The position numbers and the translations under genes were made by a program. The notes under the pieces were generated by a model. The model was not told where the DNA came from, ran no database searches, and worked only from the letters and a program-made list of their open reading frames with translations. DNA of 39,033 bases, from assembly GCA_026993805.1 (NCBI GenBank), contig JALWSA010000057.1, positions 57,788 through 96,820 of the forward strand. Reading direction: 5' to 3'. This stretch comes from Thermotogaceae bacterium. GTDB lineage: Bacteria > Thermotogota > Thermotogae > Thermotogales > Thermotogaceae. Below, in pieces: positions 1 through 39,033 of the stretch (positions are counted from its first letter, which is position 1; each line of letters opens with the position of its first letter).

Positions 1-14
1 ACCCCCGGCAACGA

Positions 15-42
15 TTGAATGGGAGTGAATGTGGTATATTAT
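15..42 (+). promoter_or_regulatory. Probable promoter of the first secreted protein gene
   Basis: TTGAAT at 15-20 and TATTAT at 37-42 are separated by 16 bp. The overlapping TATATT at 35-40 is preceded by TGG, an extended -10. The coding start lies about 35 bp downstream. This was judged by eye only. Confidence 0.45.
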
Positions 43-77
43 TTTCATCGAAGAACTTTTTTGGGAGGTGGGGGAAA

Positions 78-620
78 ATGAAAAGATCGCTCTTGGCAGT
101 TTTGCTGGTAGTGTCCATTATGGCATTTTCAATAGTGCCTGGAATGGATAAAAGGTTCTATGGTGGAGAAGTTGGAGCTTGGACCTTCCTTGGAGCCTTC
201 AGTTTCTGGGTAGAGGGCTATTACGAAGAGGGGATGGGAATTTACGATAGTGGAGACTGGCATGTAGACCTGTTTACAGGGCCAGATGTGTACTATTCCA
301 TGGGAGGTTTGGAAGGTTTTTCAGCCCAGAGTCTTTCGGTACGTTGGAACGCAAGAATAGTTCTTTACTCTGATAGCTTTAAATTTGAAGTTATGGATTA
401 CAAGATATATCCAGCTTTGACGATGAGGGCTTATATGTATTGGGATACATGGGGTGCAAGTTATAAGCAGTTTTCTATAGGTTTTGGATCGTTTGGGATT
501 GGGGTTGGATATCCATACATCATGGTGTTTTTGGCTAAACCGGAAACAGGTAAGGCCAGCACCTCGTGGTACTTCTGGCCGTTCCCATTAACAATAGGTT
601 TTGATACCGTCGAATTTTGA
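78..620 (+). CDS. Secreted, barrel-like outer-envelope protein of unknown function
   Basis: This encodes 180 residues. The ATG at 78 was chosen over an upstream in-frame ATG at 15 because a strong ribosome-binding site (GGGAGGTGGGGG, 63-74) precedes it and translation then starts with a clear signal peptide: a KR pair, then a hydrophobic stretch to about residue 20. The mature part is rich in Gly, Trp, Tyr and Phe with alternating aromatic/polar stretches and ends in Phe, features typical of small beta-barrel outer-membrane proteins. No family was recognised. The window has two other secreted proteins ending in Phe (31086-31919 and 37488-38933). An outer-envelope location is inferred from these features. 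No terminator is visible between it and the tRNA promoter just downstream. Confidence 0.7.
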   Translation: MKRSLLAVLLVVSIMAFSIVPGMDKRFYGGEVGAWTFLGAFSFWVEGYYEEGMGIYDSGDWHVDLFTGPDVYYSMGGLEGFSAQSLSVRWNARIVLYSDSFKFEVMDYKIYPALTMRAYMYWDTWGASYKQFSIGFGSFGIGVGYPYIMVFLAKPETGKASTSWYFWPFPLTIGFDTVEF

Positions 621-626
621 TATATC

Positions 627-654
627 TTGACAGAAAAGAAGCTGTTGGTATAAT
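627..654 (+). promoter_or_regulatory. Consensus sigma-A type promoter of the tRNA-Ala/Arg/Lys (and possibly infC) unit
   Basis: A perfect TTGACA at 627-632 and a perfect TATAAT at 649-654 are separated by 16 bp, with an extended -10 TGG just before TATAAT. The tRNA-Ala 5' end lies 14 nt after the -10 box. No other convincing promoter was found before infC, so this may also drive infC-rpmI-rplT. Confidence 0.9.
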
Positions 655-667
655 TTCCACTCGGCGT

Positions 668-743
668 GGGGGCGTAGCTCAGTTGGGAGAGCGCTACCAT
701 GGCACGGTAGAGGTCGTGGGTTCGAGTCCCATCGCCTCCACCA
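668..743 (+). tRNA. tRNA-Ala (GGC)
   Basis: A complete cloverleaf with CCA encoded. The acceptor GGGGGCG pairs with CGCCTCC and includes the G3:U70 wobble pair that marks alanine tRNAs. The anticodon loop ATGGCAC gives anticodon GGC, and the T loop TTCGAGT is canonical. It is first in a three-tRNA cluster downstream of a consensus promoter. Confidence 0.96.
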
Positions 744-779
744 AGGAACGAATAGGTCATTGATGTAAAGGATTGTGGA

Positions 780-854
780 GCCCCTGTAGTTCAACGGATA
801 GAACGGCGGATTCCTAATCCGCAGATGGAGGTTCGACTCCTCCCAGGGGCACCA
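780..854 (+). tRNA. tRNA-Arg (CCT)
   Basis: A complete cloverleaf with CCA encoded. The acceptor is GCCCCTG/CAGGGGC. The anticodon stem GCGGA/TCCGC encloses TTCCTAA, giving anticodon CCT, which reads AGG. The T arm is GGAGG-TTCGACT-CCTCC. It lies 36 nt after tRNA-Ala and 12 nt before tRNA-Lys. Confidence 0.95.
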
Positions 855-866
855 CGAAGGAGAGGT

Positions 867-942
867 GGGCCGTTAGCTCAACTGGTAGAGCACCTGATTC
901 TTAATCAGGGGGCTGCAGGTTCGAGTCCTGCACGGCCCACCA
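867..942 (+). tRNA. tRNA-Lys (CTT)
   Basis: A complete cloverleaf with CCA encoded. The acceptor is GGGCCGT/ACGGCCC. The anticodon stem CCTGA/TCAGG encloses TTCTTAA, giving anticodon CTT, which reads AAG. A run of seven T follows directly (943-949), but there is no separate terminator hairpin before the infC leader. Confidence 0.96.
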
Positions 943-949
943 TTTTTTT

Positions 950-1090
950 AAAACCAAGCGGAAACCGCCCGGTTTCCCACCTTCCGTCCGCTTGGGATGG
1001 AAGGTCAATATTGGTGAGTTTCTCTCCCCAGAAATTCGGGGAGACGGAGTTGTAAGGGAAGCGGGCGGAAAGCTCGCTTTAATTTTTATC
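950..1090 (+). promoter_or_regulatory. Structured infC operon leader with attenuator (L20/IF3-type autoregulation proposed)
   Basis: The 164-nt gap between tRNA-Lys and infC is full of pairable segments. GGAAACC 960-966 pairs with GGTTTCC 971-977. ACCTTCC 979-985 pairs with GGAAGGT 999-1005. TCTCCCC 1023-1029 pairs with GGGGAGA 1038-1044. A terminator hairpin lies at 1059-1079. The loop-side segment CCGCCCG (965-971) is perfectly complementary to CGGGCGG (1062-1068), which is the 5' arm of the terminator, so an antiterminator pairing is possible. L20-controlled infC-rpmI-rplT leaders with terminators are known in Firmicutes. That L20 or another factor acts here is inferred from the synteny and the structure. 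Confidence 0.7.
1059..1087 (+). terminator. Intrinsic terminator/attenuator upstream of infC
   Basis: An 8-bp stem, AAGCGGGC (1059-1066) with GCTCGCTT (1072-1079), has loop GGAAA and is followed by a T-rich tract interrupted by AA (to 1087). It ends 19 nt before the infC start, so it can only act as an attenuator of that operon. Confidence 0.75.
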
Positions 1091-1106
1091 AAAAGGAGGG
1101 GAAAGC

Positions 1107-1634
1107 ATCGCAGATAAGGTGGATCTTCCCAAGAACGAGGGTATAAAGGTTCCGAAGGTCAGAGTAGTGGACGAAAAAGGTAAGCAGGTAGGGATAATGC
1201 CCACATGGAAAGCGCTGGATCTTGCAAAAAGTAAGGGATTGGATTTGGTGCTGGTTGCCCCAAATGCAGATCCTCCGGTGGCTAAAATCATGAATTATGG
1301 AAAATACAAATACGAGCAGCAGAAAAAGATAAGGGAGGCTAAGAAGAAGCAGAAGAAGCAGCAACAAGTCAAGCAGATGAAATTCAGAGTGAAAATCGAT
1401 GAGCATGATTATCAGACCAAGTTGAAGCATATCAGGAGATTTCTGGAAGACGGTGCGAGGGTCAGGGTGGCAATAATGTTCATAGGGAGAGAGATAGTCT
1501 TTACCGAGAAGGGGAAAGAAATTTTGGATAGAGTTGCGCAGGATGTTTCGGATATAGCGGAGGTGGAAGCACCTCCAAAGTTAGAAGGAAGAGATATGTG
1601 GATGACATTAAAGCCAAAGAAGAAGGGGGAATGA
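1107..1634 (+). CDS. infC: Translation initiation factor IF-3 (probable AUC start)
   Basis: IF-3 binds the 30S subunit and checks start-codon/initiator-tRNA pairing. The protein has the usual two domains: an N-terminal domain beginning VPKVRVVDEKGKQVGIM, a Lys-rich linker (IREAKKKQKKQQQVK), and a C-terminal domain with EIVFTEKG. The first conventional start in frame is GTG at 1119, but the strong ribosome-binding site AGGAGG (1094-1099) is 19 nt from it. The in-frame ATC at 1107 sits 7 nt after the site, which gives a 175-residue protein. Rare AUU/AUC/AUA starts are a known feature of infC and underlie its autoregulation. It is first in the classic infC-rpmI-rplT operon and overlaps no upstream gene. 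The gene identity is certain and the start choice is strongly supported. Confidence 0.95.
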   Translation: MADKVDLPKNEGIKVPKVRVVDEKGKQVGIMPTWKALDLAKSKGLDLVLVAPNADPPVAKIMNYGKYKYEQQKKIREAKKKQKKQQQVKQMKFRVKIDEHDYQTKLKHIRRFLEDGARVRVAIMFIGREIVFTEKGKEILDRVAQDVSDIAEVEAPPKLEGRDMWMTLKPKKKGE

Positions 1635-1636
1635 AG

Positions 1637-1840
1637 ATGGGTAAGAACAAGATGAAGACGAACAGGAGTGCCGCTAAAAGATTTAGGGTAACGCGAAATG
1701 GAAAGGTTATGAGAAATCACGCTTATGCATGGCATAAAACTGGAAAGAAGAGGAGGAGTACTCTGAGGAGACTCAAGAGGAAAGGTCAGGTTTCTGCTGC
1801 GGAAAAGGAAAGAGTTCTGAGACTTTTGGGAATGAAGTGA
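1637..1840 (+). CDS. rpmI: Large ribosomal subunit protein bL35
   Basis: A 67-residue, very basic protein with the bL35 signature: KMKTNRSAAKRFRVTRNGKV near the N-terminus and a His/Lys/Arg-rich middle ending KRRSTLRRLKRKGQ. The length is normal for the family (about 65). The ATG at 1637 was preferred to the one at 1631 because the GGGGGA site (1625-1630) is then 6 nt away, whereas it would abut 1631. The gene follows infC by 2 nt, and rplT begins 16 nt later. Confidence 0.95.
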   Translation: MGKNKMKTNRSAAKRFRVTRNGKVMRNHAYAWHKTGKKRRSTLRRLKRKGQVSAAEKERVLRLLGMK

Positions 1841-1856
1841 GAGGAGGTGCTCGGAG

Positions 1857-2219
1857 ATGAGAGTTAAAAGAGCCGTTCACGCGAAGAAAAAGAGGAGGAA
1901 GGTATTAAAAGCTGCTAAGGGATATAGGGGAGCCCTTTCGAGAAGATACAAACTCGCGAGGCAGATGTACATAAGATCCGGTGTTGCGGCTTATGTTGAG
2001 AGAAAGAAGAAGAAAAGGAATATGAGAAAACTGTGGATAACCAGAATAAATGCAGCAGCCCGCCTCGAAGGAATGAAATACAGCGAACTCATACACGGCT
2101 TGAAACTCGCAGGTGTGGAGATAAACAGGAAGATGCTGGCAGACCTTGCTGTAAACGATTTCGACGCTTTCAGAAAATTTGTGGAGGTGGCAAGGGCTGC
2201 TCTTGAGGAGGCGAACTGA
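1857..2219 (+). CDS. rplT: Large ribosomal subunit protein bL20
   Basis: A 120-residue protein, as usual for bL20, a 23S rRNA-binding assembly protein that also represses its own operon in several bacteria. The N-terminal basic arm (MRVKRAVHAKKKRRKVLKAA) and the following GYRGALSRRYKLARQ and LWITRINAAAR segments are characteristic. GAGGAGGTG (1841-1849) precedes the ATG. It is last of infC-rpmI-rplT, and the next gene, mrp, begins 2 nt after its stop. Any L20-mediated control would act on the infC leader at 950-1090. Confidence 0.97.
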   Translation: MRVKRAVHAKKKRRKVLKAAKGYRGALSRRYKLARQMYIRSGVAAYVERKKKKRNMRKLWITRINAAARLEGMKYSELIHGLKLAGVEINRKMLADLAVNDFDAFRKFVEVARAALEEAN

Positions 2220-2221
2220 AG

Positions 2222-3118
2222 ATGAGCGAATTCGATGTCAGAGGGCCTGAAGATCCAAAGAAGAAAGAGCTTGAAGAAAGAAGAAAAAGGTTTTTGGAAG
2301 CGCAGCAGCGGAAGGCGCGCCTTAGAAAGAAAATGGAGGCAGTGAAGTATAAGGTGGCCGTTATGAGTGGAAAAGGCGGGGTTGGAAAGAGCACCGTAGC
2401 CGTGAACCTCGCCGTTGCCTTAGCTGAAGAAGGTTTTGAAGTTGGGCTTTTGGACCTCGATCTTCACGGACCAAATGTCGTGAGAATGTTGGGTATAAAG
2501 GAAAGACTCGGAGTGGATGAGGGAGAGATACTTCCCGCAAGATATAGCGATAACCTAAAAGCTGTGTCCATGGCTTTTCTTTTGGAAGAAGGCGCTCCTG
2601 TTATTTGGAGAGGTCCTATCAAGACCACCGCTGTTGAGCAGTTCTTGGCGGATGTAAGATGGGGAGACTTAGACTTCTTAGTTGTTGATCTTCCTCCTGG
2701 AACGGGTGACGAGGCATTAACACTTTATCAAAGTGTTCCAATAGATGGTGCCGTTATAGTTACCACCCCTCAGACAGTCGCTTTGGACGATGTGAGAAGG
2801 GCAATGAGATTTGTTTTAGAGATGAAGACAGCGCCGCTTTCGGCAAGCAAAAGCACGAGAATTTTAGGTGTCGTGGAGAACATGTCCTATTTTAGGTGTC
2901 CTGGAGGAGAGATCGTCCATCCTTTTGGACAGGGCGGTGCGGATAAACTTTCCGAGGAATACGAAGTGCCTGTTCTGGCCAGAATTCCCATGGACCCGAA
3001 AGCTCTTGAAATGATGGATCAAGGAATGCCGCCGGTTTCGTTCTACAGGGGAACAGAATTTGAAAAGGCTTTTAGAGAGCTCGTGGAGAATCTCCTCAAA
3101 GCGTTGAAAGGGGAATGA
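2222..3118 (+). CDS. mrp: Mrp/NBP35-family P-loop ATPase (Fe-S carrier family) lacking the CxxC pair
   Basis: A 298-residue member of the Mrp/ApbC/NBP35 family of dimeric ATPases that carry or insert Fe-S clusters. The deviant Walker A GKGGVGKST spans residues 50-58, with DLDLHGPNVVRML after it (about 78-90) and VDLPPGTGDE near residue 155. The first 40 residues are a highly charged, probably helical extension instead of the DUF59/MIP18 domain often found there. In typical members the NMSYF segment is followed by CPxC. Here it reads NMSYFRCPGG, with a single Cys (C226), the only Cys in the protein. An Fe-S carrier role is therefore uncertain. It is tightly packed between rplT and aspS. Confidence 0.9.
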   Translation: MSEFDVRGPEDPKKKELEERRKRFLEAQQRKARLRKKMEAVKYKVAVMSGKGGVGKSTVAVNLAVALAEEGFEVGLLDLDLHGPNVVRMLGIKERLGVDEGEILPARYSDNLKAVSMAFLLEEGAPVIWRGPIKTTAVEQFLADVRWGDLDFLVVDLPPGTGDEALTLYQSVPIDGAVIVTTPQTVALDDVRRAMRFVLEMKTAPLSASKSTRILGVVENMSYFRCPGGEIVHPFGQGGADKLSEEYEVPVLARIPMDPKALEMMDQGMPPVSFYRGTEFEKAFRELVENLLKALKGE

Positions 3119-3121
3119 TGT

Positions 3122-4876
3122 ATGCTAAGGACTCATACCTGTGGGGAGCTCAGAATTTCGGATGTTGGGAAAAAAGTTGTATTGGCTGGTTGGGTGGATA
3201 GGATAAGGGATTTAGGTGGAATAAGGTTCGTTATTGTTAGAGATAGATACGGGAAGACCCAACTCGTTTTCACGCCAGATTCTAAAGCCTATGAGGCGGC
3301 GAAAGAATTGTCACGGGAAGATGTAATAAGAATCGAGGGAGAGGTTAAGAAAAGGCCAGAGGATACCGTGAACCGTGACATGCCTACCGGAGAGGTAGAG
3401 GTCTATGTGAGTGATATGGTTGTGCTCTCTAAAACCAAGGCTTTACCGTTCTATCCTGGTGAGGAAGTGAAGGAGGAGCTGCGCTTAAAGTACAGGTACA
3501 TAGATATGCGAGGAGGGAAAGTTCTCGAAAATCTGGTAGCAAGACATAAAGTAGCAAGGTCCGTCCGTAACTACCTTGACTCTCAAGGTTTTGTGGAAAT
3601 TGAAACCCCTTATTTGACAAAGAGTACTCCAGAAGGAGCAAGGGATTTCCTTGTCCCTTCAAGATTGAGACCAGGAAAATTCTATGCCCTCCCACAATCC
3701 CCACAGCTTTTTAAACAGATACTGATGATAGGTGGTGTGGATAGATACTACCAGCTCGCAAGGTGCTTTAGGGATGAAGATCTGAGGGCTGACAGGCAGC
3801 CCGAATTCACACAAATTGATATAGAGATGTCTTTTGTTGAAAGGGAAGATGTGCTGGGGCTTGTCGAGGGAATGATTAAAAAAGTTTTTAAAGAAGTTCT
3901 TGACGTTGAGCTTCCTGAGCGTTTTGATCGTTTGAGCTATGAGGAAGCGATGAACAGTTACGGTTCGGATAAGCCTGACAGAAGATTTGGAATGGAGCTG
4001 AGAGATCTGACGGATTACTTCAAAGATACCGAGTTCAAGATAGCAAGAAGTGTCATAGATTCTGGTGGAATGAGCAAAGGATTCGTTGTTCCAGGTTTTG
4101 CGAGCAGGATGAGCAGAAGGCTGGGGGATGAGTTTTCAGCCTTCGTCAGAGACTTTGGGCTCGGAGGAGTTGTTTGGTTCGCTGTGAAAGATGGGCAGAT
4201 ACAATCCCCGACAAAAAAGTATTTGGAGAGGGAGTACACCGCTATCAAAAATGATATGGAACTCAAAGAAGGAGATGTTTTCATAATAGCATTCCATAAC
4301 GATTGGGAAGAGCTGTGCACGGGTCTTGGTGCATTGCGCTTGAAGATCGGAAGGGAATTTTTCAGGGATAGGGCTGCAGGTTTCGATGTTCTGTGGGTGG
4401 TGGATTTTCCATTCTTGGAATGGGATGAGGAAGAAGAGCGCTGGGTTGCGAGACATCATCCCTTCACAATGCCTGTTTTAGAAGATTTGGAGCGATATAA
4501 GGACGATCCGGGAAAGATAAGGGCTCTTTCCTACGACATCATTATAAACGGATTTGAAGTGGGCGGTGGAAGTATAAGAATCCATGATAGGAAGATACAA
4601 GAGAAAGTGTTTGAGCTTATTGGTATAGGAAAGGAAGAAGCCTGGCAGAAGTTTGGATTTTTGTTGGAAGCGCTCGAATACGGTGCACCACCACATGGAG
4701 GCATCGCTCTTGGACTGGACAGACTTGTTGCTATAATATCGAATGAGGAGTCTATCAGAGAAGTAATAGCATTCCCTAAGACTACAACGGGGGTGTGTCA
4801 ACTCACAGGTGCACCTTCTGATGTTTCTGAAAGTCAGCTGGCAGAGTTAAACATAAGGGTGGAGGTGAAAAGATGA
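3122..4876 (+). CDS. aspS: Aspartyl-tRNA synthetase
   Basis: A 584-residue class II synthetase that charges tRNA-Asp. An N-terminal OB-fold anticodon-binding domain covers about residues 1-105. Motif 2, [18 protein letters not shown], is at 216-233, and motif 3, GIALGLDRL, is at about 527-535. The insertion between them (about 285-420) is the GAD domain of bacterial-type enzymes, which fits the length. The ATG at 3122 follows the mrp stop by 3 nt, and the gene ends in an ATGA overlap with the STAS gene. The same neighbours (STAS, cmk, ispH, rpsA, der) occur in Thermotoga as I recall. Whether it is specific for tRNA-Asp or also charges tRNA-Asn cannot be told here. Confidence 0.97.
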
Positions 4877-5205
4877 CAAGGCTCGATATGGAATTCAAGG
4901 AAATGGACGACAAGATGGTTGTGGTAGTTAAAGGAGATATCGATGCATATCATTCAGCGGATTTCAAAAAGACAATAAAGGAAAAGCTTGCATCGTATTC
5001 GGGAAGCACAGTGGTTTTAGATTTGTCGAATGTGTCGTATATAGACAGTGCCGGTCTTGGGAGCCTTGTTGCTATATTAAAAGAAGCCAGGAATACGAGT
5101 AAGGGATTGATTTTGGCTGCCTTGAAGCCGAATGTTAAAAGAATTTTTGAGATGACAAGACTCGATAAGGTTTTCAAAATAGTGGATACGCCGGAGGAGG
5201 CGTGA
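4873..5205 (+). CDS. STAS-domain anti-sigma factor antagonist
   Basis: A 110-residue single STAS domain of the SpoIIAA/RsbV type. The conserved segment [17 protein letters not shown] contains the Ser (S59) that partner kinases phosphorylate in this family. The sequence strongly resembles the T. maritima protein TM1442 as I remember it. Unphosphorylated family members bind an anti-sigma factor and free the sigma factor, but neither partner is encoded in this window, so the regulon is unknown. It overlaps the aspS stop (ATGA) and is followed by cmk after 1 nt, which places a regulatory protein inside a housekeeping operon. Confidence 0.92.
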
Positions 5206-5206
5206 T

Positions 5207-5866
5207 ATGGAGAAGTTCCATATAGCTATAGATGGCCCAGCGGGATCTGGTAAAACAACGGTGGCAAAAGCTTTAGCGGAACGTTTGGGTTTTGATTATT
5301 TGGACACTGGTGCCATGTACAGGGCGGTAGCCCTGTTTCTTTCTGGATTAAAGGTACGGGAAGATGACGATAAAGAAATAGATAGAGTCCTTTCGAAAGT
5401 CTTTTTTGATTACGAAAGCGGCAAGCTTTACATAAATGGTAAGGAAATAGGCGAAGAGATCCGGTCTGCTGAGGCGGGAATGTTGGCCTCAAAATATGCG
5501 AGGAACGCCGTTGTTAGAAGGTATCTTGTCAAGTTTCAAAGAGAGATAGCTGATGATAGGAAGATTGTAGTCGAAGGAAGGGATATCGGAACTGTGGTTC
5601 TTCCAGATGCAGATTTGAAGATATTCCTCAAAGCTTCTATCGAGGAAAGAGCAAAAAGACGGTACAAAGAGCTTGTTGAGAAAGGAGAAAAGGTCACTTA
5701 TGAGGAGATACTCAGGCAGCTAAAGAAAAGGGACGAGCAGGATAGCGGTAGGGAAATATCTCCTTTGAAGCCAGCAGATGATGCTATCGTAATAGATACA
5801 ACGAACATGAGCATTCAAGAAGTGGTGGATGAAATAGTCAGGCTCTACATGGAGAGGGTAAGATGA
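5207..5866 (+). CDS. cmk: Cytidylate kinase
   Basis: A 219-residue (d)CMP kinase that makes (d)CDP from ATP. The P-loop GPAGSGKTT is at residues 10-18, followed by LDTGAMYRA, a CMP-binding family signature, and VEGRDIGTVV in the middle. The lid region RAKRRYKELVEKG and the KRDEQDSGREISPLKPADDA segment are typical. The length is normal. The start follows the STAS stop by 1 nt, and the end overlaps ispH by 4 nt (ATGA), so it sits in a translationally coupled run. Confidence 0.97.
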   Translation: MEKFHIAIDGPAGSGKTTVAKALAERLGFDYLDTGAMYRAVALFLSGLKVREDDDKEIDRVLSKVFFDYESGKLYINGKEIGEEIRSAEAGMLASKYARNAVVRRYLVKFQREIADDRKIVVEGRDIGTVVLPDADLKIFLKASIEERAKRRYKELVEKGEKVTYEEILRQLKKRDEQDSGREISPLKPADDAIVIDTTNMSIQEVVDEIVRLYMERVR

Positions 5867-6687
5867 AGGTGGTTCTTTCCGAAGATTACGGTTTTTGCTT
5901 TGGAGTTAAAGCCGCTATAGATAAAGTGGAAGAGTTGCTGAGTCAAGGATATGACGTTTTAACCGACGGAGATATAGTTCATAACAAAAGGGTTATGCAA
6001 AGGCTCCGTGACAGAGGGCTTAAAGTCGAAGATGTTGCGGATGACAGAAAAGAGGGAGTGTTCGCGATAAGGGCACATGGCATGGATCCTGAGCGGATAA
6101 AAAGGATATCCCAGGTTTTTGAAAAGGTCGTAGATCTGACATGCCCCATAGTTAAGTCTCTGTTTGAAAAGGCACGAAGATGCCGCGATGAAGGGTACGA
6201 GGTAGTGGTTTTTGGTAAAGATGGCCATGCGGAGATGAGGGCGTTAAAAGGCCATGTTCCAGACGCTGTGGTTACTTTGGAACCAGTGAAGTTGGAGAAA
6301 GACAGAGTGTGTATTCTATCTCAAACCACCTCTTCTTGGAAAGAATTTTCGGAATTTATAGATGGACTTATGCAAGTTAATTTCGCCACGAAGGAGTTTT
6401 TGGTTGTCAATACGATTTGTCCGGTTACATACGGTAGGGAAGAGGAAACGGATAGATTATCACGGAGTTGTGATCTAATAGTTGTTGTCGGGGGTAAGCA
6501 TAGTGCCAACACGGGAAAACTTTACAGGATTGCCAGTAGGAATACAAGGGCGGTTTGGATAGAATCTCCTGAGGAAATCGATGATGTAAAATTGGAAGGA
6601 GCTAAGTGCGTTGCAGTTGTGAGTGGTACATCTACTCCAAAAGAAGATGTTGTCGCGGTCTATGAGAAGCTTTTAAGGAGGGGTTAA
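5863..6687 (+). CDS. ispH: 4-hydroxy-3-methylbut-2-enyl diphosphate reductase
   Basis: The last enzyme of the MEP (non-mevalonate) isoprenoid pathway, reducing HMBPP to IPP and DMAPP with an Fe-S cluster. The 274-residue protein has the three cluster cysteines, C12 (GFCFGV), C94 (DLTCPIV) and C186 (NTICPVT), and conserved His residues at 40 (DIVHN), 72 (RAHG) and 122 (DGHAE). It starts inside the cmk stop and is followed 4 nt later by rpsA. In some other bacteria IspH and S1 are fused, and here they are separate adjacent genes. Its products feed MiaA (next cluster) and polyprenyl phosphates, which DUF368 proteins translocate. Confidence 0.97.
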   Translation: MKVVLSEDYGFCFGVKAAIDKVEELLSQGYDVLTDGDIVHNKRVMQRLRDRGLKVEDVADDRKEGVFAIRAHGMDPERIKRISQVFEKVVDLTCPIVKSLFEKARRCRDEGYEVVVFGKDGHAEMRALKGHVPDAVVTLEPVKLEKDRVCILSQTTSSWKEFSEFIDGLMQVNFATKEFLVVNTICPVTYGREEETDRLSRSCDLIVVVGGKHSANTGKLYRIASRNTRAVWIESPEEIDDVKLEGAKCVAVVSGTSTPKEDVVAVYEKLLRRG

Positions 6688-6691
6688 GAGC

Positions 6692-8341
6692 ATGGAGAAT
6701 AGGCACGAAGAGATAACCATGGAAGAAGTTTTGAAATCTATCGATGAAAGCGAGAGTAGTGTGGGATCGGTCATAGAAGGGGCAGTTGCCCAGAGGGTGG
6801 AGGATGGTTTGATAATAGAGTTCAAAGGTAAATACGAGGGGTTTGTGCCATCTAAGGAATTGGTCAAGCCTTTGGATCAGTATGAAAAAGGTCAGAAATT
6901 GACTCTTCAACTCCTGAGAATAGATGAGGATGAAGGAAGAGCATATCTTTCAGAAAAGCGTCCTCTTAGGAGAAAGGTTATGGAGGAGCTCGAAAGGGTT
7001 TGGAATGAGGGCGAGAAGGTTGTAAAAGGAAAAATAGTGGGGGAAGTGAAGGGTGGCTACCGGGTCCTGATAGGTGGTGTTGTTGAGGCCTTCTTGCCAG
7101 GTTCTCATTCTCTTTTGAAAAAGGGTGAAAGCATCCCCGATGAAGAGATGGATTTTGAGATCGTTTCGTTTGAGAGAGGAAGAAGGAGATTGAACTTGGT
7201 TGTTTCCAGGAAGAAGCTTTTGGAGAAGAAGAAGGAAGAATATTTGAAATCCATTGAGAAAGGATCGATCGTTAAAGGAGTAGTGGAGTCCGTTAGAGAT
7301 TTCGGCGTTTTCGTGAAACTTTCAGACGGCGTTATCGGTTTGGTTCCAAAGAGCCAGGTTGCTCATACGAGGGTAGCGAAATTGGATGATCTGTTTAGGA
7401 AGGGCCAAGAGGTAGAAGCTAAGGTCATAGATTTGGATGTGGAAAATGGAAAGGTTACCCTCTCTATTAAAGAGCTCCTTCCTGATCCTTTTGAAGAATA
7501 TGTGAAAGACAAAAGTGTGGGTAGTGTTGTTTCAGGGGATGTTGTGAGAGTTAGAAACAACGGTTTTGTTGTAAAGCTGGACGATGATGTGTGGGGATTC
7601 GTTCCTATAGAAGAAATATTCTGGAGCAGGAGAGGGCGGATAAGGGATGTCGTTAAAGAAGGAGACAGGGTGGAATTAGAAGTCGTTGAGATAGATCGTA
7701 AAAACAGGAAGATAACGCTTAGTTATAAGAAAGCGAAGGGTGATCCCTGGGAGAATGTGGAAGAGGAGTATCCAGAAGGAAGTGTGGTAGAGGGTCGGGT
7801 TGTAAAGATCCTTTCTTCGGGTGTGATCGTTGAGCTCGAGGATGGGGTATCTGGATTTGTTCCAATCTCAGAACTCTCGTGGCATTATTTCGAGAGGATA
7901 AGCGAGGTTGTGAAAGAAAGGAGAAGGGTCAAGGTGAAGGTTCTCTCCATTGATAAGGGCAACAGAAGAATGAGACTCTCCATAAAAAGAGCTCAACCGA
8001 ACCCATGGGACAGAGCAGAGAAGGAATTGGACAGGGGTAGTATTGTGAAGGGAAAGGTCATAAAGGAGATAAATTCGGGTTATATAGTCCGTATAAACGA
8101 CTACAATGTTGACGCTTTCTTGCCCAGCAATCATGTGGAAGGTGAACTGAAGAAGGGAGAGGAGATTGAAGCGGTTGTTCTGAGGATATTGGACGATAGA
8201 AAGAGTGGAAAACGAATGATAATAAGTGTCAAAGATCTTGAAGAGATGAGGGATATAAATGAATACAAGAAAGAGGTCGAGAAGTCCAAGGCAGTTAAGA
8301 AACTTGGGGACCTGCTGAAGAAGGAGGATGATAATGGCTGA
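6692..8341 (+). CDS. rpsA: Ribosomal protein bS1-like protein with six S1 domains
   Basis: A 549-residue RNA-binding protein made of six consecutive S1 (OB-fold) repeats, beginning near residues 25, 105, 187, 274, 361 and 447. Repeats 3-5 are best conserved (for example GVFVKLSDGVIGLVPKSQ), as expected in S1. Repeats 1, 2 and 6 are more divergent. AAGGAGGGG (6676-6684) precedes the ATG at 6692. The gene's end overlaps der by 8 nt. S1 docks mRNA on the 30S subunit in proteobacteria. Its role in organisms with strong Shine-Dalgarno sites, as here, is less clear. Confidence 0.93.
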   Translation: MENRHEEITMEEVLKSIDESESSVGSVIEGAVAQRVEDGLIIEFKGKYEGFVPSKELVKPLDQYEKGQKLTLQLLRIDEDEGRAYLSEKRPLRRKVMEELERVWNEGEKVVKGKIVGEVKGGYRVLIGGVVEAFLPGSHSLLKKGESIPDEEMDFEIVSFERGRRRLNLVVSRKKLLEKKKEEYLKSIEKGSIVKGVVESVRDFGVFVKLSDGVIGLVPKSQVAHTRVAKLDDLFRKGQEVEAKVIDLDVENGKVTLSIKELLPDPFEEYVKDKSVGSVVSGDVVRVRNNGFVVKLDDDVWGFVPIEEIFWSRRGRIRDVVKEGDRVELEVVEIDRKNRKITLSYKKAKGDPWENVEEEYPEGSVVEGRVVKILSSGVIVELEDGVSGFVPISELSWHYFERISEVVKERRRVKVKVLSIDKGNRRMRLSIKRAQPNPWDRAEKELDRGSIVKGKVIKEINSGYIVRINDYNVDAFLPSNHVEGELKKGEEIEAVVLRILDDRKSGKRMIISVKDLEEMRDINEYKKEVEKSKAVKKLGDLLKKEDDNG

Positions 8342-9677
8342 AGTCGTTATAGTTGGAAAGCCAAACGTAGGAAAGAGCACTCTTTTCAACCGTCTGATTG
8401 GAAAGAGAAAGTCGATCGTGGATGATGTTCCCGGGGTGACCCGGGATATTATTCGTGATGTGGTTAAAACGGATGAGGGGGAGTTCTTTCTCGTAGATAC
8501 GGGAGGGGTTTTTGAGAATCCTGTCAATGTGATCGAAAGAATGGTAAAGGAAAAAGTCAGAGAAGTGCTGGAAAGGGCAGATCTTTTGCTTTTTCTTGTG
8601 GATGGAAGGACTCCTCCCACAAATGAGGATCATCACATAGCCGACTTTTTGCGCAAGTTCAAAGATAAGGTACTGCTCGTTGCAACAAAAGTAGAGAACG
8701 AAAAAATCTATTCAGAAGTGCTTCCCGAGATATATTCTCTGGGTTTTGGTGATCCCATCCCTGTTTCTGCTGAACACAAAAGAAACATAGATGTTCTTTT
8801 GGATGAGATCGTGGAAAGGCTTGCCGAGAGAGGAGCCGATCTCCAGATAGAAAAGGCTGTGGATGAACCGGAAAATCCCGAAATAAAGATATCCATAGTG
8901 GGAAGACCGAACGCGGGGAAATCCTCTCTTTTCAATGCAATAATCGGGCAGGAAAGGGCTATAGTCACGCCGATACCCGGTACCACAAGGGATGCTTTGG
9001 ATGAAATGGTGGAAATCGGGGCCAAAAAGTATCTTTTCATAGATACCGCGGGTCTGAGAAGAAAGTCCAGGATAGAGCCAAAAACAGTTGAAAAGTACGG
9101 TAGTTACAGAAGCGTGGAGGCTATAGAGAGGTCGGATGTCGTTGTTCTTGTCATAGACGCTCTGGAAGGAATAACAAGGCAAGATCAGCGTCTTGCAGGG
9201 TTGGCTGAAAGACGGGGAAAGGCTACCGTTGTGGTTTTCAACAAGTGGGATCTGGTGGAACACAGAGAACAGAGATTCAAAGAGTATCAGTTAGAGTTTG
9301 AGGACAAGCTTTATTTCGTGGGTTATAGTCCGCTCGTTTTCACTTCCGCTACGGCGAAATGGGGTTTGGATGATCTCCTTCAGGCCATAGAGATCGCCTA
9401 CACTTCATATACTACAAAAATTCCGACGAGTAGGTTGAATAGAGCCCTCGAGAGATATCTTCTCGTATCTCCACCGCCTTCTAAAAAAGGAAAAAAGATC
9501 AGGATATATTTTGGAATGCAAGTTGATATAAAACCACCCACATTTCTGTTCTTCTCGAACAGACCTGATGAAATACCAAAAAGCTATGTCAAGTCACTGC
9601 AGAGTATGATAAGAAGAGAGATATACCCATTTGAAGGAAGTCCGGTTTTTGTGAGATTTAAGAAGAGCAGGAAGTGA
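8334..9677 (+). CDS. der: Ribosome-assembly GTPase Der (EngA)
   Basis: A 447-residue tandem GTPase acting in 50S assembly. Domain 1 has G1 GKPNVGKST, G3 DTGG and an unusual G4 (ATKVEN in place of NKxD). Domain 2 has GRPNAGKSS, DTAG and a normal FNKWD. A KH-like C-terminal domain (about residues 345-447) ends with PFEGSPVFVRFKKSRK. The match to the T. maritima protein, recalled from memory, is very close. The ATG at 8334 was chosen because AAGGAGG (8321-8327) lies 6 nt upstream. An ATG at 8328 would be too close to that site. It overlaps the rpsA end and has a GTGA overlap with miaA. Confidence 0.97.
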   Translation: MAEVVIVGKPNVGKSTLFNRLIGKRKSIVDDVPGVTRDIIRDVVKTDEGEFFLVDTGGVFENPVNVIERMVKEKVREVLERADLLLFLVDGRTPPTNEDHHIADFLRKFKDKVLLVATKVENEKIYSEVLPEIYSLGFGDPIPVSAEHKRNIDVLLDEIVERLAERGADLQIEKAVDEPENPEIKISIVGRPNAGKSSLFNAIIGQERAIVTPIPGTTRDALDEMVEIGAKKYLFIDTAGLRRKSRIEPKTVEKYGSYRSVEAIERSDVVVLVIDALEGITRQDQRLAGLAERRGKATVVVFNKWDLVEHREQRFKEYQLEFEDKLYFVGYSPLVFTSATAKWGLDDLLQAIEIAYTSYTTKIPTSRLNRALERYLLVSPPPSKKGKKIRIYFGMQVDIKPPTFLFFSNRPDEIPKSYVKSLQSMIRREIYPFEGSPVFVRFKKSRK

Positions 9678-10609
9678 GTGATGTGATACCCATAGTTTAT
9701 GGTCCTACAGGTGTGGGAAAGACAGAACTCATGGTGCGGGTTTGTGAGAAGTTAGGATGTGAGATCATCTCAATGGACTCGCGTCAGATATACCGGTACA
9801 TGGACATCGGTACGGCAAAACCCACACTGGAAGAACGGAAAAGAGTTCCTCATCATATGATAGACATTCTCAATCCGGATGAGTACTACAACGCTTACAT
9901 GTACAGGAAAGATGCTTTAAAGGTTATGGAGGAGATAAGAGCGCGCGGAAAGGTGCCCGTATTCGTTGGGGGGACGGGACTTTACGCAGACGCGCTGGTC
10001 AGAGGGATTTTCGAAGGTGTTCCGGCGGATGAGAATATAAGGAGAGAACTGAAGGAGCTCGAAGAGCGCGAAAGGGGTATTTTGAGGAAAATGCTTGAAG
10101 ATTTCGATCCAGAAGCTGCCGCTAAGATACACCCGAACGACCTGAAAAGGACCATAAGAGCGCTGGAAGTTTACTTGAAAACGGGCAAGAGAATAAGCCA
10201 GCTCCAGAAAAGCGCGAAACCAGCGGGGGATTTCAGGATCATAGTGCTTTTCAGAGAGAGAAAAGAGCTTTATGAAAGGATAAACAAGAGAGCAGAGAAA
10301 ATGGTGGAAATGGGATTAGTGGAAGAGACAAAGAAGCTTTTGGAGATGGGATATGGCGAGGATTTGAACTCAATGAAGACCATAGGTTATAAAGAGACTG
10401 TGGATTATTTGAAAGGAAAATACGATTACGACCATTACATACATGTTCTTAAAAGGAATACGCGACACTTTGCCCGCCGCCAGATAATATGGGCCAGAAG
10501 ATATAATGAGTTTGAGAGGATTGCAATAAATCTCACTTTTGAAAAAGATCCAGTGTCGACTCTCATAGAGACTATAGAAAAGATCCTGAGTACGGAGGAG
10601 ATAGCGTGA
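9674..10609 (+). CDS. miaA: tRNA dimethylallyltransferase
   Basis: A 311-residue enzyme that transfers the DMAPP prenyl group to A37 of tRNAs reading U-starting codons. The P-loop GPTGVGKTE is near residue 10, DSRQIYRYMDIGTAKP follows, and the C-terminal RRQIIWARR segment matches the family. The GTG at 9674 overlaps the der stop (GTGA), and a second GTG at 9683 is a possible alternative. It ends in a GTGA overlap with the DUF368 gene. The window's tRNA-Leu(UAA), whose anticodon is followed by A37-A38, is a plausible substrate. Confidence 0.96.
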   Translation: MSDVIPIVYGPTGVGKTELMVRVCEKLGCEIISMDSRQIYRYMDIGTAKPTLEERKRVPHHMIDILNPDEYYNAYMYRKDALKVMEEIRARGKVPVFVGGTGLYADALVRGIFEGVPADENIRRELKELEERERGILRKMLEDFDPEAAAKIHPNDLKRTIRALEVYLKTGKRISQLQKSAKPAGDFRIIVLFRERKELYERINKRAEKMVEMGLVEETKKLLEMGYGEDLNSMKTIGYKETVDYLKGKYDYDHYIHVLKRNTRHFARRQIIWARRYNEFERIAINLTFEKDPVSTLIETIEKILSTEEIA

Positions 10610-11361
10610 AGGAGTTTGTGCTCGGATTCGTTATGGGGGTAGCTAACTTACTTCCGGGGATTAGTGGCGGAACGATAATGTTCATATCAGGGAGATACTC
10701 TCAGATAATAGAAGCTGCGGCGGAGATTTTCAGTTTTAGGTTCAGAAAGAAAAGCGTTGCTTTGATATTGTGGATTTTGCTCGGGATCGTTGCGGCGGTG
10801 ATTTCACTTTCGAAAGTTGTGGATTACCTGTACGCGCATTTTCCGGTACAAGTTACGTCGTTCTTTTCCGGGTTGATATTGGGTGGACTCTTTTTCATGG
10901 CCCTTGATATGAAGCCGAGGCTTAAAGAAAGCATATCGATATCTCTTGGAGCTTTGACAATGGTGGGGATAGCCATGCTAAGCGGCGGTTCGTTGGAAGC
11001 TACCCCGTTGAATCTCGTTTTGGGTGGAATCGTTGCAGGAGCCACGATGATTTTGCCCGGAATTAGCGGTTCTTCAATGCTTCTATTCCTCGGACTTTAC
11101 GACGATGCCGTGCATGCTGTGGCGGAGATCGAAATACTGCCTCTTTTCTGTCTTGGTGTGGGAGCAGTGATGGGAATAGTTTTGATGACTTTCGGTATGA
11201 AGAAGCTCGTTGAGAGGTTTGAAAAAGAGACCATGGCTTTTCTGTTTGGCCTCACTCTTGCTGGACTCTTTTACATCCTATCAGGGGGAGCATCGATTTC
11301 TTTCATAATCTTTGGATTTGGGACTACTTTTCTCTTTGAAAGGGTTGTTGGTGAGGGGTGA
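10606..11361 (+). CDS. DUF368 membrane protein (PopT-type polyprenyl-phosphate translocase family)
   Basis: A 251-residue integral membrane protein with the DUF368 signatures: an early NLLPGISGGTIMFISG, repeated as ATMILPGISGSSMLLFLG in the second half (an inverted-repeat-like architecture), and multiple hydrophobic segments. DUF368 proteins were reported to recycle undecaprenyl phosphate across the membrane (PopT). That role is assigned here by family only. The GTG start overlaps the miaA stop. A lipid-carrier gene next to MiaA and in the same run as IspH groups three isoprenoid-related genes, perhaps by chance. Confidence 0.85.
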   Translation: MKEFVLGFVMGVANLLPGISGGTIMFISGRYSQIIEAAAEIFSFRFRKKSVALILWILLGIVAAVISLSKVVDYLYAHFPVQVTSFFSGLILGGLFFMALDMKPRLKESISISLGALTMVGIAMLSGGSLEATPLNLVLGGIVAGATMILPGISGSSMLLFLGLYDDAVHAVAEIEILPLFCLGVGAVMGIVLMTFGMKKLVERFEKETMAFLFGLTLAGLFYILSGGASISFIIFGFGTTFLFERVVGEG

Positions 11362-11367
11362 GGGATT

Positions 11368-11649
11368 TTGAAAGTGGGAATCGCGAGGATGAGGTTCAGG
11401 CTCTTTAGCGTTGGGTCGCTGAAGGAAAAGAGGAGTATGGTGAAGCACATCCTCAATTTCATAAGGAAAAAGCACAATGTGTCTATATCAGAGATAGGAG
11501 CACAAGATTCGAAGAGTTTTCTCGAAATCGGAGTAGCAATGGTGGCAGGTAGCAGCTCGATAATACACAATACGTTCGAGGAAATAGCCAGTTACATAGA
11601 ACTTCGCGAAGGTCTGGAGTTGGAGGAGATGGAAAAGGAGATATGGTGA
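11368..11649 (+). CDS. DUF503 (YlxP-like) protein
   Basis: A 93-residue small protein of the DUF503 family, recognised by SLKEKRSMVKHILNFIRKKH and the following VSISEIGAQDSKSFLEIG. The family forms ferredoxin-like folds and is often encoded near translation genes. Its function is unknown. The apparent start is TTG at 11368 after GAGGGGTGAGGG, and a GTG at 11374 is a possible alternative. It ends in a 7-nt overlap with the HD-domain gene. Confidence 0.85.
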   Translation: MKVGIARMRFRLFSVGSLKEKRSMVKHILNFIRKKHNVSISEIGAQDSKSFLEIGVAMVAGSSSIIHNTFEEIASYIELREGLELEEMEKEIW

Positions 11650-12203
11650 CAGAAATTATTCGTTGGCTTGATTTTATGGTGATTCCTGAAAGAAAGAGAC
11701 ATATTTTTTGCGTGAGGGATTTCGCGCTTCTCCTCTCTTATATACATGGGGTAGATTCATTCAGAGTGGAGATTGCCGCGCTTTCCCACGATTTGTTTCG
11801 AGACGTTCCTCCCGACAGACTTTTAAGACTTTCAAAACTTTGGAATGTGCCCATGAGTGATGTGGAGATCAAACATCCCATACTCTTACACGGCAGGGTT
11901 GCTGCAGAGTTCCTGAGAAGGAGGTTTTCCTTCGAAGATTCCGAGGTTCTCATGGCTGTGGCTTATCATACATCAGGCCACCCGGATTTCGATCGTATTG
12001 GTAAAATATTAACGGTGTCTGACACTGTGGGATACGATAGAGATTTCTCAGGTGTAGAGGATCTTAGAGATTTGGCCATGAAGGATTTAGAGGAAGCATA
12101 TCGGGCTGTTTTGAAGAACAGGATAATTTATGCTGTGAGTACAGATAGGTATCTTCTTGAGATGAGCGTTTCAGCGTGGAATAGACTTGTGGAGAGGAGG
12201 TAG
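11643..12203 (+). CDS. HD-domain hydrolase, YqeK-like (Ap4A hydrolase family)
   Basis: A 186-residue HD-superfamily protein with the metal-binding order H20 (RKRH), H49-D50 (LSHDLF), H83 (LLHG), H109 (AYHTSG) and D127 (VSDTVG). The LLHGRVAAEF, AYHTSGHPDFDRIGKIL and DFSGVEDLRDLA segments align with YqeK, the symmetrical Ap4A hydrolase family of Firmicutes and relatives. Ap4A turnover is inferred from the family. The ATG overlaps the DUF503 gene end. In Firmicutes yqeK usually neighbours nadD and rsfS, which are absent here. Confidence 0.82.
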   Translation: MVTEIIRWLDFMVIPERKRHIFCVRDFALLLSYIHGVDSFRVEIAALSHDLFRDVPPDRLLRLSKLWNVPMSDVEIKHPILLHGRVAAEFLRRRFSFEDSEVLMAVAYHTSGHPDFDRIGKILTVSDTVGYDRDFSGVEDLRDLAMKDLEEAYRAVLKNRIIYAVSTDRYLLEMSVSAWNRLVERR

Positions 12204-12207
12204 AGGA

Positions 12208-12906
12208 ATGAGGATAAGGAGGAGGAGAAAGGGTTACCTGGGAGCCGTAATAGCGGTTATCGTGGTCGTTATAGGAGTGGCAGGGCTTTTTGGTTACATA
12301 TTGGATAGAAGGGTGAGGACTTCTCCGGAGTACACCGCTGCTGTTGTCTCATATTTGATCAAATCTGGATCCGATTATGTGTACATCTACATGGATTCAT
12401 CTAAGGAATTGGCGAGGATTTTATATTTGAAGAAGTACCTTTACGATCCAGATACAGGGGTTAGTGTTACAGGAGAGAGAAGAGATGACTTGGAATTCTT
12501 CGATGAGGTGTTTGGATTGAATCCAAGTTATGAATATTACATAGATCTCGATGGTGCCAATCTTGATAAGTTCTCTCGAGTGGTCGTGAGTAAAAGGGTG
12601 AACAACCTTGAAGAACTGGTGAAAGCGCTCAGGAGTAGACGAGGAAGCTTCCTCGATTCTTTCAGGGTGGATAATATGGCCGCTTCGTTTAAGCTGTTTT
12701 CGAACCTCAATGGACCTGCTCTATTAAAACTCATGGATGGACTGGCCAAGTATGGGGATATAGATTCTGAGAGAATAGAATCTTTTCCGAAAAATCCGGT
12801 AAAGATAGTTGTTGGCAAAGAGAAAGAGGAGGTTTTGTACAGATTGTACCTTCCTAAGAAGGAAAAGGAAAACCTTATGAGTTTCTTTGGAGTAACGAGT
12901 GAGTAA
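12208..12906 (+). CDS. Single-pass membrane protein of unknown function
   Basis: A 232-residue protein starting with a very basic stretch (MRIRRRRKG), then one hydrophobic helix (about residues 10-32), then an external soluble domain of about 200 residues that is rich in charged residues and has no Cys. GGAGAGGAGG (12191-12200) lies 7 nt before the ATG at 12208, which decides against an earlier in-frame start at 12187. No family was recognised. It follows the YqeK-like gene by 4 nt and ends the long upstream block. By position it recalls the envelope (LytR-type) gene often found after yqeK in Firmicutes, but no LytR-CpsA-Psr motifs are seen. Confidence 0.75.
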   Translation: MRIRRRRKGYLGAVIAVIVVVIGVAGLFGYILDRRVRTSPEYTAAVVSYLIKSGSDYVYIYMDSSKELARILYLKKYLYDPDTGVSVTGERRDDLEFFDEVFGLNPSYEYYIDLDGANLDKFSRVVVSKRVNNLEELVKALRSRRGSFLDSFRVDNMAASFKLFSNLNGPALLKLMDGLAKYGDIDSERIESFPKNPVKIVVGKEKEEVLYRLYLPKKEKENLMSFFGVTSE

Positions 12907-12959
12907 GAGTGTGTCAAGTTGTGAAGATTCTGTTACCAGTTTTTGGGGAGTGATGACTT

Positions 12960-14072
12960 ATGAGAGTTTTGGGATTGGTACTGGCTGGGGGGCGCAGTGA
13001 TAACTTGGGAGTTTTGACACTCAAGAGAGCATCTGCGGCTATGCCTATTTACGGTAAATACAGAGCCATAGATTTCACTCTGAGCAACATGGTCAATTCA
13101 GGAATAGTAAAGGTTGGCGTTTTAACGCAGTACAATCCGAGAAGCTTAATGGATCATCTTGGATCCGGTAAAGAATGGGATCTTGATAGAAAAAACGGTG
13201 GACTTTTTATACTTCAGCCTTATGTCTCATCAGAGGGAAATTTCTGGTATAAAGGAACAGCAGATGCTATTTATCAGAACATGACCTTGTTGAGAAGAGG
13301 AGAGGAAGACTTCGTTTTGATAGGCTCCGGGGATCATATTTACAAGATAGATTTTTCAGAGGTTTTCAGGTTTCACTTTCATAAAGGTGCGGATATTACT
13401 CTTTTAGTGAAAGATTTAGATGAAAGCTACGATCTCAGCCAATATGGAATAGTCGAGATGGATGAGGACGGTAGGATTTTGAACATAGAGGAGAAACCCG
13501 AGAATCCCAAGGGAAACACGGCATTTTTGGGAATCTATTTCATGAACAAATTCCTTTTGATGGATCTCCTTTATAGTTTTGTACCACATGGCAGGACGGA
13601 TCTTCTATTGGATATAGTCATTCCAAATTTGAAGAAGTTGAAAGTCTATGGGTATAGGTTCACAGGTTATTGGAGGAACATCAAAAAAAGTGTTAAAGAA
13701 TACTACAGAGCGAATATGGATATATTGGATTCATCTGTCAGAGAGGAACTTTTTTACAGGAATGGAAAGGTCTACACGAAGCTGAAAGACATGCCTCCAC
13801 CGAAATTTTCTGGAACAGCCGTTGTGGAGAATTCTCTCATATCGGATGGCTCGATAATAACGGGAACCGTTAGAAATTCCATAATTTTCAGAGGAGTTAG
13901 GATAAAGGCAGGAGCTGTTGTAGAGAATTCTATAGTGATGGAAGGTACGACGATAGAAGAAGGTGCAATGGTTTATAACGCGATAATAGATAAAGAGAGT
14001 GTGGTTAGAGAAGAGAGAAAGGTCATAGGGGAGGGTGAAATACTGGTATTTGAAAAGAGGGCGGTGATATGA
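12960..14072 (+). CDS. glgD: GlgD-like glucose-1-phosphate adenylyltransferase subunit (probably regulatory)
   Basis: A 370-residue nucleotidyltransferase with a left-handed beta-helix C-terminal part (hexapeptide-like repeats [19 protein letters not shown]). It is homologous to the next gene product but about 55 residues shorter. The nucleotide loop reads [12 protein letters not shown] in place of the [12 protein letters not shown] of GlgC, so the conserved Arg is lost. [10 protein letters not shown] retains the catalytic-type Asp. GlgD subunits in Firmicutes modify GlgC activity and are poorly active alone, which fits. The ATG at 12960 follows GGGGAG (12945-12950). It is followed directly by glgC. 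Confidence 0.88.
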
Positions 14073-15350
14073 ATGCGAGGCAATGAAGTTGTGGCATTGA
14101 TTTTAGCAGGTGGACAAGGAACGAGGTTAGGAATATTAACGGAAAAGATAGCGAAACCAGCGGTACCCTTTGGAGGTAAGTATAGGATAATAGATTTCAC
14201 CATGAGCAATTGTGTCAATAGTGGCATTTTCACCATAGGAGTGCTTACCCAGTACAGGCCTCATGTTCTTTCCAAACATATCGGTATAGGAAAACCCTGG
14301 GACTTGGATAGAAAAGATGGAGGTGTGGTGATACTTCCTCCTTATCAGGGTAGTAACGAGTCGGACTGGTATAAAGGCACGGCTAACGCCGTTTACCAAA
14401 ACATTGAATTTGTGGACGAGTACGATCCAGAATATGTTTTGATACTATCTGGAGACCATGTGTATGCGATGGATTATAACGACATCATAGACTTTCATCT
14501 ATCCAAGGATGCGGACGGAACAATAGCCTGTATGGAGGTGCCACTGGAAGAAGCCCACAGGTTTGGCATAATGGTCACGGATATAGATTCAAGGATAATA
14601 GAGTTTCAGGAAAAGCCAAAGGAGCCCAAGGGAAATCTCGCGTCTCTAGGGATATATGTCTTTAACTGGAATTTTCTGAAAGAGCTGCTTATGGAGGATG
14701 AAAACGATCCGAATTCCACGCATGATTTCGGGAAGGACATAATTCCGAAAATCGTCGAAAATGATCTTGGAAAGCTATACGCGTACAGATTTGAGGGGTA
14801 TTGGAAGGATGTTGGAACTATAAGGTCATACTGGGAATCCAATCTGGAGCTCACAAGGCCTCTACCACCTTTGAATCTGTATGATCCAAATTGGAAGTTT
14901 TACACCCACACAGAAGAGATGCCACCGGCGTATGTATCCAAAAGCGCAAAAGTTGAAAATTCTCTGATAAGTGAGGGTTGTGAGATAGAAGGCGAGGTTT
15001 ATGACTCCGTAATATTCCAAGGAGTGAAGATAAAGAAAGGAGCAGTTGTTAGGAATTCCGTCATTATGACGAGAAGTGTTATAAATGAGGGAAGTGTGGT
15101 GGAGGATGCTATAATCGCAGAAAACGTGATAATAGGAAAGAATGTGAAGATAGGGGATGGGGAGTTTGCCCAGAGCAAGTTGGATCCAAAGATCTATAAC
15201 ACTGACATAACCATAATCGGCATGAACAGCCGTGTACCGGATAATTGTGTATTGGGAAAGAACGTTGTTATAGGATGCGATGTGGCAGAAGGTGACTTTA
15301 AAGAGTTGAAGGTAGAATCGGGTGGTTTCGTACTCCGCGGAGGTGTGTAG
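14073..15350 (+). CDS. glgC: Glucose-1-phosphate adenylyltransferase
   Basis: A 425-residue catalytic subunit making ADP-glucose for glycogen synthesis. GGQGTRLG is at residues 13-20, [12 protein letters not shown] and [10 protein letters not shown] (catalytic Asp) are in the nucleotidyltransferase domain, and [11 protein letters not shown] is in the sugar-phosphate region. The C-terminal half is a left-handed beta helix with many I/V-x-x-x-x repeats. The ATG begins directly after the glgD stop. With GlgD it probably forms a heterotetramer. No glycogen synthase or branching enzyme gene is in the window. Confidence 0.95.
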
Positions 15351-15351
15351 A

Positions 15352-16419
15352 ATGGACTTTTATTTTTTGAAAGTAAAGATAAGATCTAAAGCTACCGCGG
15401 AAGATATGATAGGTTATTTTTTTGGTAAGGCAGCGAAGGAGCCAGAATTCGATTTTCTGGCCGTACCTGCCAGATATAGTAACATGCTCAACATCCCCTT
15501 GGATGCAGATTATAGGGACTTCATGGAGTCTTTTAAGGCGTTGAAAAACAAAGTTTTGAGGGAAATTGAGGAAGCTGTGGAGTTAACGGATGACTTTTTG
15601 AATTATCTCAGATTTCAGATACAGAGGAAGGGTCCGGAGGTTTTCAGTGCAGAATTAGCCACAGCCGTGCAGAATAACGACGGAGAACTCGCGCATGTGA
15701 CACTGATGGAGATAATCAAGGGTTGGACGCCAAGGGCCGATATAAAGATTTCAATGAAGCCCATGACTATGGAAGAACTTTCCATGGAAAATTTCTTATC
15801 ACAGGTTGAAGACCTGGGTGATGAAAATCTCCTCGAGGTTTTGAAACGCCCCGACGTTAAGGATCTTCCGGAAATCTTCCCGATAATCGATCCGATATAT
15901 GGAAAGCCGATTACAGAGTTCGATATTGGAGATCACATATTCTTCGTAGTTCTCAATCCCGGTTCAGAGCAGCATAAGAAGAGTCTGGAGGCGGCATTTC
16001 CGAGTCATTTCAAAGACGGTGCAACCGTTAAGCCCTTCGTTGGAACTTTGGTATCTAAAGAGCTCATAGTTGGCGAAAAAGGTGGAAAGTATTTTCTCGT
16101 AAAGGTTGATTTCGGTAAAGGCATATATGGAAAAGGAATCATTTCTCGGGCTTTGAAGATTATGGGAGATATAACGAGATTTGAGGAAAAGATGGCAAAG
16201 TCTGCTACAGAGGAAGAACTTTTCAGAAAAGTGGGAGAAGTTGCAAAACAGGTTGTGGGTTCTGAAAGGGCGAAGGCTAATATTTTGCCGTCGAGTAGGG
16301 AGCGGCTGATAAAATCCACCACGTATGTTCACACTTCAACGCTGGATTTTGTAATAGCACTCCTTACCACTATTCTCATCGTAGGGGTTGTCCTGGTCAT
16401 TTCATATTTCTTCTTGTAA
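15352..16419 (+). CDS. Tail-anchored protein of unknown function
   Basis: A 355-residue protein with no N-terminal signal, a long soluble, mostly acidic and helical part, and a single C-terminal hydrophobic helix (VIALLTTILIVGVVLVISYF) ending at the last residues, so the bulk should face the cytoplasm. GGAGGTG (15339-15345) sits 6 nt before the ATG at 15352. A longer reading from 15322 would overlap glgC without a site. A lysine/glutamate-rich region with the segment KRPDVKDLPEIFPIIDPIYG precedes what could be a small beta domain (about residues 185-275). No family was recognised. It lies 1 nt after glgC and 16 nt before rnc. Confidence 0.78.
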   Translation: MDFYFLKVKIRSKATAEDMIGYFFGKAAKEPEFDFLAVPARYSNMLNIPLDADYRDFMESFKALKNKVLREIEEAVELTDDFLNYLRFQIQRKGPEVFSAELATAVQNNDGELAHVTLMEIIKGWTPRADIKISMKPMTMEELSMENFLSQVEDLGDENLLEVLKRPDVKDLPEIFPIIDPIYGKPITEFDIGDHIFFVVLNPGSEQHKKSLEAAFPSHFKDGATVKPFVGTLVSKELIVGEKGGKYFLVKVDFGKGIYGKGIISRALKIMGDITRFEEKMAKSATEEELFRKVGEVAKQVVGSERAKANILPSSRERLIKSTTYVHTSTLDFVIALLTTILIVGVVLVISYFFL

Positions 16420-16435
16420 TAGAGGATGATGAGGA

Positions 16436-17140
16436 GTGAGAGAAGGCGAACTCAGTAGGACGAAAAGCTTTTTGGACAAATTGAATCTTCCCTTTGAGCA
16501 TGTGGAGCTTTTCTTCACCTCCCTTGTTCACAGTTCATACGCCAACGAGCAGAAGCAGAGTGGAAGAAAGGATATATCTTCCAACGAGAGGCTGGAATTC
16601 TTGGGGGACGCAGTCGTAGATCTTCTGGTATGCGATATATTGTACGAGACCTATCCGTGGGCTTCTGAGGGAGAGATGTCTCGGGTAAAGGCGGCTGTTG
16701 CGAGCGAAAAGATCCTTTCCATGATAGCCCGTGAATACGGTCTGGGAGAGTATTTGTTTCTCGGTAAAGGTGAAGAAATGAGTGGTGGGAGGAATAGGGA
16801 TTCCATACTCGCAGATGCACTTGAGGCTCTTTTGGGTGCCGTCTTTCTCGTTGAAGGTTTTTCTGGTGTTAAAAGCAGATTTGAATCGGTTTTTAAGCGA
16901 TATACGGAGCTCGTCATGGAGGGAAAACTTCTCTTTGATTACAAAACGGCGCTTCAGGAATTGACGCAAAAGAAAATGAAAAAGCTCCCTGAGTACAGGG
17001 TGGTTTCTAAAAGTGGAAATGGCTTTGAGGTTGAGGTCGTCATAGAAGGGCAGGTTCTGGGAAAAGGACATGGAAGGTCCAAGAAGGAGGCTGAAAAGGA
17101 GGCAGCAAAGGAGGCTTACAGGCTTCTAAAAGGAGAGTAG
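16436..17140 (+). CDS. rnc: Ribonuclease III
   Basis: A 234-residue double-strand-specific endonuclease for rRNA and mRNA processing. The catalytic signature NERLEFLGDA is at residues 50-59 (E54, D58), the second acidic cluster is DALEALLGAV, and a C-terminal dsRNA-binding domain begins near residue 163 (DYKTALQELTQ) and ends KKEAEKEAAKEAYRLL. The only in-frame start is GTG at 16436, with AGAGGA (16421-16426) 9 nt upstream. It is followed after 3 nt by the radical SAM gene, an arrangement also common in Clostridia. Confidence 0.95.
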   Translation: MREGELSRTKSFLDKLNLPFEHVELFFTSLVHSSYANEQKQSGRKDISSNERLEFLGDAVVDLLVCDILYETYPWASEGEMSRVKAAVASEKILSMIAREYGLGEYLFLGKGEEMSGGRNRDSILADALEALLGAVFLVEGFSGVKSRFESVFKRYTELVMEGKLLFDYKTALQELTQKKMKKLPEYRVVSKSGNGFEVEVVIEGQVLGKGHGRSKKEAEKEAAKEAYRLLKGE

Positions 17141-17143
17141 CCC

Positions 17144-18127
17144 ATGAAGATAATACCGGTTTTCCTGCCGTACGCTGGATGTAAACATAGATGTGTCTTC
17201 TGTGATCAGGTGGGTGCAACGGGCGTAAGCAAGAAAATCTCTCCCAGGGAACTGGAAAGTCTTCTTGAAAGATACGCGAATCCTCAGGAAAAATATGAAG
17301 TTGCCTTCTATGGAGGAACTTTTACCGCCCTTCCGGTTGGTGAGCAGCTGGAATATTTAAAGGTTATAAGGAGATGGATGGAAGAGGGGATCGTTGAGGG
17401 AATAAGAATCTCAACAAGGCCCGATGAGATAGATGAGGAAAGGGCGGATTTTCTCAAAAAATGGGGCGTTAAGACTATCGAGATAGGCGTTCAATCTATG
17501 GATGATAGGGTTCTCGACACTTCAAAGAGAGGTCATACTTCTGACGACAGCAGGAAAGCCATAAGTGTTTTGAAAAAGTTCGAATTCGTGGTGGGAGCGC
17601 ATTTGATGGTAGGTCTTCCAGGAAGCAGTTTCGAGTCCGATATAAGATCGGCTCTGGAAATCGCAAGAATAGGAGTTGATATAGCCAGAATCCATCCCAC
17701 CCTCGTTTTCAAAACATCCGAACTGAGAAAGATGATGGAAAGAGGAGAGTATAGTCCACTTACGCTCGACGAGGCAGTTGATCTCGTCTCGGATATGGTG
17801 ATGATCCTTGAGGCGAGAAATGTCAGGGTGATAAGAATAGGACTTTATGTGCCGCCCGAGCTCAGATCGAACATAGTCGCTGGCCCTTACCATCCTTCCT
17901 TTGGAGATCTCGTAAGGGTTCACATATTGAGGAAGCTCATTGAGGAGTTTAACGCTAAAGAAATCACGGTGGATGAGAAAAGAGCGGGCTGGCTTTTTGG
18001 TTACGATGGAAAAAAGTGGCTCAGAGGAAGAGGAATAGAAGTCCTTAGAGCCAGTGAGTTCAAACTGAGTGGAATGACCTATGAGAAGGCTGTGGTTGAA
18101 TATTGCAGGAGGAGAGAGTGGTGGTAG
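17144..18127 (+). CDS. Elp3-like radical SAM protein without acetyltransferase domain
   Basis: A 327-residue radical SAM enzyme. The cluster cysteines C13, C17 and C20 (CKHRCVFC) are followed by FYGGTFTALP, STRPDEID and GVQSMDDRVLDTSKRGHT, which resemble the radical SAM half of Elp3. The C-terminal acetyltransferase domain of true Elp3 is missing. Substrate and reaction are unknown. RNA modification is a guess based on Elp3 and the rnc neighbour. The ATG follows the rnc stop by 3 nt, and the end overlaps the Ppx/GppA gene by a few bases. Confidence 0.85.
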   Translation: MKIIPVFLPYAGCKHRCVFCDQVGATGVSKKISPRELESLLERYANPQEKYEVAFYGGTFTALPVGEQLEYLKVIRRWMEEGIVEGIRISTRPDEIDEERADFLKKWGVKTIEIGVQSMDDRVLDTSKRGHTSDDSRKAISVLKKFEFVVGAHLMVGLPGSSFESDIRSALEIARIGVDIARIHPTLVFKTSELRKMMERGEYSPLTLDEAVDLVSDMVMILEARNVRVIRIGLYVPPELRSNIVAGPYHPSFGDLVRVHILRKLIEEFNAKEITVDEKRAGWLFGYDGKKWLRGRGIEVLRASEFKLSGMTYEKAVVEYCRRREWW

Positions 18128-18966
18128 GGATATTCGATCTTGGCTCGAATTCTTTCATAGCTCTCGTTTTGGACGGAAAAGAGGATGTTTTTGAAGACGT
18201 CCGAGTTGTGAAGACGGCGTTTTACCTTAAAGATGGAATTTTAAAGGATTGCGAGCGTTTCAAGGAAGTCTTTGACTCGATGAAGGAAAGAGTGAGAGCT
18301 TACACTGAGAACATCCATGTATTCGGGACAGCTATCTTCAGAGAAGCAAGAAATGGTAGAGAGTGTTTTGAGCTTATAAAAGGAGGTCTTCCGGGTAGAG
18401 TCCTCTCGGGAAAGGAAGAGGCGCTTTATTCTTATCTTTCCGTTCTATGGGATGAGGAGCTAAAAGTGAAAGACCCCATAGTTCTTGACCTTGGCGGTGG
18501 CAGTCTTGAAGTTATAAGGGGAGAAAAAGACTATTTAAGTCTGCCGTTTGGAACGAGAAAGGTCCTTGATTTAATAGAAGGAAACACCGTGGATGAAGTC
18601 GTTGAAGGAATCGTAGAAGCTCTTCCAGGCTGGAAGGGAAAAGCCGTTGGAATAGGTGGAACATTCGTGACGCTCGCTTCTTCTATTTTAGGAAGATGGA
18701 GCATAAAGGAAGTTCACGGGAAAGTGCTGACGAGGGAAATAATAGAAAAACTCATCTTCCAGTACTCGAGAATGAGCACCGATGAGATAGAGAGTCTTCC
18801 CTATGTTCCTCGTGGCAGAGGTGCAACGCTGTTTCCTGGAAGTGTTGTGACGCTGGCGCTTTCTATTAAATATGGAGAGATAGTCGTCAGCAGGCGTGGA
18901 TACAGATACGGTCTGGGATGGGAGATAGAACGCAGAAGGCGGAATGGCGTGCCCGGCGGGATTTGA
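18121..18966 (+). CDS. Ppx/GppA-family phosphatase
   Basis: About 281 residues of the ASKHA-fold exopolyphosphatase/pppGpp phosphatase family: IFDLGSNSF at the N-terminus, FGTAIFREARNG, LDLGGGSLEVI and the late GIGGTFVTLAS. Only the N-terminal two-domain core is present, as in short bacterial members. Polyphosphate versus (p)ppGpp specificity cannot be told. AGGAGG (18108-18113) favours GTG at 18121, with GTG 18118 also possible. A TTG at 18103 lies upstream of the site. Its last 22 nt, including the stop, overlap the 3' end of tRNA-Arg(GCG) on the other strand. Confidence 0.88.
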   Translation: MVGIFDLGSNSFIALVLDGKEDVFEDVRVVKTAFYLKDGILKDCERFKEVFDSMKERVRAYTENIHVFGTAIFREARNGRECFELIKGGLPGRVLSGKEEALYSYLSVLWDEELKVKDPIVLDLGGGSLEVIRGEKDYLSLPFGTRKVLDLIEGNTVDEVVEGIVEALPGWKGKAVGIGGTFVTLASSILGRWSIKEVHGKVLTREIIEKLIFQYSRMSTDEIESLPYVPRGRGATLFPGSVVTLALSIKYGEIVVSRRGYRYGLGWEIERRRRNGVPGGI

Positions 18967-19021
18967 ACCCGCGGCCTCCCAGTCCGCAGCCGGGCGCTCT
19001 ATCCAGCTGAGCTACGGGCAC
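18945..19021 (-). tRNA. tRNA-Arg (GCG)
   Basis: A cloverleaf on the minus strand with CCA encoded. The acceptor is GTGCCCG/CGGGCAC with G73, the D loop has A20, and the anticodon stem CCCGG/CTGGG (one G-U) encloses CTGCGGA, giving anticodon GCG. A20, C35 and G73 fit arginine identity. Most bacteria read CGN with an ACG (inosine) tRNA instead. Its 3' 22 nt are antisense to the end of the Ppx/GppA gene. It lies only a few nt downstream of a terminator-like hairpin. Confidence 0.92.
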
Positions 19022-19027
19022 ACCATC

Positions 19028-19053
19028 TTAAAAAAGGCGGGAATTCTCCCGCC
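19028..19053 (-). terminator. Intrinsic terminator after tRNA-Ser, before tRNA-Arg
   Basis: On the minus strand a 7-bp stem GGCGGGA/TCCCGCC with loop GAAT is followed by TTTTTT. It abuts the tRNA-Ser CCA end and ends about 7 nt before tRNA-Arg. It would make tRNA-Arg depend on read-through, or it may be a processing element. Confidence 0.8.
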
Positions 19054-19143
19054 TGGCGGGGGGAGTGGGATTCGAACCCACGGTGGGGAAAACCCCACAC
19101 TTGCTTAGCAGGCAAGCGCCTTAGGCCGCTCGGCCATCCCCCC
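19054..19143 (-). tRNA. tRNA-Ser (GCT)
   Basis: A 90-nt class II tRNA with CCA encoded. The acceptor is GGGGGGA/TCCCCCC with G73. The anticodon stem CTTGC/GCAAG encloses CTGCTAA, giving anticodon GCT. The long variable arm (GTGGGG-TTTT-CCCCAC) is typical of serine, and the T loop is TTCGAAT. Confidence 0.96.
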
Positions 19144-19154
19144 GAGCACGCAGA

Positions 19155-19184
19155 ATTTTAACATAAGTTTTTAAGCTTTTTCAA
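19155..19184 (-). promoter_or_regulatory. Promoter of tRNA-Ser (-Arg)
   Basis: On the minus strand TTGAAA (179-184 of the 19,000 block) and TAAAAT (155-160) are 18 bp apart, with a TGT extended -10. The tRNA-Ser 5' end is 12 nt downstream of the -10. The 158 bp between the tRNA and the next promoter region hold no gene. Confidence 0.65.
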
Positions 19185-19286
19185 GCGTTGGATGAGATCC
19201 CTGCTTGTCTGAATGATTAGCTGGTGTGGTTTTTTCCCGTTAATAGTTAATGATCGCGACTCCTGTTCAAGACTTTTTCTTAAAGA

Positions 19287-19295
19287 TGCTATAAT
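19287..19295 (+). promoter_or_regulatory. Extended -10 promoter of the HIT/asparaginase operon
   Basis: TGCTATAAT at 19287-19295 is a perfect TATAAT with extended TGn. The -35 region is weak (TTCAAG, 18 bp upstream). The coding start is 70 bp downstream, leaving a short untranslated leader. Confidence 0.65.
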
Positions 19296-19364
19296 TTTCA
19301 ATTGCGTTTTAATAGGTGCATATTTGATGTCGAGGAGTTATTTAGTATAAAGGGGGTGCTTGCG

Positions 19365-19703
19365 GTGGATTGCGTCTTTTGCAAGATAATTTCCGGTGAG
19401 ATCCCAGCTGATAAGGTCTATGAAGATGAGGATTTTCTCGTGATAAGGGATATAAAGCCCGTGGCACCGGTTCATCTTTTGGTGCTTTACAAAAGGCATG
19501 TTGGGAAAATTCATGAGCTAAGCATGGAGGACAGAGAGAGGCTTTCAAGGGTTTTTGAGGTCATCGCCGCCGTGGCTGAAAAGGAAGGTATAAAAGAGAG
19601 CGGCTACAGAGTGGTTGTTAACAGCGGGCCGGATGCGGGTCAGGAGATAGATCACATTCACTTTCATGTGATAGGAGGAAGGAAGTTGGGGAAGATAGCA
19701 TGA
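19365..19703 (+). CDS. HIT-family (histidine triad) nucleotide hydrolase
   Basis: A 112-residue HINT/PKCI-like protein. N-terminal DCVFCKIISGEIPADKVYED and the C-terminal triad HIHFHVIGG are diagnostic. Family members hydrolyse nucleoside phosphoramidates or AMP esters, and the physiological substrate is unknown. The GTG at 19365 was chosen because AGGGGGTG (19351-19358) lies 6 nt upstream and translation then begins at the conserved VDCVFC. Earlier in-frame starts would add an unconserved tail. It ends in an ATGA overlap with the asparaginase gene. Confidence 0.93.
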   Translation: MDCVFCKIISGEIPADKVYEDEDFLVIRDIKPVAPVHLLVLYKRHVGKIHELSMEDRERLSRVFEVIAAVAEKEGIKESGYRVVVNSGPDAGQEIDHIHFHVIGGRKLGKIA

Positions 19704-20692
19704 AGAAGGTGGTAATAGTCACAACGGGCGGAACCATAGCCATGACAAAGACACATGATGGAGTAGTGCCCTTTGCAGGGGGAAACTCTTTGATCACGCA
19801 GATCCCAAAGTTGGGAGACATAGCGCAGATCGAGCATGTGGAGTTTTCAAATGTACCGAGTCCTTACATGAGCCCTTCGATGATGTGGCACCTTTCAAGG
19901 CTCGTTCAAGAGATCGTTGAAAGAGACGATGTAGACGGTGTTGTAATAACGCACGGAACGGATACTCTGGAGGAGACTTCATATTTTCTCGATCTGACAG
20001 TTAAAACCGAAAAGCCCATCGTTTTCACGGCAGCCATGCGGAACATAAACGAGCTCGGAACAGACGGTCCAAGGAATGTGCTCTCTTCTGTAAAGGTTGC
20101 GGTATCGGATTCGGCAAAAGGAATGGGCGTTATGGTCTGTCTCAACGATGAGATACACGCTGCAAGGGAAGTCACAAAAACCTACACGAGCAATGTGGCT
20201 ACTTTCGATTCACCGGGTTACGGACCGCTCGGTATAGTCGATGAAGACGCCGTGATTTTCTTTAGAAAACCACTTTTGAGGATGCATATAGATGTGGAAG
20301 GAATAGAAGAAAGAGTGGCTCTCGTAAAGACTTTTACAGGGGATGATGGGAGGATTTTGAGAGAAGTCAAGAGACTGGGATACAAGGGAGTAGTTTTGGA
20401 AGGTTTTGGAAGGGGAAACGTCCCGCCGGATGTTGCGGACGTCGTGGGAGAAGTGGCAAAAGAGATTCCGGTCGTTCTCACTTCGAGGTGTTTTAAGGGA
20501 AGGGTTTTAGATGTTTACGGCTATAAAGGTGGCGGAGCAGATCTCGTAAAAAGGGGTGTGATTTTGGGTCAGGAAGTGAGTGCGCAAAAAGCAAGGATAA
20601 AGCTGATGATTGTTTTAGGAAAGACCGGGGATAGAGAAGAGATAAGGAAGTACTTCGAGACGACGAGGATGAGGGGGGAGCTCCAGATTTGA
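19700..20692 (+). CDS. L-asparaginase
   Basis: A 330-residue amidohydrolase converting asparagine to aspartate and ammonia. The nucleophile motif TTGGTIAMT (T12) is at the N-terminus, and HGTDTLEETSYFL (T87, D88) is the second active-site signature. AMRNINELGTDGPRN follows. No signal peptide is present, so it should be cytoplasmic. It is translationally coupled to the HIT gene upstream (ATGA) and to the permease downstream (TTGA). Confidence 0.94.
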   Translation: MKKVVIVTTGGTIAMTKTHDGVVPFAGGNSLITQIPKLGDIAQIEHVEFSNVPSPYMSPSMMWHLSRLVQEIVERDDVDGVVITHGTDTLEETSYFLDLTVKTEKPIVFTAAMRNINELGTDGPRNVLSSVKVAVSDSAKGMGVMVCLNDEIHAAREVTKTYTSNVATFDSPGYGPLGIVDEDAVIFFRKPLLRMHIDVEGIEERVALVKTFTGDDGRILREVKRLGYKGVVLEGFGRGNVPPDVADVVGEVAKEIPVVLTSRCFKGRVLDVYGYKGGGADLVKRGVILGQEVSAQKARIKLMIVLGKTGDREEIRKYFETTRMRGELQI

Positions 20693-21696
20693 GCGATAGA
20701 AGGCTTGCTTTGGTATTAACGATAGTCTATTTCTTCTTGGTGGCTCTTGTTTTTTCCATACAAGAGGTCGCTGCAATTATTGTTGTTACTTTTATAAATG
20801 TAGCGATATTGGGTGCTCTCTCCAATTATCTTTACAAGTACATAAAATCTCGTGTTGTGAGTAACACGGTTGCTCTTGTTGTTTTCTTCTTGATGCTTTT
20901 GCTGGCCCTTTATCTCATAATTCCAGCTGTTTTGAAGGAATTCGGTAGCTTTTACTCAGTTATCATGGAGAATGTGAAAACACATGCTTGGAGAAGCTAC
21001 ATAAAAAATGAGCAGCTTCTCAACTTTGTTGAAAAACTCTTTGAGTATTTGAAACCTACTGCCGAAGATTACGTCAAGGGAGAAATTGCCAGGATAACCG
21101 CTTCTATACCGAGTTTTGCCCTTCAACTCTTTTTCATAATACTTGGAACGATTTATTCACTTATTTATATAGACCAGCTGAAGAAATTTCCGGAAATGCT
21201 TTATCCGAGGAGAGTGTGGAGGATTTCAGATCCATTTGTTGAAGATCTTTTTGCAAATTTGCGCAGGTTCGTACAGGCGGTTTTTGTTACGGCACTCATA
21301 ACGGGCATGCTGTTTTTCTTGATTTTTGAGATTATGGGTCTCAAATACAGTGTGACCATTGGGGTATGGGCGTTCCTGACGAATTTCATTCCCATAGTGG
21401 GGGTTATTTTCGAGTATGTGCCGGTATTTCTCTTTTCGCTTTCTTTGGGGCTTAAAGGAGTAATCCTCATGGCTGTTTTCACTCTCATCATTCACACCAT
21501 AGCTTTTGTGACGTTCCTTTCCATGATGAAAGGATATACGAAGATAAATCCCGTTGTTATGCTATTCTTTATAATGATAATGTGGAGATTCCAGGGACTT
21601 CTTGGTATATTCATAGCTGTACCTATAACGATTTTCATATCCGTTTTCTGGAAGCATTTCTTGAGGCCCTTCTTTGAGGGGGGTGTGACAGGTTGA
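20689..21696 (+). CDS. AI-2E family (TqsA/YdiK-like) membrane permease
   Basis: A 335-residue integral membrane protein with about eight hydrophobic segments and the long periplasmic-side insert (about residues 75-140) typical of the family. LTNFIPIVGVIFEYVPV and the C-terminal GLLGIFIAVPITIFISVFW are characteristic. The transported substrate is unknown, and despite the family name members include ion antiporters. The TTG start overlaps the asparaginase stop (TTGA), and the end again has a TTGA overlap with the TPR gene. Confidence 0.85.
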   Translation: MSDRRLALVLTIVYFFLVALVFSIQEVAAIIVVTFINVAILGALSNYLYKYIKSRVVSNTVALVVFFLMLLLALYLIIPAVLKEFGSFYSVIMENVKTHAWRSYIKNEQLLNFVEKLFEYLKPTAEDYVKGEIARITASIPSFALQLFFIILGTIYSLIYIDQLKKFPEMLYPRRVWRISDPFVEDLFANLRRFVQAVFVTALITGMLFFLIFEIMGLKYSVTIGVWAFLTNFIPIVGVIFEYVPVFLFSLSLGLKGVILMAVFTLIIHTIAFVTFLSMMKGYTKINPVVMLFFIMIMWRFQGLLGIFIAVPITIFISVFWKHFLRPFFEGGVTG

Positions 21697-22880
21697 GAAG
21701 ATTCTTTTTGGTTTTTCTTGCAGTCTTCATCTTTTCGGTTGTAACAGGGATAACTTTAGATGAGATAAGGGAGATTTCCAAGTCTGATCCAGAAAGAGCA
21801 TATATGCAGCTCATGAGATATCTGAAGGATCATCCAGGTGACGAGAAAGCTTTGAGGCTTGGAAAGATTATTGCCGCTAAAAGAGAGCTGATGAAAAACC
21901 AAACGATTTCTGACGCTGTGTTGAAGGAGAATACGAGGGAACTTATAAAGAAGATGAGTCAGCTCAAAAATATAAACAAGCACACGATGGCTTTGATAGA
22001 GACGATGTTGCCGGATTTTTACGACACGCTGAGAAGTATGGTTTTGGATTTTTCAGAGGAAGCCTTCAAAGTATGTGAGATATTGCCTGAGAGGGTCAGG
22101 GAGCCAGAGGGTCTCGAAAGAGAGGTTGTTGATAGATTCATTGAAAATCCTCTGGGTTTTGATCCTTCAGTTATAAACAAACTAAGATGTATGAACCTAT
22201 CGAGATTGAAGAGAAAAGTATCGGCTTATCTTAGAACGAAATTGGTGGAGAAAAATTACATGGCTGCTTCAAGATTGGTTGAAATGCTGTCTCTCAGCCT
22301 TCCTGAAGCCACCCAGCTCAAGCTTTACTCGGACTTGGCTCAGCAGCTATCCACAATCGATGTTTCTTCAATGAGCGTTGAGGATTTTGAGGATCTTGTG
22401 AACAAGTACGAGAAGATAACGCTTCAGAAGGAAAAGCTCGCGAGCAGGATCAAAGCAATCTATCTCATGCTTTCTGAAAGAATGGATCTTTCGTTTTGCG
22501 AGGACAGAGAAATATGTCCAGAGATAAGGAAGGTTTCTGAAGTAACAAATGTTTCGACATCTTCAGAGAGCGCGGCTTCAAAGACGGAGATTTTGAAGAG
22601 GGGATTTGACCAGCCATGGAAAACGGCACTTTTTGTGATATTAGCAGTTGCAACCAGCATGACCTTGGTGCTCATTATTATAAAAGCGAGGGATCCGAAA
22701 AGGAGAATCTTCAGGATAAAGAAAAAGCTCGAAAGAGATCCCATGAATCCACAACTTCATATAAAACTCGCATCACTATATGAAGAGATGGGAAAGACTG
22801 AAGAGGCCATGGAGGAGTACAGGATAGCATATAAGCTCTTCAACTCGGAGCGGGACTCTTCTGGAAATGATCGAAGCTGA
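21693..22880 (+). CDS. Secreted helical protein with C-terminal TM and TPR motif, function unknown
   Basis: A 395-residue protein: signal sequence (RRFFLVFLAVFIFSVVTG), a large helical domain of about 280 residues, a transmembrane helix (ALFVILAVATSMTLVLIII, about 313-331), then a short cytoplasmic segment with one clear TPR (NPQLHIKLASLYEEMGKTEE and the helix after it). The topology suggests that a periplasmic helical-repeat sensor or scaffold is tied to a cytoplasmic protein-interaction motif. No family was recognised. The TTG start overlaps the permease stop. The last 41 bp overlap the convergent ricT-like gene. Confidence 0.72.
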   Translation: MRRFFLVFLAVFIFSVVTGITLDEIREISKSDPERAYMQLMRYLKDHPGDEKALRLGKIIAAKRELMKNQTISDAVLKENTRELIKKMSQLKNINKHTMALIETMLPDFYDTLRSMVLDFSEEAFKVCEILPERVREPEGLEREVVDRFIENPLGFDPSVINKLRCMNLSRLKRKVSAYLRTKLVEKNYMAASRLVEMLSLSLPEATQLKLYSDLAQQLSTIDVSSMSVEDFEDLVNKYEKITLQKEKLASRIKAIYLMLSERMDLSFCEDREICPEIRKVSEVTNVSTSSESAASKTEILKRGFDQPWKTALFVILAVATSMTLVLIIIKARDPKRRIFRIKKKLERDPMNPQLHIKLASLYEEMGKTEEAMEEYRIAYKLFNSERDSSGNDRS

Positions 22881-23658
22881 GTTTTATTATTTCCCTTTCA
22901 TTACATGTTATTGTTACCTCCCTTAAGAAGACGTTCACATTGACCACTTTACACCGCTTTCCGTCGTAGGTTATAGAAGACCCTTCATCAGGGATGCCTT
23001 TGAGGGCTTCCTCGTAAAAGTCATGCTCGTATATCAGGCAACAAAGAAGTCTTCTGCATGTTCCAGATATCTTGGCAGGATTTATCATCATCTGCTGCTT
23101 TTTCGCGTGCTTGAGCGTGACCGATTTGAATTCTCTTAAAAATACGGTGCAACAGGCGGGCCTTCCGCAAAGTCCGAGGCCACCCATGAGCTTCATCTCA
23201 TCCCTTACGCCAAGCTGCCTGAGCTCTATCCTCGTCTTGAATTTTTTCGCAAGGTCTTTTACGAGCTCTCTGAAATCAACCCTCGTTTCCGAACTGAAGA
23301 AGAATATGAGTTTAGATCTGTCAAATGTATACTTCACATGCACGACTTTCATTGGAAGCTGGTGCTTTTTCACGAGTTCTTTAAAAACGTATTTTGCTTT
23401 CTGAGCGTCCTCCAAGTTCTTTTTGTAAACTTCCATATCTTCGTCGGTGAGCTTTCTTATGATCGCTTTTAATTCGTAGCCAACATCCTCTATTCTGACT
23501 TCCTTTTTGTCCGTTACCACTCTCACTGCTTCCATTCCAAATTCTCCTACTACCAAAACCAAATCGCCTCTTTTTATATCCTCGCCGTTATCCAAATAGT
23601 AGATTATCTTTCCCACAGGAAAGAATTCGACGCCGTATACTTGAGCGGTCAGTTCCAA
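22840..23658 (-). CDS. PSP1-domain protein, RicT/YaaT-like
   Basis: A 272-residue protein whose central part (MGGLGLCGRPACC, then MINPAKISGTCRRLLCCLIYEHDFY) is the PSP1/RicT signature. Cysteines 164, 169, 170, 201, 206 and 207 are positioned as in RicT, which with RicA and RicF binds Fe-S clusters and controls RNase Y in B. subtilis. No RicA or RicF gene is visible. The TTG at 23658 is preceded by a strong site (AAAGGAGGAGC on the minus strand) and overlaps the end of the delta-prime gene by 10 nt. The holB-ricT pairing is also found in Firmicutes. Confidence 0.9.
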   Translation of the reverse strand: MELTAQVYGVEFFPVGKIIYYLDNGEDIKRGDLVLVVGEFGMEAVRVVTDKKEVRIEDVGYELKAIIRKLTDEDMEVYKKNLEDAQKAKYVFKELVKKHQLPMKVVHVKYTFDRSKLIFFFSSETRVDFRELVKDLAKKFKTRIELRQLGVRDEMKLMGGLGLCGRPACCTVFLREFKSVTLKHAKKQQMMINPAKISGTCRRLLCCLIYEHDFYEEALKGIPDEGSSITYDGKRCKVVNVNVFLREVTITCNEREIIKLSFDHFQKSPAPS

Positions 23659-24518
23659 GGCTTGCTCCTCCTTTCTTCCCTGATCCGTATCATGATGTTA
23701 AGGAGTGTAAGGGAGTTGTTGAAGTTGGCAATCTTTGCCCTTGAAATCGAGTCTAAAAATCCGATCAAACTCGTGTTGTACCTGTCTTCAATTTCCAAAA
23801 GCCAGCTGCAAACCCTCGCAAGTGTGGCGTTGAAAAGGAAGAAGTCTTTACCTGAAAGGGATTTTGAGATCTCGTCGAAAAGCTTTATAAAATCCTTATC
23901 CGAAGTCTGAGTGAACATCTCAAGTAGTCTGAAAGCTGCCAGGTATCCGAGCAAGGGATCTTCTTCCAAGTTTTTGACCATTTTTATCAACTCTGCAGCT
24001 TTTGTCTTCTCGATCTTTTTGCGCTTTTCCTTTGCATTCTTCTCCTTTCTCGTTCTCCAATCTTTTTCCATTATCTTTGAGAGAATAGGATCTTCCTCTT
24101 GTGGTGGAGGGGGTTGGAGAAAAAAGCGGACAAGCCTGCTTTTTATCGTTGGAAGCAGATAATCCCATCTGGTTGTAGTAGCTATTATCACACCGTAGCG
24201 GGGCGGTTCTTCGAGTGTTTTCAAAAAAGCGTTTGCAGCCTGCTGCGTCATCCTGTCTATGTCGAATACAAGCACATACTTTTTCTTCGAAATCTCGGGT
24301 GAATACGACAGAAACGAAGAGATTTCTCTAACGTCTTCGATTCCGATGTCTGTGCCTTTTGGATCGACTACGATATAATCGGAAGCTTGTGGAGGAAATC
24401 CTTCCACCAGTTCTGGGAGACTCTTTGCTACCTCCCTCAAATAGTAGGGATCATATCCTGTGATTCCCACAGATATGCCTTCAGAAGATTTTATTAACTG
24501 CGCGATTTTTTCTATCAT
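23649..24518 (-). CDS. holB: DNA polymerase III delta-prime-like clamp-loader subunit
   Basis: A 289-residue protein resembling the AAA+ core of HolB. VREISSFLSYSPEISKKKYV is followed by DIDRMTQQAANAFLKTLEEP (Walker-B-like DIDRM, then the conserved N-A-x-L-K-x-L-E-E-P) and LPTIKSRLVRFF (sensor region). There is no P-loop at the N-terminus, as usual for delta-prime. The ATG has a GAGAGGA site 8 nt upstream. It is directly followed by ricT with a 10-nt overlap. It loads the beta clamp together with DnaX and HolA, neither of which is in the window. Confidence 0.87.
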   Translation of the reverse strand: MIEKIAQLIKSSEGISVGITGYDPYYLREVAKSLPELVEGFPPQASDYIVVDPKGTDIGIEDVREISSFLSYSPEISKKKYVLVFDIDRMTQQAANAFLKTLEEPPRYGVIIATTTRWDYLLPTIKSRLVRFFLQPPPPQEEDPILSKIMEKDWRTRKEKNAKEKRKKIEKTKAAELIKMVKNLEEDPLLGYLAAFRLLEMFTQTSDKDFIKLFDEISKSLSGKDFFLFNATLARVCSWLLEIEDRYNTSLIGFLDSISRAKIANFNNSLTLLNIMIRIREERRSKPWN

Positions 24519-24544
24519 GTCAGATTCCTCTCACGTGTTTTGTT

Positions 24545-25390
24545 TTACCAGTTCAGAAAATTTTTAATGTTCGCGTTCTCGTCCCTTACCAGCTCGATCT
24601 TTTCCTTCGGGCCTGTCAGGACAACGGTAACTCCCGGACCGTGCCCGGTCAAAACACAGTTTGAATGCACTACCACGCCAACAGTTACATGCCCCTCTTT
24701 ATACCCACCGAGTCCATGCCTGCAGTCATGGTTGTCTATAGCCACGAGATCACCTATCCTTACCTTGTCTATTCCGTGTTCTTTAACGAGTCTTTCGTCA
24801 CGCGTGTTTACGTCGTAGTCGCCGGCGGTTGGATTCGATGCTCCTATTCCCGAGCCCATCATGAAACCGGGAACGAGGGTCGTTATCGGTGCCACTATTT
24901 TGCCATTTTCTTCTCTGAATATCCTTTCAAACAGATCCGGATCTATGTTGTAGACGGAAACTTCTGGAAAGTCTTCTATTATGAGCCCCTGCCCACGGGC
25001 TTTCACTAGTATCTTATCTCCTACGGACAGTTTTTCCTTGTCGGGAAAATGGATCAGCACATGGTCAATTCCGCCGTGTTTTCCTATCACAACTCCTTTC
25101 ATTCCCTTACCTTCACCTGACACAACTATGGCCTCATTTCCTATACAAGCGAGAGTGAGATACGCTTGGTTTTCGTTCTTGTCTTTGTTTTTGGTCGATA
25201 CGTCGGGTTCAATGTGGTCTCCGTAAGGGCCAAAGGCAAGATCCCCCAAAGAAAAGTTGTAGGTTATACCGCCAACGCTTGGAACGTAATAGCTATTTCC
25301 TTCACCATCAAGTCTTGGCATTCGCACCGTTGGATGTGAAATTTCTCCCACAACTGATATCTCCACGACCCTATCTTTGTTCGTTTTCAT
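24545..25390 (-). CDS. DUF4438 protein
   Basis: A 281-residue protein I recognise as DUF4438, a family with a structural-genomics entry from T. maritima (TM1086, from memory) and no known function. Distinctive segments are GEISHPTVRMPRLDGEG, GKHGGIDHVLIHFP, GSGIGASNPTAGDYDVNT and AIDNHDCRHGLGGY. The Asp/His-rich last one could bind metal. The ATG at 25390 was chosen because GGAGG lies 8 nt upstream on the minus strand. The GTG at 25399 overlaps that site. It sits between the amidohydrolase (35 nt upstream) and holB (26 nt downstream), possibly with its own promoter. Confidence 0.88.
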   Translation of the reverse strand: MKTNKDRVVEISVVGEISHPTVRMPRLDGEGNSYYVPSVGGITYNFSLGDLAFGPYGDHIEPDVSTKNKDKNENQAYLTLACIGNEAIVVSGEGKGMKGVVIGKHGGIDHVLIHFPDKEKLSVGDKILVKARGQGLIIEDFPEVSVYNIDPDLFERIFREENGKIVAPITTLVPGFMMGSGIGASNPTAGDYDVNTRDERLVKEHGIDKVRIGDLVAIDNHDCRHGLGGYKEGHVTVGVVVHSNCVLTGHGPGVTVVLTGPKEKIELVRDENANIKNFLNW

Positions 25391-25413
25391 ATCGATCACC
25401 TCCGATGCATCTG

Positions 25414-25428
25414 TGATATTTTACATCA
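25414..25428 (-). promoter_or_regulatory. Possible promoter core before DUF4438
   Basis: The minus strand reads TGATGTAAAATATCA, differing by one base from TGGTGTAAAATATCA in front of tRNA-Leu (31006-31020). It contains a TAAAAT -10-like hexamer, about 24-38 nt before the ATG. No good -35 is visible. It is also an imperfect palindrome, so an operator is an alternative. Confidence 0.35.
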
Positions 25429-26577
25429 AAGTCTGCCGTGTCGCTCCAAGAACCTTATGAAAATTGCGAGTGGTATCCAGAGCTTCTCCTCATCTACATC
25501 GAAGTATGCGCTGTGATTTGGATGGATTATGCCTTTTTCTTTGTTTGCAGTGTTAACGAAGAAGAATGCTCCAGGCCGCTCTTTAAGGTAGTAAGAGAAG
25601 TCCTCAGCCCCCATAACTGGTTCTGGAAGTTCGACGAATACAGCTCCTATCTCTTCAGAAATACTCTTTATCTCATCCACCACATCGGGTGTGTTGTGGA
25701 GCGAGTCATACCCCCACATGTATTCGAATTCGACCTTCATTCGGAACATATTTGCAATGCTTTTTGCAAGCTCTTCAAGCCTTTTTGCTATGAACTTTCT
25801 GTCGTCTTCAAAGAGTGTTCTCACCGTTCCTTGGAGAAGAGCTTCCTCTGGTATGACGTTGTGGGTTGTTCCAGACGAGACCCTTGCTACAGTTATTACT
25901 ACTGGGTGTGTCTGCCTGAGCTCACGCGATCTGTGTATGTAAACGGTGTTTATGAAACTCGCCGCTGCTACTATTGGATCGAGTGTCTCGTGTGGACTCG
26001 ATCCGTGCCCGCCCTTTCCAACAAACCTAACCTTGAACTCGTCAGCTGCTGCCATGAAAGGTCCTTTTTTCGAAAGCACGGCTCCTTCTGGTGCCTCTCC
26101 CTGACCGATAGTTCCAACGTGCCCGCCTATGATTACTTCAACTCCCTCATGAACACCGTTTTTTATCATATCCACGGCTCCAAAATGACCTTCTTCACCC
26201 GGTTGGAAAAGGAGCCTGACGCCTTTTTTTGGCTTGTTCTGAGAAAGATAGTGTGCGAGCGTCAAAAGCACGGCGGCGTGGGCGTCGTGCCCGCAGGCAT
26301 GCATTTTGCCTTCGTGTTTGCTCTTATAAGGAACATCATTGAGTTCCTGGAGCGGGAGTGCATCCATATCAGCTCTTATTGCAACATAAGGCGGCTCTCC
26401 AAAGTCAACCACGAGTCCATGCCCGCATTCCTTGAACTCAAGACCAAATTCTTTCAATTTGGATGTTATGTATTCCTTGGTTTTGGGAAGCTCAAGGCCT
26501 ACTTCTGGAATCTGATGGAGTTGTCTTCTATGTGTAATGATCTCATCCAAAAATGATTTGACCTCTTCTATATTCAA
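25426..26577 (-). CDS. M20-family amidohydrolase (HipO/aminoacylase-like)
   Basis: A 383-residue metallopeptidase-fold amidohydrolase of subfamily M20D, which includes N-acyl-amino acid, hippurate and indole-acetyl-amino acid hydrolases. Metal ligands are visible: HACGHDAHAAVLL (C95, H97), QPGEEG (E128/E129), GGHVG (H153) and the late GAEDFSYYLKERPGAFF and HPNHSAYFDVDEEKL. There is no signal peptide. The TTG start overlaps the molybdenum-subunit stop (TTGA), and a minus-strand AGGAGGG lies 9 nt upstream. It is not an obvious allantoate amidohydrolase, so a direct purine-degradation step is not supported. The acyl substrate is unknown. Confidence 0.92.
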   Translation of the reverse strand: MNIEEVKSFLDEIITHRRQLHQIPEVGLELPKTKEYITSKLKEFGLEFKECGHGLVVDFGEPPYVAIRADMDALPLQELNDVPYKSKHEGKMHACGHDAHAAVLLTLAHYLSQNKPKKGVRLLFQPGEEGHFGAVDMIKNGVHEGVEVIIGGHVGTIGQGEAPEGAVLSKKGPFMAAADEFKVRFVGKGGHGSSPHETLDPIVAAASFINTVYIHRSRELRQTHPVVITVARVSSGTTHNVIPEEALLQGTVRTLFEDDRKFIAKRLEELAKSIANMFRMKVEFEYMWGYDSLHNTPDVVDEIKSISEEIGAVFVELPEPVMGAEDFSYYLKERPGAFFFVNTANKEKGIIHPNHSAYFDVDEEKLWIPLAIFIRFLERHGRL

Positions 26578-28898
26578 CTCTTCATCCCTCCTTTTAAAGC
26601 AGAGAAGACTTTTTCTGGTGTTATCGGAAGCTCTCTTATTCTAACACCGACAGCGCTATAGATTGCGTTTGCAACGGCCGCGGGTGGGGTGTCAATCCCT
26701 ATTTCTGCAACGGATTTCGCACCGAAAGGACCTGTTGGCTCGTAGCTCTCCAAAAATTCAACATGAATCTCTGGAACATCAAGCCTCGATGGAATCTTGT
26801 AGTACATCAGGTTGTTCGTAAGAAGCCTTCCCGTGCCTGAATACTTCACATCCTCGTATAAGGTCATTCCAAGGCCCTGCATTGTTGCGCCTTCAACCTG
26901 AACTTTTGCGAGGTTTGGATTTATCGGAGTCCCGATATCCAAAACAGTGTAGTACTTGAGCACATCGACCTTACCTGTTTCAGTATCTACTTCCACTTCT
27001 GCGATGGTTGCTGCGTAAGGCGGTGGGCTTTCTGGGCCCACGAAGGATGCATCTGCAACGAGCTGTTTCTGGTTCTCGGTGTAGTAGAGCTTGGTTGCAA
27101 GATCTTTTAAGGAGATTTCCTTATCGCCAGCCCTTAAAACCTTTCCATCCCATGTGATTTCATCCGGGGATACATTCAACATCTTGGCGGCTTCTTCTTT
27201 TATGAGCTTTAGCATTTTTTTGGCGGCAAGACGTACGGCGTTTCCAGACACATAAGTTGTCGAAGATGCATAAGCACCCGTGTCGAAGGGAGTGAGATCT
27301 GTGTCAGAAGAATAGACGATTATGTCGTCTGTGGAAACGCCAAGCTCTTCCGCGGCAATCTGGGCAAGGATAGTATCGGATCCCGTTCCAAGATCCGTGG
27401 CTCCTACGAGCAAGTTGAAAGATCCATCGTCGTTCAGCTTCAGTATGGCACTCGCCATGTCTATGTTGGCAATTCCAGATCCTTGCATTGCTATGGCAAA
27501 TCCAAGTCCTCTAACTTTTGAGCCATTTCTCTCACTTTTGCTTCTCTTTTCCTTCCAGCCTGAAAGCTCCACGACTCTCTTTATTGCTTCTTCCAGTTTG
27601 CAGCTTCTTACTATCATCTCGACTCCTTCTCTTCCTTCACCCATAATCTTGAATATTGGGGAAGTTTCTCCTTCTCTTATAACATTTTTCAAACGGAGAT
27701 CTACGGGGTCGATTCCAAGTTCCTGCGCAAGCTCGTCCATAGCGCTCTCCAGCACGAAATTTCCTTGAATTGCTCCATATCCTCTATAAGCTCCCGCAGG
27801 AACTTTGTTTGTGTAAACGACTTTTCCGCGAAATCTGACGCCTTCAACTTTGTTGTAAAGAGGCAGGGTCTTTGAACCTGCTACCATCAATGTAGTCAGA
27901 GCGTGTTCTCCATAAGCTCCCGTGTCCGAAAGAACTTCTACATCTATGAGTTTTAGTGTTCCGTCTTTTTTTGCTCCGAGGGTTATATCGAACCTCATCG
28001 GATGGCGGGTATATGTGGCTTCGAAGACCTCTCTTCTCGTGTACACGAGTTTTGAAGGTTTTTTCGTCTTCCATGTCACGAGAGCCGTTATTAGCTCCCC
28101 GTGAAGCGCCTGTTTTCCACCGAATCCCCCGCCTATTCGTGGCTTTATAACCCTTATGCTTTTTATAGGAATATCCAACACCATAGAAACCTGTCTTCTC
28201 ACATGGAAGGGAGTTTGCGTTGAACTGACGATGACAAGCCTTCCGTGGAGGTCGATATAGGCGAAGGAGGCGTGTGGTTCGAGCATCACATGAGCCTGGG
28301 CCTGTGTGTAATACCTTCTCTTAATCAGAACGCAATCGGGGTCTTTCTCGCACTCTTCTATGAGCTTGTCCACATCTCCAACTTCCATCGAATAGGAAGC
28401 CGCGATGTTCTTTTCCGGCATATATCCGATGTCGAATTGCGAAAAAGCCTCTTTTTCAGGGTGTATTATGGAAGTGTTACATTCTGCCTCTTCAAAGTCC
28501 AAAACCGGTTCAAGAATTTCGTAATCTACCTTGATCTTTTTCAGAGCTTCTTCTGCGGCAAACTCGTCCTCTGCAGCTACAATTGCGACTTCATCTCCGA
28601 CATACCTCACGTATTCGTCGAGGATGAACTTGTCATAGGGAGATGGTTCCGGATATCCTTGGCCTGCCCTCGTTATCGGTTTTCTTGGAACATCTTTATG
28701 CGTAAGTACGAGTTCGACGCCTTTTACTTTTAGGGCTTCCGAGACATCGATGTTCTTTATCCTCGCGAAGGGGTGCGGGCTCCTTAGAATCTTTATCACA
28801 AGGGCGTCTTTTGGTGCAAGATCATCAGTATAAACCGGCATTCCCGAGATAAGAGCAAATGCATCTTTTTTGATGATACTCTTTTTAACCTGATCCAT
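26574..28898 (-). CDS. Xanthine dehydrogenase family, molybdenum-binding subunit
   Basis: The 774-residue large subunit of a molybdenum hydroxylase. GGGFGGKQ is at residues 256-263, the AGAYRGYG loop has R372 (the position of the substrate Arg in xanthine oxidase), and the C-terminal SVAEIG has E732 (the catalytic base position). The residue after GGK is Gln (Q263), not the Glu of classical xanthine oxidases. As I recall, E. coli XdhA also has Gln there, so the substrate could be a purine or another N-heterocycle/aldehyde. The order is FAD subunit, Fe-S subunit, Mo subunit, then the amidohydrolase coupled by TTGA. No molybdopterin-maturation gene (XdhC/MocA type) is in the window. Confidence 0.92.
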   Translation of the reverse strand: MDQVKKSIIKKDAFALISGMPVYTDDLAPKDALVIKILRSPHPFARIKNIDVSEALKVKGVELVLTHKDVPRKPITRAGQGYPEPSPYDKFILDEYVRYVGDEVAIVAAEDEFAAEEALKKIKVDYEILEPVLDFEEAECNTSIIHPEKEAFSQFDIGYMPEKNIAASYSMEVGDVDKLIEECEKDPDCVLIKRRYYTQAQAHVMLEPHASFAYIDLHGRLVIVSSTQTPFHVRRQVSMVLDIPIKSIRVIKPRIGGGFGGKQALHGELITALVTWKTKKPSKLVYTRREVFEATYTRHPMRFDITLGAKKDGTLKLIDVEVLSDTGAYGEHALTTLMVAGSKTLPLYNKVEGVRFRGKVVYTNKVPAGAYRGYGAIQGNFVLESAMDELAQELGIDPVDLRLKNVIREGETSPIFKIMGEGREGVEMIVRSCKLEEAIKRVVELSGWKEKRSKSERNGSKVRGLGFAIAMQGSGIANIDMASAILKLNDDGSFNLLVGATDLGTGSDTILAQIAAEELGVSTDDIIVYSSDTDLTPFDTGAYASSTTYVSGNAVRLAAKKMLKLIKEEAAKMLNVSPDEITWDGKVLRAGDKEISLKDLATKLYYTENQKQLVADASFVGPESPPPYAATIAEVEVDTETGKVDVLKYYTVLDIGTPINPNLAKVQVEGATMQGLGMTLYEDVKYSGTGRLLTNNLMYYKIPSRLDVPEIHVEFLESYEPTGPFGAKSVAEIGIDTPPAAVANAIYSAVGVRIRELPITPEKVFSALKGGMKS

Positions 28899-28899
28899 T

Positions 28900-29361
28900 T
28901 CAATCCACCCCCAAAAAGCGGAAAATGGCTCTCTCTTGTGGCAGGTATCCGCTGCACCTGCACAGGTTTCCTATTAGATACCTTCTAACAGTCTCTTTAT
29001 CCCTTTCTATAAGCCCCTTATCAATCATCTTTTTCAGGTAGTAGATCATTACCAAAAGGCCAGGTTGGCAAAATCCACACTGATCCGCTCCTTCACTTGC
29101 GAGAGCATGCATGTACTCTTTCATCTGGTTGGCTATGCCCTCGGCTGTCGTTATCTCGTGTCCATCCACTGATGCCGAGAGAACCGAGCATGAGATGACA
29201 GGTCTTCCATCAAGCAAAACCGTGCATGCACCGCAACTACCAGTATCACATCCTCTTTTTACGGACATGTATCCGTTCTTTCTAAGGGTATCAAGCAGGT
29301 ATTCGGAAGGATCTATCTCGAAGGATCTATCTTGCCCGTTGATTTTAACTCTTATCTTCAT
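28900..29361 (-). CDS. Xanthine dehydrogenase family, [2Fe-2S] subunit
   Basis: A 153-residue electron-transfer subunit. The N-terminal plant-type ferredoxin domain has C38, C43, C46 and C58 (RGCDTGSCGACTVLLDG). The C-terminal helical domain has C95, C98, C134 and C136 (CGFCQPG and CRCSGY). It starts in an ATGA overlap with the FAD-subunit gene and ends 1 nt before the Mo-subunit ATG, which indicates an assembled three-subunit enzyme passing electrons from Mo through two [2Fe-2S] clusters to FAD. Confidence 0.95.
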   Translation of the reverse strand: MKIRVKINGQDRSFEIDPSEYLLDTLRKNGYMSVKRGCDTGSCGACTVLLDGRPVISCSVLSASVDGHEITTAEGIANQMKEYMHALASEGADQCGFCQPGLLVMIYYLKKMIDKGLIERDKETVRRYLIGNLCRCSGYLPQERAIFRFLGVD

Positions 29362-30167
29362 GATATCACCTCACCCAGAGCTCTTTTGAGGAGAACGAGT
29401 GCCACTGACTTTCTATACTCTCCGGACCATCTGAAATCGTCTCCGAAGTTTATTTCGTCTTCCACAGCGTGGAGAGCCATTTCCACATGTTCGTCATCAT
29501 AACTCTCTTTCAGTATCTCCATCGCTTTTGTGGCAAGTTTCGCTACTCCCGGTCTTGCTCCCACTGCTATTCGACAGTCATAGAGCTTACCGTCTTCAAC
29601 TTTCACCGAAACCGCCACATTCACTATTGAAAAATCGTATTCAGAGTTTCTCATGTATTTGAAAACGGCTCTTCTCTCCTCTTTCTTGATCAAAAGTCTT
29701 GTCATGATGTCTTTTTCCTTCAAACCCTTTTCAAGGAAATCTTCTAATTTCATCCTTCCAGACTTGTAGAACTCTACCTCAGTCTCGAGAGCCAAGACGG
29801 CCGTCAGGAAATCCGAAAAGCCCCATCTTGGAACCACGGTTCCACCGACGGTGGCAACTCCACGAAGCTGGAGGGACCAAATCCTCGATAGTACGTATGG
29901 AAGAAAACCGCCAGCAAAATCTTTGAGAAGCGGGTGAAATTCAAGATCGGACAGACGTGCCATTGAGCCTATAGATATCCAGCCGTTTTCTTCTTCTTTT
30001 ATTTCGTCAAGTCCCAGATCCTGGAGATCTATTGCCAATTGTATCTCTCTCGAAGAGAGCCTTGCATAGGTTGTTCCTCCCAGTATCTCAGCCCCCTCTT
30101 TTTGAAGGAGAGAGTAGGCTTCTTCGAGGGTTTTGGGTCTCACATACTCCTTTATTCTCAAGGACAT
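29358..30167 (-). CDS. Xanthine dehydrogenase family, FAD-binding subunit
   Basis: A 269-residue CO-dehydrogenase-flavoprotein-like subunit. AEILGGTTYARL corresponds to the FAD phosphate loop, and ISIGSMARLSDLEF and LRGVATVGGTVVPRWGFSDF are the second FAD signature. The C-terminal third (VAVGARPGVAKLATKAMEIL) is the usual C-terminal domain. The ATG at 30167 was chosen because the minus-strand GGAGG is 8 nt upstream. The GTG at 30188 would precede it and overlap the rhomboid gene. It is coupled to the Fe-S subunit by ATGA. Confidence 0.9.
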   Translation of the reverse strand: MSLRIKEYVRPKTLEEAYSLLQKEGAEILGGTTYARLSSREIQLAIDLQDLGLDEIKEEENGWISIGSMARLSDLEFHPLLKDFAGGFLPYVLSRIWSLQLRGVATVGGTVVPRWGFSDFLTAVLALETEVEFYKSGRMKLEDFLEKGLKEKDIMTRLLIKKEERRAVFKYMRNSEYDFSIVNVAVSVKVEDGKLYDCRIAVGARPGVAKLATKAMEILKESYDDEHVEMALHAVEDEINFGDDFRWSGEYRKSVALVLLKRALGEVIS

Positions 30168-30181
30168 CGCATTCACCTCCA

Positions 30182-30883
30182 CTACCACCAGTATCTATAA
30201 TTTTTTCTCACCCAGTAAGCGTAATAACGGTGTCTCACCCATCTTCCTATGAGCATGCCGAAGATAAATCCTCCGGCGTGAGCCCACCAAGCCACATTTG
30301 ATGCAGGTATAGCCGTGCTGACCAGCCCGTTGAATAGCTGCATGATGAACCAGAAAAACAGATAAATGAAAGCCGGGATTTCAATAAAAGTGAAGAAAAA
30401 TAGAAAGAACACGAGAGATACGATCCTCGAATGTGGAAAAAGGACGAAGTAGGCCCCCATTACTGCTGAAATTGCGCCAGATGCTCCAACCATGGGGACT
30501 TTCGAGAAAGGCATAAATGCAAAGTTTACTGCGGCTGCGAAGAGTCCACCTGCAATATAGAAGAAGAGGAATTTTAAATGCCCAAGGGCGTCTTCCACAT
30601 TGTCTCCGAATATCCACAAAAACCACATATTTCCCAATATATGAGCCCAACCGCCGTGTATAAACATGTGGGATATCCAGGGCATTAATGAGACTCCCAG
30701 AATTTCTTTCACCTCAGGAACTGTGTACCTTGCAGGCAATAGGCCGTATTTGTAGAAGAACTCGATTAGTCCGTGGTTGCTAAGGGAAAGTTCGTAGAAG
30801 AAGACGATAATGTTTGTGAGGATGATTGCATACATCACATACGGTTTTCTTCTGCTGGGAATTGTGTCATAGAGTGGGAACAA
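30182..30883 (-). CDS. Rhomboid-family intramembrane serine protease
   Basis: A 233-residue protein with six or so hydrophobic segments. MFIHGGWAHILGNMWFLWIFG is the first conserved loop (shown here only as a landmark at about residues 73-93), the catalytic Ser is in VGASGAISAVMGAY (S135), and the His is in WWAHAGGFIFG (H202). The start appears to be TTG at 30883, with AAAGGGTG 9 nt upstream on the minus strand. No in-frame ATG lies nearby. It begins 28 nt after tRNA-Leu and ends 14 nt before the xanthine dehydrogenase FAD subunit, so it may share the operon. No substrate is evident. Confidence 0.92.
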   Translation of the reverse strand: MFPLYDTIPSRRKPYVMYAIILTNIIVFFYELSLSNHGLIEFFYKYGLLPARYTVPEVKEILGVSLMPWISHMFIHGGWAHILGNMWFLWIFGDNVEDALGHLKFLFFYIAGGLFAAAVNFAFMPFSKVPMVGASGAISAVMGAYFVLFPHSRIVSLVFFLFFFTFIEIPAFIYLFFWFIMQLFNGLVSTAIPASNVAWWAHAGGFIFGMLIGRWVRHRYYAYWVRKNYRYWW

Positions 30884-30911
30884 AACTCTTCACCCTTTCT
30901 TTAAAGAAGAA

Positions 30912-31000
30912 TGGTGCCGGGGACCGGAGTCGAACCGGCACGGGGTTTACACCCCAGCGGATTTTAAGTCCGCTGCGTCTGCCAATTCCGCCACCCCGGC
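30912..31000 (-). tRNA. tRNA-Leu (TAA)
   Basis: An 89-nt class II tRNA with CCA encoded. The acceptor is GCCGGGG/CCCCGGC with A73. The anticodon stem GCGGA/TCCGC encloses CTTAAAA, giving anticodon TAA. The long variable arm is GGGGT-GTAA-ACCCC, and the T loop is TTCGACT. A 12-bp palindrome (TTCTTTAAAGAA, 30897-30908) follows its 3' end before the rhomboid gene, with no T-rich terminator on this strand. Confidence 0.96.
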
Positions 31001-31005
31001 ACGTC

Positions 31006-31020
31006 TGATATTTTACACCA
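31006..31020 (-). promoter_or_regulatory. Probable promoter -10 region of tRNA-Leu
   Basis: The minus strand reads TGGTGTAAAATATCA, with TAAAAT at 31010-31015, 9 nt from the tRNA 5' end. A weak TTCAAA lies 19 bp upstream (31035-31040), overlapping the -35 of the divergent promoter. Confidence 0.5.
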
Positions 31021-31035
31021 AGTTTCAACTTCTTT

Positions 31036-31064
31036 TTGAACCCCTTTTAGAATTCATTTATCAT
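31036..31064 (+). promoter_or_regulatory. Promoter of the second secreted barrel-like protein
   Basis: TTGAAC (31036-31041) and TATCAT (31059-31064) are 17 bp apart. AGGAGG and the start codon follow within 22 bp, so the leader is very short. It is divergent from the tRNA-Leu promoter. Confidence 0.6.
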
Positions 31065-31085
31065 AAGAGTTAGGAGGTGAATATC

Positions 31086-31919
31086 ATGAGGATTTTTGTT
31101 TTCGTGTTGGTGCTAATAGTTTCGGTGATCTTTGCCCTTCCAACTGATATTCTTCCGCCCCACCCACCGGGATTCTTTTTGGGACTTGGAGCCATTGGAT
31201 TCTCTGCTGGGTGGTTTGAGATATCCACAAACCCGATAGCCGATATTTTGGGTTTTTACAACATGGGTGGAAGATTTTATCTCTCGGATCTCACAGTCGT
31301 AACGCTCAATGCCAATGTCTTCGATCCACAGCTTCTGTACGTTTACGCGGGAAACCCGTATCCAAGTCAGGGGGTCTACATATGGTATGCGAGCGGTTAT
31401 ATCCACAACGATACATTTTTCGGTAATTTGGTGTTCAAGAGCCACGGGGAATTTGCAGATGCTGGTGTTTACGGAAAATCTGATGAAGTCAGTGGCTACG
31501 TGCACGCACCTTTTATGAGGTTAGCAGAACAGGTGGGCTTTTTCCCAATGGATTTCTTGGAGCTATTTGGAGGAGTGGAAATGGGAATGGCCGTTGGCAT
31601 TTACACAGGGGGAGATCTGGCTGAGTCAAGTGAGAATATCGATATAGAGAAATTCAATGAAGAGTTAAGGGAAAAAACGCTGTATTCTATAGCAAGAATG
31701 GGATTTAGGTGGTATTACGGTGACTTCGTTTTGGAACTTGGATACAGGTGGAAGCTCATTGAAAGTCCGTTGGATTTTGTCCAGGGATTCACGTTTGGCG
31801 ACCAAGTGTACAACTATTACACCCTTTGGAAAAGATTGGCCAAGAATGGTGAGGAAATCGAGTGGAATATACCGTTCATAACCACTCCGTATTATTTGAC
31901 GATATCAGCCAAGTTCTGA
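31086..31919 (+). CDS. Secreted barrel-like outer-envelope protein, function unknown
   Basis: A 277-residue protein with a signal peptide (RIFVFVLVLIVSVIFA, cleavage probably after A17 before LPTD) and a Gly/Tyr/Phe-rich mature part with alternating strands, ending in Phe (TISAKF). The Pro-rich start of the mature chain (ILPPHPPGF) is notable. AGGAGG (31072-31077) lies 8 nt before the ATG at 31086, which excludes the GTG at 31077. Overall style matches the protein at 78-620: both have Gly-rich segments near the start and an aromatic C-terminal end. No family was recognised, and a beta-barrel in the outer envelope (toga) is inferred. Confidence 0.72.
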   Translation: MRIFVFVLVLIVSVIFALPTDILPPHPPGFFLGLGAIGFSAGWFEISTNPIADILGFYNMGGRFYLSDLTVVTLNANVFDPQLLYVYAGNPYPSQGVYIWYASGYIHNDTFFGNLVFKSHGEFADAGVYGKSDEVSGYVHAPFMRLAEQVGFFPMDFLELFGGVEMGMAVGIYTGGDLAESSENIDIEKFNEELREKTLYSIARMGFRWYYGDFVLELGYRWKLIESPLDFVQGFTFGDQVYNYYTLWKRLAKNGEEIEWNIPFITTPYYLTISAKF

Positions 31920-31922
31920 AGT

Positions 31923-31931
31923 TGGTATAAT
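31923..31931 (+). promoter_or_regulatory. Extended -10 promoter of the purine nucleoside phosphorylase gene
   Basis: TGGTATAAT at 31923-31931 is a perfect TATAAT with TGG extension, the same core as the tRNA promoter at 646-654. No -35 at normal spacing is seen. The ATG is 37 nt downstream. Confidence 0.65.
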
Positions 31932-31967
31932 CGGTGCAAGGAAATTCGTGAAAGGGAGGTTGTATTG

Positions 31968-32795
31968 ATGGAAGTGAAAGAGTATGTGAAGAGAGTAAAC
32001 GATGCCGTTGAGTATTTGAAAGGAAAGATCTCAGAATCCCCAAGAATAGCGATAATCCTTGGATCTGGCCTTGGGGGCATTGCTGAAGCTGTGGAAGAAC
32101 CCATTTCCATTCCTTACTCGGAGATTCCGGGATTCCCTGTTTCGACTGCTCCGGGTCATAAAGGAGAGCTCGTTTTTGGAAAACTTCACGGCAAAAGCGT
32201 CGTTTTAATGAACGGGCGCTTCCATTACTACGAAGGTTATTCCATGAAAGAAGTCACATTCCCGATAAGGGTATTTCAGCTCCTTGGGGTTGAGGTTTTG
32301 ATAGTTACGAACGCTGCAGGTGGGCTTAACCCGGATTTCCAGGTAGGTGTTCCGATGATAATCGTCGATCATATAAACCTCATGGGTGACAACCCCTTGA
32401 TAGGTCCCAATGTGGATGAGTGGGGACCACGTTTTCCGGACATGTCGGAAGCTTACGACAAGGATTTGGTGAAACTCGCGCTCGAAGTTGCTAAGGAGCT
32501 CGGTATCAAGGTCTTTCAAGGAGTTTATGTGGGGCTGGCGGGACCGAATTTTGAGACCGCTGCAGAGTATAGAATGCTTAGAAAATTAGGAGCCGATGCG
32601 GTTGGAATGTCCACAGTTCCCGAAGTGATTGTCGCAAAACATGGTGGGCTTAAGGTTTTGGGACTTTCTGCAATTACAGATAAAGGAGATCCTGATAACT
32701 TGCAGCCTTTGACAGCAGAGGAAGTTTTAGAGAATGCCGAAAGGGCTGGTAGGGCAATGGCAAAGATCATTTCGGAAGTCGTCAGGAGGCTCTGA
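31968..32795 (+). CDS. punA: Purine nucleoside phosphorylase (trimeric, PNP type)
   Basis: A 275-residue enzyme cleaving purine nucleosides with phosphate to base and ribose-1-phosphate. LGSGLGGIAE, NGRFHYYEGY, TNAAGGLNPDF, DHINLMGDNPL, GPNFETAAEYRML (E196, the human E201 position) and MSTVPEVIVAKH are all typical of the human/Bacillus PNP-I type. The base-binding Asn (human N243, SLITNK) is Asp here (D238, SAITDKG), which may allow adenosine. GGGAGG (31953-31958) favours the ATG at 31968 over the TTG at 31965. The stop overlaps the start of the next gene. Products could feed the minus-strand molybdenum hydroxylase if that enzyme acts on purines. Confidence 0.96.
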   Translation: MEVKEYVKRVNDAVEYLKGKISESPRIAIILGSGLGGIAEAVEEPISIPYSEIPGFPVSTAPGHKGELVFGKLHGKSVVLMNGRFHYYEGYSMKEVTFPIRVFQLLGVEVLIVTNAAGGLNPDFQVGVPMIIVDHINLMGDNPLIGPNVDEWGPRFPDMSEAYDKDLVKLALEVAKELGIKVFQGVYVGLAGPNFETAAEYRMLRKLGADAVGMSTVPEVIVAKHGGLKVLGLSAITDKGDPDNLQPLTAEEVLENAERAGRAMAKIISEVVRRL

Positions 32796-34621
32796 TGTAT
32801 ATGAAAAAAGCGCTGATATTCGCGCTTGCTCTTTTGACTTCGATCGCGCTCGCCCTCGACGTTGGGCGAGCGCTTTCTAAAGCTGAAGGTGGAAATCCTG
32901 CGCTTCCACCGATGCAGGTGATGCTTGTTGTGGATTACAACGCGCCCCTTCTCAACTTTGGAGGCGACAGATTTGTCCTTCCCCTCGTTAGGATGATGAT
33001 GTCGGATTTATACGATCTGACCGACTTACTCTCAAAGGAGGCAAATTTGAAGGTAGTTTTGGCCGTATCTCCCACGTTTTTAGATCAGGTTAAAGCCTAT
33101 TCCATCTCCGGGTACGATGACCTCATGCGCGAGGGATATTCCGGAGAGTTGCTTCACATCTTTTCACCCCCTGGATCTGCCAAAAGCCTGAGAGAATGGA
33201 ACTTCAAATGGTTGCCACCGTCGATTAAAAAAGATCTAAATCCAAACGCCTCGATGAAGACGTTGGTAGCGCTTTACAGGATGATGGCTGCTTCCCTTCT
33301 GGGAAAACTGATAGCCATACATGAGTACGGAAAGTTAGAAGTGGCGGCTATTCCAGGATGCGGATGTGCTCTTTCGCTATGCCTATCACGGGGAATGGAG
33401 GAAGTAGTCGATGGTGAGCTGAGCAATGCCTATGAGGAAATATCCACTATTTTTGGCAGTGTGGAAGGTCTGTACCCGCCACTCTTAGATGTGTCTCCTA
33501 CATTGATAAGAAAAGTTGCGGAAAAAGGCTTTAAATGGACTTTTGCACCATCGCTTGGACTTGCTGAAGTAATAACCTTTGCCGGCGTTAAAGTGATTCC
33601 CGTAAATGTAGATATTTCCAGGGCAATAGTGAACATCAAAAATGAATCTGACCTGGTTGAATTCCTATCAAGACTACATCGAATGCAAAGAAGCGGCGTG
33701 AAATTCTTGGCTATAAAAATAGATGCCATTGATTGGATGTTTTCGGATTTTGAAATCAAAGAGGGTATCTTGGAAGCTTTGGCTAAGGATGAATACTTAA
33801 GCATAGTTATGCCCAATGACGTGAATTCTAAAGGCAGCGGCGGGTTAATAAGCTCCTCTGAAGTTGGAAATGCCGCCGAATGGTTTTCAAAGGGAGCAGT
33901 TCTTAAAGGGTTTGAGAGGACTATAGGAGCCTTTGAAACTTATGAACGCGTTAAGAAATACCTGAGTGAGAGTATAAAGACAAGGCTCGTAAGGCTTTTG
34001 GGAAATCTCATGAATGTCGAGTTTTATAAAGCTCTTTCTGTGGGAGATGAAAGATCAATTAGGATTTTGGATGCTTACGACTACGCTATGAAGGAAGTCA
34101 TAAAACTTTTGGGTGAGAATGCAGAAGGCTTTGAGAGTATAAAAACCGCTCTTCAAAAGGTCTATTATTTGAGAGTTGTTTACACGGACTTTGCGAACCT
34201 GAACGGAGTCGAAGATGAGGGTTATTGGAAGTACGCACAGAGGTTTGATGGAAAAGGTCTTGTGAAGTACATGAAAGTAGTTCCTGTAAACAGGGGCTTG
34301 GCCTTATCTGTCGCCTTTGGTAAGGAAGCGAGAAATTTCATAGGCAGCTCTTATTCTCTTTCTATAGTTTTGGGACAGCTTAAATTCAAGATTTACTTTA
34401 AAATCTGGGATGGGAAATGGTTTGTTTACAAAAAAGAGGAGGATAAATGGGTCTTGTATGAGATAAAATCTGATATAGGAAGCATTTGGGATGTCGTTGA
34501 ATTGAATTTGAACGAAGTTGATTTTCCTATTAAAATAAGTCTCGCGTTGGAAGATACCCGAAGACATGTTGAAGTTGAGAGGATTCCCAAGAAAGGATTT
34601 TTAGTTGTAAACCGGGAATGA
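32795..34621 (+). CDS. Secreted GH57-like protein lacking apparent catalytic residues
   Basis: A 608-residue protein with a signal peptide ([17 protein letters not shown], cut near A20). Residues 39-105 ([38 protein letters not shown]) resemble the start of GH57 amylases. Residues 225-250 ([20 protein letters not shown], then GFKW) match the GH57 GLWPPExAVSPE region without its Glu. Residues 308-314 (KIDAIDW) stand where DGEN-type acidic residues are expected. The C-terminal 130 residues form a beta domain like that of GH57 proteins. Two Cys-rich bits (GCGCALSLC, 188-196) are unusual. It starts inside the PNP stop region with AGGAGG (32784-32789). The assignment is by eye, and a non-catalytic carbohydrate-binding role is inferred. 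Confidence 0.68.
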
Positions 34622-34640
34622 GACAGGAGGAGGTAAACGA

Positions 34641-35855
34641 ATGGGAAGAAAATATTGTTCTTTTTGTGGGAGAAGCGAGGACGAGGTTGAAAGACTGATA
34701 GCCGGTCCGAACGCCTATATATGCAACGAATGTGTAGAGCTATTCTACGACCTGCTTCAGGCAGATAGAAAAGCGAGAAGGACGAAGGAGAAAAAGCTTC
34801 CATCTCCAGCGGAGATAAAGGCGGAATTGGATAAGTATATCGTGGGACAGGAAAGGGCTAAGAAAGTCCTCTCTGTGGCTGTGTATAACCATTACAAAAG
34901 GGTCTATTACGGCATTGACGTCTCAGATGTGGAGATAGAGAAAAGCAATGTTCTTTTGATAGGTCCAACCGGAACTGGTAAAACCCTTTTGGCACGAACA
35001 TTGGCAAAGATATTGGATGTTCCCTTCGCTATAGCGGATGCAACACCGCTAACAGAAGCCGGCTATGTTGGAGAAGATGTGGAGAATGTCGTTTTGAGGC
35101 TTCTCGAAGCCGCTCACTTCGATGTCGAGAGAGCCCAGTACGGGATAATCTACATCGATGAGATAGACAAGATAGCAAAGAAAAGTCCGAATCCTTCGAT
35201 AACGAGGGATGTTTCAGGAGAAGGAGTTCAACAGGCTCTGCTCAAGATAGTCGAAGGCACTGTAGCGAATGTGCCCCCTCAGGGCGGGAGGAAGCATCCC
35301 TATCAGGAGTTCATAAAGGTAGATACCACGAACATTCTCTTTATAGCCGGTGGGGCTTTTGACGGCTTGGAAGAAATAATCCTCCAGAGAATTCAGAGCA
35401 GCACGATGGGATTCGGCGTGGAAGTAAAGGGAAAGCACGATATGAGATTGGGAGAAATACTCTCTCATGTAACGCCAGATGATTTGGTCCAGTACGGACT
35501 CATCCCCGAATTCGTTGGAAGGTTTCCTGTCTTAGCCACTCTCGATGATCTAACCGTCGATGACATGGTCAGGATCCTCACAGAACCGAAAAACGCTCTT
35601 GTAAAGCAGTACAAGAAACTACTCGAAATCGATGGTGTTGAGCTGGAGATAGAAGAGAGCGCATTGAGGGCGATTGCCAAGAAGGCGATGGAGAGAGGTA
35701 CCGGAGCAAGGGCACTAAAGAGTGTTTTTGAAGAAATAATGCTTGATGTTATGTTCCAAGCCCCGTCGATGAAGAATGTTGAAAAGATCGTGATAGATGA
35801 AGATGTGGTTTTGGGCAAAAAGGAGCCAATAATAGTTCTAAGAGAGAGCGCATGA
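34641..35855 (+). CDS. clpX: ATP-dependent Clp protease ATP-binding subunit ClpX
   Basis: A 404-residue AAA+ unfoldase. The N-terminal zinc-binding domain has C6, C9, C28 and C31. The Walker A GPTGTGKT is at residues 108-115, and Walker B YIDEIDKI follows. [21 protein letters not shown] and [20 protein letters not shown] (sensor II) are diagnostic. AGGAGGAGG (34625-34633) precedes the ATG at 34641. The gene starts 19 nt after the GH57-like gene and is probably cotranscribed with it. It converges on the cyclic-nucleotide-binding gene with 2 bp between stops. No clpP is present. Confidence 0.98.
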
Positions 35856-35857
35856 TT

Positions 35858-36358
35858 TCATCTCTTAGATAGTACCAAACTCAAAGCTGTGGTGAGTTTA
35901 AGCACTGTGTCGTTGAGTTTTCTGACTCTGTTGGCTAACACTACGGCAATTTCTCGCAAGATTTTGTAGGCTATTTCTGGATGCGCCTCTTTAAGTTCTT
36001 CGAGATCCTTGGCATCGAGCGTGTAGAAAACGCAGTCCGTTATGGCGGTTATGGTTGCAGACCGTGGGGCACCAGTTAGTAAAGACATTTCACCGAAAAA
36101 GCCCACCTGATTGGCGTCTAAAACGTCCATGGCTCTTTCCGCTGCTCCCCATCTTTCTCCTATCTTGAGAGTGAGGTTTCTTGTGATCTTAACGCGTCCA
36201 CGTTCGAATATGTACATCGTAGGCCCCGTCTCTCCTTCTTCTATTATCGTATCGCCGGCACTGTAGGAGACTTTCTTCAGTCTCTTTTTTACTATCTCCA
36301 GTTCCGAATCGCTGAGAGATTTGAAAAGGGGAATCTCCTTTAAAGTCACCCTGATCAC
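35858..36358 (-). CDS. Stand-alone cyclic nucleotide-binding domain protein
   Basis: A 166-residue Crp-type sensor domain with no DNA-binding helix-turn-helix. The phosphate-binding cassette FFGEMSLLTGAPRSATITA (residues 87-105) has the ligand-contacting G89, E90 and R99, so cAMP/cGMP binding looks intact. Residues 64-80 hold a family-variable insert. The C-terminal 35 residues are helical (YKILREIAVVLANRVRKLND and beyond) and could contact a partner. The GTG start overlaps the stop of the K+ channel gene (GTGA). Coupled synthesis suggests it works with that channel, but the contact is inferred, not shown. Confidence 0.9.
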   Translation of the reverse strand: MIRVTLKEIPLFKSLSDSELEIVKKRLKKVSYSAGDTIIEEGETGPTMYIFERGRVKITRNLTLKIGERWGAAERAMDVLDANQVGFFGEMSLLTGAPRSATITAITDCVFYTLDAKDLEELKEAHPEIAYKILREIAVVLANRVRKLNDTVLKLTTALSLVLSKR

Positions 36359-37470
36359 CCCATGTATACAAACAGAGTATCGTTTTCTCCTATGATGTAT
36401 TCATCATCGGGATTCAGGTGTACGGTGTATTCTTTTTCTTCTCCGAAAAGATCTATTTCGGCTTCTTCTAACTTCTTCTTCAAAAATTCATCTATGGCCT
36501 TATCACCCGTTAGAATGTCTTCAATGGCAACTCTTCTTTTTTCCGAGACAACTCCTACGACCATGAGTCCCTGTTGCTTTCGGAAGCTTTCGAAGAGCTC
36601 TCCAAAGCTCTTCCCCACAAAGCTTCTCGGTATTGGCTTTACACCGAATCTTCCCTCTTTGAGGAGACTGGCTATAAAGCTGTGAAGTGCCGGTGAGAAG
36701 ACGTAGCTTCCTATCAATATGGGGTTGAACTCGCCATATCCCACTATCTCGTCTGCTCCTGCTCTCAATAAATGCTTTACTTTTTCGTTTTTAACGACCT
36801 CAGCGACTATCCGTACCGTGGGATTTATAGACCTTATCGCCAGTATGGCAATGAGAGTTTTTTCGTCTGCCTCTTCCATTCCATGCTCTGTGTCTGAAAG
36901 GATTGCAACACATTCGGCGTTTTTCACCCCAGCCCTTCTCAAAACTTGATCTTTCGTGTAATCTCCCCTTACGAATCTCAAGTCCGCTTCGGGAAAATGT
37001 TCTTTCAATGATTCGAATTCGTCTTCTTCCATATCCGCCACCAGAACTATGGGTCTGTTTTCCAGTTTCGTCAGATTATCCAAAAGGATTAGGAGGTTTT
37101 CATTTCTTCCGAGTATGACTATATGATTTCTTTCTCTCACCTTTCCCAGCCCCTTCCTCTCGTTGAGCCTCATTTCCACCATGAAAGAAGCTATGCTACC
37201 TGTTATCATTGTGAAGAACGCCACTCCAACTATTATCGTGACGGCGCCGAATATCCTCCCGGTTTCGCTCTTGGGAACGATATCGCCGTAGCCCACAGTG
37301 GATATAGTTACGAGCAGCCACCAGAAGGCATCGGGGAGAGATCTTATCGGCGAATCGGGATACTTCCGCTCGATGAAGTAAACGGATATGCCATTGAACA
37401 CCATTATGGATATCAATGCAAGAATTACCAAGGTCTTGGGGTTTTTGAAGAAATTTTTAAGCGTTTTCAT
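36355..37470 (-). CDS. Two-transmembrane potassium channel with RCK (TrkA-N) domain
   Basis: A 371-residue channel. Helix M1 spans about residues 12-33, the pore helix and filter are FWWLLVTISTVGYGDIVP (TVGYG, 58-62), and M2 about 71-96. The RCK domain starts at HIVILGRNENLLILLDNL (about 114) with the Rossmann segments RPIVLVAD and FVRGDY, and a C-terminal TrkA-C-like part ends VHLNPDDEYIIGENDTLFVY. Such channels are gated by Ca2+, nucleotides or other ligands through the RCK ring. No good ribosome-binding site lies directly before the ATG (GAGG is about 15 nt away), and the upstream barrel gene ends 17 nt before. It is coupled to the cyclic-nucleotide protein. Confidence 0.94.
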   Translation of the reverse strand: MKTLKNFFKNPKTLVILALISIMVFNGISVYFIERKYPDSPIRSLPDAFWWLLVTISTVGYGDIVPKSETGRIFGAVTIIVGVAFFTMITGSIASFMVEMRLNERKGLGKVRERNHIVILGRNENLLILLDNLTKLENRPIVLVADMEEDEFESLKEHFPEADLRFVRGDYTKDQVLRRAGVKNAECVAILSDTEHGMEEADEKTLIAILAIRSINPTVRIVAEVVKNEKVKHLLRAGADEIVGYGEFNPILIGSYVFSPALHSFIASLLKEGRFGVKPIPRSFVGKSFGELFESFRKQQGLMVVGVVSEKRRVAIEDILTGDKAIDEFLKKKLEEAEIDLFGEEKEYTVHLNPDDEYIIGENDTLFVYMG

Positions 37471-37487
37471 AACGCTATCATTTTACC

Positions 37488-38933
37488 TCAAAAGCTCAGT
37501 TTGTAATCAATACCCACGTGGTAAATGGTGTTGAGAAGGAAGAGGTTGATGCTGAGGTTCCAAGGCGTATCGATTCTTGCCTTCAATCCTAAAAAGTTTT
37601 CATAAATATCGGGGAGCTGAGATTTGTATTCCGTGATTATGGTGGCAGGGCCTTTTGTTAAATTGAATATTTCAAAGGATGCGCTGAGTTTTTCTTTCCA
37701 GATGTTGATTTTGAGGGAAATAAGCGCGGCGTCGGGACCGTATTTGAAACCTATAGGGTATGAGTAGATGGCTCTTGCTGGGACTGGAAAATTGGAGAGG
37801 ATGATATATCGTGTGTCGAATTTCAAATATGGCAGAAACATGTTGTACACCCATTGCGAGGTGTAGGAATAAGAGAGATGAAGGAGAATGTTGAAATCAA
37901 AGAAAGATAAGCTTTTGTAAATACCTGTACTGAGACCGTACGCTGAGGGTTTGACGTCTTCTTTTTCCGTGAGCGGCACTGCAAAATCGTCCAGTGCAAA
38001 ATCGAAGTAAAAGTTCCAACCGGGAAGAAAAGTCCATGCCACCTGGAAAGAGCCGATAACATTTATATAAGCAGCATCGTAGAGGTTGTGCCATATCGTA
38101 ACAGGGTTTAGTGAATAAATGTCGGGGACTTTTCCGCCGAACATTCCAAGTTCCCCTATTGCCCAAGTGAAATTCTTTAAGGGGTGAAATTCCAGCCTGT
38201 GGGCTACAAGAGTCTTGACTTTTTCGTCGTAAGGAACGATGTTGTCGGAATTTACAGGTTTAAACTCCTTCTGAACCTCATATTCCTCCGGGGTTAAAAT
38301 GGGGTTTATCGATATCATATTAAACGTGTATTTGAACCAGTCGAAGGGTTTGAACTCGTACGTTAGATTGTCGAAATACGGCGGACTTGGAGATATCGAA
38401 ACAGGGCAGACCCAATATCCCCAGCTTATCTTGGTCCTTCCAATGATCAACCTGTGTTCAGGTGTGTTGAAGGCGATGTAGGCATCGTAGGGGAAGCTTG
38501 AATCAAAGCTAACATAAGGACTTTGCGGGGTTATGATGGCTGTTGTGTCGGGCCATTTTAGAAAAGCGTTGTACGATCTTCTGACAAATAGTTCGAAGTG
38601 CAAAGCAGCGCTGTTCCCGCTGTAATGCAGAGTCATTTTCATAAACGGGGGCAAATCGTTGAAGATGTTCGTTGGTGTGGATCCATCTACAACTACGTTG
38701 TACCAGCTCGAAACAGGAGATGTATTCAGGTTGGTTAGGTAGAAATTCGGTGTTATATCAAACGAGAATACTTTTGGAGTCTCTTGAACAAATATTGGAT
38801 ATGTCATTTCAGGCACGGTGCCCTTTTCTATCGCTTCGTAGATAAGGCTGGGATTCGGAGTTTCTTGAAGGCTCAACGAGAAAGTCGCGGAAGCAATAAA
38901 AAACATGATGATGCCAAGGATTTTATGAGCCAT
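37488..38933 (-). CDS. Large outer-envelope barrel-like protein, function unknown
   Basis: A 481-residue protein with a signal peptide (MAHKILGIIMFFIASATFSLS), a mature chain very rich in aromatic residues and in alternating-pattern strands, and C-terminal Phe (GIDYKLSF), all consistent with a beta-barrel in the outer membrane. Residues near 165-235 (HRLIIGRTKISWGYWVCPVS and the following YEFKPFDWFKYTFNMISI) suggest strand-turn-strand repeats like those of capsule-assembly or porin-type barrels, but no family is claimed. GGGGAGG on the minus strand lies 8 nt before the ATG. A terminator hairpin sits only 15-45 nt upstream, and no promoter is visible between them. The channel gene follows after 17 nt. 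Confidence 0.75.
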   Translation of the reverse strand: MAHKILGIIMFFIASATFSLSLQETPNPSLIYEAIEKGTVPEMTYPIFVQETPKVFSFDITPNFYLTNLNTSPVSSWYNVVVDGSTPTNIFNDLPPFMKMTLHYSGNSAALHFELFVRRSYNAFLKWPDTTAIITPQSPYVSFDSSFPYDAYIAFNTPEHRLIIGRTKISWGYWVCPVSISPSPPYFDNLTYEFKPFDWFKYTFNMISINPILTPEEYEVQKEFKPVNSDNIVPYDEKVKTLVAHRLEFHPLKNFTWAIGELGMFGGKVPDIYSLNPVTIWHNLYDAAYINVIGSFQVAWTFLPGWNFYFDFALDDFAVPLTEKEDVKPSAYGLSTGIYKSLSFFDFNILLHLSYSYTSQWVYNMFLPYLKFDTRYIILSNFPVPARAIYSYPIGFKYGPDAALISLKINIWKEKLSASFEIFNLTKGPATIITEYKSQLPDIYENFLGLKARIDTPWNLSINLFLLNTIYHVGIDYKLSF

Positions 38934-38949
38934 CGTCTTCGCCTCCCCG

Positions 38950-38977
38950 AAAGAAAAGAAAGGGCCCTGCCGGGCCC
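38950..38977 (-). terminator. Intrinsic terminator of the gene at the right edge
   Basis: On the minus strand GGGCCC (38977-38972), loop GGCA, GGGCCC (38967-38962) is followed by TTTCTTTTCTTT. It lies 3 nt after the stop of the truncated gene and just before the ribosome-binding site of the barrel protein gene. Confidence 0.75.
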
Positions 38978-38980
38978 ATC

Positions 38981-39033
38981 TCAGGATAGATCCTCTATTA
39001 TCTTCTGGATTCTCTTCATCTGAGCTTCTATAT
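38981..39033 (-). CDS. C-terminal end of a truncated gene (window edge)
   Basis: Reading inward from the right edge on the minus strand, 16 codons (IEAQMKRIQKIIEDLS) end in TGA at 38981-38983, followed at once by a terminator. The tail looks helical. The rest lies outside the window and the product cannot be named. The terminator placement supports a real coding end. Confidence 0.6.
   Translation of the reverse strand, partial: IEAQMKRIQKIIEDLS

What the first reader, a model, noticed from the sequence alone, without database searches (positions are those of the whole stretch)
950..1090. infC leader with mutually exclusive terminator and long-range antiterminator pairing
CCGCCCG (965-971) and CGGGCGG (1062-1068) are perfect complements about 95 nt apart. 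The second segment is also the 5' arm of an intrinsic terminator, so the two structures compete. L20-dependent leaders of this logic are described in Firmicutes, and the E. coli L20 site uses a long-range pseudoknot. I do not know of a described version in this phylum.
Basis: partly seen in the sequence, partly recalled or inferred. Interest (0 to 1): 0.7.

Follow-up and report, generated by a model that had tools for sequence, protein, structure and literature searches.

The report
L20 attenuator behind a tRNA operon
The RNA in front of these translation genes is a self-regulating on/off switch already known for ribosomal protein L20 in Gram-positive bacteria and already noted in the Thermotoga group; what stands out is that throughout this phylum it sits directly behind tRNA genes and seems to share their promoter.

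Summary
CCGCCCG 965-971 and CGGGCGG 1062-1068 are perfect complements, and the real long-range helix is larger (13 pairs). It competes with hairpin H1 (960-977) and with the terminator (1058-1080). The element is a bL20 (L20) leader. Rfam RF00558 aligns over its full length (950-1091, 33.4 bits, E 6e-5), below the curated cut-off of 58.7, so default annotation misses it. A covariance model built only from 12 relatives finds 956-1087 at 63.2 bits; the next hit in the genome has 25.3. The architecture is present upstream of infC in essentially all Thermotogota genomes checked, with covariation in H1, H2, terminator and antiterminator. Cognate antiterminator arms pair better than arms swapped between genera (p = 2e-4). 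The claim that it is undescribed in this phylum is wrong: Sun et al. 2013 reported L20 motifs in Thermotogales. It is B. subtilis-type attenuation, not the E. coli pseudoknot. What I did not find described is the context: tRNA-Lys directly precedes the leader in 97 of 97 genomes, with a strong promoter before the tRNAs in 82 of 96 and none between tRNA-Lys and H1. The antiterminator partner also shifts from H1 to H2 in one family. L20 binding and termination were not tested.

The parts
627..654 (+). sigma-70-type promoter TTGACA-16-TATAAT (12 of 12) ahead of the tRNA genes; the only strong promoter-like site on this strand between here and infC
668..743 (+). tRNA-Ala(GGC)
780..854 (+). tRNA-Arg(CCT)
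867..942 (+). tRNA-Lys(CTT), directly upstream of the leader; tRNA-Lys in 97 of 97 loci with a complete upstream tRNA
956..958 (+). invariant AAG before H1 (96 of 96), inferred part of the L20 site
   Evidence: matches the AAG of the RF00558 consensus
960..977 (+). helix H1 GGAAACC-GCCC-GGTTTCC; the loop and 3' arm are also the 5' half of the antiterminator
979..1005 (+). helix H2 (11 pairs); its base holds the invariant CC/GG pairs
965..978 (+). antiterminator 5' arm (965-971 and 973-978)
1024..1044 (+). accessory hairpin CTCTCCCC...GGGGAG, absent from most relatives
1056..1068 (+). antiterminator 3' arm, overlapping the terminator 5' arm
1058..1080 (+). intrinsic terminator hairpin GAAGCGGGC-GGAAA-GCTCGCTTT
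1081..1088 (+). U-rich terminator tail AATTTTTA
1092..1101 (+). Shine-Dalgarno AAAGGAGGGG of infC
1107..1634 (+). infC (IF3), inferred ATC start codon
1637..1840 (+). rpmI (bL35)
1857..2219 (+). rplT (bL20), the expected ligand

Best explanation
This is a bL20 autoregulatory leader (Rfam RF00558 type) that controls read-through from the tRNA-Ala-Arg-Lys genes into infC-rpmI-rplT by transcription attenuation. As the leader is made, H1 and H2 fold first. When free L20 is scarce, the emerging 1056-1068 segment invades H1 (965-978), forming an antiterminator before the terminator 3' arm is made, and polymerase reads into infC. When L20 exceeds rRNA, it binds the AAG/H1/H2 junction, a mimic of its 23S site, and holds H1 closed. 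The 1058-1080 terminator then forms and transcription stops near 1087. Shown here: the sequences, their competition, their conservation and covariation, the gene context, and the predicted folding order. Inferred: L20 binding, the direction of regulation (by homology to B. subtilis), actual termination, and transcription from the tRNA promoter.
For: Full-length RF00558 alignment at 950-1091. RF00558 matches at E<=0.1 in 70 of 98 related infC loci, and in the B. subtilis, L. lactis and T. maritima controls. Held-out model: 63.2 bits at 956-1087, next hit in the genome 25.3. Covariation in the H1/H2/terminator state (8 pairs with changes on both sides, 22 cells; shuffles reached these in 3/500 and 0/500) and in the antiterminator, where one H1-loop/terminator pair is G-C in 11 and A-U in 5 sequences. 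Cognate arms -18.7 against permuted -14.4 +/- 0.44 kcal/mol over 37 genera, p = 2e-4. Both states have nearly equal energy (-63.2 and -61.6 kcal/mol at 37 C), and the antiterminator forms before the terminator 3' arm is made. Downstream genes are IF3, L35 and L20. No leader match and no tRNA at 19 infC loci of other phyla.
Against: The Rfam score is below the curated cut-off (33.4 of 58.7), and with strict filters the whole-genome RF00558 search misses this genome. The window's terminator stem has wobble pairs and is weaker than in relatives. The antiterminator differs from shuffled sequence at p<=0.05 in only 62 of 97 leaders taken singly, and only two of its 11 column pairs carry changes on both sides. 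Many pairs of both states are invariant, so they cannot be tested by covariation. No transcript or binding data.
Confidence: 0.9

Rival explanations
1. The hairpin is simply the constitutive terminator of the tRNA operon, infC has its own promoter, and the upstream complementarity is a by-product of G+C-rich stems.
For: The terminator does follow a tRNA operon with its own strong promoter, and individual duplex tests are often only weakly significant.
Against: Only 2 of 96 leaders have a strong promoter-like site between H1 and infC and none between tRNA-Lys and H1. Cognate arms pair better than swapped arms. H1, H2 and AAG are conserved and match the L20 leader model.
Confidence: 0.05
2. Attenuator with the same architecture, but the signal is not L20 (for example IF3, bL35, temperature or antibiotics).
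For: L20 binding was not tested. Other products of the operon could in principle act.
Against: The conserved AAG, H1/H2 junction and CC/GG pairs follow the RF00558 model of a leader characterised as L20-binding in B. subtilis, and rplT lies in the operon.
Confidence: 0.04
3. Translational control in which a pseudoknot or hairpin hides the Shine-Dalgarno site, as in E. coli.
For: In the full-length fold UUUCUCUCCCC near 1019-1030 can pair with the GGAGGGG Shine-Dalgarno region.
Against: That segment lies in an accessory hairpin absent from most relatives, whereas terminator and antiterminator are conserved. The E. coli site is a different structure acting on rpmI-rplT.
Confidence: 0.02

Closest known systems
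L20_leader, Rfam RF00558 / B. subtilis infC-rpmI-rplT L20-interacting RNA (Choonee et al. 2007, cited in PMC6097659)
   Same: AAG, H1 and H2 junction, long-range competition with an intrinsic terminator, located before infC-rpmI-rplT
   Different: Scores below the curated cut-off. H2 is a nearly continuous helix in this genus. The leader follows tRNA genes and shows no dedicated infC promoter, unlike B. subtilis. The antiterminator register varies between families
L20 motif in Thermotogales (Sun et al. 2013, PMC3766115)
   Same: Same family and phylum, reported from Rfam models and operon analysis
   Different: In the main-text passages read, that paper mentions neither the tRNA context nor a covarying antiterminator; its supplements could not be read
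E. coli L20 translational operator (long-range pseudoknot plus irregular hairpin; PMC10931766)
   Same: Same ligand, and also rRNA mimicry with a long-range pairing
   Different: Acts on translation of rpmI-rplT, not by attenuation ahead of infC; different structure
Deltaproteobacterial L20 leader candidate (Eckert and Weinberg 2020, PMC7247131)
   Same: Predicted rRNA mimic for L20 with two consecutive G-C pairs and an AA dimer
   Different: A different scaffold and a different phylum

Membership tests
RF00558 L20_leader | match to the covariance model | tested here: inconclusive
   Full-length match at 950-1091, 33.4 bits, E 6.3e-5, but the curated cut-off is 58.7. Only one relative reaches the cut-off (58.7)
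RF00558 L20_leader | position upstream of infC-rpmI-rplT | tested here: met
   IF3, L35 and L20 identified by Pfam
RF00558 L20_leader | H1 and H2 with conserved junction (AAG before H1, CC/GG at the base of H2) | tested here: met
   AAG 956-958, H1 960-977, H2 979-1005. AAG in 96 of 96 leaders. CC/GG invariant in alignment A1
RF00558 L20_leader | intrinsic terminator as last helix | tested here: met
   1058-1080 plus U-rich tail
RF00558 L20_leader | alternative antiterminator fold excluding H1 and the terminator | tested here: met
   965-978 with 1056-1068; energies and conservation
RF00558 L20_leader | binding of L20 and L20-dependent termination | not testable with these tools
   needs RNA and protein experiments
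E. coli L20 translational operator | pseudoknot overlapping the rpmI start region and translational repression | not tested
   the element lies before infC and ends in a terminator; the infC-rpmI junction was not examined for such a pseudoknot

The most novel reading that the evidence does not exclude
Throughout Thermotogota the L20 attenuator is the junction of a mixed operon: one strong promoter makes tRNAs ending with tRNA-Lys, and L20 decides whether the same transcript stops there or continues into infC-rpmI-rplT. The attenuator thus doubles as the tRNA terminator and ties ribosomal protein and IF3 synthesis to tRNA transcription. The antiterminator arm has been re-wired between families (H1 loop in most, H2 5' arm in family f9) while mutual exclusion was kept.
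Probability: 0.6. Interest if true: 0.5.

Novelty: new member of a known kind. Interest (0 to 1): 0.33.

Why it matters
It corrects the impression that this leader type is unknown here: the element is present in essentially the whole phylum and is hidden by a cut-off tuned on other lineages. A phylum-specific model finds leaders that RF00558 misses. The conserved tRNA-Lys/leader junction offers a testable case in which an r-protein attenuator terminates a tRNA operon and joins two arms of the translation machinery under one promoter. The family-specific rewiring of the antiterminator shows how a switch can keep its logic while its pairing partners change.

Tried and rejected
Rfam at gathering threshold finds only tRNAs in the window; the E-value mode was needed. 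Plastid-ycf2, YrlA and Vault matches overlap tRNA genes and were dismissed. My first script for H1 used the wrong 3' end and found 11; corrected (96 of 97). Terminators of L005, L020 and L084 were first mis-picked and were reset before the swap test. My first explicit antiterminator register for the window was off by one after the bulge ('False'); the fold and duplex results give the right one. Shine-Dalgarno sequestration was considered and rejected for lack of conservation. Choonee et al. 2007 is not held in the library, and supplements of the T. maritima transcriptome paper could not be opened, so its start-site data were not checked.

Full report
Identity of the region. The window is part of a 1.69 Mb genome whose relatives are Thermotogota (nearest named records are Thermotogaceae metagenome assemblies). 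Downstream of the finding lie infC (IF3), rpmI (L35) and rplT (L20), confirmed by Pfam. Upstream lie tRNA-Ala, tRNA-Arg and tRNA-Lys.

The observation. CCGCCCG is at 965-971 and CGGGCGG at 1062-1068, as stated. The fold of 941-1090 extends this to 13 pairs: 965-971 with 1062-1068 and 973-978 with 1056-1061, with G972 bulged. The terminator is 1058-1066/1072-1080 followed by AATTTTTATC. H1 is 960-966/971-977 and H2 is 979-989/995-1005. H1 and the terminator each exclude the long helix. The sequence folds 4.6 sd below shuffles.

Energetics. Forced into H1+H2+terminator the leader has -61.6 kcal/mol; its minimum-energy fold, which contains the antiterminator, has -63.2 (37 C). At 75 C the values are -22.0 and -26.5. 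Growing transcripts fold H1 and H2 at 1050 and pair the antiterminator fully by 1068, before the terminator 3' arm (1072-1080) exists. The unassisted leader is therefore predicted to read through, and a ligand that holds H1 shut is needed to terminate. That is the logic of the B. subtilis leader (PMC6097659). These are model energies, rough at high temperature.

Family. Rfam L20_leader (RF00558) aligns to 950-1091 over all 127 positions with 33.4 bits, E 6.3e-5, below the curated 58.7. In 98 related loci it matches at E<=0.1 in 70 (17, 18, 12, 12 and 11), all but one below the cut-off. Among 14 named control genomes it rings in B. subtilis, L. lactis and T. maritima. A model built from 12 relatives without the window finds the window element at 63.2 bits, 956-1087; the next hit in the genome has 25.3 bits. 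The same model finds 18 of 19 tested leaders from other Thermotogota families and none of 19 infC loci from other phyla at E<0.1. Rfam likewise finds nothing in those 19.

Conservation. Of 97 loci with a complete upstream tRNA, all have tRNA-Lys as that gene. H1 followed by its conserved junction was found in 96 and a terminator hairpin in all 97. AAG precedes H1 in 96 of 96, although it was not used in the search. The exception, L085, looks degenerate. In alignment A1 (17 leaders, 16 distinct) the H1/H2/terminator state is 96% paired with 8 pairs changed on both sides (3/500 shuffles reach this). The antiterminator is 90% paired; column pair 13-117, an H1-loop base with a terminator base, is G-C in 11 and A-U in 5 sequences with no exception. 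Over 37 genera, arms from the same genome bind at -18.7 kcal/mol against -14.4 +/- 0.44 for permuted arms, p = 2e-4, the smallest value 5000 permutations can give. Examples with unrelated sequence but kept complementarity are L086 (CCATTCG/CGAATGG) and L067 (GTCCGCCA/TGGCGGAC). Relatedness within families is not fully removed by these tests.

Rewiring. In most families the H1 loop and 3' arm form the antiterminator. In family f9 the H1 loop lacks the motif and the terminator arm pairs with the 5' arm of H2 (CCCGCC with GGCGGG). This rests on duplex predictions in a single family.

Genomic context. The gap from the tRNA-Lys end to H1 is 7 to 68 nt, median 17. A promoter-like site of at least 10 of 12 lies within 110 nt before the tRNA cluster in 82 of 96 leaders (two lack that sequence). 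Sites inside the tRNA cluster occur in 5, between tRNA-Lys and H1 in 0, and between H1 and infC in 2. In the window the site is a perfect TTGACA-16-TATAAT at 627-654. The 19 infC loci of other phyla have no tRNA at all. The simplest reading is one transcript with the attenuator at the tRNA/mRNA boundary. Searches of the paper library for this arrangement gave nothing relevant, which is weak evidence of novelty.

Prior knowledge. Sun et al. [quoted passage not shown] The near-universal presence at one syntenic site found here fits presence in the phylum ancestor, whatever the earlier source. Babina et al. 2018 (PMC6097659) still call the motif narrowly distributed to Firmicutes. Latif et al. 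2013 (PMC3636130) list 'leader sequences' among transcribed T. maritima RNAs without naming them in the passages read.

Verdict. A real L20 attenuator and a divergent member of a known family that is already reported in the phylum. The tRNA-linked architecture and the shifting antiterminator are the parts worth following.

Noticed in passing
1092-1109 and the infC starts of L003-L100: infC appears to start with ATC, ATT or ATA in all 97 leaders checked (ATC at 1107 here, with a good Shine-Dalgarno); 17 have a weak or unclear Shine-Dalgarno. Such starts are known for IF3 self-control in E. coli (own knowledge).
   Followed up: partly
627-942: The tRNA sets before the leader differ between genomes (Lys alone, Ala-Arg-Lys, Glu-Arg-Lys, Gln-Trp-Lys, His-Arg-Leu-Lys and others) but always end with tRNA-Lys.
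   Followed up: yes
1019-1030 and 1094-1104: In this genome UUUCUCUCCCC can pair with the infC Shine-Dalgarno region in the full-length fold; the segment is not conserved.
   Followed up: partly
L085 (family f6): A leader whose H1 motif could not be found although its sister L086 has a strong antiterminator with unusual sequence; possible loss or decay.
   Followed up: no
19026-19053: The held-out model also hits a 28-base terminator-like stretch (16 bits) between the window's tRNA-Arg and tRNA-Ser genes.
   Followed up: no
2222-3118: A NUBPL/Mrp-type ATPase gene starts directly after rplT and may be part of the same operon.
   Followed up: no
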